From Blautia sp. (GTDB lineage Bacteria > Bacillota > Clostridia > Lachnospirales > Lachnospiraceae), in contig JAFVGK010000036.1 in NCBI GenBank assembly GCA_017475035.1, positions 1 to 55,793 of the forward strand: 55,793 nt of DNA, in the 5' to 3' direction. The notes below the pieces were generated by a model. The model ran no database searches and was not told where the DNA came from. It was given only the letters and a program-made list of their open reading frames with translations. Made by a program: the position numbers and the translations under genes. Positions 1-55,793 of the stretch are shown here, one piece after another. Positions within the stretch are counted from its first letter, which is position 1; every line of letters begins with the position of its first letter.

Positions 1-1
1 G

Positions 2-778
2 TACTATATACCCTTTTCCCTGTTTCTATCCGTCCTGCTGATCTTCACGTTCTACTGCACCATCAACCTCTCTGTATTTAAGGCCAGGAGCGCGGAGAAG
101 ACGGTGGAGCTCGCCCTGATGCGGCAGAACTACAATCATATCGAAGAGAATATCCGGCAGCAGAAACGGGCGCTGCATGATACCCGGCAGCTTCTGCGCA
201 ATATATCGGTTCTGGCCAGGGAAGAAACAACGGAAAACCTGCTGAAATTTATTGATGAGAGCATAGAATATATCACTGTATCGGACAACATCTTCTGTTC
301 AAATCCTTGCATCAACGGCCTGCTTGGATACTATACCAGCCTGGCGGAAGCGCAGGGAACCGCCATTTCTGTTCGTGCCGTCTGTGACCAGCTTCCGTTT
401 TCCGACACGGAACTGACCATCCTTCTGGGCAGCGCCCTTGACAATGCCGTCTGTGCGACGGTGGAGTATGCGCAGGCCTTCCCCGAACCGCGCCCGAAGA
501 TTCAATTTACAGCGGATACGATCAATGATCAGTTTGCGGTTCAGATTGAGAACCCCTGTCTTTCCGTCTCATATGCCAAAGCCTTCCGGCAAAACAGCAG
601 CGCCGGGGGGAGAAACTGGCTCCCCGCTGACGCTTTTCTGAGCACGCATGGAGGAGGCTATGGACTTCGTAGCATGGAGAGGATCACAAAAAAAAATGGG
701 GGGCATGTCTGGTTTTCTTTTGACAGGGACAATCACAGCTTTATTACCCGGCTGATGCTGCCTGTGAGAGGGGTGTAG
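2..778 (+). CDS. GHKL-type sensor histidine kinase (AgrC-like), 5' end outside window
   Basis: The reading frame is open to the left edge, so the N-terminus is missing. The first residues form the end of a membrane helix (FSLFLSVLLIFTFYC), followed by a dimerisation helix with a probable phosphorylated His in the QQKRALHDTRQ stretch. The C-terminal part is a GHKL ATPase: an N-box around LLGSALDNAV and a glycine box GGGYGLRSMERI. This architecture is that of peptide-sensing quorum kinases of the AgrC/ComD type (family knowledge); the signal cannot be inferred here. The stop is 2 nt before the start of the LytTR regulator, so the two form one transcription unit. Confidence 0.88.
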   Translation, partial: YYIPFSLFLSVLLIFTFYCTINLSVFKARSAEKTVELALMRQNYNHIEENIRQQKRALHDTRQLLRNISVLAREETTENLLKFIDESIEYITVSDNIFCSNPCINGLLGYYTSLAEAQGTAISVRAVCDQLPFSDTELTILLGSALDNAVCATVEYAQAFPEPRPKIQFTADTINDQFAVQIENPCLSVSYAKAFRQNSSAGGRNWLPADAFLSTHGGGYGLRSMERITKKNGGHVWFSFDRDNHSFITRLMLPVRGV

Positions 779-780
779 CA

Positions 781-1488
781 ATGCGCTTTGCGATATGTGA
801 TGACAACAAGGTTGACATTCGGTATATGCAGGAAGTATTCCGCCGCACCGCTCCGGGCCATGCCCTGGACGCCTATAATGAGGTGGAAGGCCTCCTTACC
901 GCCATCTCAGACGGCGTCCGCTATGACCTCTTGTTTCTGGACATCATCATGCCGGAGCAGAGCGGTATGGAGGTTGCCCGGACGCTTGCCCGGATTGCTC
1001 CGGAGACATCGGTGGTGTTTTTGACGGACAGTAACGACTACGCTGTCGAAGCATTTTCCGTCAAGGCGCTGCACTATGTCATCAAGCCGCTGACAGATGC
1101 GGCCCTGATAGAATGCCTGCACAGGCTGGAGGAACGGCAGCACTCCCGAAGGAGAGTACACATCTTCAGTTCTTCCGGGATACAGCAGATGATTTTTGCG
1201 GATGAGATACAGTACGCGCAGAGCAACGCGCATTACTATGATCTGCACCTGACGGACGGGACGATCATGAAAGCCCGCATGACCCAGTCAGAGATCCAGG
1301 AAACTCTCGGAAATTCGTTTCTGCCGATCTCCAGAGGGCTGGTCGTCAATGTGGAGTTTATACGGCAGCTCGGCACACGATCCTGTATCCTGAAAGATGG
1401 AAGGGAGATCCTTTTGAGCCGCAAAAACCAGGAGGCTATCCATTCTGCCTATGCCGCTTATGTTTTTTCGCAGTTATCCCAACGGTGA
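781..1488 (+). CDS. LytTR-family response regulator (AgrA-like)
   Basis: This 235-residue protein has an N-terminal receiver domain with the acidic pocket CDD near residues 6-8, the phospho-acceptor Asp54 in LLFLDIIMP, and the conserved Lys in YVIKPL near residue 101. The second half (about 130-233) is a LytTR DNA-binding domain, with ISRGLVVNVEFI and a basic end. It should be phosphorylated by the preceding GHKL kinase and act on direct-repeat promoters, as AgrA and ComE do. The target genes are not evident; the CPBP-type proteases downstream are often linked to peptide or bacteriocin loci, but that link is inference. Confidence 0.92.
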   Translation: MRFAICDDNKVDIRYMQEVFRRTAPGHALDAYNEVEGLLTAISDGVRYDLLFLDIIMPEQSGMEVARTLARIAPETSVVFLTDSNDYAVEAFSVKALHYVIKPLTDAALIECLHRLEERQHSRRRVHIFSSSGIQQMIFADEIQYAQSNAHYYDLHLTDGTIMKARMTQSEIQETLGNSFLPISRGLVVNVEFIRQLGTRSCILKDGREILLSRKNQEAIHSAYAAYVFSQLSQR

Positions 1489-1603
1489 TACGGGGGGGAC
1501 AGTTTCCCGGTGTCTGCTTTAAGAATCACACATGTTAATCAAGTATACTCTGTGAGATGACCGCGTCCTGCAGGGTGCGCTTTTGTTGCAGAGGGAGGAT
1601 CAT

Positions 1604-2683
1604 ATGACTGAGACTTTAAGAAATAAATGCGATCTTTTTGAACGGAATCGTGCTGCCATTTCAAAAAAGTTCGTGCTTCAAAAGAATGAGATGAGCATAG
1701 CCGCAGCACTGATGTTTACCAGTGCAGACAGAGAAGCGGATATTGAAAAGCTGGAAGAATGCCGCCGCATTCTCAACAGGCATACTGGCTTTTTCTCCGA
1801 GTACCGGGAAGCAGTAAAATTAGTTTTACTCAGTGAAATGTCACTTTCAGATGATGCGGAACGATATATCGTGGATGTCAAAGCAGTATACAAAGAGCTG
1901 CATAAGGGGCATTTCAAGGATAACTCATATATGGTTCTTGCAGCAATGCTGATTTGCGAGTATGGCAGGCAAGGTGATGCAGACAGAATCATTGAAAAGC
2001 ATAACGAAATCATGAAACAGATGGAAAAGCTGCATCCGATCCTTACAGACTCTGCGGATATATCCTATGTGATACTCCTTGCAATGTCTGACAGACCGGT
2101 TGATCTGATCCTCAGCGATATCAATGAATGCCTGGATTATCTGAAAAGAACCTGCAAAGTCAGGGCCGGTTCTGATTCAATCCAGCGGCTCAGTGAGATT
2201 GTTGCGCTGACAGAGGGAGACTTTAAGGAAAAATGTGATAAGGTCATAAAGCTTTATGATTTGTTACAACAAAATAAGGCGGCAATTGAAGACGGATATG
2301 TTTTTTCATCACTTGGACTACTGACAGGCGCTGATGAAGAACAGGAGCAGATTATCAATGAAATTCTTGAAACCTATGAATTCCTGAAGGACTGTAAGGG
2401 GTTCGGTGATAACTCAGAAGGTAAAAAGCTGCGGTTGTTGTTTGCCGAACTTCTTGTTGCTGATAGTTATGGCGCAGAAAATGCAATGATAAACAATGCG
2501 TTCATAAACAACGCATTGTCAGTCATAAAAGCACAGCAGATTGCAGCAATGATTACTGTAGTATCGAATATACTTTCTGTGGCATTAGGCGCTGTTATTG
2601 ATAAAGATAATACAGAAACAGACAGTAGTGATACTGCGCAGACGGAACAACTGTCAACTGAAAGTGAGGAGGGGCAGGAATGA
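1604..2683 (+). CDS. DUF4003-like protein, function unknown
   Basis: The product is a soluble, mostly helical protein of 359 residues. The start at 1604 is chosen because GAGGGAGGA lies just upstream; an in-frame TTG at 1583 has no such site. The pattern (LFERNRAAISKKF near the N-terminus, LEECRRILNRHTGFFSEYR, and two similar halves) matches what I know of DUF4003, a Firmicutes family without an assigned activity. Residues 280-330 hold a short alanine/isoleucine-rich hydrophobic segment, and the C-terminus is acidic and Ser/Thr-rich. It is followed 68 nt later by a CPBP-like membrane protein in the same direction. Confidence 0.6.
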   Translation: MTETLRNKCDLFERNRAAISKKFVLQKNEMSIAAALMFTSADREADIEKLEECRRILNRHTGFFSEYREAVKLVLLSEMSLSDDAERYIVDVKAVYKELHKGHFKDNSYMVLAAMLICEYGRQGDADRIIEKHNEIMKQMEKLHPILTDSADISYVILLAMSDRPVDLILSDINECLDYLKRTCKVRAGSDSIQRLSEIVALTEGDFKEKCDKVIKLYDLLQQNKAAIEDGYVFSSLGLLTGADEEQEQIINEILETYEFLKDCKGFGDNSEGKKLRLLFAELLVADSYGAENAMINNAFINNALSVIKAQQIAAMITVVSNILSVALGAVIDKDNTETDSSDTAQTEQLSTESEEGQE

Positions 2684-2751
2684 AACTATAGGTCAGCTGC
2701 CACGAAAAATAGCAGCAGTCAGAAAATCTTTCGCATTATCAGGAGGACAAC

Positions 2752-3507
2752 ATGATTTCAGAGGAAAATAAAACCAAAGTAATAAATCCGGATTTTCCGT
2801 TTTACAATGATAATCCCATAATTGAGCCATGGGGAATACTGCTTTTTACGGCGGTTGTAATATGGATGACGATTTCCACATTTATAGAAATTGAGTATCC
2901 AGGCTATTCAGGACCTATTATATTCTGCGCACTTCCACTCGCTGTCTTTTTAATTGCAGCACGTGGTAAAATGTCTTTGATTGTCAAAAAATTTAAGGCA
3001 ATGGACTTCGTGCGTATCATTATAACACTTATTCTTCAGTTTATATTTGTTATAGGAATCACTTTCGCCCGCAATGTATTTCTTCATGCAGAGCCAACAG
3101 CCAATTCCATCATAGATGCCGACATGAATGCCACTTTTTGGGGGCTGATATTAGTCCAGCTGTTTGGAGAAGAATTATATAAACTGCTGACCTTCCTTAT
3201 TGTTTTAATCTTAATATATAAACTGACAAAAAAGCGTATGCTGTCCGTTGTAGTCGGTACAGTGGTTATGCTTTTTGTCTTTGCCGCTGCTCATGCTACC
3301 GCATATGATTTTAATTGGAGTCAGATTCTGATAAATCAGGGGATTGCCACTTTCTTCTGTTTTTACAATTATATTAAGTCAAAGAATATTCTGACATCTT
3401 ATATACAGCATGTGCTCCTGGATGCAATACCGTTCATAATGGCAATGGCCGGCGTGTTTGAGAAGTTTCAGTGGCCAGGCACTCAGAAAACATTGATATG
3501 TTCTTGA
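2752..3507 (+). CDS. CPBP-like intramembrane protease (divergent)
   Basis: This 251-residue protein has about seven hydrophobic segments. It carries the three spaced motifs of the CPBP (Abi, type II CAAX protease) family in slightly altered form: Glu140-Glu141 followed by Lys144 rather than Arg (GEELYK), His181 in a membrane helix (FAAAHA), and His220 with Asp224 (HVLLD). Family members cleave membrane substrates or give self-immunity to bacteriocins. The ending (WPGTQKTLICS) runs directly into the remnant zone that begins at about 3510, so the natural C-terminus may have been replaced. Confidence 0.65.
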   Translation: MISEENKTKVINPDFPFYNDNPIIEPWGILLFTAVVIWMTISTFIEIEYPGYSGPIIFCALPLAVFLIAARGKMSLIVKKFKAMDFVRIIITLILQFIFVIGITFARNVFLHAEPTANSIIDADMNATFWGLILVQLFGEELYKLLTFLIVLILIYKLTKKRMLSVVVGTVVMLFVFAAAHATAYDFNWSQILINQGIATFFCFYNYIKSKNILTSYIQHVLLDAIPFIMAMAGVFEKFQWPGTQKTLICS

Positions 3508-3509
3508 CT

Positions 3510-3660
3510 GCATTTTTGTGAACAGGTAACGGCCGGTGGATATCTTTCCTTTTACCACGCGGGATATGAACCATGTGTCCAAATCTCAGCTATTCGAGAT
3601 GGCGAAAGCAATTATTGAAAGCTATACTCGTGAACGCATTTAACTGCCGCTTTCGGATTG
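3510..3660 (+). pseudogene. Unidentified coding remnant
   Basis: A frame read here ends with VDIFPFTTRDMN and then a helical stretch finishing IIESYTRERI before a stop at about 3643. It lacks a start and any upstream part. I do not recognise the parent protein. It lies between the CPBP-like gene and the recombinase remnant and is probably debris from an integrated element. Confidence 0.25.
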
Positions 3661-3738
3661 AAAAGGGAGCGCGTTCACTCGTTATACGTTGGGCAGATCG
3701 GCAGACATTTCCGTTACCGAGTATAAATTGGCCGGAAC

Positions 3739-3790
3739 ATAAACTGAGCCATAGTGAGGAGGCCCCCCCGCTGTGGCTCAGTTTTATATT
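3739..3790. terminator. Strong hairpin, probable two-way terminator
   Basis: ATAAACTGAGCCATAG pairs with CTGTGGCTCAGTTTTAT about 16 nt later. The flanks are A-rich on the left and T-rich on the right, so it could stop transcription in both directions. It sits inside decayed element sequence. Confidence 0.6.
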
Positions 3791-3799
3791 TATTAAGGA

Positions 3800-3949
3800 T
3801 TTCCTTCACATCCTTGAGCCGGAAAAGATGCCGGATGTGGTGACGGAGTTTGACGAAGCACTCTGGGGGAGCCTTGTGGAGAAAGCTGCGATTTATGGGA
3901 AAGACGACATCCGTTTCCTGCTGATTGCGGGACGGAGATCAAAGCGTGA
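3800..3949 (+). pseudogene. Large serine recombinase, C-terminal remnant with frameshift
   Basis: The frame reads MPDVVTEFDEALWGSLVEK, then AAIYGKDDIRFLL. This resembles the end of zinc-ribbon large serine recombinases (TnpX/Tn4451 type), which usually finish with FDxxxW, VDKVTVY and F-DGTEIKA. The last part of that signature, GTEIKA followed by TGA at 3947-3949, is present but in a different frame, so a one- or two-base change near 3925 has broken the reading. Only about 50 of the several hundred family residues remain. It marks the scar of a former integrative element. Confidence 0.6.
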
Positions 3950-3961
3950 TATAAGAGCACG

Positions 3962-4003
3962 GCGCTTCACTACTTCTGAGGTGGGACGCTTTTTTTTCGT
4001 TTT
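3962..4003 (+). terminator. Imperfect hairpin followed by eight T
   Basis: GGCGCTTCAC and GTGGGACGC form an imperfect stem around ACTTCTGAG, followed by TTTTTTTT. It lies just after the recombinase remnant and before the acetyltransferase gene. Confidence 0.45.
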
Positions 4004-4060
4004 GGGATAGAAAAAGTTCTGAATAACGAGTATGATAAAACTTGTGTGGAGGTAAAAGGT

Positions 4061-4612
4061 ATGGATTATAGGGAAACCGAGTTTAAACTGAAGGATGGCC
4101 GTGATGCGCTGCTCCGGAGTCCTTGTGAAGAGGATGCGGAACAAATGCTTCAATTTATCATCAAAGCTTCCGGAGAGACGGATTTTCTGATGAAATACCC
4201 GGAGGAGTTTGCAGATTTCACTCTTGAACAGGAGAAGTCTTTCATCAACGAAGCATACAACAATCCGGACAGGATCATGATTGCCTGTCTTGTAGAAGGC
4301 AGGTTTGCCGGGAACTGTATGATTTCTTTTCGTACCGGGCTGAAAGACCGCCACAGGGCTTCCGCAGCGATTGCCCTTTTGCAGGAATACTGGGGCTTTG
4401 GAATCGGGACAAAAATGTTCGAAGAACTGATTCAGATCGCAAGGGAAAGAGACGGAGTCCGTCAGATCGAGCTTGACTTCATTGAAGGAAACAGCAGGGC
4501 AAGGAGTCTTTATGAGAAAATGGGATTTCGTATTACGGGAGTAAAGCCTGACGCTATTAGAATGAAAGACGGTACCTTTGTGAATGAGTATATGATGGTG
4601 AAAAGGTTATGA
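4061..4612 (+). CDS. GNAT-family N-acetyltransferase
   Basis: This 183-residue GNAT protein probably transfers an acetyl group from acetyl-CoA to an amine; the substrate is unknown. Visible features are the acetyl-CoA loop (EYWGFGIGTKMFEEL), the following IELDFIEGNSRARSLYEKMGF block, and a closing strand. Start 4061 is chosen because TGGAGGT lies 8 nt upstream. It resembles RimL/RimJ-like single-domain enzymes. The stop codon overlaps the next start (ATGA at 4609), so the DUF3784-like gene is translationally coupled. Confidence 0.85.
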   Translation: MDYRETEFKLKDGRDALLRSPCEEDAEQMLQFIIKASGETDFLMKYPEEFADFTLEQEKSFINEAYNNPDRIMIACLVEGRFAGNCMISFRTGLKDRHRASAAIALLQEYWGFGIGTKMFEELIQIARERDGVRQIELDFIEGNSRARSLYEKMGFRITGVKPDAIRMKDGTFVNEYMMVKRL

Positions 4613-4944
4613 GTACTGGTAAATCTATTGTGGCAATTGTAATTTTTGGGTTTTCAGGGTTCTTGATGGTCTTGGGAATCAGGCATTATATGGAGAAAGG
4701 TTTCTTGATGAACAATGCCTATCTCTATGCATCAAAAGAACAACGAGAAAAAATGAACAAGAAACCATATTACAGGCAATCCGCTATTATATTCGGTATT
4801 CTGAGTGTTGTGTTTATCGTTATTGGTCTGTCTCTTGTACTTCAAGATGACAGAATTCTGCTATTTGAGATACTGCTTATTTCCGGAGCGATTGTATATG
4901 CGGTTGTGTCTTCTGTTCAGATAGGTAAGCAAGAAACGAAATAA
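4609..4944 (+). CDS. Small membrane protein, DUF3784-like
   Basis: The 111-residue protein has three predicted membrane helices (about 8-24, 62-82 and 87-106). Between helices 1 and 2 is a soluble loop with LYASKEQREKMNKKPYYRQS. The pattern of one helix, a loop with SKEE-K-K, then a helical pair fits DUF3784 in Firmicutes, which has no known function. The start overlaps the stop of the acetyltransferase by four bases. Confidence 0.6.
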   Translation: MSTGKSIVAIVIFGFSGFLMVLGIRHYMEKGFLMNNAYLYASKEQREKMNKKPYYRQSAIIFGILSVVFIVIGLSLVLQDDRILLFEILLISGAIVYAVVSSVQIGKQETK

Positions 4945-4970
4945 GCAAAGCGGGATCTGTTGGAGAGTTA

Positions 4971-5300
4971 ATGGTTATGGAAAACATTATATGGCTGATA
5001 ATAATGGTGCCGGTAAGTCTGCTGTTTACTGGCCTTGGAGTTTATGCCTGGAAAAGGAAAAAGCCAATGTGGTTCTGGTCAGGAAGTACAGTTGAGGAAT
5101 CAGAGATATCAGATATATCTGCATATAACAAAGCGAATGGAATTATGTGGATTGTTTTTTCGGCGATACTATGGATTAGTACGATTTTCGGAAGTCTGAA
5201 TATGAAAATCGGTGGAATCACCCTGATTGTAGGCTGCATCCTTGGAGTCCCTGCTCTTCCAATTGTTTACGGGAGAATTTACAGAAAATACAAAAAATGA
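4971..5300 (+). CDS. Small membrane protein, unknown
   Basis: This 109-residue protein has helices near residues 5-26, 60-78 and 80-98. The loop after helix 1 carries KKPMWFWSGSTV, then EISDISAYNKANGIMW. That loop is characteristic of a small membrane family common in Clostridia, often annotated only as hypothetical. ATG 4971 is followed in frame by ATG 4977; TTGGAGAG upstream could serve either. It belongs to the same-direction array of small genes. Confidence 0.55.
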   Translation: MVMENIIWLIIMVPVSLLFTGLGVYAWKRKKPMWFWSGSTVEESEISDISAYNKANGIMWIVFSAILWISTIFGSLNMKIGGITLIVGCILGVPALPIVYGRIYRKYKK

Positions 5301-5324
5301 ACGACAAATCAGGTTTGTAGAGAG

Positions 5325-6050
5325 ATGAATCGGATTATGAAAATACTAAAAAAGATATTCAGCGTACCGGAAGATTACATAAAATCCGTAGAGGCCTATA
5401 AATCGATGGATGCCATCCGAGCCATAGGCGTATTTGCTTCTGTTTTCGTGCTGTATGCGCTTTGTGGTGTGGTGGCTTTAAAAACGGATGTTGCCGGCCA
5501 AAGATGGGTTGGAATCCTATTTAATGGCATTTGTATAGGCATTGTGCTCATCCTGATGCGACACCAAAAAGAAGGGTTGGAAACGGTGGGCCTAAAGGGT
5601 GGTAACATAAAACTTACCCTGATTATCGGTTGTGCTGTTGGAACACTGCTATTCTTTTTAAACGGCCTTTCCAATATCTGGTTTGCCGGAAAGAGTTTTG
5701 TCTCCGCTGACAGGATCTTGATTGATATTCTTTTTTACCTTTTTGTGGCTTTAAGCGAAGAACTGATTTTCAGAGGCTATATTCTCACCCGGTTGTATGG
5801 ATTGGTGAAAAACGTGTATGTGGATATGCTGATAGTGGCGCTTCTTTTTATACTGATGCATTTTCCCTACCGCATGGTGGCATACCAGATGTCATTTGTG
5901 GAATTTATTACGAATGTGGATCGCGTATCGGACCTTTTTATTACTGGACTTTGGCTTTCCTACATACGGATCAAAACAAACAGCCTGTACGGAGCAATCT
6001 TACCGCATTGGATGAGTGATTTGGCATATGATATTGTGACACACGTCTGA
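5325..6050 (+). CDS. CPBP family intramembrane metalloprotease
   Basis: This 241-residue protein has seven to eight membrane segments and a complete CPBP catalytic set: Glu145-Glu146 with Arg150 (SEELIFRG), His179 (LMHFP), and His228 with Asp232 (HWMSD). The family includes type II CAAX proteases and bacteriocin self-immunity proteins. It is closer to the family consensus than the gene at 2752, which has Lys in place of the Arg. It sits alone among small unrelated genes, with 24 nt separating it from the previous stop. Confidence 0.88.
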   Translation: MNRIMKILKKIFSVPEDYIKSVEAYKSMDAIRAIGVFASVFVLYALCGVVALKTDVAGQRWVGILFNGICIGIVLILMRHQKEGLETVGLKGGNIKLTLIIGCAVGTLLFFLNGLSNIWFAGKSFVSADRILIDILFYLFVALSEELIFRGYILTRLYGLVKNVYVDMLIVALLFILMHFPYRMVAYQMSFVEFITNVDRVSDLFITGLWLSYIRIKTNSLYGAILPHWMSDLAYDIVTHV

Positions 6051-6181
6051 AGAAGGAGAGGATTCAGTGCCGTATAGATAAATACTACAAATACCAGTTT
6101 GCAGTGAAGCCTATAAACTGAGAAAATAGTGGATTTCCTTCGGTTCAATAATTGTTTACACAGGTTATAAGGAGACAAGCC

Positions 6182-6955
6182 ATGAGATTTCACACATTTG
6201 GGAATGAGTCCGGAAAAACGATAGTGCTGATACACGGAATGCTGAATCCGTGGCAAATCTGGCAGAATGTTTCGGAAGAATTTTCGGAAGAATATTATAT
6301 TGTTATTCCTGAACTGGATGCTCATACACAGGGAGAATCAAGCAGTTTTATATCGGTTGAAGACGAGGCGCAGAAAATTCATGATTATCTGACAGAGAAT
6401 CATAAAGAGAGGCTTTTTATGATCTGCGGATTGTCGATGGGAGGACGAATTGCCGCGACATTGGCTGGAATGCAGGGGATAACTGCAGAACACCTGGTTC
6501 TTGATGGAGCACCGCTTCTTCCCATGCCTAAAGTATTGATATTATTTATGGCTAAAACCTATATAAGCATCATACGAAAATCTCAAAAACGAGATCCAAA
6601 AATTATTGAGAGCTTTAAAAAAGATTTCCTTCCGGAAAGATACCTGGAAGACTTCCTAAGCCTTGCCGATTATATGGATGAGCAGTCAATCAAAAACATA
6701 CTAAGCAGTGTATTTTCTGCCTTTCAATTCAAGAAGTATGATGATTCATGCAGAATACTGTTCATGCATGGTACAAAAGGAAATGAATCAGTATCAAAGA
6801 AGGCTGCAATCAAGATGAAGGAAATAAATCCTCAGACACAGATAAGGTGTTTTGACGGATATGCACATGCAGAGCTTCTCAGTTTTGAACCATCCCAATG
6901 GATTGGGGCAGTAAAAATCTTCCTGGAAGAAGAAAAAGTTGTAAATCATCAATAA
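6182..6955 (+). CDS. Alpha/beta-fold hydrolase
   Basis: The product has 257 residues. The oxyanion segment is IVLIHGM, and the nucleophile elbow is GLSMGGR with Ser85. A C-terminal YAHAEL provides the probable catalytic His near residue 236. A helical lid region (about 115-190) lies between the nucleophile and the last strands. Start 6182 is taken because AAGGAGA precedes it by about nine bases. The substrate cannot be inferred; esterase or lipase-type activity is the family default. Confidence 0.85.
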   Translation: MRFHTFGNESGKTIVLIHGMLNPWQIWQNVSEEFSEEYYIVIPELDAHTQGESSSFISVEDEAQKIHDYLTENHKERLFMICGLSMGGRIAATLAGMQGITAEHLVLDGAPLLPMPKVLILFMAKTYISIIRKSQKRDPKIIESFKKDFLPERYLEDFLSLADYMDEQSIKNILSSVFSAFQFKKYDDSCRILFMHGTKGNESVSKKAAIKMKEINPQTQIRCFDGYAHAELLSFEPSQWIGAVKIFLEEEKVVNHQ

Positions 6956-7027
6956 GAAATTCCTTGCCATGATGGATGATCTTGTTTTTGGTGTTCAGCT
7001 GATCTATGTGAAGAAGGAAGGAGAACC

Positions 7028-7216
7028 ATGATTGTATTTGCGATTGTGATTTTAATTGCAGGAATACTCCTGGTGGCAGCACCTAAGCTGGTTTATGAGA
7101 TTACACAAAGTTGGAAAAGCAATAGTGATTCCGAACCGTCAAATTATTACATGATATTATCCAGAGTTCAAGGCGTTATCCTGACAATAGTTGGAATTGT
7201 ATTGATTTTTTATTAG
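7028..7216 (+). CDS. Small two-helix membrane protein, DUF6199-like
   Basis: This 62-residue protein has helices at about 2-18 and 47-61. The short loop holds KLVYEITQSWKSN, then EPSNYY. It resembles the small DUF6199-type proteins of Firmicutes, which have no proven role. A good AAGGAGAA ribosome binding site precedes the ATG. Confidence 0.55.
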   Translation: MIVFAIVILIAGILLVAAPKLVYEITQSWKSNSDSEPSNYYMILSRVQGVILTIVGIVLIFY

Positions 7217-7303
7217 AATATTTTGTTACAAATGATAATAAAATCCGGCTTATAGAGCAGATTATCTTTTAGGCAATCAACTATCGGAGGAGATGAAATA
7301 TTT

Positions 7304-7699
7304 GTGGAAAAACTACGTAGGGTTACCAAGGTTATTGACATTGTGGTTTTTACTGCGACCACACTTGCTATTGCAGGAGTGTTCTATGAGGGAATGACTC
7401 AGAAATGGTATGATTGGGTTGGGATACTGGTAATCTGTATGGATTATTCTTTTATGCCGGCGACCATCTGCCATTTGATAACGGACAGAAAAGAAAAGAC
7501 AATATGGTTACATCTGTTTTCCCTGATCATTATCATTATTGCAGTAGTCATGAAGTTTATAGATGTTGATTATCCTGCTATTACATTGGTTTTGTGGTAT
7601 TTCTATATCTGGTTCTTTTACGGGTTCCTGATTGTGAGGAGATACTTGATAGATCGATATATTGGGATTTACGAAGGATTATATGAAAAAGAAAAGTGA
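7304..7699 (+). CDS. Four-helix membrane protein, unknown
   Basis: This 131-residue protein starts with GTG after a GGAGGAG site. Four membrane helices are visible (about 12-29, 38-56, 67-86 and 93-113), ending in a charged tail (IGIYEGLYEKEK). I do not recognise a family. Its 3' end overlaps the start of the next small gene at 7683 in another frame, which suggests coupled expression. Confidence 0.6.
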   Translation: MEKLRRVTKVIDIVVFTATTLAIAGVFYEGMTQKWYDWVGILVICMDYSFMPATICHLITDRKEKTIWLHLFSLIIIIIAVVMKFIDVDYPAITLVLWYFYIWFFYGFLIVRRYLIDRYIGIYEGLYEKEK

Positions 7700-7874
7700 T
7701 TTAATGTGGAGTATAAGCTTAATCGCAATTGGAATTGCAACAATTATTTTAGCAGGTGCAAATATTGTAGGAATAGATTTGCCGGATATGCTTGTTCGGT
7801 TATTGGGTATAGTAGATCTGGTTACACTTCCGATTTTAGTATACTCAACAATAAAAAAGGTAAAGAAAGACTAA
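7683..7874 (+). CDS. Small two-helix membrane protein, unknown
   Basis: This protein of 63 residues (MKKKSDLMWSISLIAIG onwards) has two helices and a lysine-rich end (KKVKKD). Start 7683 is preferred over an upstream in-frame TTG because ACGAAGGA precedes it. It overlaps the end of the preceding gene by 17 nt. Confidence 0.55.
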   Translation: MKKKSDLMWSISLIAIGIATIILAGANIVGIDLPDMLVRLLGIVDLVTLPILVYSTIKKVKKD

Positions 7875-7981
7875 AGTCAGAATTTCACTGTGCCGGGATG
7901 AGGCATATAGGTAAGAAATTTGACAGGCGGTATGATCTGTTATGGATGCAGAAAAAACTACAGTAAGTGGAGTGAAGATCT

Positions 7982-8404
7982 ATGACACACAAAGAAAAGG
8001 CAATGAAGATATTCTATGAAAAATTCAACTGCTCGCAGGCAGTTCTTGGAGCATACGCGGAGGAGTATGGACTGACGGTAGACCAGGCTATGAAAGTGGC
8101 AGCATGTTTCAGCGGGGGTGTGAGAAAAGGTGAAGTGTGCGGCGCTGTATCCGGTGCGATCATGGTGATCGGATTGAAATACGGAGAAGGCACCGACTAT
8201 AAAGCAATTGCTTACCCCAAGGCTGCCGAGTTTATGGACAGATTCAAAGAAAAGAATGCCTCATATGTCTGTAGGGATCTGCTTGACTGTGACATATCCT
8301 CCGAAGAAGGGATGCTCTATGCTCGAGAGAAAGGTCTTTTTAATGGTATTTGTCCGAGAATGGTAGAATCCGCGGTTGATATCCTGAAAGAGATGGAAAT
8401 ATAA
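7982..8404 (+). CDS. C_GCAxxG_C_C family redox-type protein
   Basis: This 140-residue protein shows the spaced cysteines that name the family: Cys17 in NCSQAV, Cys42 in ACFSGG, Cys53 in VCGAVSGA, then Cys97 and Cys103 in CRDLLDC, and Cys124 in GICPRMV. Family members are thought to have redox or metal-linked roles in anaerobes, but no activity is established. All key cysteines are present, so this copy looks intact. Confidence 0.88.
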   Translation: MTHKEKAMKIFYEKFNCSQAVLGAYAEEYGLTVDQAMKVAACFSGGVRKGEVCGAVSGAIMVIGLKYGEGTDYKAIAYPKAAEFMDRFKEKNASYVCRDLLDCDISSEEGMLYAREKGLFNGICPRMVESAVDILKEMEI

Positions 8405-8446
8405 GCAACCGGGTACAGTGAAACCAATTTCCAGTTGTTCGAGGTG

Positions 8447-8788
8447 ATGAAAATGCCCAGACAAAGCGTGTTCGATAAGCCGTATACAAAGGTGTACTCC
8501 TGCCTTGTCCAGAAAGCGGAACGGAAGGGCTGGACAAAGTGCGAAGCGGATTAGGTTATCATATGGCTGACAGGGTATCCGGATATTGAAGCTGCCGGGG
8601 ATGTAACTTATGGTGAATTCCTGTCTTCTGCTCCATTCCGGAATCCTGGAGCTGACATGATCAAAGGCTCTATCTGCGGCGTGAAGGCAGAGGAGATCGC
8701 TGATCCTCTGACTAAGAAGATGCGTCAGCTGGACAAGCTGGTCGATGAACTGGCGAAGTGTAAAGCAATAGAGAAGGTGTTGAGATGA
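8447..8788 (+). pseudogene. DUF2200 family gene broken by an in-frame amber stop
   Basis: Reading from ATG 8447 (or 8453) gives PYTKVYSCLVQKAERKGWTK, then TAG at 8552-8554. In the same frame it continues VIIWLTGYPDIEAAG, SICGVKAEEIADPL and QLDKLVDELAKCKAIEKVLR to TGA at 8788. Together this is a nearly full DUF2200 protein. The stop replaces a residue that is usually Glu or Gln (KAEVDE-IIRWLTGY in relatives), so one C-to-T or G-to-T change explains it. TAG ends intact genes elsewhere in the window, so recoding is unlikely. The end overlaps the next ATG by four bases. Confidence 0.8.
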
Positions 8789-9063
8789 AATATGAGTACG
8801 ATGCGGTTCTTCATGAGACTACAGATAGCGGCGGGGCTTATGTGGGTTTTCCCTGGGATATCCGACATGAATTTGGAAAAGGACGTGTGAAAGTTCACGC
8901 AGAGTTTGACGGTATCCCATATGATGGGAGTATTGTAAATATGGGCCTGAAGAATGAGGATGGCTCAGTCTGCTATATCATTGGTGTGTTAAAGGCAATT
9001 CGCAAAGAACTGGACAAGAGCGATGGAGATATGATCCATGTCGTTATTACAGAGAGGAATTAG
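8785..9063 (+). CDS. DUF1905 domain protein
   Basis: This 92-residue single-domain protein has the DUF1905 hallmarks: an N-terminal strand YEYDAVLHE, VGFPWDIRHEFG, RVKVHAEFDGIPYDGS, and the end DGDMIHVVI. The fold is a small beta-barrel of unknown ligand. It overlaps the end of the broken DUF2200 gene (ATGA) and lies just before a DUF1801 gene; DUF1905 and DUF1801 domains are often neighbours or fused in other genomes. Confidence 0.85.
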   Translation: MKYEYDAVLHETTDSGGAYVGFPWDIRHEFGKGRVKVHAEFDGIPYDGSIVNMGLKNEDGSVCYIIGVLKAIRKELDKSDGDMIHVVITERN

Positions 9064-9069
9064 GGTGAT

Positions 9070-9474
9070 ATGTGGAAATGTCCAAAATGCGGTCGGGGTT
9101 TTAGCAGAGAGGGCCAGTCACATTTCTGTGGGAAGATTGAAACCATAGACCAGTATATTGAGGAGCAGGAGGAAAAAGTAAGACCGTATCTGAATGAAGT
9201 ACGTCAGATTCTCCGCACTGCTATTCCTGAGGCGGAGGAGAAGATTTCCTGGAGTATGCCGACATTCTGGAAGGGAAGAAACATCATACACTTTGCAGCA
9301 TCGAAAAAGCATCTGGGATTGTATCCGGGCGGGGAGGCAACAACAGTATTTGCTGACAAACTGGTAGATTTCGATGTGAGCAAGGGCACGATCCGGCTCT
9401 CCTACAGTAAACCACTGCCAGAGGAGCTGATCGCAGACATTGCAAAATGGTGCTATAAACAGTACGCAAAATGA
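9070..9474 (+). CDS. DUF1801 (YdhG-like) protein with N-terminal zinc knuckle
   Basis: This 134-residue protein starts with a Cys/His zinc-binding motif (CPKCGRGFSREGQSHFC). The DUF1801 domain follows, with VRQILRTAIPEAEEKISWSMPTF, a HFAASKKHLGLYPGG segment, and a basic C-terminus. Related YdhG/Fra proteins have been linked to iron delivery, but the function here is open. It follows the DUF1905 gene by 6 nt. Confidence 0.85.
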   Translation: MWKCPKCGRGFSREGQSHFCGKIETIDQYIEEQEEKVRPYLNEVRQILRTAIPEAEEKISWSMPTFWKGRNIIHFAASKKHLGLYPGGEATTVFADKLVDFDVSKGTIRLSYSKPLPEELIADIAKWCYKQYAK

Positions 9475-9537
9475 AATGAAAATTGTCTCTGTATAAGTCT
9501 GGCAGTGCTATTTGACAGCAATAGCAGGAGGAAGATG

Positions 9538-9758
9538 ATGAAACAACTATTTGATGCCGCAAACCATTATGTTGAGACAAGTGACTGGAAGACCATCGCT
9601 GTGCTGAAATTTTGTTTGATTTCCCTGGGAATGATCATAGGAATGCAGATAAAGAAAGAGCACAAAAGCCTGTATTAGCTGGTGCCCTGGTTATGTTCTT
9701 CGCTTCATACATTCCACTTATGGTCAAGTTTTATCGGATAGTGACTGGAAAAGAGTGA
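9538..9758 (+). pseudogene. Small membrane protein broken by a one-base slip in an A run
   Basis: The first frame reads MKQLFDAANHYVETSDWKTI, a membrane helix to GMIIGMQIKKEHK, then an early stop at 9676. Moving one frame at the AAAA run (9664-9667) gives KPVLAGALVMFFASYIPLMV, then KFYRIVTGKE and a stop at 9756-9758. The joined product is a 73-residue two-helix protein like small permease-like proteins of Clostridia. One missing A in the run explains the break. A sequencing slip or phase variation are alternatives. Confidence 0.65.
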
Positions 9759-9794
9759 TTTTTCCGATTTGGGAAGATGTTGAGAAAAATGTGA

Positions 9795-10064
9795 ATGTTA
9801 TTCGCAATCCTGTCCTCTGTTTTCGCTGCCTTAACAACGATCCTTGCTAAAGTCGGCATTGATGGCGTGAATTCAGCTATACGTACCGCTGTTGTCCTGG
9901 TTATGGTGTGGGGCATGGTTTTCCTGACAAACGCACAAAAGAGCATCGGGCAAATCAGCAAGAAGAACTGGATATTCCCATTTCATCGGATACGACCGGG
10001 GCGAAGACGGAAAAATGGTGATTATGAATATGCTGAGGAGAGTGTATATGCTTTTCCCAGTTAG
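9795..10064 (+). pseudogene. EamA/DMT transporter, N-terminal fragment
   Basis: MLFAILSSVFAALTTILAKV, then GIDGVNSAIRTAVVLVMVWG and MVFLTNAQKSIGQISKKNW, matches the start of short EamA-type transporters. After about 55 residues (near 9972) the similarity stops, and the frame runs on into an unrelated basic tail. Eight or nine expected helices are missing. The break is probably a deletion joining it to the sequence before the DUF2325 remnant. Confidence 0.65.
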
Positions 10065-10089
10065 AAGAAGTGAATTGATCATTTTTCTC

Positions 10090-10116
10090 TTGACAAACAA
10101 AATGAATCCGTATAAT
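10090..10116 (+). promoter_or_regulatory. Promoter upstream of the DUF2325 remnant
   Basis: TTGACA (10090-10095) and TATAAT (10111-10116) are both perfect, with a short 15-bp spacer. Two DtxR-like sites follow directly, which suggests metal-dependent control. Confidence 0.6.
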
Positions 10117-10119
10117 ATA

Positions 10120-10133
10120 TTAGATAGAACTAA
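10120..10133. promoter_or_regulatory. DtxR/IdeR-like operator half, site 1
   Basis: TTAGATAGAACTAA resembles the left part of the DtxR/IdeR box (TTAGGTTAGGCTAA...). It starts 3 bp after the -10 box, a position suited to repression. Confidence 0.4.
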
Positions 10134-10160
10134 CCGTCGCTGCGAAATGCGGCGGTTTTA
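10133..10160 (+). terminator. GC-rich hairpin with T tract, possible attenuator
   Basis: CCGTCGC pairs with GCGGCGG (one G-T pair) around an 8-nt loop and is followed by TTTT. It lies between the promoter and the DUF2325 start, so it could attenuate transcription. Confidence 0.5.
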
Positions 10161-10168
10161 AAAAGATC

Positions 10169-10187
10169 ATAGGTTAGACATAACTAA
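10169..10187. promoter_or_regulatory. DtxR/IdeR-like operator, site 2
   Basis: ATAGGTTAGACATAACTAA matches the DtxR/IdeR consensus TTAGGTTAGGCTAACCTAA at 14 of 19 positions by eye. It lies about 20 bp before the DUF2325 start. Confidence 0.45.
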
Positions 10188-10210
10188 TTTTTCGGTAATC
10201 CGGGGGGTTT

Positions 10211-10354
10211 ATGAGCGTTCTGATTCTGGGCGGAAACGAATGTATGGAACGGCAGTATTCAAATACCTGCCGGAAATATGGATGTTAAGCGAAGGTGTTC
10301 TGCAAATCTTGCGCAGACATGAAAAGCAGGATCGGGGAGCCGGGCCTTCTGATG
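10211..10354 (+). pseudogene. DUF2325 remnant with internal stop
   Basis: The frame MSVLILGGNECMERQYSNTC, RKYGC, TAA, AKVFCKSCADMKSRIGEPGL resembles the first half of DUF2325 proteins. Those begin with a VGG loop and contain AKVF and K-RIG-PDLI; the second half is absent here. The stop sits where relatives have Lys (AAA to TAA). The last bases run straight into the leader of the GLUG-type gene at 10380. The promoter with metal-type operators presumably once served it. Confidence 0.55.
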
Positions 10355-10379
10355 ACATAAAGAAAGGGGAATGAAAACT

Positions 10380-12269
10380 ATGAAGAACCATATCCTGAAA
10401 AAATTGTCCGTATTTGCTTTGGCTGCTGTGATGGCTATAGGCGGATCGTCGATGAGCGCATTTGCAGAGGCTGAAAGCACAGAGTCGGGAGAAAATGCTT
10501 CCGTTGAGGACGATAGCGCAAAAGCCATAGAATTGCTGGAAGAGATAAAAGGCACGTATGAACCGCTGTTCCCGATCATAACGGATCCTCAGTATGACCA
10601 GCTGTGGCTTGATCCATGTATAGCTGTCGTTGGTGAAGAGGCTGCCCCCGAGGTGGCAGAAATGCTGAAAGCTGCCTGCAACGGAACTGTTTACGGCCAG
10701 GAAGCAATAGACGCTTTCGGCGATGGATCCGAAGGGGCACAGTTTGACTGCCTGTTTATCAATGGCCCGTCCGCCATCACATTTGACGGAAATATAATCA
10801 GTGGGACTGATGAAAATGGAGACCAGCTCTTTTCCCATGAGTACAGGTTCGTTGACGGACTTTCCCTGGCGGGACTGATGGAAGGCTTTCTGTATGAAAC
10901 GGAAGACGAGGATGCAGGTGAATTCAAATACTTCTATATGATGCCTGACACACCCGCTGCAACATATCATCTGGAGTTCCGATATGGAAGTGACGTTGAT
11001 GCCCTTTCACAGTATAACGAAGGACCGTACGCTTACTGGCTGGCAGCAGGATTCCCTGTAGATGCTGATGAAGAGATGATAGAAAATGTCATCACTCTTT
11101 TCTGTGAAGAGAATCTGGCAGAAATGCAAACGGAAGAAACTGCATTTGCAGGAGGATCCGGAACAGAGGAAGATCCGTGGCAGATTGCAGATGCGGACCA
11201 GTTAAACCTTGTCCGTGAAGACCTGGGAGCCCATTATATTCTGACAGATGATATTGATCTCACCGGCGCAGAATGGGAGCCGATCGGGAACCTTAGTGAT
11301 CCGGAATCCTATTCAACGATGTTTATGGGCGTATTCGATGGAGGAGGCCATACAGTCACCGGCCTGGAATTCAGCAGTGAAGGACCACTGATTGGAGCCG
11401 GACTCTTCGGTGTGAGCGCAGGGGAGATCAGGAATCTGAATATGGAAGGCTGCAGCGTGACATGCACAGGCCTGGTGCCTGGAGATGATCAGGCGGCAGG
11501 AATTATTGTAGGCTACAATATGGGTGGAACCGTGACCGGGTGTACAGTGAAAGCAAGCGAAGCGGCCAGTCTGAATTGTACAGGCATTATTGCCGGAGGA
11601 AGCGGCGGAACTGTTACAGACTGTGTAGTGGAGGACTGTACAGTTACTGTACTGGGGGATAATGAATTCACTGATGGCATAAAACAGTGTGACGTTGCGG
11701 AGTGCGGCGGCCTGGTGGCAGGTGGTGCTTTCGGCGGCACGGTGAGTGACTGTACGGCATCCGGAATGATTATCGCTGAAGGAAATGAACCGGTCGGTAT
11801 CGGCGGCATAGCCGGCTGCCTGGAGATGATGAGTGAAGTGAAAGGAAACAAAGTTCATGTAGAAATCACTACAAAAAACGGCGGCCATGCAATTGGAGGC
11901 TTATGCGGATACGCGGGAACCCATTCTGATGCTGCGCTGATGATGGAAAAGACAGGAGTAGAAGTGACAGAATACCCGTCCCTCATCCATAACTGTGAAG
12001 TGGAAGCTGTCATCAATGCGAATGGTGCTACTCATGTTGGAGGTCTGATTGGAACTAATTTGTATTTCTTTGGTGAGGAGACCACCTGGAATGCTTATGA
12101 CTGTGACGTTAAGGCAGAGATCATTGGTGCAGTTACACCGGGTGCCTTGTTTGGCAGAGCAGAAAATTGTGAATACTCAGACTGCTCATATGAAGTCACT
12201 CTGGATGGGGAAACTCTTCTGAATGAAGTAGGAGAGACAGACATCATGTATGAGAGCCTGGATCAGTAA
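10380..12269 (+). CDS. Secreted protein with GLUG-type beta repeats
   Basis: This protein of about 629 residues is predicted to be exported. Its signal peptide is MKNHILKKLSVFALAAVMAI, with probable cleavage after SAFA (residue 29). Start 10380 is preferred because AAAGGGGA lies 9 nt upstream, whereas ATG 10371 touches that site. Residues 30-260 are an acidic domain ending in YAYWLAAGFPVDADEEMIEN, a signature shared with the gene at 21210. Residues 265-620 start with GGSGTEEDPWQIADADQLN and FDGGGHTVTGLEF, then run as GLUG-like beta-helix repeats rich in Gly and paired Cys. Such regions are often surface adhesins or matrix proteins (inference). No LPxTG anchor is seen. Confidence 0.8.
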   Translation: MKNHILKKLSVFALAAVMAIGGSSMSAFAEAESTESGENASVEDDSAKAIELLEEIKGTYEPLFPIITDPQYDQLWLDPCIAVVGEEAAPEVAEMLKAACNGTVYGQEAIDAFGDGSEGAQFDCLFINGPSAITFDGNIISGTDENGDQLFSHEYRFVDGLSLAGLMEGFLYETEDEDAGEFKYFYMMPDTPAATYHLEFRYGSDVDALSQYNEGPYAYWLAAGFPVDADEEMIENVITLFCEENLAEMQTEETAFAGGSGTEEDPWQIADADQLNLVREDLGAHYILTDDIDLTGAEWEPIGNLSDPESYSTMFMGVFDGGGHTVTGLEFSSEGPLIGAGLFGVSAGEIRNLNMEGCSVTCTGLVPGDDQAAGIIVGYNMGGTVTGCTVKASEAASLNCTGIIAGGSGGTVTDCVVEDCTVTVLGDNEFTDGIKQCDVAECGGLVAGGAFGGTVSDCTASGMIIAEGNEPVGIGGIAGCLEMMSEVKGNKVHVEITTKNGGHAIGGLCGYAGTHSDAALMMEKTGVEVTEYPSLIHNCEVEAVINANGATHVGGLIGTNLYFFGEETTWNAYDCDVKAEIIGAVTPGALFGRAENCEYSDCSYEVTLDGETLLNEVGETDIMYESLDQ

Positions 12270-12294
12270 TGAATCGTCATCCGTAGTCTAGGTT

Positions 12295-12340
12295 AAAGCC
12301 CGGAATTATGCAAGCAGAAATGCAAAATTCCGGGCTTTTT
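12295..12340. terminator. Two-way terminator between convergent genes
   Basis: AAAGCCCGGAATT pairs with AATTCCGGGCTTTTT around an 18-nt loop. It closes the GLUG-type gene on the plus strand and can also stop the toroid gene arriving on the minus strand. Confidence 0.85.
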
Positions 12341-12378
12341 CATCGGTTTTTTTAAGACACTATGTGGTCAGGTGTCAT

Positions 12379-13554
12379 TCATTGAATAGTTAACAATGGA
12401 TTGTAACCGTTTACTGCAAGGATGTACCATCCGCAGACGCCGGTAGAAGGCCAGTTGTAGATTTCGGTGTCCTTCTCTCCTGTTGCGAGAGTGGGGATGC
12501 TGGCCTGTGGGAAGGCGCCGGAGGACAATTGGAGCGCATCCATAGCGGCAAGAGCCTGTTCAGAGGTCTCCGGATCATCTGTTTCCGAAAGAGCAAGTGC
12601 CGCGATAGCTGTTCCTTCCAGCCAGAAGCCATCTGTGTTGGAATTATCGTAAGAATATCCGCCTTCTGATGTAAGGCAGCTGTCCATATTGTCCAGACCG
12701 GATTCATCACCAAAGCAGAGCGCCGTCAGTGCCTGGATATCAGCGCAAATCAGATTGGTGACAGGTGTCTCACCGTCTTCCTCCGTACCCTGGAAAAATC
12801 TGCTGTCTCCTGCGGAATACATGCTCTCGGTAACAAATTCCCGGGCGGAGGAAGCCGCATCTGTATAGATTTCCCACCCTGTGGCTGCTCCCAGCATGCT
12901 TGCGGCAGCATACATCCAGATATTATCTGCAGTGGATTTGTACGTAAAAGTTGTAGAAACGTTTTCTTGTGGCCACCCGGTGTACCCTGAGGTAAAGCCC
13001 GGCGTATCATCCGCGCAGTTATTGATCACCCAGCTGACTCCTGAAGCGGCTGCATTCAGGTATTCATCTTTTTGTGTTTCCTTATAACCAATCATTAGGG
13101 CGACAGCTGCTGCGCAGCTGCTTTTTGTTCCTGTGCCCACCTGATATTCGTCCTGGAACCACTTTTTGGCTTCATCATTCCAGTACCCGGGCAAATCAGA
13201 AGCTTTGCCTGCCATGTAGGCATTACGGAACCGGTCGGAGTACACCTTGTCTTTTTCCATGCCGGCTGTGAGGGCGTCAAGAATCAGCCCGGCAGTTTCA
13301 TAATCCCCTTCGGACATAAGAGCAATGGCGGCGATGGCATTTTCGTACGTATACGAAGCCGAAGAAATCAGAGGATCTTCCGTCTCATAGGTGACCATCG
13401 GGCATTTGTCGGCGATGGCGGATTTCAGGTATTCAACGGCCATATCCTTCTGGCTTGTTCGATCCTCACCGGCAAAAGCGGAAGATGCCAGCATACCGGC
13501 AGTAAAAACTGCCAGAACCGCTGCTGTAAATTGCTTTTTTAATCCTTTCCGCAT
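12379..13554 (-). CDS. Secreted alpha/alpha-toroid protein (paralogue of the TIR protein's outer domain)
   Basis: This 391-residue protein has a signal peptide (LKKQFTAAVLAVFTAGMLAS, cleavage near SAFA-GED). The mature part is an all-helical repeat fold of the six-hairpin toroid type: YENAIAAIALM, KSSCAAAVALMIGY, STADNIWMYAAASM, CADIQALTALCF, EGTAIAALALSE and CGWYILAVNGYNPL are regularly spaced hairpin signatures. These signatures match the last 310 residues of the TIR protein encoded just upstream. No catalytic residues can be assigned with confidence; such folds include glycoside hydrolases and terpenoid-cyclase-like domains. The 59-nt gap to the TIR gene suggests one operon. Confidence 0.75.
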   Translation of the reverse strand: MRKGLKKQFTAAVLAVFTAGMLASSAFAGEDRTSQKDMAVEYLKSAIADKCPMVTYETEDPLISSASYTYENAIAAIALMSEGDYETAGLILDALTAGMEKDKVYSDRFRNAYMAGKASDLPGYWNDEAKKWFQDEYQVGTGTKSSCAAAVALMIGYKETQKDEYLNAAASGVSWVINNCADDTPGFTSGYTGWPQENVSTTFTYKSTADNIWMYAAASMLGAATGWEIYTDAASSAREFVTESMYSAGDSRFFQGTEEDGETPVTNLICADIQALTALCFGDESGLDNMDSCLTSEGGYSYDNSNTDGFWLEGTAIAALALSETDDPETSEQALAAMDALQLSSGAFPQASIPTLATGEKDTEIYNWPSTGVCGWYILAVNGYNPLLTIQ

Positions 13555-13613
13555 ATTGATTACTCCTTCTCTTTGTTTTATGTTGTACTTATTGTCCTTT
13601 TTGTCCGGCTGTA

Positions 13614-15554
13614 TCAGTCCGGAATGCTCACATAATTAAATGGATCATATCTGAGAGCGGCAATTGCATACCATGCTGCAGCTGAGGTCCTGGATACATT
13701 TGTATAGGTTTTTCCCGGAGCATCAGCTATGGAAGCGATATCTGCCTCGGGGATACTGCCGTTGTCCAGCTGGTACGCATACACTGCGGAGATCGATTCG
13801 GCTGCAAGATCCTCCATACCCGTCTTTTGATAAGCGCAAGCCATCATTGCTGTACATTCCATCACGCCGACTGACATATCGGAATCTGGTGAAAAACATC
13901 CGTTTTCCCGTCGGAGACCGGAGACTTTTTCTATTCCGGACTGGTCATTCATCACGAGCGCGGCCAGAGCCTGCACCTCGCAGGATACTACCTGTGAATC
14001 CATAGATGTGTCCTTAAAGACTCCGGTAAGGAAATAAGAAGAGTCTTCTGAACGCATGGATTTTACAAAGGCTTCTGCGGCATCCATAGCATCCTTGTAA
14101 GATGGGCTTTTTGTTTTTTCAAACATCATCTGAAAGGCGGAATACAGCAGAATATTGTCTGCTGTGTAACGGTCTTCCGAAGCAATGCCTGAACAGAAAC
14201 CGCCATCTTCGGATTTACAATTCTCTGTCACCTGATCCAGGATAGACTGCGCCGTGCGCGCATAGGTGATGGAAGGTTTAAACCTGTCTGCCCGGAGCAG
14301 GGCGATTGAAAGAGCTGCAATGTCCCTGGTCCGGAACCCGGAGCTGTCCTTTGCCATTTCGACCAGAGGATCCAGAAGCTTTCCGGCACTGGTAGTGCTG
14401 CTGTTCCGGTTGGAACTTTCCGCCAGCAGGGCTAAAGCCGCCATCGCATTATCATAGACAAGGTCAGCTTCGGCCTCATCATTCCCCCTGGGATCATATA
14501 CCGAAAGAGGAATGCCGCCATGCAGGCGTTCCTTCAGGTAATCGACAGATTTCTTTCCTGAAGATATGAGTTTTTCCGGATCTGCCGCTGTAACATGGAC
14601 TATGATTTCTTCGGCAGTATCCGTTACATTTACATCAGAAGATGCATCGGATGCATTACCATCGGACACATCCGCTGCATTTTCATAGAAGGATGCAGCT
14701 GTCGTACTTCCTTCAGAATTTTCTGCAGCTGCATTCTCATCAGAGGATATAGCGGCTGGATTCTCATTTGAGGATACTGCGGCCGTATTGTTCTCGGAAG
14801 AAGCTTCGCCGGAGGATGTCGAAGCGACAGCTTCTTGCTGCTGTGATGTCTGGGAAGACGCGTCAGGCTTCTCTTTTCCGGGGCGCAGTACCATTACAGC
14901 ACCCAGAATCACTACCGCAGCGATAGCAATTCCGATTACCAAACCGTATTTTTTCCACACTGACGGAGGCGGCGGGGATGGAGTCCCGACGGGATCTTTT
15001 TTCGTCCCGGCATCGTCCACATTTTCTCCGGATCCTTCTGCCTTCAAACCGGAATCAGCTTTCCGCTCACCATCTGTTACTCCGGCAAGTCTCTGGTCCA
15101 GTGAGGGATCATAGCAGGGTGCAAGGATTTCCTCATCAAGATCACAGATTGCGTCCACCATCTCTATTACCGAGTCGAACTTGTACATGGTGATATAGTT
15201 GATAGCGGCAAAACGGAACTTGATCCCCGGAGGGAGCTCTACCGGATCCAATTTAATCGGAATCACCGGTTTCCTCTCTGAGAACGCGTAATGAAGCTCC
15301 GATTTACAGTAATCTGAAGTAATATACTTTGAAGACAGAAAGCTGAAGAAAACTTTACAGTCTGTGATTTTGTCTGCAAGAGTATCTACAAAATTGGAAC
15401 CGCCGGGAATCCCGTTATCATGCCAGATTCTGTAGCCCCTGCTGTGAAGCTCGGATATGATATCATAGACAATATCAGAATCAGCATGATTGTAGCTGAT
15501 AAAAATGTAGCCATCATTTCCCTTATAGGGTTTAAATAATTCTTTAATGTCCAC
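13614..15554 (-). CDS. Membrane-anchored TIR protein with extracellular alpha/alpha toroid
   Basis: The start is taken as GTG 15554, with AAAGGAGG about 10 nt upstream, giving 646 residues. Residues 13-135 form a TIR domain: YIFISYNHADSD, RGYRIWHDNGIPGG, CKVFFSFLSSKYITSDYC, then Glu86 in KSELHYAF at the position of the catalytic Glu of NAD-cleaving TIRs. Residues 137-200 are a charged linker ending in a proline run. Residues 204-224 (GLVIGIAIAAVVILGAVMVL) are one membrane helix. Residues 225-325 are a Ser/Ala/Asn-rich outer linker with NENPAAISSDENAA-type repeats. Residues 336-646 are a helical toroid homologous to the secreted neighbour. The TIR is therefore inside and the toroid outside (topology inferred). 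Confidence 0.82.
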   Translation of the reverse strand: MDIKELFKPYKGNDGYIFISYNHADSDIVYDIISELHSRGYRIWHDNGIPGGSNFVDTLADKITDCKVFFSFLSSKYITSDYCKSELHYAFSERKPVIPIKLDPVELPPGIKFRFAAINYITMYKFDSVIEMVDAICDLDEEILAPCYDPSLDQRLAGVTDGERKADSGLKAEGSGENVDDAGTKKDPVGTPSPPPPSVWKKYGLVIGIAIAAVVILGAVMVLRPGKEKPDASSQTSQQQEAVASTSSGEASSENNTAAVSSNENPAAISSDENAAAENSEGSTTAASFYENAADVSDGNASDASSDVNVTDTAEEIIVHVTAADPEKLISSGKKSVDYLKERLHGGIPLSVYDPRGNDEAEADLVYDNAMAALALLAESSNRNSSTTSAGKLLDPLVEMAKDSSGFRTRDIAALSIALLRADRFKPSITYARTAQSILDQVTENCKSEDGGFCSGIASEDRYTADNILLYSAFQMMFEKTKSPSYKDAMDAAEAFVKSMRSEDSSYFLTGVFKDTSMDSQVVSCEVQALAALVMNDQSGIEKVSGLRRENGCFSPDSDMSVGVMECTAMMACAYQKTGMEDLAAESISAVYAYQLDNGSIPEADIASIADAPGKTYTNVSRTSAAAWYAIAALRYDPFNYVSIPD

Positions 15555-15783
15555 AGTCGGGGAGCCTCCTTTCTGATGCAAGATCTGCTTCAGGTCAGGT
15601 TAACGATGTTTAATCAGTATTTCCTTTAAAACGTGATTTCTTTGATATCCATAGAAATTATCTCTCCCGGCTTCATATCCCCAGGCACGCCCTGGCTTTT
15701 TCGCGGCAGTGGATTACCGCAAAAAAACCTCTCTACCATTTTACATCATTATCTTTCATTTGTGAAGATAAAAGAAGAAGGTC

Positions 15784-16017
15784 TTGCTTTACGAACATAT
15801 GCGCTGCCCCCTTCCAGGAGCCGGATCTGAGGGGACAATGCCGATGGCGGTCTTTACTTTCCTGGAAGCCTTTGATTTCTCCGGAAAGACCATCCTTCCG
15901 TTCTGCACCAACGAGGGCAGCGGGATGGGAGGCAGTGAACGGGATATAAAGAAAGTCTGCCCGGAAGCAGATGCAGCTGAACAGGCCGGTCAGGAGCGGG
16001 AAGAACTGAGTGACTGA
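15784..16017 (+). pseudogene. Flavodoxin C-terminal remnant
   Basis: The frame contains GTMPMAVFTFLEAFDFSGKT, then ILPFCTNEGSGMGGSERDIK and KVCPEAD. This is the last third of the flavodoxin family seen in Clostridia, where W-GTMPM and ILPFCTHEGSGLG are typical. The FMN P-loop half is missing, and the ending AEQAGQEREELSD lacks the usual GLAIRG end. The stretch between it and the TIR gene (15555-15783) shows nothing else I can support. Confidence 0.65.
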
Positions 16018-16071
16018 ACTGCCTGAGATCGATCGACTGCAGAACACTTGCCAAAAAACAGATATTTGGTA

Positions 16072-16104
16072 TTGTTAACCAAGGCTATATATCAAAGTTG
16101 ACAA
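16072..16104 (+). promoter_or_regulatory. BirA operator
   Basis: TTGTTAACC (16072-16080), 15 bp, then AGTTGACAA (16096-16104) is an imperfect inverted repeat matching the Gram-positive BirA site (TTGTTAACC-N14/16-GGTTAACAA). The right arm contains the -35 box of the birA promoter, so bound BirA-biotinyl-AMP should block transcription. Confidence 0.85.
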
Positions 16105-16125
16105 TGCCTTTTTTTATGTTATAAT
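16098..16125 (+). promoter_or_regulatory. Promoter of the biotin operon
   Basis: TTGACA (16098-16103) and TATAAT (16120-16125) are perfect, with a 16-bp spacer. The -35 box is embedded in the right arm of the BirA operator. Confidence 0.85.
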
Positions 16126-16199
16126 GCTCATAGCAGTCAAAAGGGCTGCATCATGCATGCATAAACAATAAAATGATAGAACAATAAAACATCAAAACA

Positions 16200-17174
16200 A
16201 TGAATACAAAACAAAGACTCGAACTATTACTGGTCGGAAACAGCGGAAAATACATTTCCGGCAACGAGATAGCCAAATATCTCGGGCTTTCCAGGACTGC
16301 GATCTGGAAGAATATCAGGCAGCTCGAAGATGACGGTTACATAATAGAAGCTTCGACAAGGCTGGGCTACAGGCTCAGCGAGGAGAGCGATCCTGTATGT
16401 GCTTTTCCCATCGAGCAGCGCCTTGGAGATCATTCACCTCAAATATCGCTCGAGGTCGTAGGTGATACCACATCCACTAACAATGTCCTTAAATCAAGAG
16501 CAGCGGAGCTTCCTGAATGGCATGTTCTTGTGGCGTCTCACCAGAGCAGCGGCAAGGGACGCCTGGGAAGAAGATTTTATTCTCCTAAGGGAACGGGGCT
16601 TTACATGAGCGTCCTCTTGAGACCGACCCTTCCTGCGGAACAGTCTATAAGGATCACCACGGCAGCAGCTGTTGCGGCGTGCCTTGCGATAGAGGAGACG
16701 ACCGACGAAAAGCCTCAGATCAAATGGGTGAATGATGTATTCGTGCGCGGCAAAAAAACCTGCGGGATACTCACAGAGGCTTCTCTTAACATCGAAAGCG
16801 GCGGAATCGACTGGGCTGTGATGGGTATAGGCTTTAATGTCTATGAACCGGAAGGCGGTTTTCCAGAGGATATCGCTTCGGTCGCAGGGCCGATAGCTCA
16901 GGAGAAAAAAGGATGGCTGCGCAGCGATCTTGCGGCTTCGTTTATAAGGCACTTTTATGACATCTGTTCAGATCCGGGCCGCGCTGTTTTTTCAGAAGAA
17001 TACAAAAAGCGCAGCTTCATAATCGGAAAGCGGATAAATGTCATAAGAGGCGGAGCTTCAAAACCTGCAAAGGCTCTGGATATCGATGAGGAATGTCGGC
17101 TGATCGTGGAATATGAAGACGGCAGCAGAGAAACTCTCTCATCCGGTGAAGTCTCGATAAGGTCGATGCAATGA
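16200..17174 (+). CDS. birA: Biotin protein ligase / biotin operon repressor
   Basis: This 324-residue bifunctional BirA joins biotin to carrier lysines of biotin-dependent carboxylases and represses its own operon. Residues 1-60 are a winged HTH (GNEIAKYLGLSRTAIWKNIR). The catalytic domain holds the biotinyl-AMP loop GKGRLGR (118-124) and KWVND (175-179, usually KWPND). The last 60 residues form the small SH3-like C-terminal domain. The promoter contains a clear BirA operator. The gene overlaps DUF1284 by four bases and forms a regulon with bioY. A second, HTH-free ligase is encoded at 36578, so ligation may be shared while this copy senses biotin. Confidence 0.95.
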   Translation: MNTKQRLELLLVGNSGKYISGNEIAKYLGLSRTAIWKNIRQLEDDGYIIEASTRLGYRLSEESDPVCAFPIEQRLGDHSPQISLEVVGDTTSTNNVLKSRAAELPEWHVLVASHQSSGKGRLGRRFYSPKGTGLYMSVLLRPTLPAEQSIRITTAAAVAACLAIEETTDEKPQIKWVNDVFVRGKKTCGILTEASLNIESGGIDWAVMGIGFNVYEPEGGFPEDIASVAGPIAQEKKGWLRSDLAASFIRHFYDICSDPGRAVFSEEYKKRSFIIGKRINVIRGGASKPAKALDIDEECRLIVEYEDGSRETLSSGEVSIRSMQ

Positions 17175-17593
17175 AAAGTCGTTCGTGCAATACGGGTTTT
17201 ATAAGACTCAGGCCTCACCATCTTCTGTGCATACAGAAATTCACCGGGCATGGCTACGATGAGATGTTCACTGCTCATATGACAGAGCTCGTGGATTCTC
17301 TTGTCAGAGATCCCGGAAGAACAGTGAAGCTTGTCTCCGGCCCTGATGAGCTGTGCTCTGTATGTCCCAACAGGATCGAAGACTGCTGCCGGTCTGAACA
17401 AAAAGTCCGGCGAATGGATTGTGCTGTTCTTGAAATATGCGGATCCGGCATAGATGCTAAGGACGCATGGAAAAGCCTGAGCCATACTGCAGGATCTCTG
17501 ATCCTGAGTACAGAGCTGTTTGACAGCGTCTGCGGAGACTGTCAATGGTTCGAATTATGCAAAAACACTCAAAAGGGGTTTTATGATGAATAA
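17171..17593 (+). CDS. DUF1284 protein in the biotin operon
   Basis: This 140-residue, Cys-rich protein has the DUF1284 signature IRLRPHHLLCIQKF near the N-terminus, then GHGYDEMF, ELCSVCPNR and a final CGDCQWFELC. The paired cysteines suggest metal or Fe-S binding (inference). It starts inside birA (ATGA overlap) and ends inside the first codons of bioY, so the three genes are translationally linked. Its placement makes a role in biotin use or salvage possible, but no activity is known. Confidence 0.85.
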   Translation: MKSRSCNTGFIRLRPHHLLCIQKFTGHGYDEMFTAHMTELVDSLVRDPGRTVKLVSGPDELCSVCPNRIEDCCRSEQKVRRMDCAVLEICGSGIDAKDAWKSLSHTAGSLILSTELFDSVCGDCQWFELCKNTQKGFYDE

Positions 17594-18143
17594 TAAAAAG
17601 ATATCTTCGTTTAAGACGACTGATCTGGTATACATTGCGATCTGCGCGGTACTGCTTGCTGTGTGCTCATGGATAAGCATCCCGACGTTAGTGCCGTTTA
17701 CCATGCAGACTTTCGGAGTATTCTTCGTGCTGATGTTCCTTGGAGGAAAGCGGGGAACTGCAGCTATAGTTGTATTCATACTGCTCGGTGCTGTAGGAGT
17801 TCCCGTATTCGCGGGCTTTTCTGGCGGAATAGGGATACTTCTGGGGACTACCGGCGGATATATAATCGGCTTTATAGTCATGGGCATCATATACTGGCTC
17901 ACAGAAGCATTTATCGGGGACAGTCTTGTTATACGTATCATATTTCTTGTGATAGGGCTTGCTGCATGCTATGCCTTCGGAACAGCATGGTTTATGGCAG
18001 CCTACGCGAAAAATGCCGGTGCGATAGGGCTCGGTACTGCGCTCTCCTGGTGCGTGATCCCGTTTATTATCCCGGATCTCGTTAAAATGGCACTTGCGGT
18101 TCTGGTTGCAGAAAGGGTAAAGAAGGCCGTCAGGATCAGGTAA
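17583..18143 (+). CDS. bioY: Biotin transporter, S component
   Basis: This 186-residue membrane protein has six helices and matches BioY: TTDLVYIAICAVLLAV, the conserved IPTLVPFTMQTFGVFF, GGKRGTAAIVVFILLGAVGV, PVFAGFSGGIGILLGTTGGY, and a basic end. BioY binds biotin outside and works with the shared EcfA/EcfT module, which is not in this window. ATG 17583 and 17586 are both in frame, and AAGGGG precedes them. Control by the upstream BirA operator is expected. Confidence 0.95.
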   Translation: MMNNKKISSFKTTDLVYIAICAVLLAVCSWISIPTLVPFTMQTFGVFFVLMFLGGKRGTAAIVVFILLGAVGVPVFAGFSGGIGILLGTTGGYIIGFIVMGIIYWLTEAFIGDSLVIRIIFLVIGLAACYAFGTAWFMAAYAKNAGAIGLGTALSWCVIPFIIPDLVKMALAVLVAERVKKAVRIR

Positions 18144-18469
18144 TGAGATAAGTGTTTTACATAGCCTGAATGGTGCTGTATATCTACCGGAACTTTCTGG
18201 TTCTTCCAATTTATCTTTACTGCTTTATCTTTACTGCCATTCCAATTCGCTGCAGGGTCGTATGTAGAGGATTCGAAAGTGACGGTTTGCAGATCGTTCA
18301 TGTTCTTAAGCAGGGATAGAAAAGGATCTGAAGATCGAGTATGATATTGATCGTTTTTTGGATTTACATTTTTATGCTTGCTTTCTGCGAAAAATGGACT
18401 ATAATATGGTTTGACGAGACTAACCGATTCGCCTCCTGATGCTGAATATCCATGATATGAGGTGTCACT
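18144..18469. other. Gene-poor stretch after bioY with a minus-strand coding remnant
   Basis: On the minus strand a frame from about 18373 to 18173 reads NMNDLQTVTFESSTYDPAAN, then WNGSKDKAVKINWKNQKVPV. It looks like protein sequence but has no intact start or end, and I do not recognise the family. Nothing else is evident. Confidence 0.3.
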
Positions 18470-18646
18470 GTGAAAGGTTATTTCTCTGTACAGGAAACAG
18501 CAAAGAGCTGGGGTATCTCTGTGCGCTGCTTTCCCGGAGACGCCGCTGCGCTACGCCCTGACGGCAGGCTGGATCAGCATCGGGAACCTGTGGATGTTCG
18601 GTGGGCTGCTGACCACGATGAAAAAAGCAAAGGAAATACCGGTATG
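18470..18646 (+). pseudogene. Junction of two gene remnants: HTH start and membrane-protein end
   Basis: ATG 18470 begins MKGYFSVQETAKSWGISVR, the start of a helix-turn-helix DNA-binding protein. The reading is lost after about 20 residues. Another frame then gives FPETPLRYALTAGWISIGNL and WMFGGLLTTMKKAKEIPV to a TGA overlapping the next ATG, the end of an unrelated membrane protein. A deletion has fused the two. Confidence 0.4.
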
Positions 18647-19146
18647 AAGAATTATATAAAGAAAGGGCAAAAACTGCCCCTGTATGGTGTCGGTCCGGCG
18701 ATTGTGTTCGGAATGGGGGCGGTTACCGCCATCGGAATCATCCTGTTCGTCTATGTCTGGAAAACAGGTGTCCTGGAGGACCCATGGGTGCTGTTCTGTC
18801 GGATAGCAGGGGCGCTGTTGATTGTTTCGGGGCTGGCTGTCTGGTTCATTGGCGCATTGCGGTCCGACATGGATGCAAGCATCGCGGAGAACCGACTGCA
18901 GACCGGAGGTATCTATGCCTGGGTGCGCAATCCCATGTACAGCGGCTGGTGGATGCTGTTTGCCGGTATCTGTCTCCATGGCACAATGTCTGGACCCTGG
19001 TGACCGTTCCTGTCAACTGGATTATCCTGACAGTTGCCCTGAAGCTTACAGAAGAGAAATGGCTGCTCAATCTATACAGGCAAGACTATGCAGACTATCT
19101 GAAACGTGTTAACCGCTGTATCCCCTGGCCGCCCCGGAAAGCATGA
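18644..19146 (+). pseudogene. Isoprenylcysteine carboxyl methyltransferase family gene, frameshifted
   Basis: From ATG 18644 the frame gives membrane helices, then ENRLQTGGIYAWVRNPMYSG, the cofactor-binding signature of ICMT/PEMT-type enzymes, and stops early at 19003. The missing end is in another frame from about 18975: WHNVWTLVTVPVNWIILTVA, LKLTEEKWLLNLYRQDYADY and LKRVNRCIPW. That is the typical E-E-L and RVNRFIPW end. One inserted base, or two deleted, near CTCCATGG explains it. A sequencing error would restore a protein of about 167 residues. Confidence 0.75.
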
Positions 19147-19154
19147 GGAGTGTA

Positions 19155-20156
19155 ATGAAGATGAAAGTGTTGGTTTACGGTTCCGGTGTGATCGGCTGTT
19201 ATCTGGCGCATGTTCTTTGCGCAGCCGGAAACGACGTGACGCTGCTGGCCCGCGGTCAGTGGAAGGAGCAGCTGCAGCGGAATGGATTGAGGATCCGCCA
19301 TCATCTCCAGCGGAAGACCACGCTGGATTACCCGAGGGTGATCGGTGGCATTGAGGAAGATGACACCTATGACACAGTGTTTGCCGTCATGCCGTACAAC
19401 AAAATGCAGGCGATTCTCGAACCGCTGGCAGCCATTCAGTCTCCGATCGTTGTGCTGGTGGGCAACAACATGAGTCCCGCCGCAATGCAGCGTGAAATAC
19501 TGAAGCGCTCTGTGTGTGAGAAGCAGGTTCTGTTCGGTTTTCAGGCCACTGCGGGCAAAAGGGATTGTGAAAAAGGCATGCTGATCTGTGAACGGGCCGG
19601 CATCGGCGCCATAGACATCGGCTGTCTGCATGGAGAGACTGATGTTCCCACAAGGTCCAAGGTGACCGCTTTGCTTGACAAAACCGGCTATCAGCTCAAC
19701 TGGCAACCGGATATGGAAGCCTATCTCATCTGCCATTTGGCGGCGGTGCTGCCTATCTGCTATCTGGCCTATACCTGCAATGGGGATCTGACGGGCTCCA
19801 CAGGGAAGCAGCGGAAGCTCATGCGTATGGCCTCCCGGGAGGCGTACGCCATGCTGAAGGCGCAGGGCATCCCGATTCTGCCGGAGGGCGATGATCAATA
19901 CTACGGACACGGAATCAAAGGCGCAGTCATGCAGCTGCTCTACTTCGGCATGGCCAAGTGGAAAACAGCAGGGGATCTCATCGCCTGTGAGCATTGCCGG
20001 AACGCCTTTGAGGAGATGGAGATGCTGGATGAGGAGTTCGAGAAGGTACTGGCCCGCAAGCCGGAATTCCCAATGCCAAACTGGCGGGAACTGAAAGCGC
20101 AGATGCCGGGCTGGGACGCAATCCGGAAACAGTACGCCAAGGGAAGCATGAATTGA
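19155..20156 (+). CDS. Ketopantoate reductase family (ApbA/PanE-like) oxidoreductase
   Basis: The likely start is an ATG near 19155-19161 (MKMKVLVYGSGVIG); 19143 is an alternative. The N-terminus is a Rossmann fold with VYGSGVIGCYLAHVLCAAG, an NADP-type glycine loop. The middle shows LVGNNMSPAA, and the C-terminal helical domain fits ApbA. The C-terminus is longer than in PanE and ends MPNWRELKAQMPGWD. Several such proteins are not ketopantoate reductases, so the substrate is open. It follows the broken methyltransferase gene closely. Confidence 0.75.
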   Translation: MKMKVLVYGSGVIGCYLAHVLCAAGNDVTLLARGQWKEQLQRNGLRIRHHLQRKTTLDYPRVIGGIEEDDTYDTVFAVMPYNKMQAILEPLAAIQSPIVVLVGNNMSPAAMQREILKRSVCEKQVLFGFQATAGKRDCEKGMLICERAGIGAIDIGCLHGETDVPTRSKVTALLDKTGYQLNWQPDMEAYLICHLAAVLPICYLAYTCNGDLTGSTGKQRKLMRMASREAYAMLKAQGIPILPEGDDQYYGHGIKGAVMQLLYFGMAKWKTAGDLIACEHCRNAFEEMEMLDEEFEKVLARKPEFPMPNWRELKAQMPGWDAIRKQYAKGSMN

Positions 20157-20192
20157 TTGTACAGTAATCTTCCATCTTTCCGGCCCCACGGG

Positions 20193-20378
20193 ATGTGGTT
20201 TTTCAAAAGCTGCAAAGGCTGGAAACATTTTGTGAAATTCTACCCGGAGACAAAGAATTGCAAAAGCTGGGATGACCGAAGCTTTCATACAAAAAACCAG
20301 ATGATCCGTCTGATCGCGTTCCCGTTTGTGCGCGCTGATGGCGTGGATCACGCTGATCATTGGGAGGCTAAGCGCTGA
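20193..20378 (+). pseudogene. Small protein remnant, probably frameshifted membrane protein
   Basis: MWFFKSCKGWKHFVKFYPET, then KNCKSWDDRSFHTKNQMIRL, looks like a real N-terminus. After it a hydrophobic segment (LCALMAWITLIIGRL) appears in a different frame, so a slip near 20320 is likely. I do not recognise the family. Confidence 0.3.
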
Positions 20379-21001
20379 TGGAGAAAACCATCCGGAAATA
20401 TTGCAACGTGTACCGAAAAGCACTGTTATTCCGGCATTGCCGGGAGATCGAGGCAAAGACCGCGGCTTATCAGTCGCGGCTGCGGAAGATGTACGCTTCT
20501 GACGGATTCAAGGCGCACAGCGTCTATCCAACCACGAATGCGGCCCATGTCTATGCCGTGATCGCCATGTGCCTGGAGATGAAAGCGCTTGGCCTGACCG
20601 ACACTGAGATTATCGAGACTGTCAACCATGGGTTTGCGCGCCGGCGGAGCTTCTTCAGGCGGATTATCCGCGCCATTGATTTGCTGCCGAACAGCTTCAG
20701 CATCGCAAAAAAGTGGAATATCCAGGATCATGACAGGCGGGTCAAAGACGGCAGCCTCACCTATGACCGGTTCGATGCCGGCGAAGACAGGATCGAATAC
20801 CGAATCTCCAGATGTGTGTACATCGAAATGTTCGAAGCCTACGGCATCCGCGGTTTGTGCAAGATCTTCTGCATGACGGACACGACCTCGTATGAAAATC
20901 TGCGCCGTCACGTGACCTTCATCCGGCATTCAGACCTGTCGGATGGTGATGCCTGTCACGATGAAATCATCCGGAGGAGGAAATTCACATTCCGGGAATA
21001 A
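20378..21001 (+). CDS. ATC-hydrolase-like protein (L-2-amino-thiazoline-4-carboxylate hydrolase family)
   Basis: This 207-residue protein contains SVYPTTNAAHVYAVIA, then a middle helical part and an ending SYENLRRHVTFIRHSDLSDG followed by DACHDEIIRRRK. The late Asp/Cys/His stretch resembles the conserved tail of this hydrolase-like family. Most members have no tested activity, so the name only marks the domain. It follows the small remnant immediately and may have been coupled to it. Confidence 0.55.
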   Translation: MEKTIRKYCNVYRKALLFRHCREIEAKTAAYQSRLRKMYASDGFKAHSVYPTTNAAHVYAVIAMCLEMKALGLTDTEIIETVNHGFARRRSFFRRIIRAIDLLPNSFSIAKKWNIQDHDRRVKDGSLTYDRFDAGEDRIEYRISRCVYIEMFEAYGIRGLCKIFCMTDTTSYENLRRHVTFIRHSDLSDGDACHDEIIRRRKFTFRE

Positions 21002-21002
21002 C

Positions 21003-21108
21003 CATGAAGAACGATTTCTGTTTTGAAAAGGCGAAAAGGCAATGCAGTCTCGGAGATGGAGCAGATTGAACTCTTTTATGAGAACCTGATGAAGGAATAT
21101 TTCATGTA
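21003..21108 (+). pseudogene. Short coding remnant
   Basis: Starting with ATGAAGAACG the frame soon closes. A second frame gives NAVSEMEQIELFYENLMKEY, then FM and a stop at 21108. This is a degraded gene piece without a recognised parent. Confidence 0.25.
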
Positions 21109-21209
21109 AAAAACTTAAGGTATGGAATGCCCTGTGTTCACAGATGCCATCCTGGGAAGAACTGAAATAAAATACGGGAACTGAACATAAGGGAACATCA
21201 TTTTTTTGC

Positions 21210-21728
21210 ATGGATGACATTCTGTGTAATGCAGAGCGATATGGTAAAGATATTGAGGAATTACAGAGTTACTTTACCGGCTCATATGCTTATTGGCTGA
21301 CGGCTGGCTTTGATGTCAACGCAGATGAGGATACCCTGAAATCAACGGTAGAACTGTTCTGCCTGGAAAACATGGACTATTCCACCCATACAGAAGAAGC
21401 AATTTCACAGATATCTGATCTTGCCGGATCCTGGATTGCAGACCTCTCCGCATTTGGGGAGGCATATGCCGATACAGAACTGGCTGTTACCATTGATGAG
21501 AACGGGCATGGCATTACAATGATGAACGATGAACAGACGGCAGATTTTGAAGCATACGCCTATGACAACGGTGAGAAGGGAGACGGAAAAGGGATTTATA
21601 TTGCTTACAGCAATCTGGAAAATGAGGCTGAGGCGGCAGAATATACATTGGAGACAGATGACAATGGGGAAACAGTCCTGACGTTTTATGCCAAAGATGG
21701 TGTGATCAGTTATAAAAAAGTCTCGTGA
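21210..21728 (+). CDS. Truncated relative of the N-terminal domain at 10380
   Basis: This protein of 172 residues has no signal peptide and a weak start. Its first 50 residues contain YGKDIEELQSYFTGSYAYWL, then TAGFDVNADEDTLKSTVELF and CLENM, a close match to YAYWLAAGFPVDADEEMIEN and FCEENL in the secreted protein at 10380. The rest (TAGSWIADL-type strand, ITMMNDEQTADFEAY, ISYKKVS) reads like a small beta-barrel. It is most simply the 3' part of a former secreted gene that lost its 5' end. The first copy of the structured 3' element follows. Confidence 0.55.
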   Translation: MDDILCNAERYGKDIEELQSYFTGSYAYWLTAGFDVNADEDTLKSTVELFCLENMDYSTHTEEAISQISDLAGSWIADLSAFGEAYADTELAVTIDENGHGITMMNDEQTADFEAYAYDNGEKGDGKGIYIAYSNLENEAEAAEYTLETDDNGETVLTFYAKDGVISYKKVS

Positions 21729-21773
21729 CAAATTTGAAAATGGAAAGATTTATGCATGCCGAAGAAAGTAACT

Positions 21774-21876
21774 CCCCATGCCCTTCGAATCTGGCACCAC
21801 CATGAATGAAAATGAGGGCATGGGTGCATCCCACTATGCCACGCTGCTATCGCAGCAGGCGTTTTCAAAGTAAAAA
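21774..21876 (+). ncRNA. Structured 3' element, copy 1
   Basis: CCCATGCCCT pairs with AGGGCATGGG. The latter overlaps a competing hairpin ATGGG-TGCAT-CCCA. A second hairpin CTGC-TATC-GCAG and the conserved end TTTTCAAAGTAAAAA follow. Copy 2 is at 42871. Both lie between a stop codon and a terminator on the same strand. Confidence 0.55.
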
Positions 21877-21889
21877 TATAAGAGAAGAG

Positions 21890-21923
21890 AAGGGACGGTT
21901 CCTAGTTGAATCTTCCCTTTTTT
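21890..21923 (+). terminator. Intrinsic terminator after structured element 1
   Basis: AAGGGA-C-GGTTC pairs with GAATC-T-TCCCTT around CTAGTT, followed by a T run. Confidence 0.75.
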
Positions 21924-22006
21924 CGTGTTAAAATGCATAACAGTGTTTGAAAGACAGCTTTTCGCATGGAAAGCAGGCAAAAACAGGGAAAATAATGGAG
22001 GAGCAA

Positions 22007-23671
22007 ATGGAGAACGAAGTCGTATCCAGAAATTTTATAGAAAATATTATTGACAAGGATTTACAGGAAGGCATGTATGATACTGTTCATACGAGATTCC
22101 CGCCGGAGCCTAACGGATACCTGCATATCGGCCATGCAAAGTCGATCCTTTTAAATTATGGCCTCGCAGAAGAGTACCACGGCAAGTTTAACATGCGTTT
22201 TGATGATACGAATCCCACAAAAGAAAAAACGGAGTTCGTTGAGTCGATTATGGAGGATATCAAATGGCTGGGAGCTGACTGGGAAGACCGGCTGTTTTAC
22301 GCGTCGGACTATTTCCCGCAGATGTATGAAGCTGCTGTCCTTTTGATCAAGAAGGGCAAGGCTTTTGTCTGTGATCTTTCGGCGGAGCAGATGAGGGAAT
22401 ACCGTGGCACGCTTACTGAGCCGGGTAAAGAAAGTCCGTATCGTAACCGCAGCATTGAGGAAAATCTGTGCCTTTTTGAGGAGATGCGTGACGGGAAATA
22501 TGCGGATGGGGAGAAGGTTCTCCGGGCAAAGATCGATATGGCTTCACCAAACATGAACATGCGTGACCCGGTTATCTATCGTGTTGCCCATATGACTCAT
22601 CACCGGACAGGGGATCAGTGGTGTATCTATCCGATGTATGATTTCGCCCATCCGATCGAAGATGCGATCGAAGGGATTACCCATTCGATCTGTACACTGG
22701 AGTTTGAGGATCATCGTCCTTTGTATGACTGGGTGGTCCGAGAGGTTGGTTATGAGCATCCTCCGAAACAGATCGAGTTTGCAAAGCTTTACCTGACCAA
22801 TGTGGTCACGGGAAAACGTTATATCAAGAAGCTTGTAGAGGAAGGAATCGTAGACGGCTGGGATGACCCGCGTCTGGTTTCCATCGCGGCGCTGCGCAGA
22901 AGAGGCTTTACGCCGGAGTCTATCCGCCGTTTTGTGGATCTGGTCGGTGTTTCCAAGGCGAACAGCTCAGCGGATTATGCGATGCTGGAGTACTGCATCC
23001 GTGAGGATCTGAAGGAAAAGGCTCCGCGTCTGATGGCTGTTCTGGATCCGATCCGTCTGGTAATCGATAATTATCCGGAAGGAGAGGTGGAGTTTCTTGA
23101 AGCTCCCAACAATATGGAAAACGAAGCGCTTGGCAGCAGGCAGGTACCATTTGGCAGGGAACTCTTTATCGAGAGAGAGGACTTTATGATTGATCCTCCC
23201 AGGAAATACAAGAGAATGTTCCCGGGGACAGAGGTGCGCCTGATGAATGCTTATTTTGTTACCTGCACAGGCTATGAAACAGATCCGGAAGGGAATGTAA
23301 CGATCGTACACGCCGAGTATGACCCGGCGACGAAAGGCGGCAATGCTCCGGACGGCCGGAAAGTGAAGGGGACGATTCATTGGGTAGAGGCAAGCCATGC
23401 CGTGAAAGCAAAGGTCCGTCTCTACGAAAATATTGTAGATGAAGAAAAGGGCGTATATAATAAGGAAGACGGGTCATTGAATCTTAATCCGAACTCACTT
23501 ACAGAGTGTGATGCTTATCTGGAGCCGGACCTGGGTCAGGCGAAGCCGTATGAGCGTTTTCAGTTTGTACGGAACGGGTTTTTCTGCGTAGACTACAAGG
23601 ACTCTGAAGATGGGGCGCCGGTATTTAACAGGATTGTTTCCCTGAAGAGTTCTTTTAAATTGCCGAATTAA
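22007..23671 (+). CDS. glnS: Glutaminyl-tRNA synthetase
   Basis: This class I enzyme charges tRNA-Gln. The ATP-binding HIGH motif is in [18 protein letters not shown]. The catalytic domain contains TRFPPEPNG and [11 protein letters not shown]; the C-terminal anticodon-binding beta-barrels show [20 protein letters not shown] and [10 protein letters not shown]. The second ATP motif, MSKR in E. coli, is here [11 protein letters not shown], a degenerate form. Two starts fit: 21995 and 22007. GGAGGAG lies just before the latter, giving about 554 residues. A long upstream extension to 21947 lacks family support. The enzyme avoids the need for the GatCAB route for tRNA-Gln. Confidence 0.95.
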
Positions 23672-23890
23672 ACTCGCGAACGAAATGAATTGCCGGCTGC
23701 AGCTCTTCGCCGCGGCATAAACAATTATACGAAACAATTGCCGGCGGCAGTTATGAATGAAGGATAACGAGTCTGACAGGATATGCAGACACATCGGTTC
23801 ATGGCTTTGCACCGGCGTACTGCGGCGTTTGTTTTCTGGCTGGATTCCGAGATCCGGATTGGTTTTGGACAAAAGCTGCGGGAAAGAAAA

Positions 23891-23933
23891 AGGAACGGCA
23901 AGCGAGATGTTTCTCGCTTGCCGTTCCTTTTTC
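23891..23933. terminator. Strong two-way terminator
   Basis: AAGGAACGGCAAGCGAGA pairs with TCTCGCTTGCCGTTCCTT over 16 or more base pairs, with A and T tracts on the two sides. It separates glnS from the convergent small acidic membrane protein gene. The rest of 23672-24016 shows no gene. Confidence 0.9.
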
Positions 23934-24016
23934 TTTCGCAGGGGCGGCGTTAAAATTATATTATGCCCGCCGGTGATGAACCACTCTGATCCTGCCTGCG
24001 ATAGAGAAATGAGGTT

Positions 24017-24481
24017 TCACGCCTGCGTGTCCTTTACTACACAGTCTTTTAAGGCATCTCCCATAGCCTCTACAGCTTCTTCCAGCCGATCCGCTGCTTT
24101 GGAGGCGGCGTCGGAGATCCGGTCAGCTGCTTCACCGGCGGCTTCTTCCAGTCGGTCTACGGCTCCTTCAGCGACATCGCCCAGCCGGTCGGAAACTTCA
24201 TCGGCAAGATCCTCCATCTCGGAATCCCATGCCTTGAAATCTTCGGAAGCGGCGGAAGCGCCTTCGTCTTCTTTGCCGGAACTGCCTTTTGTATCATCCC
24301 CGTTGTCGAGATCAAGATCATCATATTCGTCAAAATCATCTAAATCATCGAAGTCATCCGCATCGAGGTCATCGTCGACCGATTTTTTATAGCGGAGGAG
24401 GAAATACGCCGTCGCGCCGGCACAGGCAGTTAAGGCAGCGCCGACAAGCACCCCTTTCCAAAATCCATCATGCTTGGCCAT
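24017..24481 (-). CDS. Small acidic membrane-anchored protein, YtxH-like architecture
   Basis: This 154-residue protein has a single N-terminal membrane helix (GVLVGAALTACAGATAYFLL) followed by RYKKS. An Asp-rich stretch (about 34-63) comes next, then amphipathic helical repeats (EEAAGEAADRISDAASKAAD). The layout resembles YtxH stress-related proteins. AAAGGAG supports the start. The acidic helical composition is shared with the PrsA-like gene upstream on the same strand and the secreted foldase at 51680. Confidence 0.6.
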   Translation of the reverse strand: MAKHDGFWKGVLVGAALTACAGATAYFLLRYKKSVDDDLDADDFDDLDDFDEYDDLDLDNGDDTKGSSGKEDEGASAASEDFKAWDSEMEDLADEVSDRLGDVAEGAVDRLEEAAGEAADRISDAASKAADRLEEAVEAMGDALKDCVVKDTQA

Positions 24482-24643
24482 CGTTGGTACTCCTTTCGAG
24501 TCTTTTTTACCAAATGCAAGATTATCCTTACCGGGTTAAGATAAGGACATTGATATTATAATACTTATCGGTAGAAATGAAAAGTAAAAAATTTGTTAAC
24601 AAGGAGAGCGCCTGGCCTTTCCGGGGGATCGTTCCGACACTTA

Positions 24644-24728
24644 GGATCTGTGCATGAATAACCTTTGCATCCGGCGCGTCTGAATCCGTCCGAGCTGCGC
24701 CATCTGGATAGGTTATTTTGCGCTGCTC
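24644..24728. repeat. AATAACCT/AGGTTATT palindromic repeat, copy 1
   Basis: AATAACCT and AGGTTATT form the outer arms around about 50 nt. A second copy lies at 28925-29004, with clear identity in both arms and less in the middle. Confidence 0.65.
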
Positions 24729-24755
24729 TTTACCGATTTCGTTCCTGCCATAAAA

Positions 24756-24793
24756 AAGGAGAGGACAAGAATGGATCTTGTTCTCTCCTTTTT
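24756..24793. terminator. Two-way terminator after the PrsA-like gene
   Basis: AAAGGAGAGGACAAGA pairs with TCTTGTTCTCTCCTTT around ATGGA. A and T tracts flank both sides. Confidence 0.85.
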
Positions 24794-24900
24794 CGAAAGG
24801 CGGATACTTCCTTAAGCCTTAATTCTGTTCTGTTCGTTGTGCAGCTTGAATGTGCCTGTCAGACAAAAACATCTAAGAAAGAGAACGGTACTGCTTTGAA

Positions 24901-26634
24901 TTATTCCGTTACAGCTTCCTCCGCTTCTTCTGTCGCAGCTTCAACTGTTTCTTCGACCGCTTCTGTCGCAGCTTCAACTGTTTCTTCGACCGCTTCTGTC
25001 GCAGCTTCGACTGTTTCTTCGGCCGCTTCTGTCGCGGCTTCAACTGTCTCCTCGACTGTTTCTGCTGCGGTTTCGTCTGTTTCTTCGACTGCTTCTGCAG
25101 CGTCTTCTGCTGTTTCTTCGATTACCTCTGCAGCTTCTTCCGCATTTTCAGCATCGGCTTCATCCGGAGCGGTTTCCTCAACGGCTTCTTCGGCGTCACT
25201 ATCTTCTTCCACAGCCTCTTCCTCGTCTTCGGCATGTTCATGAACCATAGTAAAGGTGTGCAGATCTGTGATCTTAAGAGTCCCGAAAACCTTTTCATCA
25301 ACTTTAATGGAAGCTTCCTCCAGCCATTTCTGGGTGGTTTCCTCGTAGAACTCATCCTTGATCTGATCCTGAACGGATTCAATCTTTGACTGTGTCTCAT
25401 CCTCGTCATGAACGAGATCCATACGAAGGACATAATAACCGGCGTCCGTTTCAACGATGCCGTCATAAACTTCTCCGTCCGCCAGGGTGCGAAGAGCTTC
25501 GATCACGGCAGCGTCCTGGCTGTTCTGGAGATAAGTATTTTCCGTATCCTTTGTGGTGAAGTTATCAGTTCTTGCGGTAAGAGCACTGTCAATTTCGGAC
25601 GCAGCAGCATTCATATCAGCAGAGGGATCTTCCTTCATTTTGTCGAGAAGCATCTGTGCTTTTGTGGCTGCATCATAAGACGGGGCTTCTTCCGTGTCAG
25701 CGTCTTCGGCACCCTCGGCAGCATCTTCCGCAACATCAGCAGCATCCTCGGCAGCTTTTTCTACGTCATCTTCTGCATCCTCAGCAGCTTCTTCTGCGGT
25801 ACCTTCTGCATCCTCAGCAGCTTCTTCTGCGTCATCAGCGGCATCCTCAGCAGCTTCTTCTACGGTATCAGCGGCATCCTCAGCAGCTTCTTCTACGGTA
25901 TCAGCGGCATCCTCAGCAGCTTCTTCTGCATCCTCGACAGCGTCATCAGCGTCATCATCAGCAGCAGCATCTTCAGCAATATCTTCCGCTTCAGAGTCTT
26001 CCGCTTCATCTTCTGCCGTCTCATCATCTTCGCCAAGGTCTTCTTCTGTCTCTTCGTCATGCTCAATCAGGACATAAGTATAAGAAGACTGCTGTGCTTC
26101 CTCCGGATCAACAGTGATATCAGCATCAGCAACGATCGGGTCAAAGAAGCGGGATTCGATGGTTTCAAGCTCCAGGAACGCGGCAACATCATCCTTTGTT
26201 ACGGAAAGCGCGGAGATGGTTTCATCCGTGTTTGCAGCCATAAAAGCCTCGGCAGCAGCGTTAATCTTTTCCAGATCTTCATCAGTCACTTCCACACCGT
26301 AGTCTGCAGCCTTCTGTTTCATGATGGTGGAAAGCTCAAGCTGTTCCAGAGCAGTCTCTACCGCTTCGTCGCCATAGGTTTTTCCTTCTTCATCTGACGC
26401 AGAGGACCAGATGCTGTACTGATAGCCTGAAGAACCAAAGATGCTGGCATACATCTGTTCAGTCCTTGCCTGTTGGTAACGGGCAAAGAGACTTAAAGTT
26501 CCCATGGAAATTTTGTCACCGTTTACAGTTGCGACGGTCCTGGTGCCGTCCAGCTTTGGCGCTCCGCATCCGGAAAGCATGCTGACGCTGATGAAACCTG
26601 CCAATACCGCCATTGTCAATCGTTTGCCATTCAT
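24901..26634 (-). CDS. PrsA/SurA-like lipoprotein foldase with acidic repeat insertions
   Basis: Start 26634 gives 577 residues. The lipobox is LSGC (Cys23). Residues 24-180 resemble the SurA/PrsA chaperone N-domain (VATVNGDKISMGTLSLFARY, LEQLELSTIMKQKAADYGVE). A parvulin-type prolyl isomerase domain then begins with SSYTYVLIEHDEE (about 183-195) and resumes with AQMLLDKMKEDPSADMNAAA and GEVYDGIVETDAGYYVLRM. The two parts are separated by about 120 residues of EEAAEDA-type acidic repeat. After residue 466 a second acidic tail repeats AVEETVEAATE. The isomerase would act outside the membrane on exported proteins. Repeat copy number may vary between strains. Confidence 0.85.
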   Translation of the reverse strand: MNGKRLTMAVLAGFISVSMLSGCGAPKLDGTRTVATVNGDKISMGTLSLFARYQQARTEQMYASIFGSSGYQYSIWSSASDEEGKTYGDEAVETALEQLELSTIMKQKAADYGVEVTDEDLEKINAAAEAFMAANTDETISALSVTKDDVAAFLELETIESRFFDPIVADADITVDPEEAQQSSYTYVLIEHDEETEEDLGEDDETAEDEAEDSEAEDIAEDAAADDDADDAVEDAEEAAEDAADTVEEAAEDAADTVEEAAEDAADDAEEAAEDAEGTAEEAAEDAEDDVEKAAEDAADVAEDAAEGAEDADTEEAPSYDAATKAQMLLDKMKEDPSADMNAAASEIDSALTARTDNFTTKDTENTYLQNSQDAAVIEALRTLADGEVYDGIVETDAGYYVLRMDLVHDEDETQSKIESVQDQIKDEFYEETTQKWLEEASIKVDEKVFGTLKITDLHTFTMVHEHAEDEEEAVEEDSDAEEAVEETAPDEADAENAEEAAEVIEETAEDAAEAVEETDETAAETVEETVEAATEAAEETVEAATEAVEETVEAATEAVEETVEAATEEAEEAVTE

Positions 26635-26786
26635 AATGATTATCATCCTCCATAAAAACAATCTACACGCTAGTATAAGCTTTTTTAGCGTGAAGGGCAA
26701 GATAAAATTTCATTTTCATACGTATCAGGAGAAAGTATTCATAACATTGCAGCCTGTTCCCTGCCTTTTTGCAAAGGGAAACTGAT

Positions 26787-26830
26787 TTTGTCTTCGGCAG
26801 TCCGACTGCCGGGGCAGCAAAATCAGCATC
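26787..26830. repeat. CTGATTYTG palindrome, copy A
   Basis: CTGATTTTG and CAAAATCAG flank an inner GGCAGTCCGACTGCC hairpin. It precedes GACATGGAGTCA, which is also present after copy B. Confidence 0.6.
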
Positions 26831-26843
26831 CGAAGACATGGAG

Positions 26844-27818
26844 TCAACTTACAGAACTGTGTTCCGGGAGGAGGTTGACATTCACGATAATAATCCCCAG
26901 ACAGACCAGAAGGAGGGAGACAAGCCCCATGACAGAAAAAGCCTCCTGGTTTTCTCCGAGAAACAAGGCTGAGAGTAAAACACCCATGACAGGATTTAAA
27001 AATCCAAGGATGGATACCCTGCTTACCGGATTATATTTGAGCAGGACGCCCCAAAGAGTATAAGCTCCGGCAGAGATAAAACCCATATAGAAAAGATTGA
27101 GGGCACAGCCTGTGGAGTAGAAAATAAGGCTGCCGCCCATGGCTTTGCCGATAACAAGCAGGACGATGCCGCCCACCAGAAACTGATAGCCGCTCAGTAC
27201 AACCGGATTTTCATCCCTGGAAAAAATCTTGATGCAGCAGCCGGACATCGCGTAAAAAAAAGCAGCAGCGACCATGGCTCCTTCACCCTGCAGAGTGACC
27301 GCTCCGCCGCCAATCAGTGAGCTGCCGCCTCCGAGAATCAGGATAATACCGGCAAACCCGACGAGGCATCCCAGAAGCTTCTTTAAACTGAATTTCTCCA
27401 GCTGGAACAAAAACGCGGCAAACAAAATTGCCAGGAAATTACCGGAAGCGTTAATGATGGAGCCTCTTACTCCCGTGGTATGAGCCAGGGCCAGAAAGAA
27501 AAAATAATATTGGCCGATGGTCTGGAAAAAGGATAAAAAGAGTATGTTTTTCCATGACGCGCGTTTGGGCTTCAAAAACTTTCCTGCAAGAAACGAACCA
27601 AAAATGAGAATCATGAGGCCGGCCAGAGTAAATCGCGCGCCGGCAAGCAGGATCCGGGATGCGGTATCGTCCGGCTCGATCCGGAATAACCGGTAGGCTA
27701 TTTTGATTGCGGGAGAAGCGCTGCCCCAGAGAACACAGCAAAATACGGCAGAGATAAAGGTTACGGGAAACCAGGCCCAGATTGCCTGTTTTTCCTGGGT
27801 TTTTGTTTGATCGGACAT
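26844..27818 (-). CDS. EamA/DMT-family transporter
   Basis: This 324-residue protein has ten predicted membrane helices in two EamA halves (about 15-155 and 175-315). The N-terminal half shows FCCVLWGSASPAIKIAYRLF and the second half ILGFLNPVMGVLLSALFLGE, the typical conserved end. Members export amino acids or other metabolites; the substrate is unknown. AGGAGG precedes ATG 27818. It is divergent from another EamA gene at 27974. Confidence 0.88.
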   Translation of the reverse strand: MSDQTKTQEKQAIWAWFPVTFISAVFCCVLWGSASPAIKIAYRLFRIEPDDTASRILLAGARFTLAGLMILIFGSFLAGKFLKPKRASWKNILFLSFFQTIGQYYFFFLALAHTTGVRGSIINASGNFLAILFAAFLFQLEKFSLKKLLGCLVGFAGIILILGGGSSLIGGGAVTLQGEGAMVAAAFFYAMSGCCIKIFSRDENPVVLSGYQFLVGGIVLLVIGKAMGGSLIFYSTGCALNLFYMGFISAGAYTLWGVLLKYNPVSRVSILGFLNPVMGVLLSALFLGENQEAFSVMGLVSLLLVCLGIIIVNVNLLPEHSSVS

Positions 27819-27973
27819 AATCGAGCCTCCTGTGAGTTTTCTGATGCAGTCTGTAATCTTACATTATCCGGGAGAAAAAAGCAAATCAATGAAAAAAAAG
27901 AAACCTGTGCTATACTGTTACAGCCGCGAGGTTGTGACGGCTTTGCATGGATGGCTTTTTTGGAGGAATTGTG

Positions 27974-28825
27974 ATGGAGTACTTTTATCTTATTTTGCAG
28001 GCAGTGATATTCAGTTTTGGCGGACTTCTGATCAAAGCATCCGGTACTATGGTATCCCCGATGATGCTTTCCTTTCTCCGGTTTGCCATTGGCGTATGCT
28101 TATTGCTGATGATCCAGGGGATCAAAAACAGGCGTCTGAGCCTGAAGCTTACCGGAGGCTGGATCGTGGCGGGCGGAATGTTGAAGGCGCTGCACTATCT
28201 CGGGGAAAATTATGGTGTTATGCGTGGTTTTTCCTATGGGGGAATTATCGTATGGCCGATCCAGACACTGGTGATTCTGGTGGTTTCGGTGACGGTATTT
28301 AAAGAAAAGCTTACGAAACGGATGGCTCTGGGCACGGCTATGTGCCTTTCAGGCATTGCCCTTGTAACCTGGAACGGCGCATCTGCGGAGGTTTTCCTTG
28401 AGGCCAACGCAGGCACATTTATAGCCTTTCTTTTTGCGGGTATAGGTGCTGCCGGCTTTTTTGTCTCCCAGAAGCGGCTGGTTGAAAATATGGATATTGT
28501 GCAGATGAATGTTTCTATGTTTATATATGGTATGTTTACGACGATCCTGGTCCTTCCTGCTGCAGGATCACATATCAGAGGCAGCGCGAATATCCCCGGT
28601 CTTGTATCCATCCTCCTGTTAGGGGCGATTACCTGCGTGGGCTTTTTGCTTCAGGCTGCCGCAATCCGAAAGGTTCCTATGGTCCTTGCGACAATTATCC
28701 AGAGCTGTACGGTGATCTTGTCTATTCTGTGGGGCGTTCTGTTTTATGGCGACCCGTTGAGCAGCTATGTTATAGCAGGGACGGTTCTGTTTTTGATGGG
28801 GATCGGAGTTGTGACGATTCACTGA
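27974..28825 (+). CDS. EamA/DMT-family transporter
   Basis: This 283-residue protein has ten membrane helices. The first EamA unit begins FYLILQAVIFSFGGLLIKAS; the second ends ILWGVLFYGDPLSSYVIAGT. Start 27974 is supported by GGAGGAA; an upstream in-frame start at 27947 has none. It is only distantly similar to the divergent EamA at 26844. The substrate is unknown. Confidence 0.87.
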   Translation: MEYFYLILQAVIFSFGGLLIKASGTMVSPMMLSFLRFAIGVCLLLMIQGIKNRRLSLKLTGGWIVAGGMLKALHYLGENYGVMRGFSYGGIIVWPIQTLVILVVSVTVFKEKLTKRMALGTAMCLSGIALVTWNGASAEVFLEANAGTFIAFLFAGIGAAGFFVSQKRLVENMDIVQMNVSMFIYGMFTTILVLPAAGSHIRGSANIPGLVSILLLGAITCVGFLLQAAAIRKVPMVLATIIQSCTVILSILWGVLFYGDPLSSYVIAGTVLFLMGIGVVTIH

Positions 28826-28835
28826 ACGCGCAAGA

Positions 28836-28868
28836 TAAAGGACGGTTTGATATCCAAATCGTCCTTTT
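28836..28868 (+). terminator. Terminator after the EamA gene
   Basis: AAAGGACGGTTTG pairs with CAAATCGTCCTTTT around ATATC, followed by a T-rich stretch. Confidence 0.75.
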
Positions 28869-28924
28869 CGTTTTCTTTTTTGCCCGGGACCTGTAAACAA
28901 TAGATCATCTGTCTGTCTGGTATC

Positions 28925-29004
28925 AGGAGCTGCGCATAAATAACCTTTACATCAGGACGAATATATCCTGCACCATCCGTATAGGTTATTTTTGCACAGC
29001 TCCT
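28925..29004. repeat. AATAACCT/AGGTTATT palindromic repeat, copy 2
   Basis: GGAGCTG at the left and CAGCTCC at the right extend the arms. It matches copy 1 at 24644 in the inner AATAACCTTT and ATAGGTTATTTT parts. Confidence 0.65.
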
Positions 29005-29027
29005 TATTTTACGCCTGAAAAATCACA

Positions 29028-29870
29028 TTATTTTTTCCCCCGTATATGTCCCTGACTGATCTCGACGCTTCCTTCCTTCAGCAAATGGCCGACAGCACGT
29101 TTGAAGGCGTTTTTACTCAGCCCCATAACGCGCTGTATCGTTTCCGGAGAGGCCTTGTCGTCAAAGGGAAGGACATTGTCGTATTTTTTCAGAACCTGCA
29201 GGACGTGTGCGGCGTCATCATCCATCTGCAAATACGCTTTCTTTCTTGCGGAGACGGAAAGCTTTCCGTCCTCTTTTACCTCTGTGATACGGCAGGGGAT
29301 GACGGATCCTATGGTATATTCCGCCTGGGCTTCCCTTTTGGGAATGAGCCCGTTGTATTTATCATCGATGGCGATAAATACGCCGAAATTATCACTGATT
29401 TCGTAGATTCGCCCTGTGACTTCATCTCCGATGCCATATGGAGCACGATTGGAGAGATAATGGTAGACCTTCATCGTGGCGCATAGACGATGGCTTTTGT
29501 CCAGATATAAAGCAACCAGGCAGTCCTCTCCCTCGCGAACCTTTTTTGTCTGCTCATGGAAAGGCAGAAGCAGATCCTTTTCCAGCCCCCAATCAAGAAA
29601 AGCACCGATCCTGGTGACCTGTTTTACTTTGAGAACGGCCAGTCCACCCAGCGTGATCAGCGGTTCTTTGACCGTGGCGATCGGACGGTCGGAGGAATCC
29701 AGATAAATAAAGACCTCCAGGGAGTCGCCTGTTTTCTTGCCTTCGGGAACCTGGCTGCCCGGCAGCAGGACGCGTTCTTTTTCCTCTGCGTTTCGTGATT
29801 CACCAAGGTAAACACCGAACTTCACTTCCTTAACAATGATCAGTGTCTGTTTCTTTCCGATTTCTATCAT
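29028..29870 (-). CDS. S1 RNA-binding protein, CvfB/YitL family
   Basis: This 280-residue cytoplasmic protein has tandem S1-like OB folds: residues 1-65 (TLIIVKEVKFGVYLG), 66-135 (LKVKQVTRIGAFLDWGLEKD), and 145-215 (GDEVTGRIYEISDNFGVFIA). The last part is a winged-helix end (IQRVMGLSKNAFKRAVGHLL). This is the CvfB order; CvfB affects virulence and RNA-linked regulation in staphylococci (family knowledge). The role in this organism is unknown. Confidence 0.9.
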   Translation of the reverse strand: MIEIGKKQTLIIVKEVKFGVYLGESRNAEEKERVLLPGSQVPEGKKTGDSLEVFIYLDSSDRPIATVKEPLITLGGLAVLKVKQVTRIGAFLDWGLEKDLLLPFHEQTKKVREGEDCLVALYLDKSHRLCATMKVYHYLSNRAPYGIGDEVTGRIYEISDNFGVFIAIDDKYNGLIPKREAQAEYTIGSVIPCRITEVKEDGKLSVSARKKAYLQMDDDAAHVLQVLKKYDNVLPFDDKASPETIQRVMGLSKNAFKRAVGHLLKEGSVEISQGHIRGKK

Positions 29871-29937
29871 AAAATAATAATCTCCCTTTTGAAATAGGTG
29901 CTTTCACGGGGAACCGGCGAAAGCTGAAATATGAAAA

Positions 29938-29967
29938 AAAATACCCACAGGGATATCCTGTGGGATA
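29938..29967 (-). terminator. Terminator of the tRNA-Val gene
   Basis: On the minus strand CCCACAGGATATCCCTGTGGG forms a perfect stem, followed by a T-rich run, just after the tRNA. Confidence 0.85.
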
Positions 29968-29973
29968 AAAAAA

Positions 29974-30046
29974 TGGAAGGTACAGGGATCGAACCTGCGA
30001 CCTTTCGCACGTCAAGCGAGCGCTCTCCCAGCTGAGCTAACCTTCC
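29974..30046 (-). tRNA. tRNA-Val (anticodon GAC)
   Basis: The minus strand reads GGAAGGT as the acceptor arm, closed by ACCTTCC. The D arm is GCTC...GAGC, the anticodon loop TTGACGT gives GAC, and the T arm is GCAGG-TTCGATC-CCTGT. The discriminator is A. CCA is not encoded. The anticodon stem has one C-A mismatch at its base. Confidence 0.93.
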
Positions 30047-30056
30047 AACGAAAGCT

Positions 30057-30084
30057 ATTATAACAGATATTTTTGATTTGTAAA
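30057..30084 (-). promoter_or_regulatory. Promoter of the tRNA-Val gene
   Basis: On the minus strand TTTACA (30084-30079) and TATAAT (30062-30057) are separated by 16 bp, ending 10 bp before the tRNA. Confidence 0.75.
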
Positions 30085-30198
30085 GCACAAAATGAAAAAA
30101 AACCTAAGTTTTTCGATCCGACAGGCTGTAAGCGGCTTAAGAAAAGGATGTTCTTGCAATCACAGTCTGCTTATGATACTATAAAAAAGCCAAAATCG

Positions 30199-30224
30199 TT
30201 TGCCGGGAACAATGCCTCGGCAAA
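30199..30224. other. Short hairpin upstream of the DegV gene
   Basis: TTTGCCG pairs with CGGCAAA around GGAACAATGCCT. There is no clear T tract. The rest of 30085-30345 shows no gene. Confidence 0.35.
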
Positions 30225-30345
30225 ATTATTATAGTAAACGAACAAAATGTTTGCGTTTTGATTTGTTTACTGCACCGAATTTACGCCGCTCTAAGCGGCA
30301 TGATTCCGCAGAAAAATATAAATATATCCGGATCAGGGAGGTGTC

Positions 30346-31233
30346 ATGATGAGCTATGTCCTGTCTTGTTGTTCTACGGCTGATTTATCAAAGCAGCATT
30401 TTGAGCAGCGTGATATACACTATGTTTGCTTTCATTATGTCCTGGATGGCGTTGAACATCTGGACGATCTGGGGCAATCTGTTTCCTTCCCTGATTTCTA
30501 TACTGCATTAGCCAATGGGTCCTCTGCGACGACTTCTCAGGTTAATGCGATAGAGTACTACTCATATTTTCGCAGATTTCTTGAACAGGGGCAGGATGTC
30601 CTTCATGTCTGTCTGTCCTCCGGGATTTCCGGCACGATAAATTCGGCCAGGATCGCACAGGAGAACCTTGCCGAAGAGTTTCCGCAGCGGAAGCTGTATA
30701 TCGTGGATTCCCTTGGGGCATCCTCAGGCTATGGACTCCTGATGGATAAGCTTGCCGATCTGCGGGATGAGGGGACAAATGTTGTGGATGCTTATCACTT
30801 TGCCGTGGAAAACAGATTGAAGGTACATCACTGGTTTTTCTCGACAGACCTTTCCTTCTATGTAAAGGGAGGGCGTATTTCCAAATCTTCCTATGTGGTG
30901 GGGACGGCACTGGGTATTTGCCCGCTGCTGAATATGGATTCACTTGGCAGACTGGTTCCGAGGGACAGGATCCGCACGAAGAAACGGGTGATCCAGCAGA
31001 TGGTGGAACAGATGGTCAGGCATGCAGAGGGAGGCACAGACTATCGCGGAAAGGTTTTCCTTTCTAATTCTGCGTGTCCGGAGGATGCCCGGGAGGTGGC
31101 AGACCTGGTAAAGCAAAAATTCCCGAATATTGACGGAGAACCATTGATTAATAATGTAGGTACCGTAATCGGAAGCCATACGGGTCCGGGAACGGTTGCT
31201 TTGTTCTTCTGGGGAGATGAAAGAGAAGACTGA
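30346..31233 (+). CDS. DegV family fatty-acid-binding protein
   Basis: This 295-residue protein has two alpha/beta domains. DegV features are SCCSTADLS at the N-terminus, TSQVNAIEYYSYFRRFLEQG, the loop CLSSGISGTINSA, a second-domain VKGGRISKSSYVVGTALGI and a final GTVIGSHTGPGTVALFF. Relatives bind a fatty acid (FakB) for phosphorylation by FakA, feeding membrane lipid synthesis. No fakA is in the window. GGGAGG supports the start. Confidence 0.92.
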   Translation: MMSYVLSCCSTADLSKQHFEQRDIHYVCFHYVLDGVEHLDDLGQSVSFPDFYTALANGSSATTSQVNAIEYYSYFRRFLEQGQDVLHVCLSSGISGTINSARIAQENLAEEFPQRKLYIVDSLGASSGYGLLMDKLADLRDEGTNVVDAYHFAVENRLKVHHWFFSTDLSFYVKGGRISKSSYVVGTALGICPLLNMDSLGRLVPRDRIRTKKRVIQQMVEQMVRHAEGGTDYRGKVFLSNSACPEDAREVADLVKQKFPNIDGEPLINNVGTVIGSHTGPGTVALFFWGDERED

Positions 31234-31282
31234 TTTTGCCGGCAGTCCAGCTGCCAGAGCGAGAGCATCGTCATCCTGAGAC
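31229..31282. repeat. CTGATTYTG palindrome, copy B
   Basis: CTGATTTTGCCGGCAGTCCAGCTGCC follows the DegV stop codon and resembles copy A. It ends near GACATGGAGTCA, as copy A does. Confidence 0.5.
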
Positions 31283-31364
31283 ATGGAGTCAGCATATAAG
31301 AACTTCGTTATGGCAGAAGAAGAATCATTCAAGGCCGCTGTGATCATTTTTACCAAAAAAAGAC

Positions 31365-31393
31365 TTGACAAAAACACGATTATATGATAAATT
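31365..31393 (+). promoter_or_regulatory. Promoter of the manganese riboswitch
   Basis: TTGACA (31365-31370) and TAAATT (31388-31393) have a 17-bp spacer. The riboswitch begins about 12 nt later. Confidence 0.55.
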
Positions 31394-31404
31394 ATTAACA
31401 ATCC

Positions 31405-31520
31405 GAAAGGGAGTAGCCAAATGTATCTGCTTATAGTTTTGCTGTAGGCATGATGCAGGTTTGAGATCGTCAGCCGATGCCTTGACGGGCATCCGTATCA
31501 AATGAGAAGGCAAGACTTTC
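31405..31520 (+). ncRNA. yybP-ykoY manganese riboswitch
   Basis: GAAAGGGAGTAGC at the 5' side and GCAAGACTTTC at the 3' side are the two conserved loops and the P1 arms of this Mn2+ sensor; ATCGTCAGCC supplies the other inner motif. P1 pairs GAAAG with CTTTC. The 3' P1 strand is also the first arm of the following terminator, so Mn2+ binding would prevent termination. Downstream there is no known manganese exporter. Confidence 0.85.
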
Positions 31521-31556
31521 AGGACAGCGTTTTCGCTGTGCTGAAAGTCTTTTTTT
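31513..31556 (+). terminator. Expression-platform terminator of the riboswitch
   Basis: AGACTTTCAGGACAGCG pairs with CGCTGTGCTGAAAGTCT around TTTT, followed by seven T. Its 5' arm overlaps the riboswitch P1 3' strand. Confidence 0.88.
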
Positions 31557-31644
31557 ATGGCAGAGGCTGGGCAGGCATTGCCACAGCCTGCTGCCGGAGC
31601 CGTGTAAAGAAAACACCGGCATCACTGCCGGGAAAGGAGAGAAA

Positions 31645-31758
31645 ATGAAAGCGGAAATCAGTTCCCCCCCATATCGGTTTACGCAGGCTGTGCTAGATTT
31701 TGTTTACAGCAGGAAAGCCTGCGTCGGGAAGTGTAAATCGGGTACATCAAGATTATAG
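31645..31758 (+). CDS. Short reading frame under the riboswitch, 37 residues
   Basis: ATG 31645 has a good site upstream (GGAAAGGAGAG). It encodes MKAEISSPPYRFTQAVLDFV, then YSRKACVGKCKSGTSRL. I recognise no family. The Cys-x3-Cys and basic end might bind metal, or it could be the start of a lost gene. It is the only frame between the riboswitch and pfkA with a convincing ribosome site. Confidence 0.3.
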   Translation: MKAEISSPPYRFTQAVLDFVYSRKACVGKCKSGTSRL

Positions 31759-31902
31759 GTATGAGAGTGAAAGAATACTTGAAAAAGATCGCAAAATAAG
31801 ATAAACTAAGCCATAACAAAAGCGGTTATTTTTGGCGGTGCAGGTAAGCGCTGCCGGATAACAAAACCCCTTTGACAAGGCATTTAGACGGAGGAAACGG
31901 TT

Positions 31903-32913
31903 ATGGCTGAGAATAAGATCGGAACCATTGGGGTTCTTACGAGCGGCGGCGATGCCCCGGGGATGAATGCGGCGATTCGTGCCGTGGTACGTAGAGGCTT
32001 GAGCAGCGGCCTGAAGGTAAAGGGGATTCAGAAAGGATACTCCGGACTGCTCAACGAAGAGATTATCGATATGTTCGCAAAAGACGTATCCGATACGATT
32101 GAACGAGGCGGTACGGTACTTTATACTGCCCGCTGCGCGGAGATGCGTACGGAGGCAGGACAGGAAAGAGCCGCCGAGATCTGCAGAAAACATGGGATTG
32201 AAGGTCTGGTTGTCATCGGAGGCGACGGCTCTTTCGCAGGAGCACAGAAGCTTGCCGCTCTTGGCATCAACACGATCGGAGTCCCGGGAACCATAGATCT
32301 GGATATTGCATGTACCGAATATACCATTGGTTTTGACACGGCGGTAAATACAGCCATGGAAGCCATTGACAAGGTACGTGATACCTCGACCTCCCACGAA
32401 CGCTGCAGCATCATCGAAGTCATGGGCCGGAGCGCCGGCTATCTTGCTTTGTGGTGCGGCATCGCGAACGGAGCCGAGGATGTCCTTCTTCCGGAGAAAT
32501 ACGATTATGACGAGCAAAGGCTGGTAAACAACATTATTATCAGCCGTAAAGCCGGCAAAAAGCATCACATTATCATCAACGCGGAAGGCATCGGCCATTC
32601 CGAGGCTATGGCAAAGCGTATCGAAGCAGCGACGGGCATCGAAACGCGCGCCACGATTCTCGGACACATGCAGCGCGGCGGAAGCCCGACCTGTAAAGAC
32701 CGTGTATATGCCTCTATGATGGGAGCTATGGCGGTAGACCTCCTCCTTCAGGGAAAGTCCTGCCGCGTAGTGGGATACTCCCATGGCGACTTTATCGATT
32801 TTGATATCGATGAAGCACTGGCGATGAAGAAAAATGTCAGCGAGTATATGTGGGAGGTCTGTAATTCCCTTTCCCATAATTATACAAAACATGCCATGGA
32901 CTCCGTGATGTAA
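31903..32913 (+). CDS. pfkA: ATP-dependent 6-phosphofructokinase
   Basis: This 336-residue glycolytic enzyme phosphorylates fructose 6-phosphate. The ATP site shows GGDGS (106-110); Gly here marks ATP rather than PPi use. The catalytic loop reads PGTIDLDI (128-135) instead of the usual TIDND, a variant I associate with Lachnospiraceae. MGRSAGYLALWCGIANGAED and HMQRGGSPTCKDR complete the substrate site. GGAGGAA supports the start. It is the first full gene after the manganese riboswitch, 350 nt away. Confidence 0.95.
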   Translation: MAENKIGTIGVLTSGGDAPGMNAAIRAVVRRGLSSGLKVKGIQKGYSGLLNEEIIDMFAKDVSDTIERGGTVLYTARCAEMRTEAGQERAAEICRKHGIEGLVVIGGDGSFAGAQKLAALGINTIGVPGTIDLDIACTEYTIGFDTAVNTAMEAIDKVRDTSTSHERCSIIEVMGRSAGYLALWCGIANGAEDVLLPEKYDYDEQRLVNNIIISRKAGKKHHIIINAEGIGHSEAMAKRIEAATGIETRATILGHMQRGGSPTCKDRVYASMMGAMAVDLLLQGKSCRVVGYSHGDFIDFDIDEALAMKKNVSEYMWEVCNSLSHNYTKHAMDSVM

Positions 32914-33063
32914 AAGCGGTGGTGTGCGGGAGCTGAAAGCGCACACCCACAGCCTGAAAGGAGCCTTTTTCTGAACGGCGGACTGCCGGCGGCTGAAGAT
33001 CCGAGCCGGGATCGGCTGCGCTGTCACAAAAGGCGCCGGTTTCGGGATAAGATTGGGAGGATC

Positions 33064-33846
33064 ATGATAACGAGCGGCAGCAATGCGCAGATAAAAAAAC
33101 TGATACAATTGAATCAAAAGACAAAAGCCCGTCGTCAGGAGGGGCTTTTTGTCATTGAAGGGGAAAAGATGTTTGATGAGGCACCTCGTGACTGGATCGA
33201 GAACGTCTATGTCAGCGAGAACTATACCGGCATCATTGACGTTCCCCATGAAGTAGTCAAGGACAGCGTATTTCGCCAGATGAGCGATACCTGTACGCCG
33301 CAGGGCATTCTGGCTGTGCTGCGTACACCGGTATATCAGGCGGAAGACCTGCTGCGGACGGGCAGGGAAAAAACGCCATTTCTCCTGATTCTGGAGGATC
33401 TGCAGGATCCCGGCAATCTGGGTACGATCTTTCGTACTGCGGAAGGAGCGGGAGTAAACGGAATCCTCATGACGAAAACCTGTGTGGATGTGACAAATCC
33501 CAAGGTTGTCCGAGGAACCATGGGATCGATTTTCCGTATGCCTTATCTGGTCATAGAAGATGTGAAAACGGCGAAACAGATGCTTTCTCCCTTTGGGATC
33601 CGCCTGTATGCCGCATGCCTTGAAGGAACCGGTGATTATGATGAACCGGATTACGGCAGAGGTACGGCATTCCTGATCGGAAATGAAGGAAAGGGACTGA
33701 CGCAGGAAGCGATCAGGATTTCCGACGAACGGATCCGGATTCCCATGGAGGGGCAGGTGGAGTCGCTCAATGCCGCCATGGCGGCAGGGATACTGATGTA
33801 TGAGGCATCCAGACAGCGCAGAAAAGCGCATGCTGAGGAAGACTGA
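33064..33846 (+). CDS. TrmH/SpoU-family RNA 2'-O-methyltransferase
   Basis: This 260-residue protein has an N-terminal substrate-binding part (LIQLNQKTKARRQEGLFVIE). The SPOUT knot shows LEDLQDPGNLGTIFRTAEGA, TFLIGNEGKGL-type motif 2 (AFLIGNEGKGLTQEA) and IPMEGQVESLNAAMAAGILM. Such enzymes methylate a ribose in rRNA or tRNA; the site is unknown. The next gene starts about 95 nt away after a CTGATTCTG palindrome. Confidence 0.93.
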   Translation: MITSGSNAQIKKLIQLNQKTKARRQEGLFVIEGEKMFDEAPRDWIENVYVSENYTGIIDVPHEVVKDSVFRQMSDTCTPQGILAVLRTPVYQAEDLLRTGREKTPFLLILEDLQDPGNLGTIFRTAEGAGVNGILMTKTCVDVTNPKVVRGTMGSIFRMPYLVIEDVKTAKQMLSPFGIRLYAACLEGTGDYDEPDYGRGTAFLIGNEGKGLTQEAIRISDERIRIPMEGQVESLNAAMAAGILMYEASRQRRKAHAEED

Positions 33847-33893
33847 TTCTGTCCTGGAGCGCGAAGCGCGATAGGCAGCAAAACAGTCATCCG
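33842..33893. repeat. CTGATTYTG palindrome, copy C
   Basis: GACTGATTCTG and CAAAACAGTC flank a GCGCGAAGCGCG hairpin, just after the methyltransferase stop codon. Confidence 0.5.
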
Positions 33894-33940
33894 GCTGGTA
33901 TGCCGGTTTATAATTTCATTGCAGGAGGAGGGGATGACGA

Positions 33941-34369
33941 ATGCTGCTATATATCTGGTTAGGGATAATGGTACTGTTGCTGGTGATTGAAGCCTTGACG
34001 CTGACGCTGACAACCATCTGGTTTGCGGCAGGCGCTCTTGTGGCAGCCGGTGCGACATTGCTTGGCGTAAATCTCACCACACAGATTATTGTATTCTTGT
34101 GCGTCTCGCTGATGCTTTTGATCGTGACCCGGCCTTTGGCTCTCCGGCATGCAAGGACAGAAGTAACCAAGACAAACGCCGCCGGTATGGTCGGGCGTAA
34201 GGCGATTGTGATTGAGGAAATCGATAATCGTGAACAAAAAGGCAGAGTCAAGGTTGGCGATATTGAATGGATGGCACGTTCCGCTGACGATGCGTTAAAG
34301 CTTGAGATCGGAGAGGTCGTGCGCGTAACAGCAGTTACGGGAGCACATCTGACGGTAAAACGCGGATAA
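33941..34369 (+). CDS. NfeD-like membrane protein
   Basis: This 142-residue protein has two to three N-terminal helices (about 3-24, 26-45, 48-66) and a C-terminal OB-fold domain (VGRKAIVIEEIDNREQKGRV, WMARSADD). NfeD proteins pair with SPFH/band-7 proteins, and such a gene follows, so the two likely form a membrane microdomain unit. GGAGGAGGGG precedes the start. Confidence 0.88.
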   Translation: MLLYIWLGIMVLLLVIEALTLTLTTIWFAAGALVAAGATLLGVNLTTQIIVFLCVSLMLLIVTRPLALRHARTEVTKTNAAGMVGRKAIVIEEIDNREQKGRVKVGDIEWMARSADDALKLEIGEVVRVTAVTGAHLTVKRG

Positions 34370-34388
34370 TTACAGGGCTGAACTGTTT

Positions 34389-34424
34389 GTACCCTTGAGG
34401 TTTTACGTCATACCTCAAGGGTAC
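34389..34424. repeat. Perfect inverted repeat between nfeD-like and SPFH genes
   Basis: GTACCCTTGAGGT pairs exactly with ACCTCAAGGGTAC around TTTACGTCAT. There is no T tract, so it is more likely an RNA processing or attenuation hairpin than a full terminator. Confidence 0.6.
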
Positions 34425-34464
34425 GGATGAGGATATTAATAATATGTTTTAAGGAGGTAAGATT

Positions 34465-35400
34465 ATGGAAGGGACATTGTTATTGCTGATTGTTGTTCTG
34501 ATCGTGGTGGTACTGACGATAGCGAGAAATATCCGTATCGTCCCGCAGGCTACCTGCTTTGTTCTGGAGCGTCTGGGCGCTTATCGAGCAACCTGGGGCA
34601 CGGGCATGCATTTTAAGACACCGTTTATCGAGCGCATTGCTAAGAAAGTGGACATGAAGGAACAGGTTGTGGATTTTCCGCCCCAGCCGGTTATCACAAA
34701 GGATAATGTTACGATGCAGATTGACACGGTCGTGTTTTACCAGATTACAGACCCTATGCTGTATACCTATGGCGTTGCTAATCCGGGGGTTGCGATCGAG
34801 ACCCTTTCCGCAACGACATTGAGAAATATTATCGGTGATATGGAACTGGATGAGACCTTGACATCCCGTGAGATTATTAATACGAAGATGCGCGCTTCTC
34901 TGGATGAGGCGACGGATCCCTGGGGCATCAAGGTAAACCGTGTTGAGCTGAAGAATATCATTCCTCCCGCTGCGATCCAGCAGTCCATGGAGAAACAGAT
35001 GAAGGCGGAGCGTGAAAGACGTGAAGCGATCCTCAAGGCAGAGGGTGAAAAGAAATCTACGATTCTTGTTGCCGAAGGTAAGAAAGAGTCCGCGATCCTG
35101 GATGCACAGGCTGAAAAGGAAGCTGCGATTCTTCGCGCCGAGGCAAAGAGAGAGGCTATGGTGAAGGAAGCGGAAGGCCAGGCAGAGGCAGTCGTCAAGG
35201 TGCAGACCGCTACGGCGGAAGGAATTCGTCTCCTGAAAGCTGCCGGCGCAGATGAGGCTGTTCTGACATTAAAGAGCCTGGAAGCACTCGCCAAGATGGC
35301 AAACGGCCAGGCGACAAAGATCATCGTTCCGTCTGATCTCCAGGGGCTGGCAAGCCTTGCGACATCACTGAAGGAAATCGTGAAAGACGAGACAAAGTAA
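34465..35400 (+). CDS. SPFH/band-7 protein (QmcA/HflK-like)
   Basis: This 311-residue protein has one N-terminal membrane helix (LLLLIVVLIVVVLTIARNI). The SPFH domain follows (VLERLGAYRATWGTGMHFKT, VITKDNVTMQIDTVVFYQIT, NIIGDMELDETLTSREIINT). A long coiled coil rich in Lys, Glu and Ala comes next (about 165-255). Members scaffold membrane microdomains and modulate proteases. It follows the NfeD partner, with a perfect hairpin between the two. Confidence 0.92.
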   Translation: MEGTLLLLIVVLIVVVLTIARNIRIVPQATCFVLERLGAYRATWGTGMHFKTPFIERIAKKVDMKEQVVDFPPQPVITKDNVTMQIDTVVFYQITDPMLYTYGVANPGVAIETLSATTLRNIIGDMELDETLTSREIINTKMRASLDEATDPWGIKVNRVELKNIIPPAAIQQSMEKQMKAERERREAILKAEGEKKSTILVAEGKKESAILDAQAEKEAAILRAEAKREAMVKEAEGQAEAVVKVQTATAEGIRLLKAAGADEAVLTLKSLEALAKMANGQATKIIVPSDLQGLASLATSLKEIVKDETK

Positions 35401-35552
35401 CTTAAGATCAAGATCCTGTGCGCTGAAGGCACGTAAGCCGTGGAGCGACAGAAGATAAAGGGATATACGAGCCTTGGGCATCTTTTTTACAAAAGCTGTC
35501 CAAGGCTTGTGCCTGTTATGAACTATGGTACAGGAAGGAAAGGACAACTGGC

Positions 35553-36572
35553 ATGATTGATTTAAAAGGACGGGATTTTTTGACACTGAGGGATTTTACG
35601 CCGGAGGAAATCCTGTATATGATAGACCTGGCGGCTGAATTCAAGGCAAAAAAGAAGAAAGGAGAACTGCACGAGTATTTCCGCGGGAAAAATGTTGCCC
35701 TGATTTTCGAAAAAACCAGCACGAGAACCCGTTGTTCCTTTGAGGTCGCTGCACATGATCTTGGGATGGGAGCTACGTATCTGGATCCGAAGGGCTCACA
35801 GATCGGCAAAAAGGAAAGCATCGCGGATACAGCCAGAGTCCTGTCCAGGATGTTCGATGGGATTGAATACCGCGGGTTCGGACAGGAAATCGTAGAAGAA
35901 CTGGCGAAATATGCGGATGTGCCTGTGTGGAATGGACTCACGAACGAATATCATCCGACACAGATGCTTGCGGATATGCTTACGATCCGGGAGCATTTCG
36001 GACGCCTGAAGGGACTGAAGCTTGCCTATATGGGAGATGCCAGGTATAACATGGGAAATTCTCTGATGGTCACCTGTTCGAAGCTGGGTCTTGACTTTGT
36101 CGCCTGTACCAGCAAAAAATATTTCCCTGATTCTGCTCTGGCAGCAGCCTGCAGGGAGTATGCGGCGATAAGCGGTTCGTCCATCACATTGACCGAGGAC
36201 GTTATGACAGGGACGAAAGGCGCGGATGTTATTTATACGGACGTCTGGGTGTCCATGGGAGAGCCCGATGAGGTATGGGAGGAAAGAATCCGGGAGCTGA
36301 CGCCTTATCGTGTGACCCGGCAGGTAATGGAAAATGCCGGAGAACAGGCGATTTTCCTGCATTGTCTGCCGGCATTTCATGATCATAAGACAACCATCGG
36401 CAAGGAAGTGGGCGAGAAGTTCGGCCTCTCGGAGATGGAAGTGACCGACGAGGTCTTTGAGTCACCGTGTTCAAAAGTATTTGACGAGGCGGAAAACCGG
36501 ATGCATACCATTAAAGCCATCATGGCGGCAACGCTTGGCATGCCGGAGGCATCACGCCGAGGCGGAGAATAA
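35553..36572 (+). CDS. argF: Ornithine carbamoyltransferase
   Basis: This 339-residue enzyme makes citrulline from ornithine and carbamoyl phosphate, in arginine synthesis or the reverse arcB direction. Carbamoyl-phosphate binding motif STRTR (56-60), HPTQ (134-137), the ornithine-binding SMG loop (about 235-237) and HCLP (270-273) are all present. Operon context does not show other arg genes, so anabolic or catabolic use is open. GGAAAGGA precedes the start. Confidence 0.95.
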
Positions 36573-36577
36573 AGCAG

Positions 36578-37387
36578 ATGGAAGATTACAATCAGGCGTC
36601 CATTCAGGCGGCTGTGAATACAAGATGGGCAGGAAAGAGAGTCCTTTTTGCGGATGAAATTGACTCGACAAATCTTTGGGCGAGACGATTGGGACGGGAA
36701 AAGGCGGAACACGGTACGCTTTGCGTGGCGGAGTTTCAGTCTGCAGGCAGAGGAAGCCGTGGACGCCGCTGGGATGCAAAACAAGGCGATTCCGTGATGA
36801 TGAGTCTTTTGCTTCGCCCTTCCTTTGCCCCTTCCTTTGCTCCATTGCTGACGCTGGTTATGGGCCTTTCCACAGCATATGCCCTTAAGAAAATCCTTGG
36901 CGATGAACCTGACGTATCATTGAAATGGCCAAATGATGTCGTGATTGCACATAAAAAAGTCTGCGGTATCCTGACGGAGATGGAGCTGGAGGGTGAGGCG
37001 ATCCGGGATGTCGTGATCGGCGTGGGATTGAATGTTCACACGGCGGCGTTTCCGGAAGAACTGAGCGATAAGGCGACATCTCTGTATCTCGAAACAGGAA
37101 AGGAATTCAACCGGGCGGAAATCATCGGACGGATCATGCAGATATTCGAAAAAAACTATGAATGCTTTGTCCGGACCTGTGACCTGACTTTGCTGAAGGA
37201 TTCCTACGAAGCGATTCTGATTAACAAGGGAAAACGGGTCACCGTCCTGGACGCGGCGGCTCCGTATGAAGGCACCGCACTGGGAATCGATCCGGAGGGG
37301 TGTCTGCTTGTAAAAACGGATGACGGAGCAGTGAAAGCGATTCGGGCAGGCGAAGTATCGGTCAGAGGGTTGTATTCCTATGTGTAA
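36578..37387 (+). CDS. Biotin-[acetyl-CoA-carboxylase] ligase without HTH
   Basis: This 269-residue protein has the ligase core only. The biotinyl-AMP loop is SAGRGSRGRRW (55-65), followed by SLKWPNDVVI (114-123) and a C-terminal SH3-like domain. The N-terminus lacks the winged helix of BirA, so it cannot act as the classical repressor. It lies 5 nt after argF and 54 nt before a DUF6145-like gene. With the BirA at 16200 the cell has two ligases. Confidence 0.93.
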   Translation: MEDYNQASIQAAVNTRWAGKRVLFADEIDSTNLWARRLGREKAEHGTLCVAEFQSAGRGSRGRRWDAKQGDSVMMSLLLRPSFAPSFAPLLTLVMGLSTAYALKKILGDEPDVSLKWPNDVVIAHKKVCGILTEMELEGEAIRDVVIGVGLNVHTAAFPEELSDKATSLYLETGKEFNRAEIIGRIMQIFEKNYECFVRTCDLTLLKDSYEAILINKGKRVTVLDAAAPYEGTALGIDPEGCLLVKTDDGAVKAIRAGEVSVRGLYSYV

Positions 37388-37441
37388 TGTATGACTCCGG
37401 TGAAAAAGAGAATCAGGATTTTGAAAGAAAAGGTAGTTACC

Positions 37442-37765
37442 ATGCAGGTAAATGAGGAGACTGTGCTGTGCGGTGCAAGTGCCTATGAACGGAAATATTA
37501 TTTTAATCCGGACTTTGATTCGCTGCCCCAGGCAGTGAAAGAGGAACTCCGGATCATGTGCGTGCTTTTTGTCGAAGAAATCGGTGGGATTCTGACATTG
37601 CAGTATGATGAGGAGGGAAATCTTCTTTTTCGCACGGAAGCAAAGGATGCCGATGGTTTTTACGATGAAATCGGCGCGGGGCTGCGTATCAAACAACTGC
37701 GTAAGGAAAAGGAAGAGCTGCTGGAGGCATTGGAAACGTTTTACAGAGTCTTTGCCCAGGCTTGA
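37442..37765 (+). CDS. DUF6145-like protein
   Basis: This protein of about 107 residues begins MQVNEETVLCGASAYERKYY, then FNP, and continues LPQAVKEELRIMCVLFVEEI and GGILTLQYDEEGNLLF, ending with a coiled coil (LRKEKEELLEALETFYRVF). This matches a small Lachnospiraceae family known to me as DUF6145, function unknown. Start 37442 is preferred to the upstream 37391 because family members begin here. Confidence 0.7.
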   Translation: MQVNEETVLCGASAYERKYYFNPDFDSLPQAVKEELRIMCVLFVEEIGGILTLQYDEEGNLLFRTEAKDADGFYDEIGAGLRIKQLRKEKEELLEALETFYRVFAQA

Positions 37766-37820
37766 AACGGTTTACGGGTCATCGCAGCATTATAATCTGA
37801 ACCGGGAAGGCTGGTGACGT

Positions 37821-39887
37821 ATGAGACGTATTGATGAATTGGATTTTATACAGATTGATGGCGTGAACTGTTGTAAGGGTCATGTCTTTCCCTTTGGAGC
37901 TTCCCTGACAGGAAACGGAGGAATCAATTTTTCCGTCAATTCAACGGATGCTGAAGGATGTGAACTTGTCCTGTACCATTCCGGAGACAGAGACGCGTTC
38001 GCTCACATCAAAATACCGGATGAGTTTCGTATCGGGAATAATTATTCCATTATCGTGTTCGGTCAGGACATGGACTCTCTGGAATACACCTATCGCTTTT
38101 CCGGGAAATATCTTCCGGAAGAAGGATATTGGTTTGACCCTCAAAAAGATCTTCTGGATCCATACGCAAAGCTGATTTCCGGACGGGAAGTCTGGGAACA
38201 GTCTGAAAACGCCCCGATGCGCTGCCGGGTGATCCTGGACGATTTTCCCTGGGAAGGAGACCGCCCGCTGGAAATCCCTTTCGAGGACCTGGTAATCTAT
38301 GAGACCCATGTCAGAGGCTTTACCCAGGATCCTGCCTGCAGGATAAAATATAAGGGGACATTTCGGGGCATAACGGAGATGATTCCGTATTTTAAGGATC
38401 TGGGGGTCAATTGCGTTGAGCTGCTGCCGGTTTTTGAGTTTGATGAGACGCAGAATTTTCTCAGAACCAAAGAAACGCCGTATGTGAATTTCTGGGGTTA
38501 TTCCACGGTTTGTTTTTTCGCTCCGAAATCAGCCTATGCGGTTTCCGGGCCGATGGCTCTGGCTGTGGACGAAATGAAAAATATGGTCAAGCAGCTGCAT
38601 AAAAACGGCATCGAAGTGATCCTGGATGTGGTATTTAATCATACGGCGGAGATGGGGCGGGGAGGTCCGACCTTCAATTATCGTGGAATAGACAACCGTA
38701 CCTACTATCATCTGGATGAGAAGGGCAATTATGTCGATTACAGCGGCTGCGGGAATACCGTGAACTGCAACAATGCCATTGTCCGTCAGCATATCCTGGA
38801 TTGTCTGCGATACTGGGTTTCGGATTATCACGTGGATGGCTTCCGCTTTGACGAAGCCCCGATCCTTTCCCGTGATACCGAAGGAAAACCTATGCAAAGC
38901 CCGCCTCTTCTGGAAACCCTGGCTCACGATCCGGTTCTGGCAAAGACGAAACTGATCGCGGAGGCCTGGGACGCTGCCGGACTTTATCAGGTAGGTTCTT
39001 TTCCTGCCCCGGATAAATGGGCAGAGTGGAACGGAAAGTTCCGTGACTGCGTGCGCCGGTTTGTAAAAAGCGATGCGTCGGCCGGTCCGGAGCTGATTTA
39101 CAGGATTCAGGGTTCTCCGGATTTCTATCAGGACCGGAAGTTTCATCCGACCGTAAACTTTATAACCTGTCACGATGGCTTCACCTTGAATGATCTTGTT
39201 TCTTATAATGAGAAACATAATATCGAAAACGGAGAGAATAACAGGGACGGCTCCGACTACAATGCCAGCTGGAACTGCGGTGTGGAAGGGGAGACGTCGG
39301 ATCCTGAAATTGAATTCCTGCGAAACAGGCAGGTAAAGAATATGTTCGCCCTGCTGCTTATGAGCCGCGGTACGCCGATGATGCTGTCCGGAGATGAATT
39401 CCGCAACAGCCAGAAAGGGAACAATAATGTATACTGTCAGGACAGTCCCCTGTCCTGGGTAAACTGGAGCAATAAAGAAAAGTACCCGGATGTTTATGAA
39501 TTCTGCCAGGGCATGATTCGTCTGCGGCATGACCATCCGGTACTTCGGCGGCACGATTATTATACCGCGCCTAATTCCAGCGGGTATCCTGAGCTTTCCT
39601 TTCATGGCGTACAGCCCTGGAATCTGAACGCCTGGGAGCATTTTCATACCTTTGGTTTTATGTACGCGGAACCGGCGGCGGATTTTCATACAAAGGAGGA
39701 CTGTTTTATTTATTGCGCGGTGAATGCCTTCTGGGAAAGCCGCGTCATGCATCTGCCCGAATTGCCGCAGGGGATGAAATGGGAGCTGTATCTGTACACG
39801 GCAGACCGGTTCCATGGGCATCATGAACAGGTGGGTACACAGTTTGGACTGATGTCCCGGAGCCTGGCGGTTTTTTTGGGAAGGTAG
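37821..39887 (+). CDS. Glycogen debranching enzyme / isoamylase-type GH13
   Basis: This 688-residue enzyme has an N-terminal CBM48-like domain (GASLTGNGGINFSVNSTDAE) and a GH13 catalytic barrel. It shows VILDVVFNHTAEMG, the nucleophile in DGFRFDEAPIL (about 343), the acid Glu in LIAEAWDAAG (about 380) and the third acid in TCHDGFTLNDLVSY (about 451). GlgX/TreX-type enzymes cleave alpha-1,6 branches of glycogen or limit dextrins. No glg genes are adjacent. The C-terminal beta domain is present. Confidence 0.93.
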   Translation: MRRIDELDFIQIDGVNCCKGHVFPFGASLTGNGGINFSVNSTDAEGCELVLYHSGDRDAFAHIKIPDEFRIGNNYSIIVFGQDMDSLEYTYRFSGKYLPEEGYWFDPQKDLLDPYAKLISGREVWEQSENAPMRCRVILDDFPWEGDRPLEIPFEDLVIYETHVRGFTQDPACRIKYKGTFRGITEMIPYFKDLGVNCVELLPVFEFDETQNFLRTKETPYVNFWGYSTVCFFAPKSAYAVSGPMALAVDEMKNMVKQLHKNGIEVILDVVFNHTAEMGRGGPTFNYRGIDNRTYYHLDEKGNYVDYSGCGNTVNCNNAIVRQHILDCLRYWVSDYHVDGFRFDEAPILSRDTEGKPMQSPPLLETLAHDPVLAKTKLIAEAWDAAGLYQVGSFPAPDKWAEWNGKFRDCVRRFVKSDASAGPELIYRIQGSPDFYQDRKFHPTVNFITCHDGFTLNDLVSYNEKHNIENGENNRDGSDYNASWNCGVEGETSDPEIEFLRNRQVKNMFALLLMSRGTPMMLSGDEFRNSQKGNNNVYCQDSPLSWVNWSNKEKYPDVYEFCQGMIRLRHDHPVLRRHDYYTAPNSSGYPELSFHGVQPWNLNAWEHFHTFGFMYAEPAADFHTKEDCFIYCAVNAFWESRVMHLPELPQGMKWELYLYTADRFHGHHEQVGTQFGLMSRSLAVFLGR

Positions 39888-39975
39888 GGATCCCGGACTG
39901 CTGTGGGATCATTGCTGATGATTCCGGCGTGAACAGGGCAAGGAGCTGTCGATAATGGGAAGGAGTAAACCATAT

Positions 39976-41901
39976 ATGAAAAAGGCAGGAAAATTACTGG
40001 CTGCGGTACTTATCCTGGTGATTGCCGGATCGTGTTGTATGCCTGGTTTTGCTGAGGAGACGGAGAAAGAAGCAACGATCGATGAGATCATTTCCGGGAT
40101 GACGATCCGTGAGAAGGTCGGTCAGATGGTGATGGCGGATTTCCGTACCTGGAATGAGCATCCGGAGGATGAGAATTCAGAGACGGTGCCGGTCACAGAG
40201 CTTCGTCCGGAAATAGAAGAAGCGATTTCAAAGAATCGTTTCGGTGGAATCATCCTTTTTGCCGAGAATTGTGAGGAAAATGAACAGACCTTACGTCTTG
40301 TTTCCCGGATGCAGGAAGCGAATATGGATACGGATAGCGGGATTCGGATCCCTCTTCTGATCGCAGCCGACCAGGAGGGCGGAAGTGTCGCGAGGCTGGG
40401 ACAGGGAACCAGATGGATTGGCAATATGGCGATTACAGCTACCGCGGATCCGCAAAACGCGAAAGCGGTTGCCGCGCGGATTGGCGAGGAGCTTTCCCTT
40501 CTTTCGATCAACACGGATTTTGCGCCGGTGCTTGATGTCAATAACAATCCCGGGAACCCGGTGATCGGGTGCCGTTCTTTTTCAGATGATCCTGAAATTG
40601 TGGCGGAATACGGAGCCTGTTTTTTGGAAGGCCTCAGCGAGAGCAATACGATTTCGGCAGTGAAGCATTTCCCGGGACATGGTGATGTAAATACGGACAG
40701 CCACACAGGCTTCCCGATACTGGAGAAAACCTATGAGGAATTGAAGGAATGTGAGCTGATTCCATTCAGGGCGGCGATCGATGCCGGCGCGGACATGGTC
40801 ATGACTGCGCATATCCAGTACCCGAAGATCGAGGATCAGACCTATGTCTCTGTTTCCACAGGGGAAGAGGTTTATTTTCCCGCAACGCTGTCACGTAAAA
40901 TTCTTACGGAGATTCTCAGAAAGGACCTGGGATTTGAAGGAGTGATTGTCTCCGATGCTCTGAATATGGCCGCCATAGCGGATAATTTTGAACCACAGGA
41001 TGTGTGGCAGCTGGCGATTGAGGCCGGGATCGATATGTTCCTGATGCCGGTGCCGGTGACAGACGCGGACTCCCTGCAAAAACTGGAGGATATGATAACC
41101 TATATTTCCGGGATGGCAGAGAATGGGGAAATACCGGAGGAGACGATCAACGACTCTGTCCGAAGAATTCTTGCATTAAAGGAAAAATATCATCTTCTGA
41201 CTGAGGCCGATACGGAAGTGACGAAAGAGAAGCTGGAAGCAGCGGCAGCGAAAGTGGGGAGTCAGGAGAATCATGACTTCGAATGGGAACTGATGCAAAA
41301 GGCAGTGACATTGTTAAAGAACGACGATTTTCTTCCGATCAAGGCAGAACCCGGAGAAAAGGTACTGCTGATCTATTCCGCGGGGAGCCGGCTGGCCAGT
41401 GGGGAGTTTGCGAGACTGCGTCTTGTCGGAGAAGGGCTTTTGCCGGAGGATGTTGTATTTGAGGCGATCACGACCAATGCGGATGAACCGGACGCATATT
41501 ATGACGAGGCGCTCGAGAACGCTGACTATGTCATCGCGGTATCCACCATGTTTGGGGAAGGAGAGCTGGATCCGGCTTCAGAGGAAGGGGCAGACGGAAA
41601 GGTTTTTGACTATGTACTTCAGGCTGCGCATGACGCCGGAAAGAAATTTCTTCTGATCAGCGCTTATCTTCCTTATGACGCAAGCCGTTATCCGGACGCG
41701 GATGCGATTCTGGTGACCTACGGCTCTGCCCCGATGAGAGAGCTTCCGAAGGAGAAAGAAAGCTATTCCGTGAATATTCCGGCTGCTATCTGCGGCGCTT
41801 TTGGCGAGTATGAATTTTCGGGTTCTCTTGCGGCAGACCTTCCCGCAATTAATGAAGACTACAGGTTTGCCGATCAGATCTGTTATTTTAAAAACAAATA
41901 G
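39976..41901 (+). CDS. Exported GH3 family beta-N-acetylhexosaminidase-like enzyme
   Basis: Start 39976 is taken because AAGGAG is upstream (641 residues). The signal peptide is LLAAVLILVIAGSCCMPGFA. The GH3 barrel carries the NagZ-type dyad loop KHFPGHGDVNTDSHTGFP near residue 230 and the nucleophile Asp in GVIVSDALNMAAI near 326. The C-terminal half is a second alpha/beta domain. It could trim muropeptides or host glycans outside the cell (inference). A strong promoter for the next gene lies just downstream. Confidence 0.9.
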   Translation: MKKAGKLLAAVLILVIAGSCCMPGFAEETEKEATIDEIISGMTIREKVGQMVMADFRTWNEHPEDENSETVPVTELRPEIEEAISKNRFGGIILFAENCEENEQTLRLVSRMQEANMDTDSGIRIPLLIAADQEGGSVARLGQGTRWIGNMAITATADPQNAKAVAARIGEELSLLSINTDFAPVLDVNNNPGNPVIGCRSFSDDPEIVAEYGACFLEGLSESNTISAVKHFPGHGDVNTDSHTGFPILEKTYEELKECELIPFRAAIDAGADMVMTAHIQYPKIEDQTYVSVSTGEEVYFPATLSRKILTEILRKDLGFEGVIVSDALNMAAIADNFEPQDVWQLAIEAGIDMFLMPVPVTDADSLQKLEDMITYISGMAENGEIPEETINDSVRRILALKEKYHLLTEADTEVTKEKLEAAAAKVGSQENHDFEWELMQKAVTLLKNDDFLPIKAEPGEKVLLIYSAGSRLASGEFARLRLVGEGLLPEDVVFEAITTNADEPDAYYDEALENADYVIAVSTMFGEGELDPASEEGADGKVFDYVLQAAHDAGKKFLLISAYLPYDASRYPDADAILVTYGSAPMRELPKEKESYSVNIPAAICGAFGEYEFSGSLAADLPAINEDYRFADQICYFKNK

Positions 41902-41912
41902 GACTGTTTTTC

Positions 41913-41940
41913 TTGACTATTTTCAGATTCCTGATAGAAT
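41913..41940 (+). promoter_or_regulatory. Promoter upstream of the secreted 42098 gene
   Basis: TTGACT (41913-41918) and TAGAAT (41935-41940) have a 16-bp spacer. The leader to the gene is about 150 nt. Confidence 0.6.
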
Positions 41941-42097
41941 AGGAGTGCTGATCAGTAAAAGCCGGTACCAAGACGATGCGGTTGTGAACTGAAAGAAGCA
42001 GTGAGGATATTTTTGCTGAACGTTTCTTTGTATCGTATTGGTATGAAACGTATGGCTGGAAACTGTATATAAATCATCAGGATGGGGAGGAGAAAAA

Positions 42098-42853
42098 ATG
42101 AAACTTAAAAAGAAATTGTTTGCTGCTGTTGCTGTTGCTCTTTGTTTTGCGATGGTAACGCCTGCCATGGCTGCCAGCAAGACCATGTATGTTATCAGCA
42201 AGATCGAAAATGATGGTCCATTCTTTAATATTGTTTATAAGATGAAATATAATTCCGGCGGTCTGCTCAAGAAGTATACGATCGGAGATAATGGTTCTTA
42301 TAATCTTTACCATTACGATAATGACGGCAAGCTGACCAGGATGGATATTTATATTAACGGCCAGAAGGACGGGATGTATAACTATTATTATACAGATGGC
42401 GTAGGGTCAAGAACGAAATATACGTCCGGGAAGACTGTTGAGAATTACAAGTATAAATGGACCGGTAAAACAAAATGCAGAGTAACAGGAGATTATCTCA
42501 CTCCGATGACTTTTACTTTTGACGCGGAAGGAAAGCCCGCGAAGTGGGATCTGATCGGTCTGATATTCAAGTTCACGTTTGACGCGAAGGGATTTTTAAC
42601 CAAAATCGTTGTGAGAGACAAAGATACCAATAAATTGAGAGATAAGACGGAATATAAAAATACGTATAAATCCGGCAGATTAAGCGAAATAGTGTATATG
42701 CAGGATGAAGGATATAACTTCGTTACGATTACATATAAGAAGATTACCGTCCCGAATGAAACCTATGCGAACCTGGTGGCAAAACAGCAGTTATATATTT
42801 TGCGTAATCAGGCCATTGGCGACTGGTCGACTTTCTTTATCCCGGCGCCATAA
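42098..42853 (+). CDS. Secreted protein with YD-like strand repeats, unknown
   Basis: This 251-residue protein has a clear signal peptide (LFAAVAVALCFAMVTPAMAA, cleavage near AMAA-SK). The mature part has repeats such as YNSGGLLKKYTIGDNGSYNL, YDNDGKLTRMD, FDAEGKPAKWDL and FDAKGFLTKIVV, of the YD/RHS-like beta type. No catalytic or anchor motif is seen. GGGGAGG supports the start. Copy 2 of the structured 3' element lies about 20 nt after the stop. Confidence 0.75.
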   Translation: MKLKKKLFAAVAVALCFAMVTPAMAASKTMYVISKIENDGPFFNIVYKMKYNSGGLLKKYTIGDNGSYNLYHYDNDGKLTRMDIYINGQKDGMYNYYYTDGVGSRTKYTSGKTVENYKYKWTGKTKCRVTGDYLTPMTFTFDAEGKPAKWDLIGLIFKFTFDAKGFLTKIVVRDKDTNKLRDKTEYKNTYKSGRLSEIVYMQDEGYNFVTITYKKITVPNETYANLVAKQQLYILRNQAIGDWSTFFIPAP

Positions 42854-42870
42854 ATAAAATCAGTACATTT

Positions 42871-42975
42871 TCCATGCCCCGCAGGTCTGAAACTGTCATA
42901 AATGAAATTGGGGGCATGGGTGCATCCCATTATGGCCGCATCCCTTGCGGGGTGGGTCGACTTTCAAAGTAAAAA
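42871..42975 (+). ncRNA. Structured 3' element, copy 2
   Basis: TCCATGCCCC pairs with GGGGCATGGG; the same strand can instead form ATGGG-TGCAT-CCCAT. A second hairpin CCGCA-TCCC-TTGCGG and the end TTTCAAAGTAAAAA follow. Relative to copy 1 (21774) an inner T-A pair has become C-G. Confidence 0.55.
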
Positions 42976-43016
42976 ACGGCTGTGAAGATTATGATATCTT
43001 CACAGCCGTTTTTTTC
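42975..43016. terminator. Strong two-way terminator
   Basis: AACGGCTGTGAAGATAT pairs with ATATCTTCACAGCCGTT, followed by a T run. It ends the 42098 transcript and faces comEC on the minus strand. Confidence 0.9.
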
Positions 43017-43033
43017 GAGTCTGATCCTTTGGA

Positions 43034-45607
43034 TCAGGAAAGATATCCTTTAATCCGGATCCGTTCCCCATCTGTCCGGACTGTGACCGCTCCGCTGTTC
43101 ATCGTATATTCCAGGCGGCATCCTATATTTTCGAGACGTTCGATGGCTTCAGGAGAAGGATGTCCATAGCGGTTTTTCTTTGCACAGGAAATGACGCCCA
43201 GTTCCGGTCTGATCTTCGAAAGAAAGGATGTGCCCGAGGAATTTTTGCTTCCATGATGCCCTACCTTCAGGAAATTGACGTCCTCCAGAAAAGGAAGAAG
43301 GTTATCTTCAGTGTCCACTCCGATGTCTCCCGTAAAAAGACCTTTGAATTTCTTGTATGATAGTTCTAAAACCATGCAGTCTTCGTTTGGATCCAGCCCA
43401 AGGGTGCCCCGAAGAGGCGCGATGGAATGAAAAGACAGGGAGCCGCTAATGATTTGGTCTCCGGCAGAGACAGGAATAACCTCTGCCCCATTTTTTTCTG
43501 CATATTCTGCAAGCTCTGACCACATGGGATCCGTGTTTTTCCAGTCAGGAAGATACAAAGCTTTTACACGGATTGTGGACAGGTGTTTCGACCCGAGCTG
43601 CAGAAGCTCCAGGACACCACTGCAATGATCTTCATCCGTGTGGGAAATGAAGATGCCGTCCAGCTGAGAGATTCCCTGGCTTTTCAGAAAAGGAATGAGC
43701 TGGTATAGGCCAAGGTTCTTCTTGTCTGAACTGCCGCCGTCAATCAGGAAATGCCTTCTTTGAGGAGTGGAAATGACGATGCCGTCTCCCTGCCCCACAT
43801 CCAGACAGGTGATGGCAAGATCGGAGGAGTGATGGTATCCCAGGATGAAAACAGAAAAGCACAGGAGAAAGATACTGACACCGACGATGGTTCCGGTTCC
43901 GGAGCAAAAATGCTGTAGAGAAAGCAGCCGTTTTTTTATGAATGCTGCTTTGTGAAGGACAGGAAGCCGGATATAAAAATGACGTTTTTTTCCGGAGCTG
44001 CTGCGGGCAGGGCATGAAAGCTTTCGGAGAAGAAATGTGCTTGTCAGTAAAATCAGGTAGTACAGGCAGATCTGGCTGATGAGAGGTCTCCCGCCGATCC
44101 AGGTGCAAAAAGGGAGGCGAAGGGAAATGTCGCAGAGCCATTGATAACATCGAAGGCAAAAACGTCCCGGAAACGCGGCGGCTCTTGCGGCTCCAAAAAG
44201 CAAAGAAACCCCGATTCTGCAGGCTGCCTCTCCCACAATCAGGGAAAGAATGCCGCTGACCAGAACGATGCCTGCCGTAGGGAGAACCAGAAGGTTCAGC
44301 GCCAGCCCGATCACGGATACTTCCCCGTAAAAGAAAAGAAGAATGGGGAGAGCAGCTATCTGGACGCCGAGGGAAGCCAGAAAAGCTTCGATGAAGAGAG
44401 ATGCTTTTTGCAGAATCCACATTTTTATCGGAGAAATTCCCTTGCGGAAATCAGGACGGACAGCTTTCCACGCCCTGACAAAGCTTCCGCCGAAGAAACC
44501 GACTCCGGCGACGGCACCGAAGGACAGAAGGAAGGATGAGGAAGCCAGTCTTGCCGGAGACTCTATAATAAGGAGGATTGCTGCGGCCGCCAACGCTGTC
44601 GGCAGGTCGTAGACACGTCCGGAAAGCCTGGCTCCGATCAGAAGAATGCACATGATTACCGCCCGAAGCGTGGAGGTTCCCTGTCCGGTCATTAAGCCAT
44701 AGCCAAGTAAGAGGAACAGGGAAGCAAGCCCCGCGGGGGCGATCCGCATGCCAAGACGCCGCAGAAGTGAGAAAAGCCCCATGCCTATGATGCTGATATG
44801 CAAACCGGAAATAGCCAGTATATGGACGATTCCCGCGAATTGAAACCGCAGCCGGGTTTCACTTTCAAGTCCGGATCGGTCACCAAGCAGCATAGCACGG
44901 AAAACAGGGGAATCTTCTTCTGTAACGTTATCGAGGAGAACTGCGAAATGCGAACAAAGCTCCAGCATAGTCTGACGAAAAAAACTGTACTGCTGCGTGG
45001 AACGAATCACTTTTGCCTTTTTGAGGGTATACCAGATATGGTCGCATGCGTAATATTGTCTGCTGTCAAATTCTCCCGGATTACGACAGGCAGGGATACG
45101 CTCCGGTTTTCCGGAAAGCAACACAAAAGAACCTGCCTTCAGAGCTTCTTCCTGCTGGAAATAAACACGCAGGTTCCCGATCGGCACCACAGCTGCGTCT
45201 TTGGCATTCTGCTTGTGGGAACCGTAAATAATCTGACTAAGGGATGATTTCCTGAAAAGGTTCGGCAGAGAAACTGCCTTTTGAATTTGACTTTGCCTTT
45301 GATTCTGACTATGTGAAAGATAAGAAATGGATAATGGCAGACTCGAAAGAAAAGATGCGGTGTCTGCTTTTGAATCGAAAGAAGATTCGATCAGATGTGC
45401 GTTTTTTAAAAGTAGCGAAGAACCATAATCTGTAAGTGCCGTGCTGACAACCTCGCCATAGACAAGGACTTCTGTCCCGGTATCCAGCTGCTTCTGAACG
45501 GATGCCGGCAAGGGATTCCCCCGTATCAGAGGAACCCCCAAAGCATCCAGTACAACAATGCAGCAGATCAGGAACAGGCAGCAGGCGCATAGAGGACGCT
45601 TAATCAT
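43034..45607 (-). CDS. comEC: DNA internalisation / competence protein ComEC
   Basis: Start 45607 has AGGAAAGGA upstream and gives 857 residues. The N-terminal part holds an OB-like domain and several helices. The central competence domain shows GDRSGLESETRLRFQFAGIV, HILAISGLHISIIGMGLF and GQGTSTLRAVIMCILL. The C-terminal metallo-beta-lactamase-like domain has DVGQGDGIVI, SHTDEDHCSGV and KVGHHGSKNSSGTSFL. ComEC forms the inner-membrane channel for incoming single-stranded DNA. It is in the same direction as comEA 6 kb away. Confidence 0.95.
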   Translation of the reverse strand: MIKRPLCACCLFLICCIVVLDALGVPLIRGNPLPASVQKQLDTGTEVLVYGEVVSTALTDYGSSLLLKNAHLIESSFDSKADTASFLSSLPLSISYLSHSQNQRQSQIQKAVSLPNLFRKSSLSQIIYGSHKQNAKDAAVVPIGNLRVYFQQEEALKAGSFVLLSGKPERIPACRNPGEFDSRQYYACDHIWYTLKKAKVIRSTQQYSFFRQTMLELCSHFAVLLDNVTEEDSPVFRAMLLGDRSGLESETRLRFQFAGIVHILAISGLHISIIGMGLFSLLRRLGMRIAPAGLASLFLLLGYGLMTGQGTSTLRAVIMCILLIGARLSGRVYDLPTALAAAAILLIIESPARLASSSFLLSFGAVAGVGFFGGSFVRAWKAVRPDFRKGISPIKMWILQKASLFIEAFLASLGVQIAALPILLFFYGEVSVIGLALNLLVLPTAGIVLVSGILSLIVGEAACRIGVSLLFGAARAAAFPGRFCLRCYQWLCDISLRLPFCTWIGGRPLISQICLYYLILLTSTFLLRKLSCPARSSSGKKRHFYIRLPVLHKAAFIKKRLLSLQHFCSGTGTIVGVSIFLLCFSVFILGYHHSSDLAITCLDVGQGDGIVISTPQRRHFLIDGGSSDKKNLGLYQLIPFLKSQGISQLDGIFISHTDEDHCSGVLELLQLGSKHLSTIRVKALYLPDWKNTDPMWSELAEYAEKNGAEVIPVSAGDQIISGSLSFHSIAPLRGTLGLDPNEDCMVLELSYKKFKGLFTGDIGVDTEDNLLPFLEDVNFLKVGHHGSKNSSGTSFLSKIRPELGVISCAKKNRYGHPSPEAIERLENIGCRLEYTMNSGAVTVRTDGERIRIKGYLS

Positions 45608-45793
45608 AGCAAGTTCCTTTCCTGAATTTATTATTATTTGATGAGCACAATTGAAATGAAATGAAGCCGCCTGGTCGGAGGAGCTTATACTGATCAACTG
45701 CCCGGCCCGAAACCTGTAAGTCTCGAAGCCGGGCATCCGTTATCAATGAACAAACGGTTACGATCTGATATATCATGATTGTATCGGAAAAAG

Positions 45794-45853
45794 CCTGATT
45801 CTGCGGATCGCTTCGCGCCGAGCTACCCTCGCGATCCTGCAGCCACTCAGAAT
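45794..45853. repeat. CTGATTYTG palindrome, copy D
   Basis: CCTGATTCTGCGGATCGC and ACTCAGAATCC flank a GC-rich middle. The rest of 45608-45904 shows no gene. Confidence 0.5.
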
Positions 45854-45904
45854 CCGTTCATTTTGCACAGATAGATTGCATGAACTTTTGTCGTCTGAAT
45901 CATA

Positions 45905-46876
45905 TCATTTCTCAATCAAAGCGTTATCCGTCTTAAAATACTGATACAGGCTCGTGCCATCTCTCATCGAAGCTTTCTCCTCTCCGTTTACAGTGATGCG
46001 AACCTCCCTGACGTTCGGTAAAGTACAGAGCGTAGCCGTAACAGAACCGATTATAATATCAGACGGCAGCGGAAGAGAAGAATCGATAAAGCTTTTACTG
46101 AAATCCACGTGAGCCACCTGATCCAGGATCCGGATTTCATTGACCACAGTATTGGAAGGAATCGTCGGATAATGATTTTTCTCAATCGGCCCGTTAGACA
46201 ATTGCTCCATCATGATATAGGAGATGGGAACAGAACGCAGGTAATACACGCTCCTCGTCTCCGGAACCAGGGCTGAGCCGTCGCTGTCTGCAAAATATAG
46301 TGTAAAACTGTCATAACGATAGGCGTCAATACTGTTTCTCTTCCATTCAATAAAATTCGTTTCATTCATAGGACCGAGAGGGTTTTCGTCACGGTCGGTA
46401 ATGCCCCGGCCGCCGGAACGAATCAACACCTTGGAAATCCCCGGTACCTGTGTAAAGGTTTTGACCAGCCCGTAACGGGTCAGGAGCTCACGCGTAAGCT
46501 CCATGTTTGAATAAGCGGCGGTGAGATCCAGCTCCAGAACAGAATCGGACAGCGTGTAGGAAGTGATCTGTACCTCCGCCGGGAACAGGCTGTGACCGTC
46601 GCCATGCTTTTCGCGGTCATTCAGTTTCTGGATCAGTTCCTGAACCATGGCCTCCTGCGAAATCCTTGCAGGTGAATAAGAAGACTTTTCCAGATCGTCC
46701 TCATCATGTGTGAGATAGTAAAAAAAGTATCCTTCTTCCTCCTCCTGTCCTGCGGCTGCTGGGACAGCGAAAAAAGACAGGACACTGCCGAGCATCAATA
46801 TGGAAGCAAGAAGAAAGCAGATAAATGAATGACCAGGTTTTTCGAAATAATCAGAGATTTTGATAAAACACTCCAC
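45905..46876 (-). CDS. GerMN-domain exported protein
   Basis: This 323-residue protein starts with GTG 46876 (AGGAG 12 nt upstream). A signal or anchor helix lies near residues 17-40. Two GerMN domains follow: about 50-165 (FFYYLTHDEDDL, ELDLTAAYSNME) and 190-310 (FTLYFADSDGSALVPETRSV, EQLSNGPIEKNHYPTIPSNT, HVDFSKSF). GerMN proteins act in sporulation or in envelope sensing next to kinases. It lies 21 nt after the histidine kinase, so it may modulate that sensor (inference). Confidence 0.88.
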   Translation of the reverse strand: MECFIKISDYFEKPGHSFICFLLASILMLGSVLSFFAVPAAAGQEEEEGYFFYYLTHDEDDLEKSSYSPARISQEAMVQELIQKLNDREKHGDGHSLFPAEVQITSYTLSDSVLELDLTAAYSNMELTRELLTRYGLVKTFTQVPGISKVLIRSGGRGITDRDENPLGPMNETNFIEWKRNSIDAYRYDSFTLYFADSDGSALVPETRSVYYLRSVPISYIMMEQLSNGPIEKNHYPTIPSNTVVNEIRILDQVAHVDFSKSFIDSSLPLPSDIIIGSVTATLCTLPNVREVRITVNGEEKASMRDGTSLYQYFKTDNALIEK

Positions 46877-46897
46877 TTTAAAAAGATACTCCTGTAT

Positions 46898-48319
46898 TTA
46901 TGGAATATAGGTCAGGGGCATTCGCACATGAAAGGTTGTCCCCGACCCGAGGATGCTGTCTACAGTGATCGTACCGTGATGAGCAAGAATTGCGCTTCGC
47001 GCAATCGCAAGTCCGAGACCGGTACCGCCGATTTCTCTGGAATGGGATTTATCTACGCGATAAAAGCGCTCAAAAATCTTTTCACAGGCTTCCGCCGGAA
47101 TGCCGGAGCCGGAATCGGAGACATCGATGGTCATATATTGATGGTCGGCGTTTAATGTGACGCGGACCCATCCGTCATCCACATTATATTTGATCGCGTT
47201 TTCCACCAGATTGGATATGGCTGAGACAAACCGTACTTCATCAATATCCGCTTCCACCGTGCGGAAACTGTCCAGAAAAAGATCAATTTTACGCATGTTT
47301 GCAATGGGCTGAAGCCTTTTGAGTATATTCTCCAGAAGGGTATTGATTTCGACGTGGACAATATGCATCCCTGAGGCTGTCTTGTCCAGCTTCACGAGAC
47401 TGAGCAAATCAGATATGATCTTGTTTTCCCGGTCAATTTCCTGGGTGATATCACTGAGATATTCCTGATAGAGAGATTCATCGAGACCTGATTGTCCGAG
47501 CAGAGAATCCGCAAGGACTTTGACGGAAGTCATTGGCGTTTTCAACTCATGAGAGACATTTGAGACGAATTCATTACGTGAATCATCCAGAACCTTCATG
47601 CGGGCGAGAAGCTTGTTAAAAGCTCCGGTAATCAGGGTCGTTTCCGTATAACCCCGGACGGAGATCTCCCCGCTCTGATAACCGTCGGTAAGATCCTCAA
47701 TGGATTTGGTTACTCTTGCAAAAGGCCGCACAAGAATCGTAGAAACAAAATAGGAACACAAAACGACCAATGCGGCGATAATGCCCATAAGAAGAATTTC
47801 CCTTTGCTCCAGCGCCAGGAGGGTATCCGCCATTTCACTGGCAGATGCCGTGATCAGCAGAACTCCCAGAATCCCGTCTTCTTCCGGAGAGGTAATGGGA
47901 ACGGCCATCTCCAGCGTCTGCTGATGGGAATCATGTCTGAAAGGAATTTCACCGCGAAAACATCGGTTGACCAGCGGAGAAACGATGATTTGCCCGTCTT
48001 CCGCGTTAAACGTGTCTCTCACGACCTGAAAATTCCGATTCAGAACAAGGATTCTTCCTTCGTGTATATCGGCAATCAGATTCAGGCGGCTGTTTGCCTG
48101 TCCTTGATCCGGCTCAGAGAGATAATCCCGTTTCGCCAGATATTCGGCGAGAACCGTTGCGTCCCGCCGAATCTGTCGTGTACTGGAATCAATAGCCATG
48201 CTTTGGTATGAGCTTACGATTGCATGGATTGCAATAATCCCTGGCAGAATGCCAAGTACAATGAGGATGATCAGGAGCCGAAAGCGAAGGCTTCCAAAGA
48301 AGCTTGTCTGTCGTTTCAT
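46898..48319 (-). CDS. HAMP-containing sensor histidine kinase (WalK-like)
   Basis: Start 48319 has GAGGAG upstream (473 residues). Layout: helix 1 (about 14-36), an extracytoplasmic sensing part (37-172), helix 2 (about 174-197), HAMP (195-250), HisKA with His257 in FVSNVSHELKTPMTSVKVLA, and HATPase_c with NLVENAIKYN, SDSGSGIPAEACEKIFERFY and GGTGLGLAIARS. It receives a signal at the membrane and phosphorylates the adjacent regulator, which ends 8 nt upstream of this start. Confidence 0.93.
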   Translation of the reverse strand: MKRQTSFFGSLRFRLLIILIVLGILPGIIAIHAIVSSYQSMAIDSSTRQIRRDATVLAEYLAKRDYLSEPDQGQANSRLNLIADIHEGRILVLNRNFQVVRDTFNAEDGQIIVSPLVNRCFRGEIPFRHDSHQQTLEMAVPITSPEEDGILGVLLITASASEMADTLLALEQREILLMGIIAALVVLCSYFVSTILVRPFARVTKSIEDLTDGYQSGEISVRGYTETTLITGAFNKLLARMKVLDDSRNEFVSNVSHELKTPMTSVKVLADSLLGQSGLDESLYQEYLSDITQEIDRENKIISDLLSLVKLDKTASGMHIVHVEINTLLENILKRLQPIANMRKIDLFLDSFRTVEADIDEVRFVSAISNLVENAIKYNVDDGWVRVTLNADHQYMTIDVSDSGSGIPAEACEKIFERFYRVDKSHSREIGGTGLGLAIARSAILAHHGTITVDSILGSGTTFHVRMPLTYIP

Positions 48320-48327
48320 AGAACTCC

Positions 48328-49017
48328 TCACGCCTGAAAGAAGTAGCCCACGCCCCACTTGGTGTGAACGTATTTCGGTTCACTCGGATTCACTTCGATT
48401 TTCTCTCTCAGGCGCCGGATATGAACATCTACGGTACGGACGTCGCCGGGATATTCATAACCCCATACAATATTCAGAAGATTTTCCCGGCTGAAGACCT
48501 TATTGGGATTATAAACCAGGAGCTCAAGGACATCGAATTCCTTCGCCGTCAGGTTGATTTCCCTTCCGGAGATGAAAAGACGACGGCTTTCGCAATCCAT
48601 ATGCAATTCTCCCACGTCAATGGTTTTTGCCTTGACCGCTTCTTCCGCGGAATTTCCGGCGCGTCGCATGATAGCCTTGATACGGGCTTTCACTTCCAGA
48701 ATATTAAATGGCTTGGTGATATAGTCGTCTGCCCCATACTCCAGACCGAGGATTTTATCCATATCCTCTCCCTTGGCGGTGAGCATGACAATGGGAACAT
48801 TGGAAAACTCACGGATCTGCTGGCAGACCTCAAGACCGTCCATCTTAGGCAGCATGAGATCCAGGAGAATGATATCGTATTTTGTTTCTTTTGCTTTTTC
48901 GACGGCTTCTTCACCGTCGTATGCGCAGTCTACCTCCATACCGTCTTGCTCTAAACTGAAACGAATCCCTTTTACGATGAGTTTTTCATCGTCGACGACT
49001 AATACCTTTCTGGCCAT
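48328..49017 (-). CDS. OmpR/PhoB-family response regulator
   Basis: This 229-residue protein has a receiver domain with DDE near residues 9-11, phospho-acceptor Asp53 (ILLDLMLPKMDG) and Lys102 (YITKPF), and a C-terminal winged helix (INLTAKEFDVLELLVYNPNK, RTVDVHIRRLREKIE, VHTKWGVGYFF). It pairs with the following histidine kinase. The order with comEA, gerMN and comEC on the same strand is a conserved neighbourhood in related genomes as I recall, not proof that it controls competence. Confidence 0.94.
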   Translation of the reverse strand: MARKVLVVDDEKLIVKGIRFSLEQDGMEVDCAYDGEEAVEKAKETKYDIILLDLMLPKMDGLEVCQQIREFSNVPIVMLTAKGEDMDKILGLEYGADDYITKPFNILEVKARIKAIMRRAGNSAEEAVKAKTIDVGELHMDCESRRLFISGREINLTAKEFDVLELLVYNPNKVFSRENLLNIVWGYEYPGDVRTVDVHIRRLREKIEVNPSEPKYVHTKWGVGYFFQA

Positions 49018-49029
49018 GATGATTGCTCC

Positions 49030-49902
49030 TTAGATAATAATTTGATCTTTGATTTTGGAAAAAATACCCTGCTTGATGCCGGAAATCTTCATGATATCTT
49101 CTATGGACGAGAACGGCCCGTTGGCAGTCCGATATTCGATGATTGCTCTGGCGCGGGTTTCTCCGATACCATAAAGCGTGGATAATTCATTTTCATTTGC
49201 GAAATTAATGTTTACGTACCCGTCCGGGGTGATTCCCTGACCGGCATTCACGGAAACGGCTGCTTTATGATCAGGTGAAGAAACAGAAGGTAAAGTGTCA
49301 GCTTCGGAGGGCGAAATGTCAGTCCTGCCTGAGACGAATTCGCTGTCGGCATCATTTTCAAGAAAACAGTCACCTTTCGCTGCAACTTCCTCCAGTGTCG
49401 GTACATAAATCTGCTCTCCGTCATAAAGAGGCAGAGCCTGATTTAAAACAGAGGGAGAAGCGTCTGCGACAAACCCTCCGGCCGCGTCAATGGCCTGGAA
49501 GACACGGCTGCCCTCACAAAGCACATATACCCCCGGATACCGGACGGCTCCGGCTACATCCACAAAGATCTGGAGGGATGAAACGCTGCTGTCGTCCGGG
49601 GCAGAGTCCTCTGTCTCATCTGCGGAGACGCCGTCTGACGACGTTTCTTCCGTGGATTCTTCCATGGATATTTCCGTGAGAATTCCATCCTCCGAAGAAT
49701 GAGCCTCTGCAGCTTCGGAGCCTGAAATAAATAAAGCATCCTTTTTGTCTGAACAGCCTCCTGCCGACAGACATAACAATACAAGGCCGACGGAAAATGC
49801 CGACCTGATAAAGACTGCGGGGAGCCGCAGGAGAAACCGGCGGATATGTTCCGACGGGACACTCTGCGGGTCAGCAGTACGGATATGACGAAACACAAAC
49901 AT
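49030..49902 (-). CDS. comEA: ComEA-family DNA-binding protein (SLBB plus HhH)
   Basis: Start 49902 is preferred because GGGGGTG lies about 8 nt upstream; 49947 is also possible. A lipoprotein-like signal (LVLLCLSAGGC) leads to an acidic linker, then an SLBB domain (IFVDVAGAVRYPGVYVLCEG). The C-terminal double helix-hairpin-helix (VNINFANENELSTLYGIGET, PFSSIEDIMKISGIKQGIF) binds double-stranded DNA. ComEA captures DNA outside the membrane for transfer to ComEC. The regulator gene starts 12 nt after its stop. Confidence 0.92.
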   Translation of the reverse strand: MFVFRHIRTADPQSVPSEHIRRFLLRLPAVFIRSAFSVGLVLLCLSAGGCSDKKDALFISGSEAAEAHSSEDGILTEISMEESTEETSSDGVSADETEDSAPDDSSVSSLQIFVDVAGAVRYPGVYVLCEGSRVFQAIDAAGGFVADASPSVLNQALPLYDGEQIYVPTLEEVAAKGDCFLENDADSEFVSGRTDISPSEADTLPSVSSPDHKAAVSVNAGQGITPDGYVNINFANENELSTLYGIGETRARAIIEYRTANGPFSSIEDIMKISGIKQGIFSKIKDQIII

Positions 49903-50195
49903 ATGAAACACCCCCATATCTGAAACGGGGGGCTTCCCAATAACCATACAGACGTTTATATTTTACCGAATAATGGAAAATTTTACAATACCAAAAACAG
50001 ATGAATTCATTTTTTTTGCAAAGAGTTTTCGGATTTGTCACGAACAGGCGGACGGAACGTTTCGGAAAATTAGGATATTGCTTTTTCATGGTATTCCATA
50101 TATAATCACTCTTAATTAACACGGCTGACGGCTGTTTATATTGCCGTAAGCAATGGTGCTTTATGATTAGTATAGTTGGGATGAGGAGGATAAAT

Positions 50196-50435
50196 ATGCC
50201 CAGACCAAAAGGATCAAAAAATAAATCCAGCCTTACGATTGCGGAGAGGCTGGAAAAGGCAAACGCTGAATATGACGAATTGTACAGTCAGCTAAAGCAG
50301 AAAAAAGCAGAGCTGAAAACTTTAACGGAACAGATTGAAAACGAGAAGAAAAAGACACTCTTGGATGCAATCGAAAAATCCGGAAAAAGCCCGGATGAGA
50401 TTTTAAACTTAATTTTAAGTCAGAGTCAGGAATGA
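50196..50435 (+). CDS. Small basic coiled-coil protein, unknown
   Basis: This 79-residue protein starts MPRPKGSKNKSSLTIAERLE, with a short AT-hook-like N-terminus (RPKGSKNK). A long coiled coil (about 18-55) and a helical end (KSGKSPDEILNLILSQSQE) follow. GAGGAGG precedes ATG 50196. It may bind DNA or ribonucleoprotein (inference). The next gene starts 6 nt after it. Confidence 0.7.
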   Translation: MPRPKGSKNKSSLTIAERLEKANAEYDELYSQLKQKKAELKTLTEQIENEKKKTLLDAIEKSGKSPDEILNLILSQSQE

Positions 50436-50441
50436 GGTTTT

Positions 50442-51467
50442 ATGAAAAAGATTTTTGTATTGGCTGCCATGTTTGGCATGATGTTGGGCATATCTGGAGC
50501 AGGCACGGTTTTGGCTTCTGAGGAAGCAAAATATCGAAGCGAGCTGACGAATGAGCGGATCAGCGCTTCGTTGATGGATCAGCGTCCGGTTGCCGTGATT
50601 GTGGATAATGAGTCTATTGCTCTTCCGCATTATGGCATCGCGGAGGGCGATATTGTGTATGAACTGATGAACAGTACCGCAAATGGCCGCATTACCCGTC
50701 TGATGGTATTGGTGAAGGATTGGAGAGCGATCAGACAGATGGGAAATATCCGAAGCGTCAGGACTTCCAATATTCCCCTGGCGGCAGAGTGGAACGCGAT
50801 TCTGTGTCATGACGGAGGCCCCTTCTATGTGGACGCCTTTTTTGCGAAAGCTTATGCGGCACAGCATTTTTCGGGAGGCTTTTCCCGTGTGAATAATGGA
50901 AAACCCTCTGAGTTCACAGAATACATTCTGTCAGGAGATCTGGACGCGAAATTTGCGCAGTATGGATTCCCGATGAATTATAATGAATTCGCCTCGGAGG
51001 ATCCCACACATTTCCGTTTTGCGTCGGTGAAGAATCCTGTGAATCTGACTGAGGTTTACGGAAACCAGGCAGCGACAGCCAATGAGGTCGTACTGCCCTT
51101 CCCGCATAATCGATCCATGCTCAGATATAATGCGCAGACAGGGACATATGATTATTATGAATACGATCAGATTCATGCAGATGCCGAAGACGGCCAGGTC
51201 GCAACCTTCAAAAATGTTCTGATTCAGGACTGTACGTTCGAGGTTTTTGATGAGAATGGTTATATGAATTATAATGTTGTCGATTCAGGAAGGGCAGGCT
51301 ATTATCTGACAAACGGATACGCTGTTCCGATCACATGGACAAAATCATCCGAAACAGACCTGACAAGATATTATGATATGGATGGAAATGAAATCAAGAT
51401 TAACACAGGAAAGACTTATATTACTCTTGTACCTGACGATACCTGGGCAGATCTGGCGATTTATTGA
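50442..51467 (+). CDS. DUF3048 (YerB-like) exported protein
   Basis: This 341-residue protein has a signal peptide (LAAMFGMMLGISGAGTVLAS). The two DUF3048 parts show RPVAVIVDNESIALPHYGIA, EGDIVYELMNSTANGRITRL and GNIRSVRTSNIPLAAEWNAI, then a C-terminal half with TFKNVLIQDCTFEVFDENGY and DGNEIKINTGKTYITLVPDD. YerB-type proteins are cell-wall associated and of unknown function. It is cotranscribed with the preceding small gene. Confidence 0.9.
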   Translation: MKKIFVLAAMFGMMLGISGAGTVLASEEAKYRSELTNERISASLMDQRPVAVIVDNESIALPHYGIAEGDIVYELMNSTANGRITRLMVLVKDWRAIRQMGNIRSVRTSNIPLAAEWNAILCHDGGPFYVDAFFAKAYAAQHFSGGFSRVNNGKPSEFTEYILSGDLDAKFAQYGFPMNYNEFASEDPTHFRFASVKNPVNLTEVYGNQAATANEVVLPFPHNRSMLRYNAQTGTYDYYEYDQIHADAEDGQVATFKNVLIQDCTFEVFDENGYMNYNVVDSGRAGYYLTNGYAVPITWTKSSETDLTRYYDMDGNEIKINTGKTYITLVPDDTWADLAIY

Positions 51468-51679
51468 CAAGGATCCCAACCATTCCGGATCCGTCTGAGA
51501 TCATGAGATTCTCACAGGTTAGTCACATTTTCATCATACTTAACGGGTACATTGTTTATCAGGAGCTGTCGTAAATGAAAAGCCGTTTTTGTTTACGTGA
51601 GGCAGTCTTTTTGATTTATTTACGCATCTTTGGCGGTTCCGTTGAACGGAGCAGTAAAAGGAAAACAGGAGGAGTTCCC

Positions 51680-53311
51680 ATGAAAATGAAGCATTTCAGA
51701 AAGTTATGTACCGTTGCTGTCGCGGCAGGTATGGTTTTAGGCGCCTTTCCGGTGATGGCAGAGGAAAACGCGGAAGCGGCCGTAGAGGAAGCAGCCGTAG
51801 AGGAAACGGTTGTTGAGGAATCATCTGCTGAGGAGACGGAAGCTTCTGCTGAAGAAACTGAAAATATCACAGAGGAAAACGCAGCCGGGGAAACGGAAGC
51901 AGCAGACGAAACAGAAGAGGCTGCAGAAGATACAACCGCAAAGGACGATGCCGGGGAAGGGACAGAGGATGCTGACGAAGGCGGATACGTCTATGAAGAT
52001 GATACGATCCGGATCCGCAGGTATGAGGGTCTGACCTATAGCTTTACGATGACTGACATCACCGACGAAGAAGTGGAGTATGCGATCGAAAGTGAACTGG
52101 AATCATATGCCACGTATGAAAAGGTGATGGAGGGAGAAGTCGCTGACGGAGATCAGGTCAATATTGATTACGCGGGAACGCTGAACGGAGAGGCCTTTGA
52201 CGGCGGCACTGATGAGGATGTTGAGTTTATCGTAGGCGACGGAATGTTCCTGGAAGACTTCGAGGACGGCGTTGTAGGCATGAAGCCGGGTGAGACGAAA
52301 GATATCGAAGTGACATTCCCGGAGGATTACTTTGAGGATACTCTGGCCGGCCAGACCGCTACATTCGCTATGACGCTGAACTATATCTGCGGTGAAGAAA
52401 TCCTTCCGGAGCTGACGGATGAATGGGTTGCGGAAAATACGGATTCTGCCACCGTCGAGGAATACAGGGAAACAACACGCGAAAATCTTGTAAAAGAGCA
52501 GGAGGATTTCTACCAGTCTCAGGTACAGAGTGAAGTGACGGATCAGCTGGTTGAAAATACAGAGGTTCTTGTATTTGATGAGGATTCCCTTAACAGTGAG
52601 ATTGAGACAATGCGTTCCATGTATCAGTCCTACGCCTCCATGTACGGAATGGAACTGGAAGATTTTGTTTCTCTTTCCGGAATGGATGCCGAAGCATTTG
52701 AAGCGGAACTGATGGAGCAGGCTAAGTCTTATGAAACCTATCGCATGGTTTTGTTTAAGATTGCCGAAATTGAAAACCTTGAGATAGATGAAGAAGAGTA
52801 TATGGCATATGTGCAGACGATAGCCGATGAATACTACTATGAGTCCGCGGAAGCGCTTCTTAAGGAAGTAGCAGACGCCGGAAATCCTGATGAGCTCCGC
52901 GAAGAATTTACCATGCAGAAAGCTCTCGCCTGGGTAGTTGACCATGCTGTTTATGTTCCTGCTGAAGAGGATGAGGATGAGGATGAGGAAGAGGATGAGT
53001 TCGATTACGAAGACGACGAGATGGATCTTTTCCTCGAGGACGATGACATGGCTCCTCTGGATGGAGAGGAGATCGAACTGGCCGAAGACTTTGAGGCAGA
53101 TGATGCCGATATCGAAGCAGCTGAAGAGTATGGAGCGGATGCTCCGGACGCTGCCGCAGAGGAGGAGACGGAATCCGATTCGACTGAGGAGATAGAAGAG
53201 GAAATCGCCGGTTTGCTTGAGGATGCTGAAGACGCAGCGGACGCTCCTGCGGAAGATACAGCGGAAGAGGCATCAGAAGAAGCAGCAGAAGAGGGAGCTC
53301 CGGAGGCATAA
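51680..53311 (+). CDS. Secreted trigger-factor-like FKBP prolyl isomerase with acidic tails
   Basis: ATG 51680 has AGGAGG upstream (543 residues). The signal peptide ends near PVMA-EE (27). Residues 28-101 are Glu/Ala-rich. Residues 157-240 are an FKBP domain (DQVNIDYAGTLNGEAFDGGT, FEDGVVGMKPGETKDIEVTF, PEDY). Residues 245-455 resemble the trigger-factor C-terminal chaperone arm (ELTDEWVAENTDSATVEEYR). Residues 456-543 are very acidic (EEDEDEDEEEDE). Trigger factor is normally cytoplasmic and ribosome-bound; this copy lacks that N-domain and is exported, so it should fold secreted proteins. Confidence 0.85.
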   Translation: MKMKHFRKLCTVAVAAGMVLGAFPVMAEENAEAAVEEAAVEETVVEESSAEETEASAEETENITEENAAGETEAADETEEAAEDTTAKDDAGEGTEDADEGGYVYEDDTIRIRRYEGLTYSFTMTDITDEEVEYAIESELESYATYEKVMEGEVADGDQVNIDYAGTLNGEAFDGGTDEDVEFIVGDGMFLEDFEDGVVGMKPGETKDIEVTFPEDYFEDTLAGQTATFAMTLNYICGEEILPELTDEWVAENTDSATVEEYRETTRENLVKEQEDFYQSQVQSEVTDQLVENTEVLVFDEDSLNSEIETMRSMYQSYASMYGMELEDFVSLSGMDAEAFEAELMEQAKSYETYRMVLFKIAEIENLEIDEEEYMAYVQTIADEYYYESAEALLKEVADAGNPDELREEFTMQKALAWVVDHAVYVPAEEDEDEDEEEDEFDYEDDEMDLFLEDDDMAPLDGEEIELAEDFEADDADIEAAEEYGADAPDAAAEEETESDSTEEIEEEIAGLLEDAEDAADAPAEDTAEEASEEAAEEGAPEA

Positions 53312-53335
53312 ACAGACAAGAACGAAAATAGGAGG

Positions 53336-53376
53336 CGCAGTGATGGCTTTGGTATCTGAGCGGTCACTGCGCTTTT
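53336..53376 (+). terminator. Terminator after the secreted FKBP gene
   Basis: GCGCAGTGA pairs with TCACTGCGC around about 20 nt, followed by TTTTT. Confidence 0.8.
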
Positions 53377-53383
53377 TATAGTA

Positions 53384-53455
53384 TGATTCAGGCAGCAGAA
53401 GGTCACGCAAAAATGAGCCCGCCCATTTTTGCATGGGATTGGGTCGCAGAATCAG
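53384..53455. repeat. CTGATTYTG palindrome, copy E (minus orientation)
   Basis: On the minus strand GCCTGATTCTGCGACCC begins as copy D does. The right side TGCTGCCTGAATCAT completes an inverted repeat around two smaller hairpins. Confidence 0.5.
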
Positions 53456-53520
53456 GCTCTTGTCGATACAATCGAAGTATGCCCGCGGATTTGAGAAAGA
53501 TAAAAAAGGAGGCAGACCCG

Positions 53521-54543
53521 ATGAAGCGGATCATGGAGGATATTCGTACGCATATGTTTGAAAGAGCATATGTGCTGTATGGGGAAGAAGCTTACCTGAG
53601 GCAGGACTATCTTCATCGTCTCCGGGACGCCCTCGTCCGCCCGGGGGACGGTCTCAATGTCCGCTTTTTTACGGGAAAGGACACAGATCCGGAAGAAGTG
53701 ATCGCTTTTGGTGAACAGCCTCCGTTCCTGGCCGACTATCGTGTCATATTTCTTGAGGATACACCTTTTTTTAAAAATGCTTCGGACAGGCTTGCGGCTT
53801 TTATGGAAAATCTTCCGGAAGACCTGGTAATGGTGTTTTCACAGGAGACAGTGGATAAGCGCCTGAAACTGTTTAAAGCCGCGAAGAAATATGACAGAGT
53901 CGTGGAATTTTCCCGGATGACTCCGGAGAAGCTTTCGCACTGGGCAAAAGAGGTTCTGCGCCATAATAATAAAATCATGACAGACTCTGACGCGGCGAAA
54001 CTGGTGGCACGTGTGGGAACGGACATGGGGCTTCTGCGGATGGAGCTGGAAAAGGTGATCAGTTATACCGGAAGCCGGCAGAACGTAACCTGGGATGATA
54101 TTGATGCCGTATGCGTGACGCAGATAGAAGACCGGATTTTTGACATGATCCGGGCCCTGACAAATCGGAGCAGGGAAAAAGCTCTTGCCCTGTATTATGA
54201 CCTGCTTGCCTTGAAGGTTCCCCCGGTAAAAATCATCGTCATCATCGGACAGCAATATGCACAGCTGAAACGGGCAAAGGAATTGTCAAAAGAGAGGCTG
54301 GCATCTTCTGAGCTGGCTGCAAAAATCGGCGTCAGACCCTTTGCGGTCAAAGGACTGATGCAATGCGCGGCACAATATACAAGTGAGGAACTCACCTGGG
54401 CGCTGGAAGAAGTGGCAAAGGCGGACGAATCCTTCAAGACAGGTAAAATCACGGATACGCTTGCAGTGGAACTGCTGCTGGTAAAGCTGAGCATGAAAGG
54501 GACTGCCTCTGCGGGTCCTGCGCAGAGGCGTACGGGGACGTAA
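53521..54543 (+). CDS. holA: DNA polymerase III delta subunit
   Basis: Start 53521 is supported by AGGAGGC about 8 nt upstream (340 residues). HolA features: AYVLYGEEAYLRQDYLHRLR near the N-terminus, FLADYRVIFLEDTPFF, LVMVFSQETVDKRLKLFKAA, the central helical domain LLRMELEKVISYTG, and the C-terminal collar domain (VKIIVIIGQQYAQLKRAKEL). Delta is the wrench of the clamp loader and opens the beta ring. Nearby S20 or comEC are not immediately adjacent. Confidence 0.92.
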   Translation: MKRIMEDIRTHMFERAYVLYGEEAYLRQDYLHRLRDALVRPGDGLNVRFFTGKDTDPEEVIAFGEQPPFLADYRVIFLEDTPFFKNASDRLAAFMENLPEDLVMVFSQETVDKRLKLFKAAKKYDRVVEFSRMTPEKLSHWAKEVLRHNNKIMTDSDAAKLVARVGTDMGLLRMELEKVISYTGSRQNVTWDDIDAVCVTQIEDRIFDMIRALTNRSREKALALYYDLLALKVPPVKIIVIIGQQYAQLKRAKELSKERLASSELAAKIGVRPFAVKGLMQCAAQYTSEELTWALEEVAKADESFKTGKITDTLAVELLLVKLSMKGTASAGPAQRRTGT

Positions 54544-54586
54544 AAAGGAAACACTTCATACGGTGAAACTTCATTTGGCGAAAACT

Positions 54587-55462
54587 TCATTCCGCGTATC
54601 GGCGCGGTCCTAAGACCATTCCGATATTATAATAAAGAATGCCTGAAATCACGATTGTGGCACCGATCACAGACAGCCGGCCAAGCTTTTCGCCGTAAAA
54701 TACAGCTGCGAGGATGGGATTCAGGATGGGCTCCAGGGCATTGATGATGGAGGCAGTTACAGGATCCGTATATTTCGTACCGGTATTAAAGAAAATATAA
54801 GCGAGTCCAACCTGGACGGCTCCAAGGATGAACACAGGCAGGAGGACTTCCGGACCGAACGAGGTTTCCTTCAGAACAAGCGGGCCCAGAAAAACGGCAC
54901 AGGCCAGCTGACCGAAAAAAATAGAAGAGAGAGCGTCTCCCTTCTCAAATTGATTGAGCATAAAGACGCCTGCATAGAAGACGCCGGATAACAGAGCCAG
55001 ACTGTCCCCGAGGATTTTACCGGTAGAAAGACTCTCAAAAAAGAAGAACAGAATACCGGTCAGTACAAACAGAATTGCGGTAACCTCCAGTTTGTCAGGC
55101 TTTTTTCCGAAAAACAGGAACATCAGAAGGATAATCCAGATCGGAGCGGTATATTGCAGGATAATGGTATTTCCGGCGGTGGTCAGTTTGTTGGCAATAG
55201 CGAAAAGCGTTGTCACGCCGGCCATGGAAATTGCGCCAGCGCATACCGTGAGATTCCATTTCAGCCGGTGGCGCGTCAACAGAATGTACAGGCCAATGAC
55301 ACAGCAGGCAACAAGGTTGCGCGCTCCGTTGATAGCCAATGGATTCCATGGAATCAGCTTAATAAGCAGTCCGCCGGTAGAGAAACAGACAGACGCCGCG
55401 AGCATACAGGCAGTTCCCAAAGCTTTTTTCTGCTTTGTCGTTGTGGGATTGACGTTATTCAT
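54587..55462 (-). CDS. EamA/DMT-family transporter
   Basis: This 291-residue protein has ten helices and two EamA units. It starts ALGTACMLAASVCFSTGGLL and the second unit shows YTDPVTASIINALEPILNPI. The C-terminus is basic (LGPRRYAE). The substrate is unknown. It is the third complete EamA protein in the window and convergent with holA. Confidence 0.88.
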   Translation of the reverse strand: MNNVNPTTTKQKKALGTACMLAASVCFSTGGLLIKLIPWNPLAINGARNLVACCVIGLYILLTRHRLKWNLTVCAGAISMAGVTTLFAIANKLTTAGNTIILQYTAPIWIILLMFLFFGKKPDKLEVTAILFVLTGILFFFFESLSTGKILGDSLALLSGVFYAGVFMLNQFEKGDALSSIFFGQLACAVFLGPLVLKETSFGPEVLLPVFILGAVQVGLAYIFFNTGTKYTDPVTASIINALEPILNPILAAVFYGEKLGRLSVIGATIVISGILYYNIGMVLGPRRYAE

Positions 55463-55570
55463 AAGTGAAATAATACCTACTCTTTCTAAGGACAGAGTCA
55501 GAAATAAATGTCACGAATAGCGAAGGATTATTGTTCGGAACGGGTGCACTTAATTTTTTAGGGTAGCGCC

Positions 55571-55793
55571 TCAGGTGGAACTACCCATATGTAACTGCTG
55601 ATAATTCAATTTGCAGATTTGCAGGATTTCATTCCAATTGCCAGATTCGTAGCGACTTTTCAGAGATAGAATTCCTTGGCCAGTTTCAACATTCCATCTC
55701 TGTCCAGGTTGTTTCATCCTGTTTTGCATTACATACCTGTGACAGCTTTCGATAGCACCGCTGCCAACAAAGTATCCTTTTTCCTCATATAGA
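55571..55793 (-). mobile_element. Insertion-sequence transposase fragment (right edge)
   Basis: The minus strand frame, open at the window edge, reads YEEKGYFVGSGAIESCHRYV, MQNRMKQPGQRWNVETGQGI and LSLKSRYESGNWNEIL, then stops at 55571. GSGAIES followed by RMKQxGxRW is characteristic of ISKra4-like transposase C-termini. The stretch just after the stop (55540-55570) may include the element end (GTGCACTTAA). Confidence 0.7.

Follow-up and report, generated by a model that had tools for sequence, protein, structure and literature searches.

Do some bacteria carry a receptor that would read a signal outside the cell and answer it inside with a TIR enzyme? The question is raised by two adjacent genes of Blautia sp., a gut bacterium, on contig JAFVGK010000036.1 (GCA_017475035.1), a draft assembly of 200 contigs with 5.03% contamination; the whole stretch that was analysed, positions 1-55,793, is called the window here. 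To our knowledge, the bacterial TIR systems characterised so far detect infection from within the cell. If the receptor reading is true, an exported, enzyme-derived sensor pair would allow outside signals to set off NAD+-based alarms, which would be a bacterial counterpart of Toll signalling built from different parts and would help to explain why glycosidase-fold surface proteins are kept beside TIR genes.

The gene pair and its likelier topology

The upstream gene (13614..15554, minus strand, as are all features of the pair) encodes 646 amino acids from a GTG start, 5' of which an AGGAGG at 15565..15570 reads as a likely ribosome-binding site; a longer form would start with TTG at 15581. According to profile and model, a TIR domain occupies residues about 11-147 (15114..15524). 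It is followed by a single membrane helix (residues 205-223, 14886..14942), a linker of 99 residues rich in Ser, Ala, Glu and Asn (residues 224-322, 14589..14885) and a tethered toroid assigned as (alpha/alpha)6 from model, fold search and alignment (residues 323-646, 13617..14588). The second gene (12379..13554, ATG start, 391 amino acids) lies 59 bp downstream and encodes a predicted signal peptide, recognised by eye and from a hydrophobic stretch at residues 9-27 (residues 1-28, ending in AFA before GED; 13471..13554), and a further (alpha/alpha)6 toroid by model and fold search (residues 30-391, 12382..13467). The two toroids share 28% identity over 363 columns (E 7e-27), far beyond chance. 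The initial annotation had described just this layout, a TIR domain, membrane helix, linker and toroid followed by a signal-peptide toroid, and it is borne out by the reading frames, the TIR_2 match, hydropathy and AlphaFold2; the hairpin motifs said to be shared do occur in both proteins, with one deviation: the secreted protein has GWY in place of AWY in the last of them.

Between the pair and a convergent gene lies a GC-rich palindrome (12298..12335), found by sequence reading and absent from the pattern-scan list, which is possibly a two-way terminator. The convergent gene (10371-12269, plus strand) encodes a protein of 632 aa that looks exported and carries GLUG motifs.

Residues 205-223 were the only hydrophobic segment of the 646-aa protein above threshold, and in its AlphaFold2 model (mean pLDDT 77.0, below 50 at 160-201 and 223-316) the TIR domain was mostly confident, a helix spanned residues 200-221, the linker was disordered at 223-316 and the toroid was confident from about residue 326. 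The secreted toroid was modelled with a mean pLDDT of 94.2 and a pTM of 0.91. A toroid outside and a TIR domain inside, as had been proposed, is the likelier topology on the model, because the paralogue has a signal peptide and because of the positive charges before and after the helix, which number 4 and 3 in the window protein, 3 and 2 in its counterpart at the related locus L041 and 6 and 2 in that at L040, and favour this orientation strongly only in L040; no prediction placed both domains on the same side. The mild asymmetry in the window protein counts against the receptor reading.

A TIR domain with a catalytic-position glutamate

The TIR_2 profile matched residues 17-124 (80.5 bits against a cut-off of 28, E 1.9e-22). 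Among PDB chains, the window TIR matches Cat1 (8.2e-10), with whose Glu the Glu of its CKSEL motif, Glu86 (15297..15299), is aligned; TIR domains of this type often cut NAD+, and we take the conserved Glu to be catalytic. The TIR domain of the L040 pair has tir-1 (2e-24) and SARM1, both NAD+ hydrolases according to their PDB names, as its nearest PDB chains, its Glu aligns with that of tir-1, and it is of a different, SARM1-like class. In the TIR tree, the window and L041 domains grouped together (95/91), as did those of L040 and of a further toroid locus, L081 (100/99, 62% identity); forcing the window, L041 and L040 domains into one group was rejected (p 6.4e-5, with the group named after the tree was seen and with a long-branch warning). 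The TIR class was thus exchanged beneath a conserved ectodomain while the catalytic-position Glu was retained, which argues that enzymatic output matters. The putative NADase of the initial annotation gains from a Glu that both TIR classes retain; as far as sequence and model show, no TIR fold lacking the NADase pocket appeared.

The fold-search matches listed for the 646-aa protein, which were filled by toroid matches, included no TIR domain. The ThsB family score was below threshold (ThcB4, 24.8 bits against a cut-off of 220), and the PADLOC ThsB models reached at best E 4.1e-6 on this protein, confined to the TIR stretch.

Twelve further TIR paralogues are found in the window genome, of which only L012 has a convincing transmembrane helix; L019 has one weak hydrophobic stretch within its repeats. 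L012 (L012:2323-3204) is a TIR-TM stub of 293 aa without a real ectodomain. With this stub as the sole convincing transmembrane paralogue, we abandoned the view that the window genome encodes a whole family of TIR receptors with many different ectodomains.

Paired toroids that look like dead glycosidases

Fold searches with both toroid models returned six-hairpin (alpha/alpha)6 glycosidase folds, including dextran dextrinase 9ju0, MmpH 7qsj, glucoamylase 1lf6, GH76 and GH88. Folds were needed for this assignment: the secreted toroid by itself, used as a query against Pfam and PDB sequences, gave nothing, and the window proteins had no match to the GH88, GH76 or GH127 Pfam families up to E 1; L027, a relative of the secreted toroid, matched GH profiles below cut-off (e.g. 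GH88, 22.8 against 26.6). The pair differs from (alpha/alpha)6 glycosidases in its identity of 8-15% in the matches listed and in the lack of putative acid residues.

These residues are best seen against the 80 other toroid rows of the alignment. E134 is present in 78/80, E209 in 79/80 and H210 in 78/80, the last two within residues 204-212, which together with 186-194 are covered by the motifs of the relative-finding scan, so that selection accounts for part of the conservation there, although the motifs admitted A and D at 209-210. From conservation and fold, a catalytic role of the three residues is putative. All eight paired toroids have lost E134 and H210, and seven have lost E209, which is kept only in the tethered L041 toroid. 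The four secreted partners carry Q at 134 (Gln134 of the window protein, 13153..13155), A or S at 209 and D at 210 (Ala209-Asp210, 12925..12930), and the four tethered toroids lack a counterpart of secreted-form residues 108-135 and carry D or E at 210; D102 and R103 are also replaced in the window tethered toroid. A conservation of 80% or more in the other rows is reached by 92 columns, of which 60-68 are retained in the secreted partners and 32-40 in the tethered toroids. With the three putative catalytic residues lost in seven to eight of the eight, the paired toroids look like pseudo-enzymes, that is, apparently dead enzymes. The helical toroid of the initial annotation thereby stands as a fold, now a glycosidase fold that has lost its putative catalytic residues and belongs to a wider surface-toroid family.

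In a different reading, the catalytic residues have shifted, the paired toroids still act on glycans as enzymes, and the TIR domain regulates sugar use. Glu313 is kept in 8/8 paired toroids and Asp135 in 4/4 secreted ones, and L081 has a TIR-TM unit fused to an apparently intact toroid (13 of the 14 listed sites are as in other family members), so that loss of activity is not required for a link to TIR. Set against this are the residue losses just described, the tethered form without residues 108-135 and the lack of any sugar-uptake family among the ten neighbouring window ORFs scanned; we consider this reading quite improbable.

Recurrence and history of the pair

In a scan of the genus, the tethered toroid was matched in two of 64 genomes, the window's own and G032. 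A search through a single genome for each species turned up 123 relatives; 80 of these loci were retained and 43, weaker relatives, were left out. Among the window and the 80 kept loci, the secreted type occurs in four (the window, L040, L041 and L042, the last being the G032 record), with 56-66% identity to each other, and in 4/4 the tethered type lies directly upstream on the same strand at gaps of 19-174 bp; the expected co-occurrence across genomes was thus found. Samples of the order (392 genomes) and the phylum (398 genomes) gave, outside the own genome, weaker matches only (E 2.8e-27 or worse, about model residues 88-323), taken for ordinary toroids as judged by score. The pair is rare.

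A tree of 31 toroids places the eight paired ones in one clade (100/99) that divides into a secreted (99/94) and a tethered (100/100) branch, with L040 and L041 as sisters in both. Its simplest reading would be one duplication before the split of the four lineages, and the two toroids are inherited as a pair. That the pair is a chance fusion or an assembly error without function might be suspected from the draft state and contamination of the window genome, yet the same order is found in named records from other assemblies and the secreted and tethered toroids co-branch; contradicted by recurrence, this explanation is very remote. The viral contigs had no match to the patterns of the secreted toroid, the phage collection had none, and the plasmid collection had a single one, to the TIR stretch only, so that these collections give no sign of mobile carriage.

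Three of the four tethered proteins carry a TIR domain, and the fourth, that of L042, has a membrane head without one; the toroid pair may therefore work without TIR. In L041, a HEAT-like repeat protein (L041:8190-9701, below Pfam cut-offs) starts 4 bp after the secreted toroid.

TIR, RyR and possible SLOG/SLATT genes near the wider toroid family

Around the window pair, ten neighbouring ORFs were scanned (smaller ORFs being outside the scan) and yielded no convincing defence family that would speak for a possible immune role: PADLOC gave only weak matches, of biotin ligase against regulator models, Pfam gave housekeeping and unknown families, and a ThsA-like effector (SIR2-SLOG or TM-macro) was absent by the TIR gene.

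Across the family, a TIR gene was present in 10/80 toroid loci, where the density of TIR-profile matches in these genomes would give 0.80 (Poisson P 1.4e-8), and in 8/77 against 0.74 without the three pair loci (P 1.2e-6); these P values are too small because TIR genes cluster whereas the test assumes an even spread. The density comes from 121 matches in the first 39 genomes plus those in the other 39, with all 80 loci covered, and two weak TIR-like matches (L072, L074) were excluded from the count. All ten TIR-bearing loci fall within the 40-locus subset tested first, which had been picked after the TIR holders were seen; the remaining 40 were then added. Because TIR genes cluster, direct fusions and operons weigh more than the Poisson P. 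In the genomes of L044, L077, L081 and L097, the sole TIR match is the one in the toroid locus (first 39 genomes, positions compared by hand).

RyR genes were found in three toroid loci against 0.10 expected, in the 40-locus subset chosen after the TIR loci were known. L097 has an operon-like run of TIR-DUF6273, RyR, toroid and SLOG-like genes (L097:1589-8902), the SLOG-like label resting on a BLAST-cluster link to the L040 and L054 proteins as its own Pfam match is weak; L098 has a run of RyR, TIR, toroid and RyR (L098:3292-8480). Over the 39 genomes, 10 of the 21 RyR matches have, by their positions, a TIR match no more than 5 kb away, which suggests a wider TIR-RyR partnership in these genomes.

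Directly after the L040 pair, with no gap, lies a gene for a protein with four hydrophobic segments and sub-threshold matches to YAcAr SLOG (0.0029) and DUF4231 (4.5e-4), a possible SLOG-SLATT pore gene; in L054 a relative of this protein is encoded 13 bp before the toroid gene. Queried with the L040 protein, the window's genome gave no SLOG-SLATT homologue, an empty result that proves little. This, and L040 matches below curated cut-offs, count against the output step of the receptor reading. The paired toroids thus belong to a wider family of surface toroids that has TIR, RyR and possibly SLOG/SLATT genes as neighbours. A second context also exists for the family: in 24/80 loci there is a gene from one single-linkage cluster, the example of which has glycosyltransferase 2 and kinase domains.

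The second context, together with the absence of TIR in L042, speaks for a TIR domain with a scaffolding and not an enzymatic role: the membrane protein would anchor a carbohydrate-binding surface toroid and the TIR would recruit cytosolic partners in envelope or capsule organisation, with no NAD+ signalling. Such a role does not explain why the catalytic-position Glu is retained in both TIR classes of this ectodomain, nor why genes of RyR, a family tied to cADPR signals, are over-represented with the subset choice noted above, and we regard it as unlikely. Somewhat less unlikely is a suicide switch, in which envelope attack makes the TIR domain deplete NAD+ with no second messenger and which departs from the receptor reading only at the last step. 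The nearness of the L040 TIR to tir-1 and SARM1 among PDB chains would suit it, as would the ten ORFs around the window pair, in which no messenger effector was recognised, but the SLOG-SLATT-like gene of L040 and the RyR genes beside the L097 and L098 TIRs suggest a soluble product.

L081 (L081:4631-8095) encodes a 1154-aa fusion of TIR, transmembrane helix, unnamed domain and toroid, with a TIR nearest to that of L040 among those compared and a toroid in which almost all of the putative catalytic residues are retained. The TIR proteins of L081, L097 and L098 have in common, by eye, an unnamed domain beginning PKG.

A possible outside-in receptor and its relation to known systems

We lean slightly towards reading the two genes as an outside-in receptor, in which a glycan-like ligand would be sensed outside and signalling derived from NAD+ would follow inside. 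The secreted toroid has most of the family's conserved residues but lacks the putative catalytic ones; it would bind a glycan or glycan-like ligand without cutting it, the candidate sources being the cell's own envelope, a competitor or a phage enzyme. It would also dock on the tethered toroid, in which more of the cleft is lost, and docking would cluster or re-orient the receptor so that the TIR domains meet inside and NAD+ cleavage is switched on. The product may be a second messenger in some species, as the possible SLOG-SLATT pore gene of L040 would suggest, and plain NAD+ loss may be the outcome in others. Against this reading also stand the pair without TIR in L042, the L081 fusion with its apparently intact toroid and the rarity of the pair. 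The two-part outside sensor of the initial annotation, triggering an inside TIR enzyme, has gained from the recurrent pairing, the kept Glu and the likelier topology; what has changed is the sensor itself, a glycosidase-fold toroid with its putative catalytic residues lost. A bolder version, which we hold as a tentative conjecture that may well be wrong, is that these are true bacterial outside-in TIR receptors with an interchangeable NAD+-cleaving TIR, a dead glycosidase ectodomain, a secreted dead twin as ligand-capturing co-receptor and, in some species, a SLOG-SLATT pore effector, through which glycan damage or foreign glycans outside would be read as a TIR alarm inside. A clear test becomes possible because this ectodomain occurs with either of two TIR classes and in one case without any.

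Several known systems resemble parts of the pair. In Thoeris, as described in passages of PMC11204291, the ThsB TIR protein works with a ThsA SIR2-SLOG or TM-macro effector, and according to passages of PMC9503650 the SLOG domain of ThsA recognises the cADPR variants that ThsB produces and phage TIR genes adjoin 2TM SLATT genes, SLATT being a predicted ADPr-regulated membrane effector; phage RyR-domain proteins degrade or sequester cADPR signals (passages of PMC13232231). Thoeris is like the window pair in its TIR with a catalytic-position Glu, and the L040 pair adjoins a gene for a possible SLOG and membrane-helix effector; unlike Thoeris, the window TIR is membrane-anchored with a probably extracellular toroid and a secreted partner, the scanned window neighbours include no ThsA-like gene, and the L040 effector matches are below curated cut-offs. 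Animal Toll-like receptors are single-pass proteins with TIR inside and a repeat-built ectodomain outside (passages of PMC7075850). The window protein shares this plan with the opposite order, its TIR being N-terminal, and has a glycosidase-fold ectodomain where Toll-like receptors have leucine-rich repeats; their TIR is adaptor-binding, whereas that of the window is probably enzymatic.

The TIR enzymes SARM1/tir-1, which the L040 TIR resembles, and Cat1, with which the window Glu is aligned, respond to metabolites within the cell or to a CRISPR messenger and are not known to carry an ectodomain of this kind. Systems of the LuxP-LuxQ type combine a soluble exported binder with a membrane receptor, a layout like that of the pair, but the folds are unrelated and a kinase stands where the pair has TIR. 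No TIR-TM-toroid pair appeared among the titles and abstracts listed in literature searches, although a 2025 preprint on TIR systems could cover part of it, and the passages of PMC8195603, PMC9503650, PMC13232231, PMC11204291 and PMC7075850 describe no membrane TIR with an extracellular toroid.

Two further observations concern the toroid loci. In the genome of L041, beside a second TIR-TM gene and a toroid gene, L046 (L046:2517-3953, minus strand) encodes a 478-aa protein of TIR, transmembrane helix, Thr/Pro-rich linker and leucine-rich repeats (LRR_4, 38.3 bits against a cut-off of 27), the parts of a Toll-like receptor reversed. Fourteen loci (e.g. L114:4278-4733) encode a small protein, HTH-like by eye, mostly of about 150 aa and with no Pfam match in the one scanned; in most of these loci its gene shares the strand of the toroid gene and lies a short way upstream of it.
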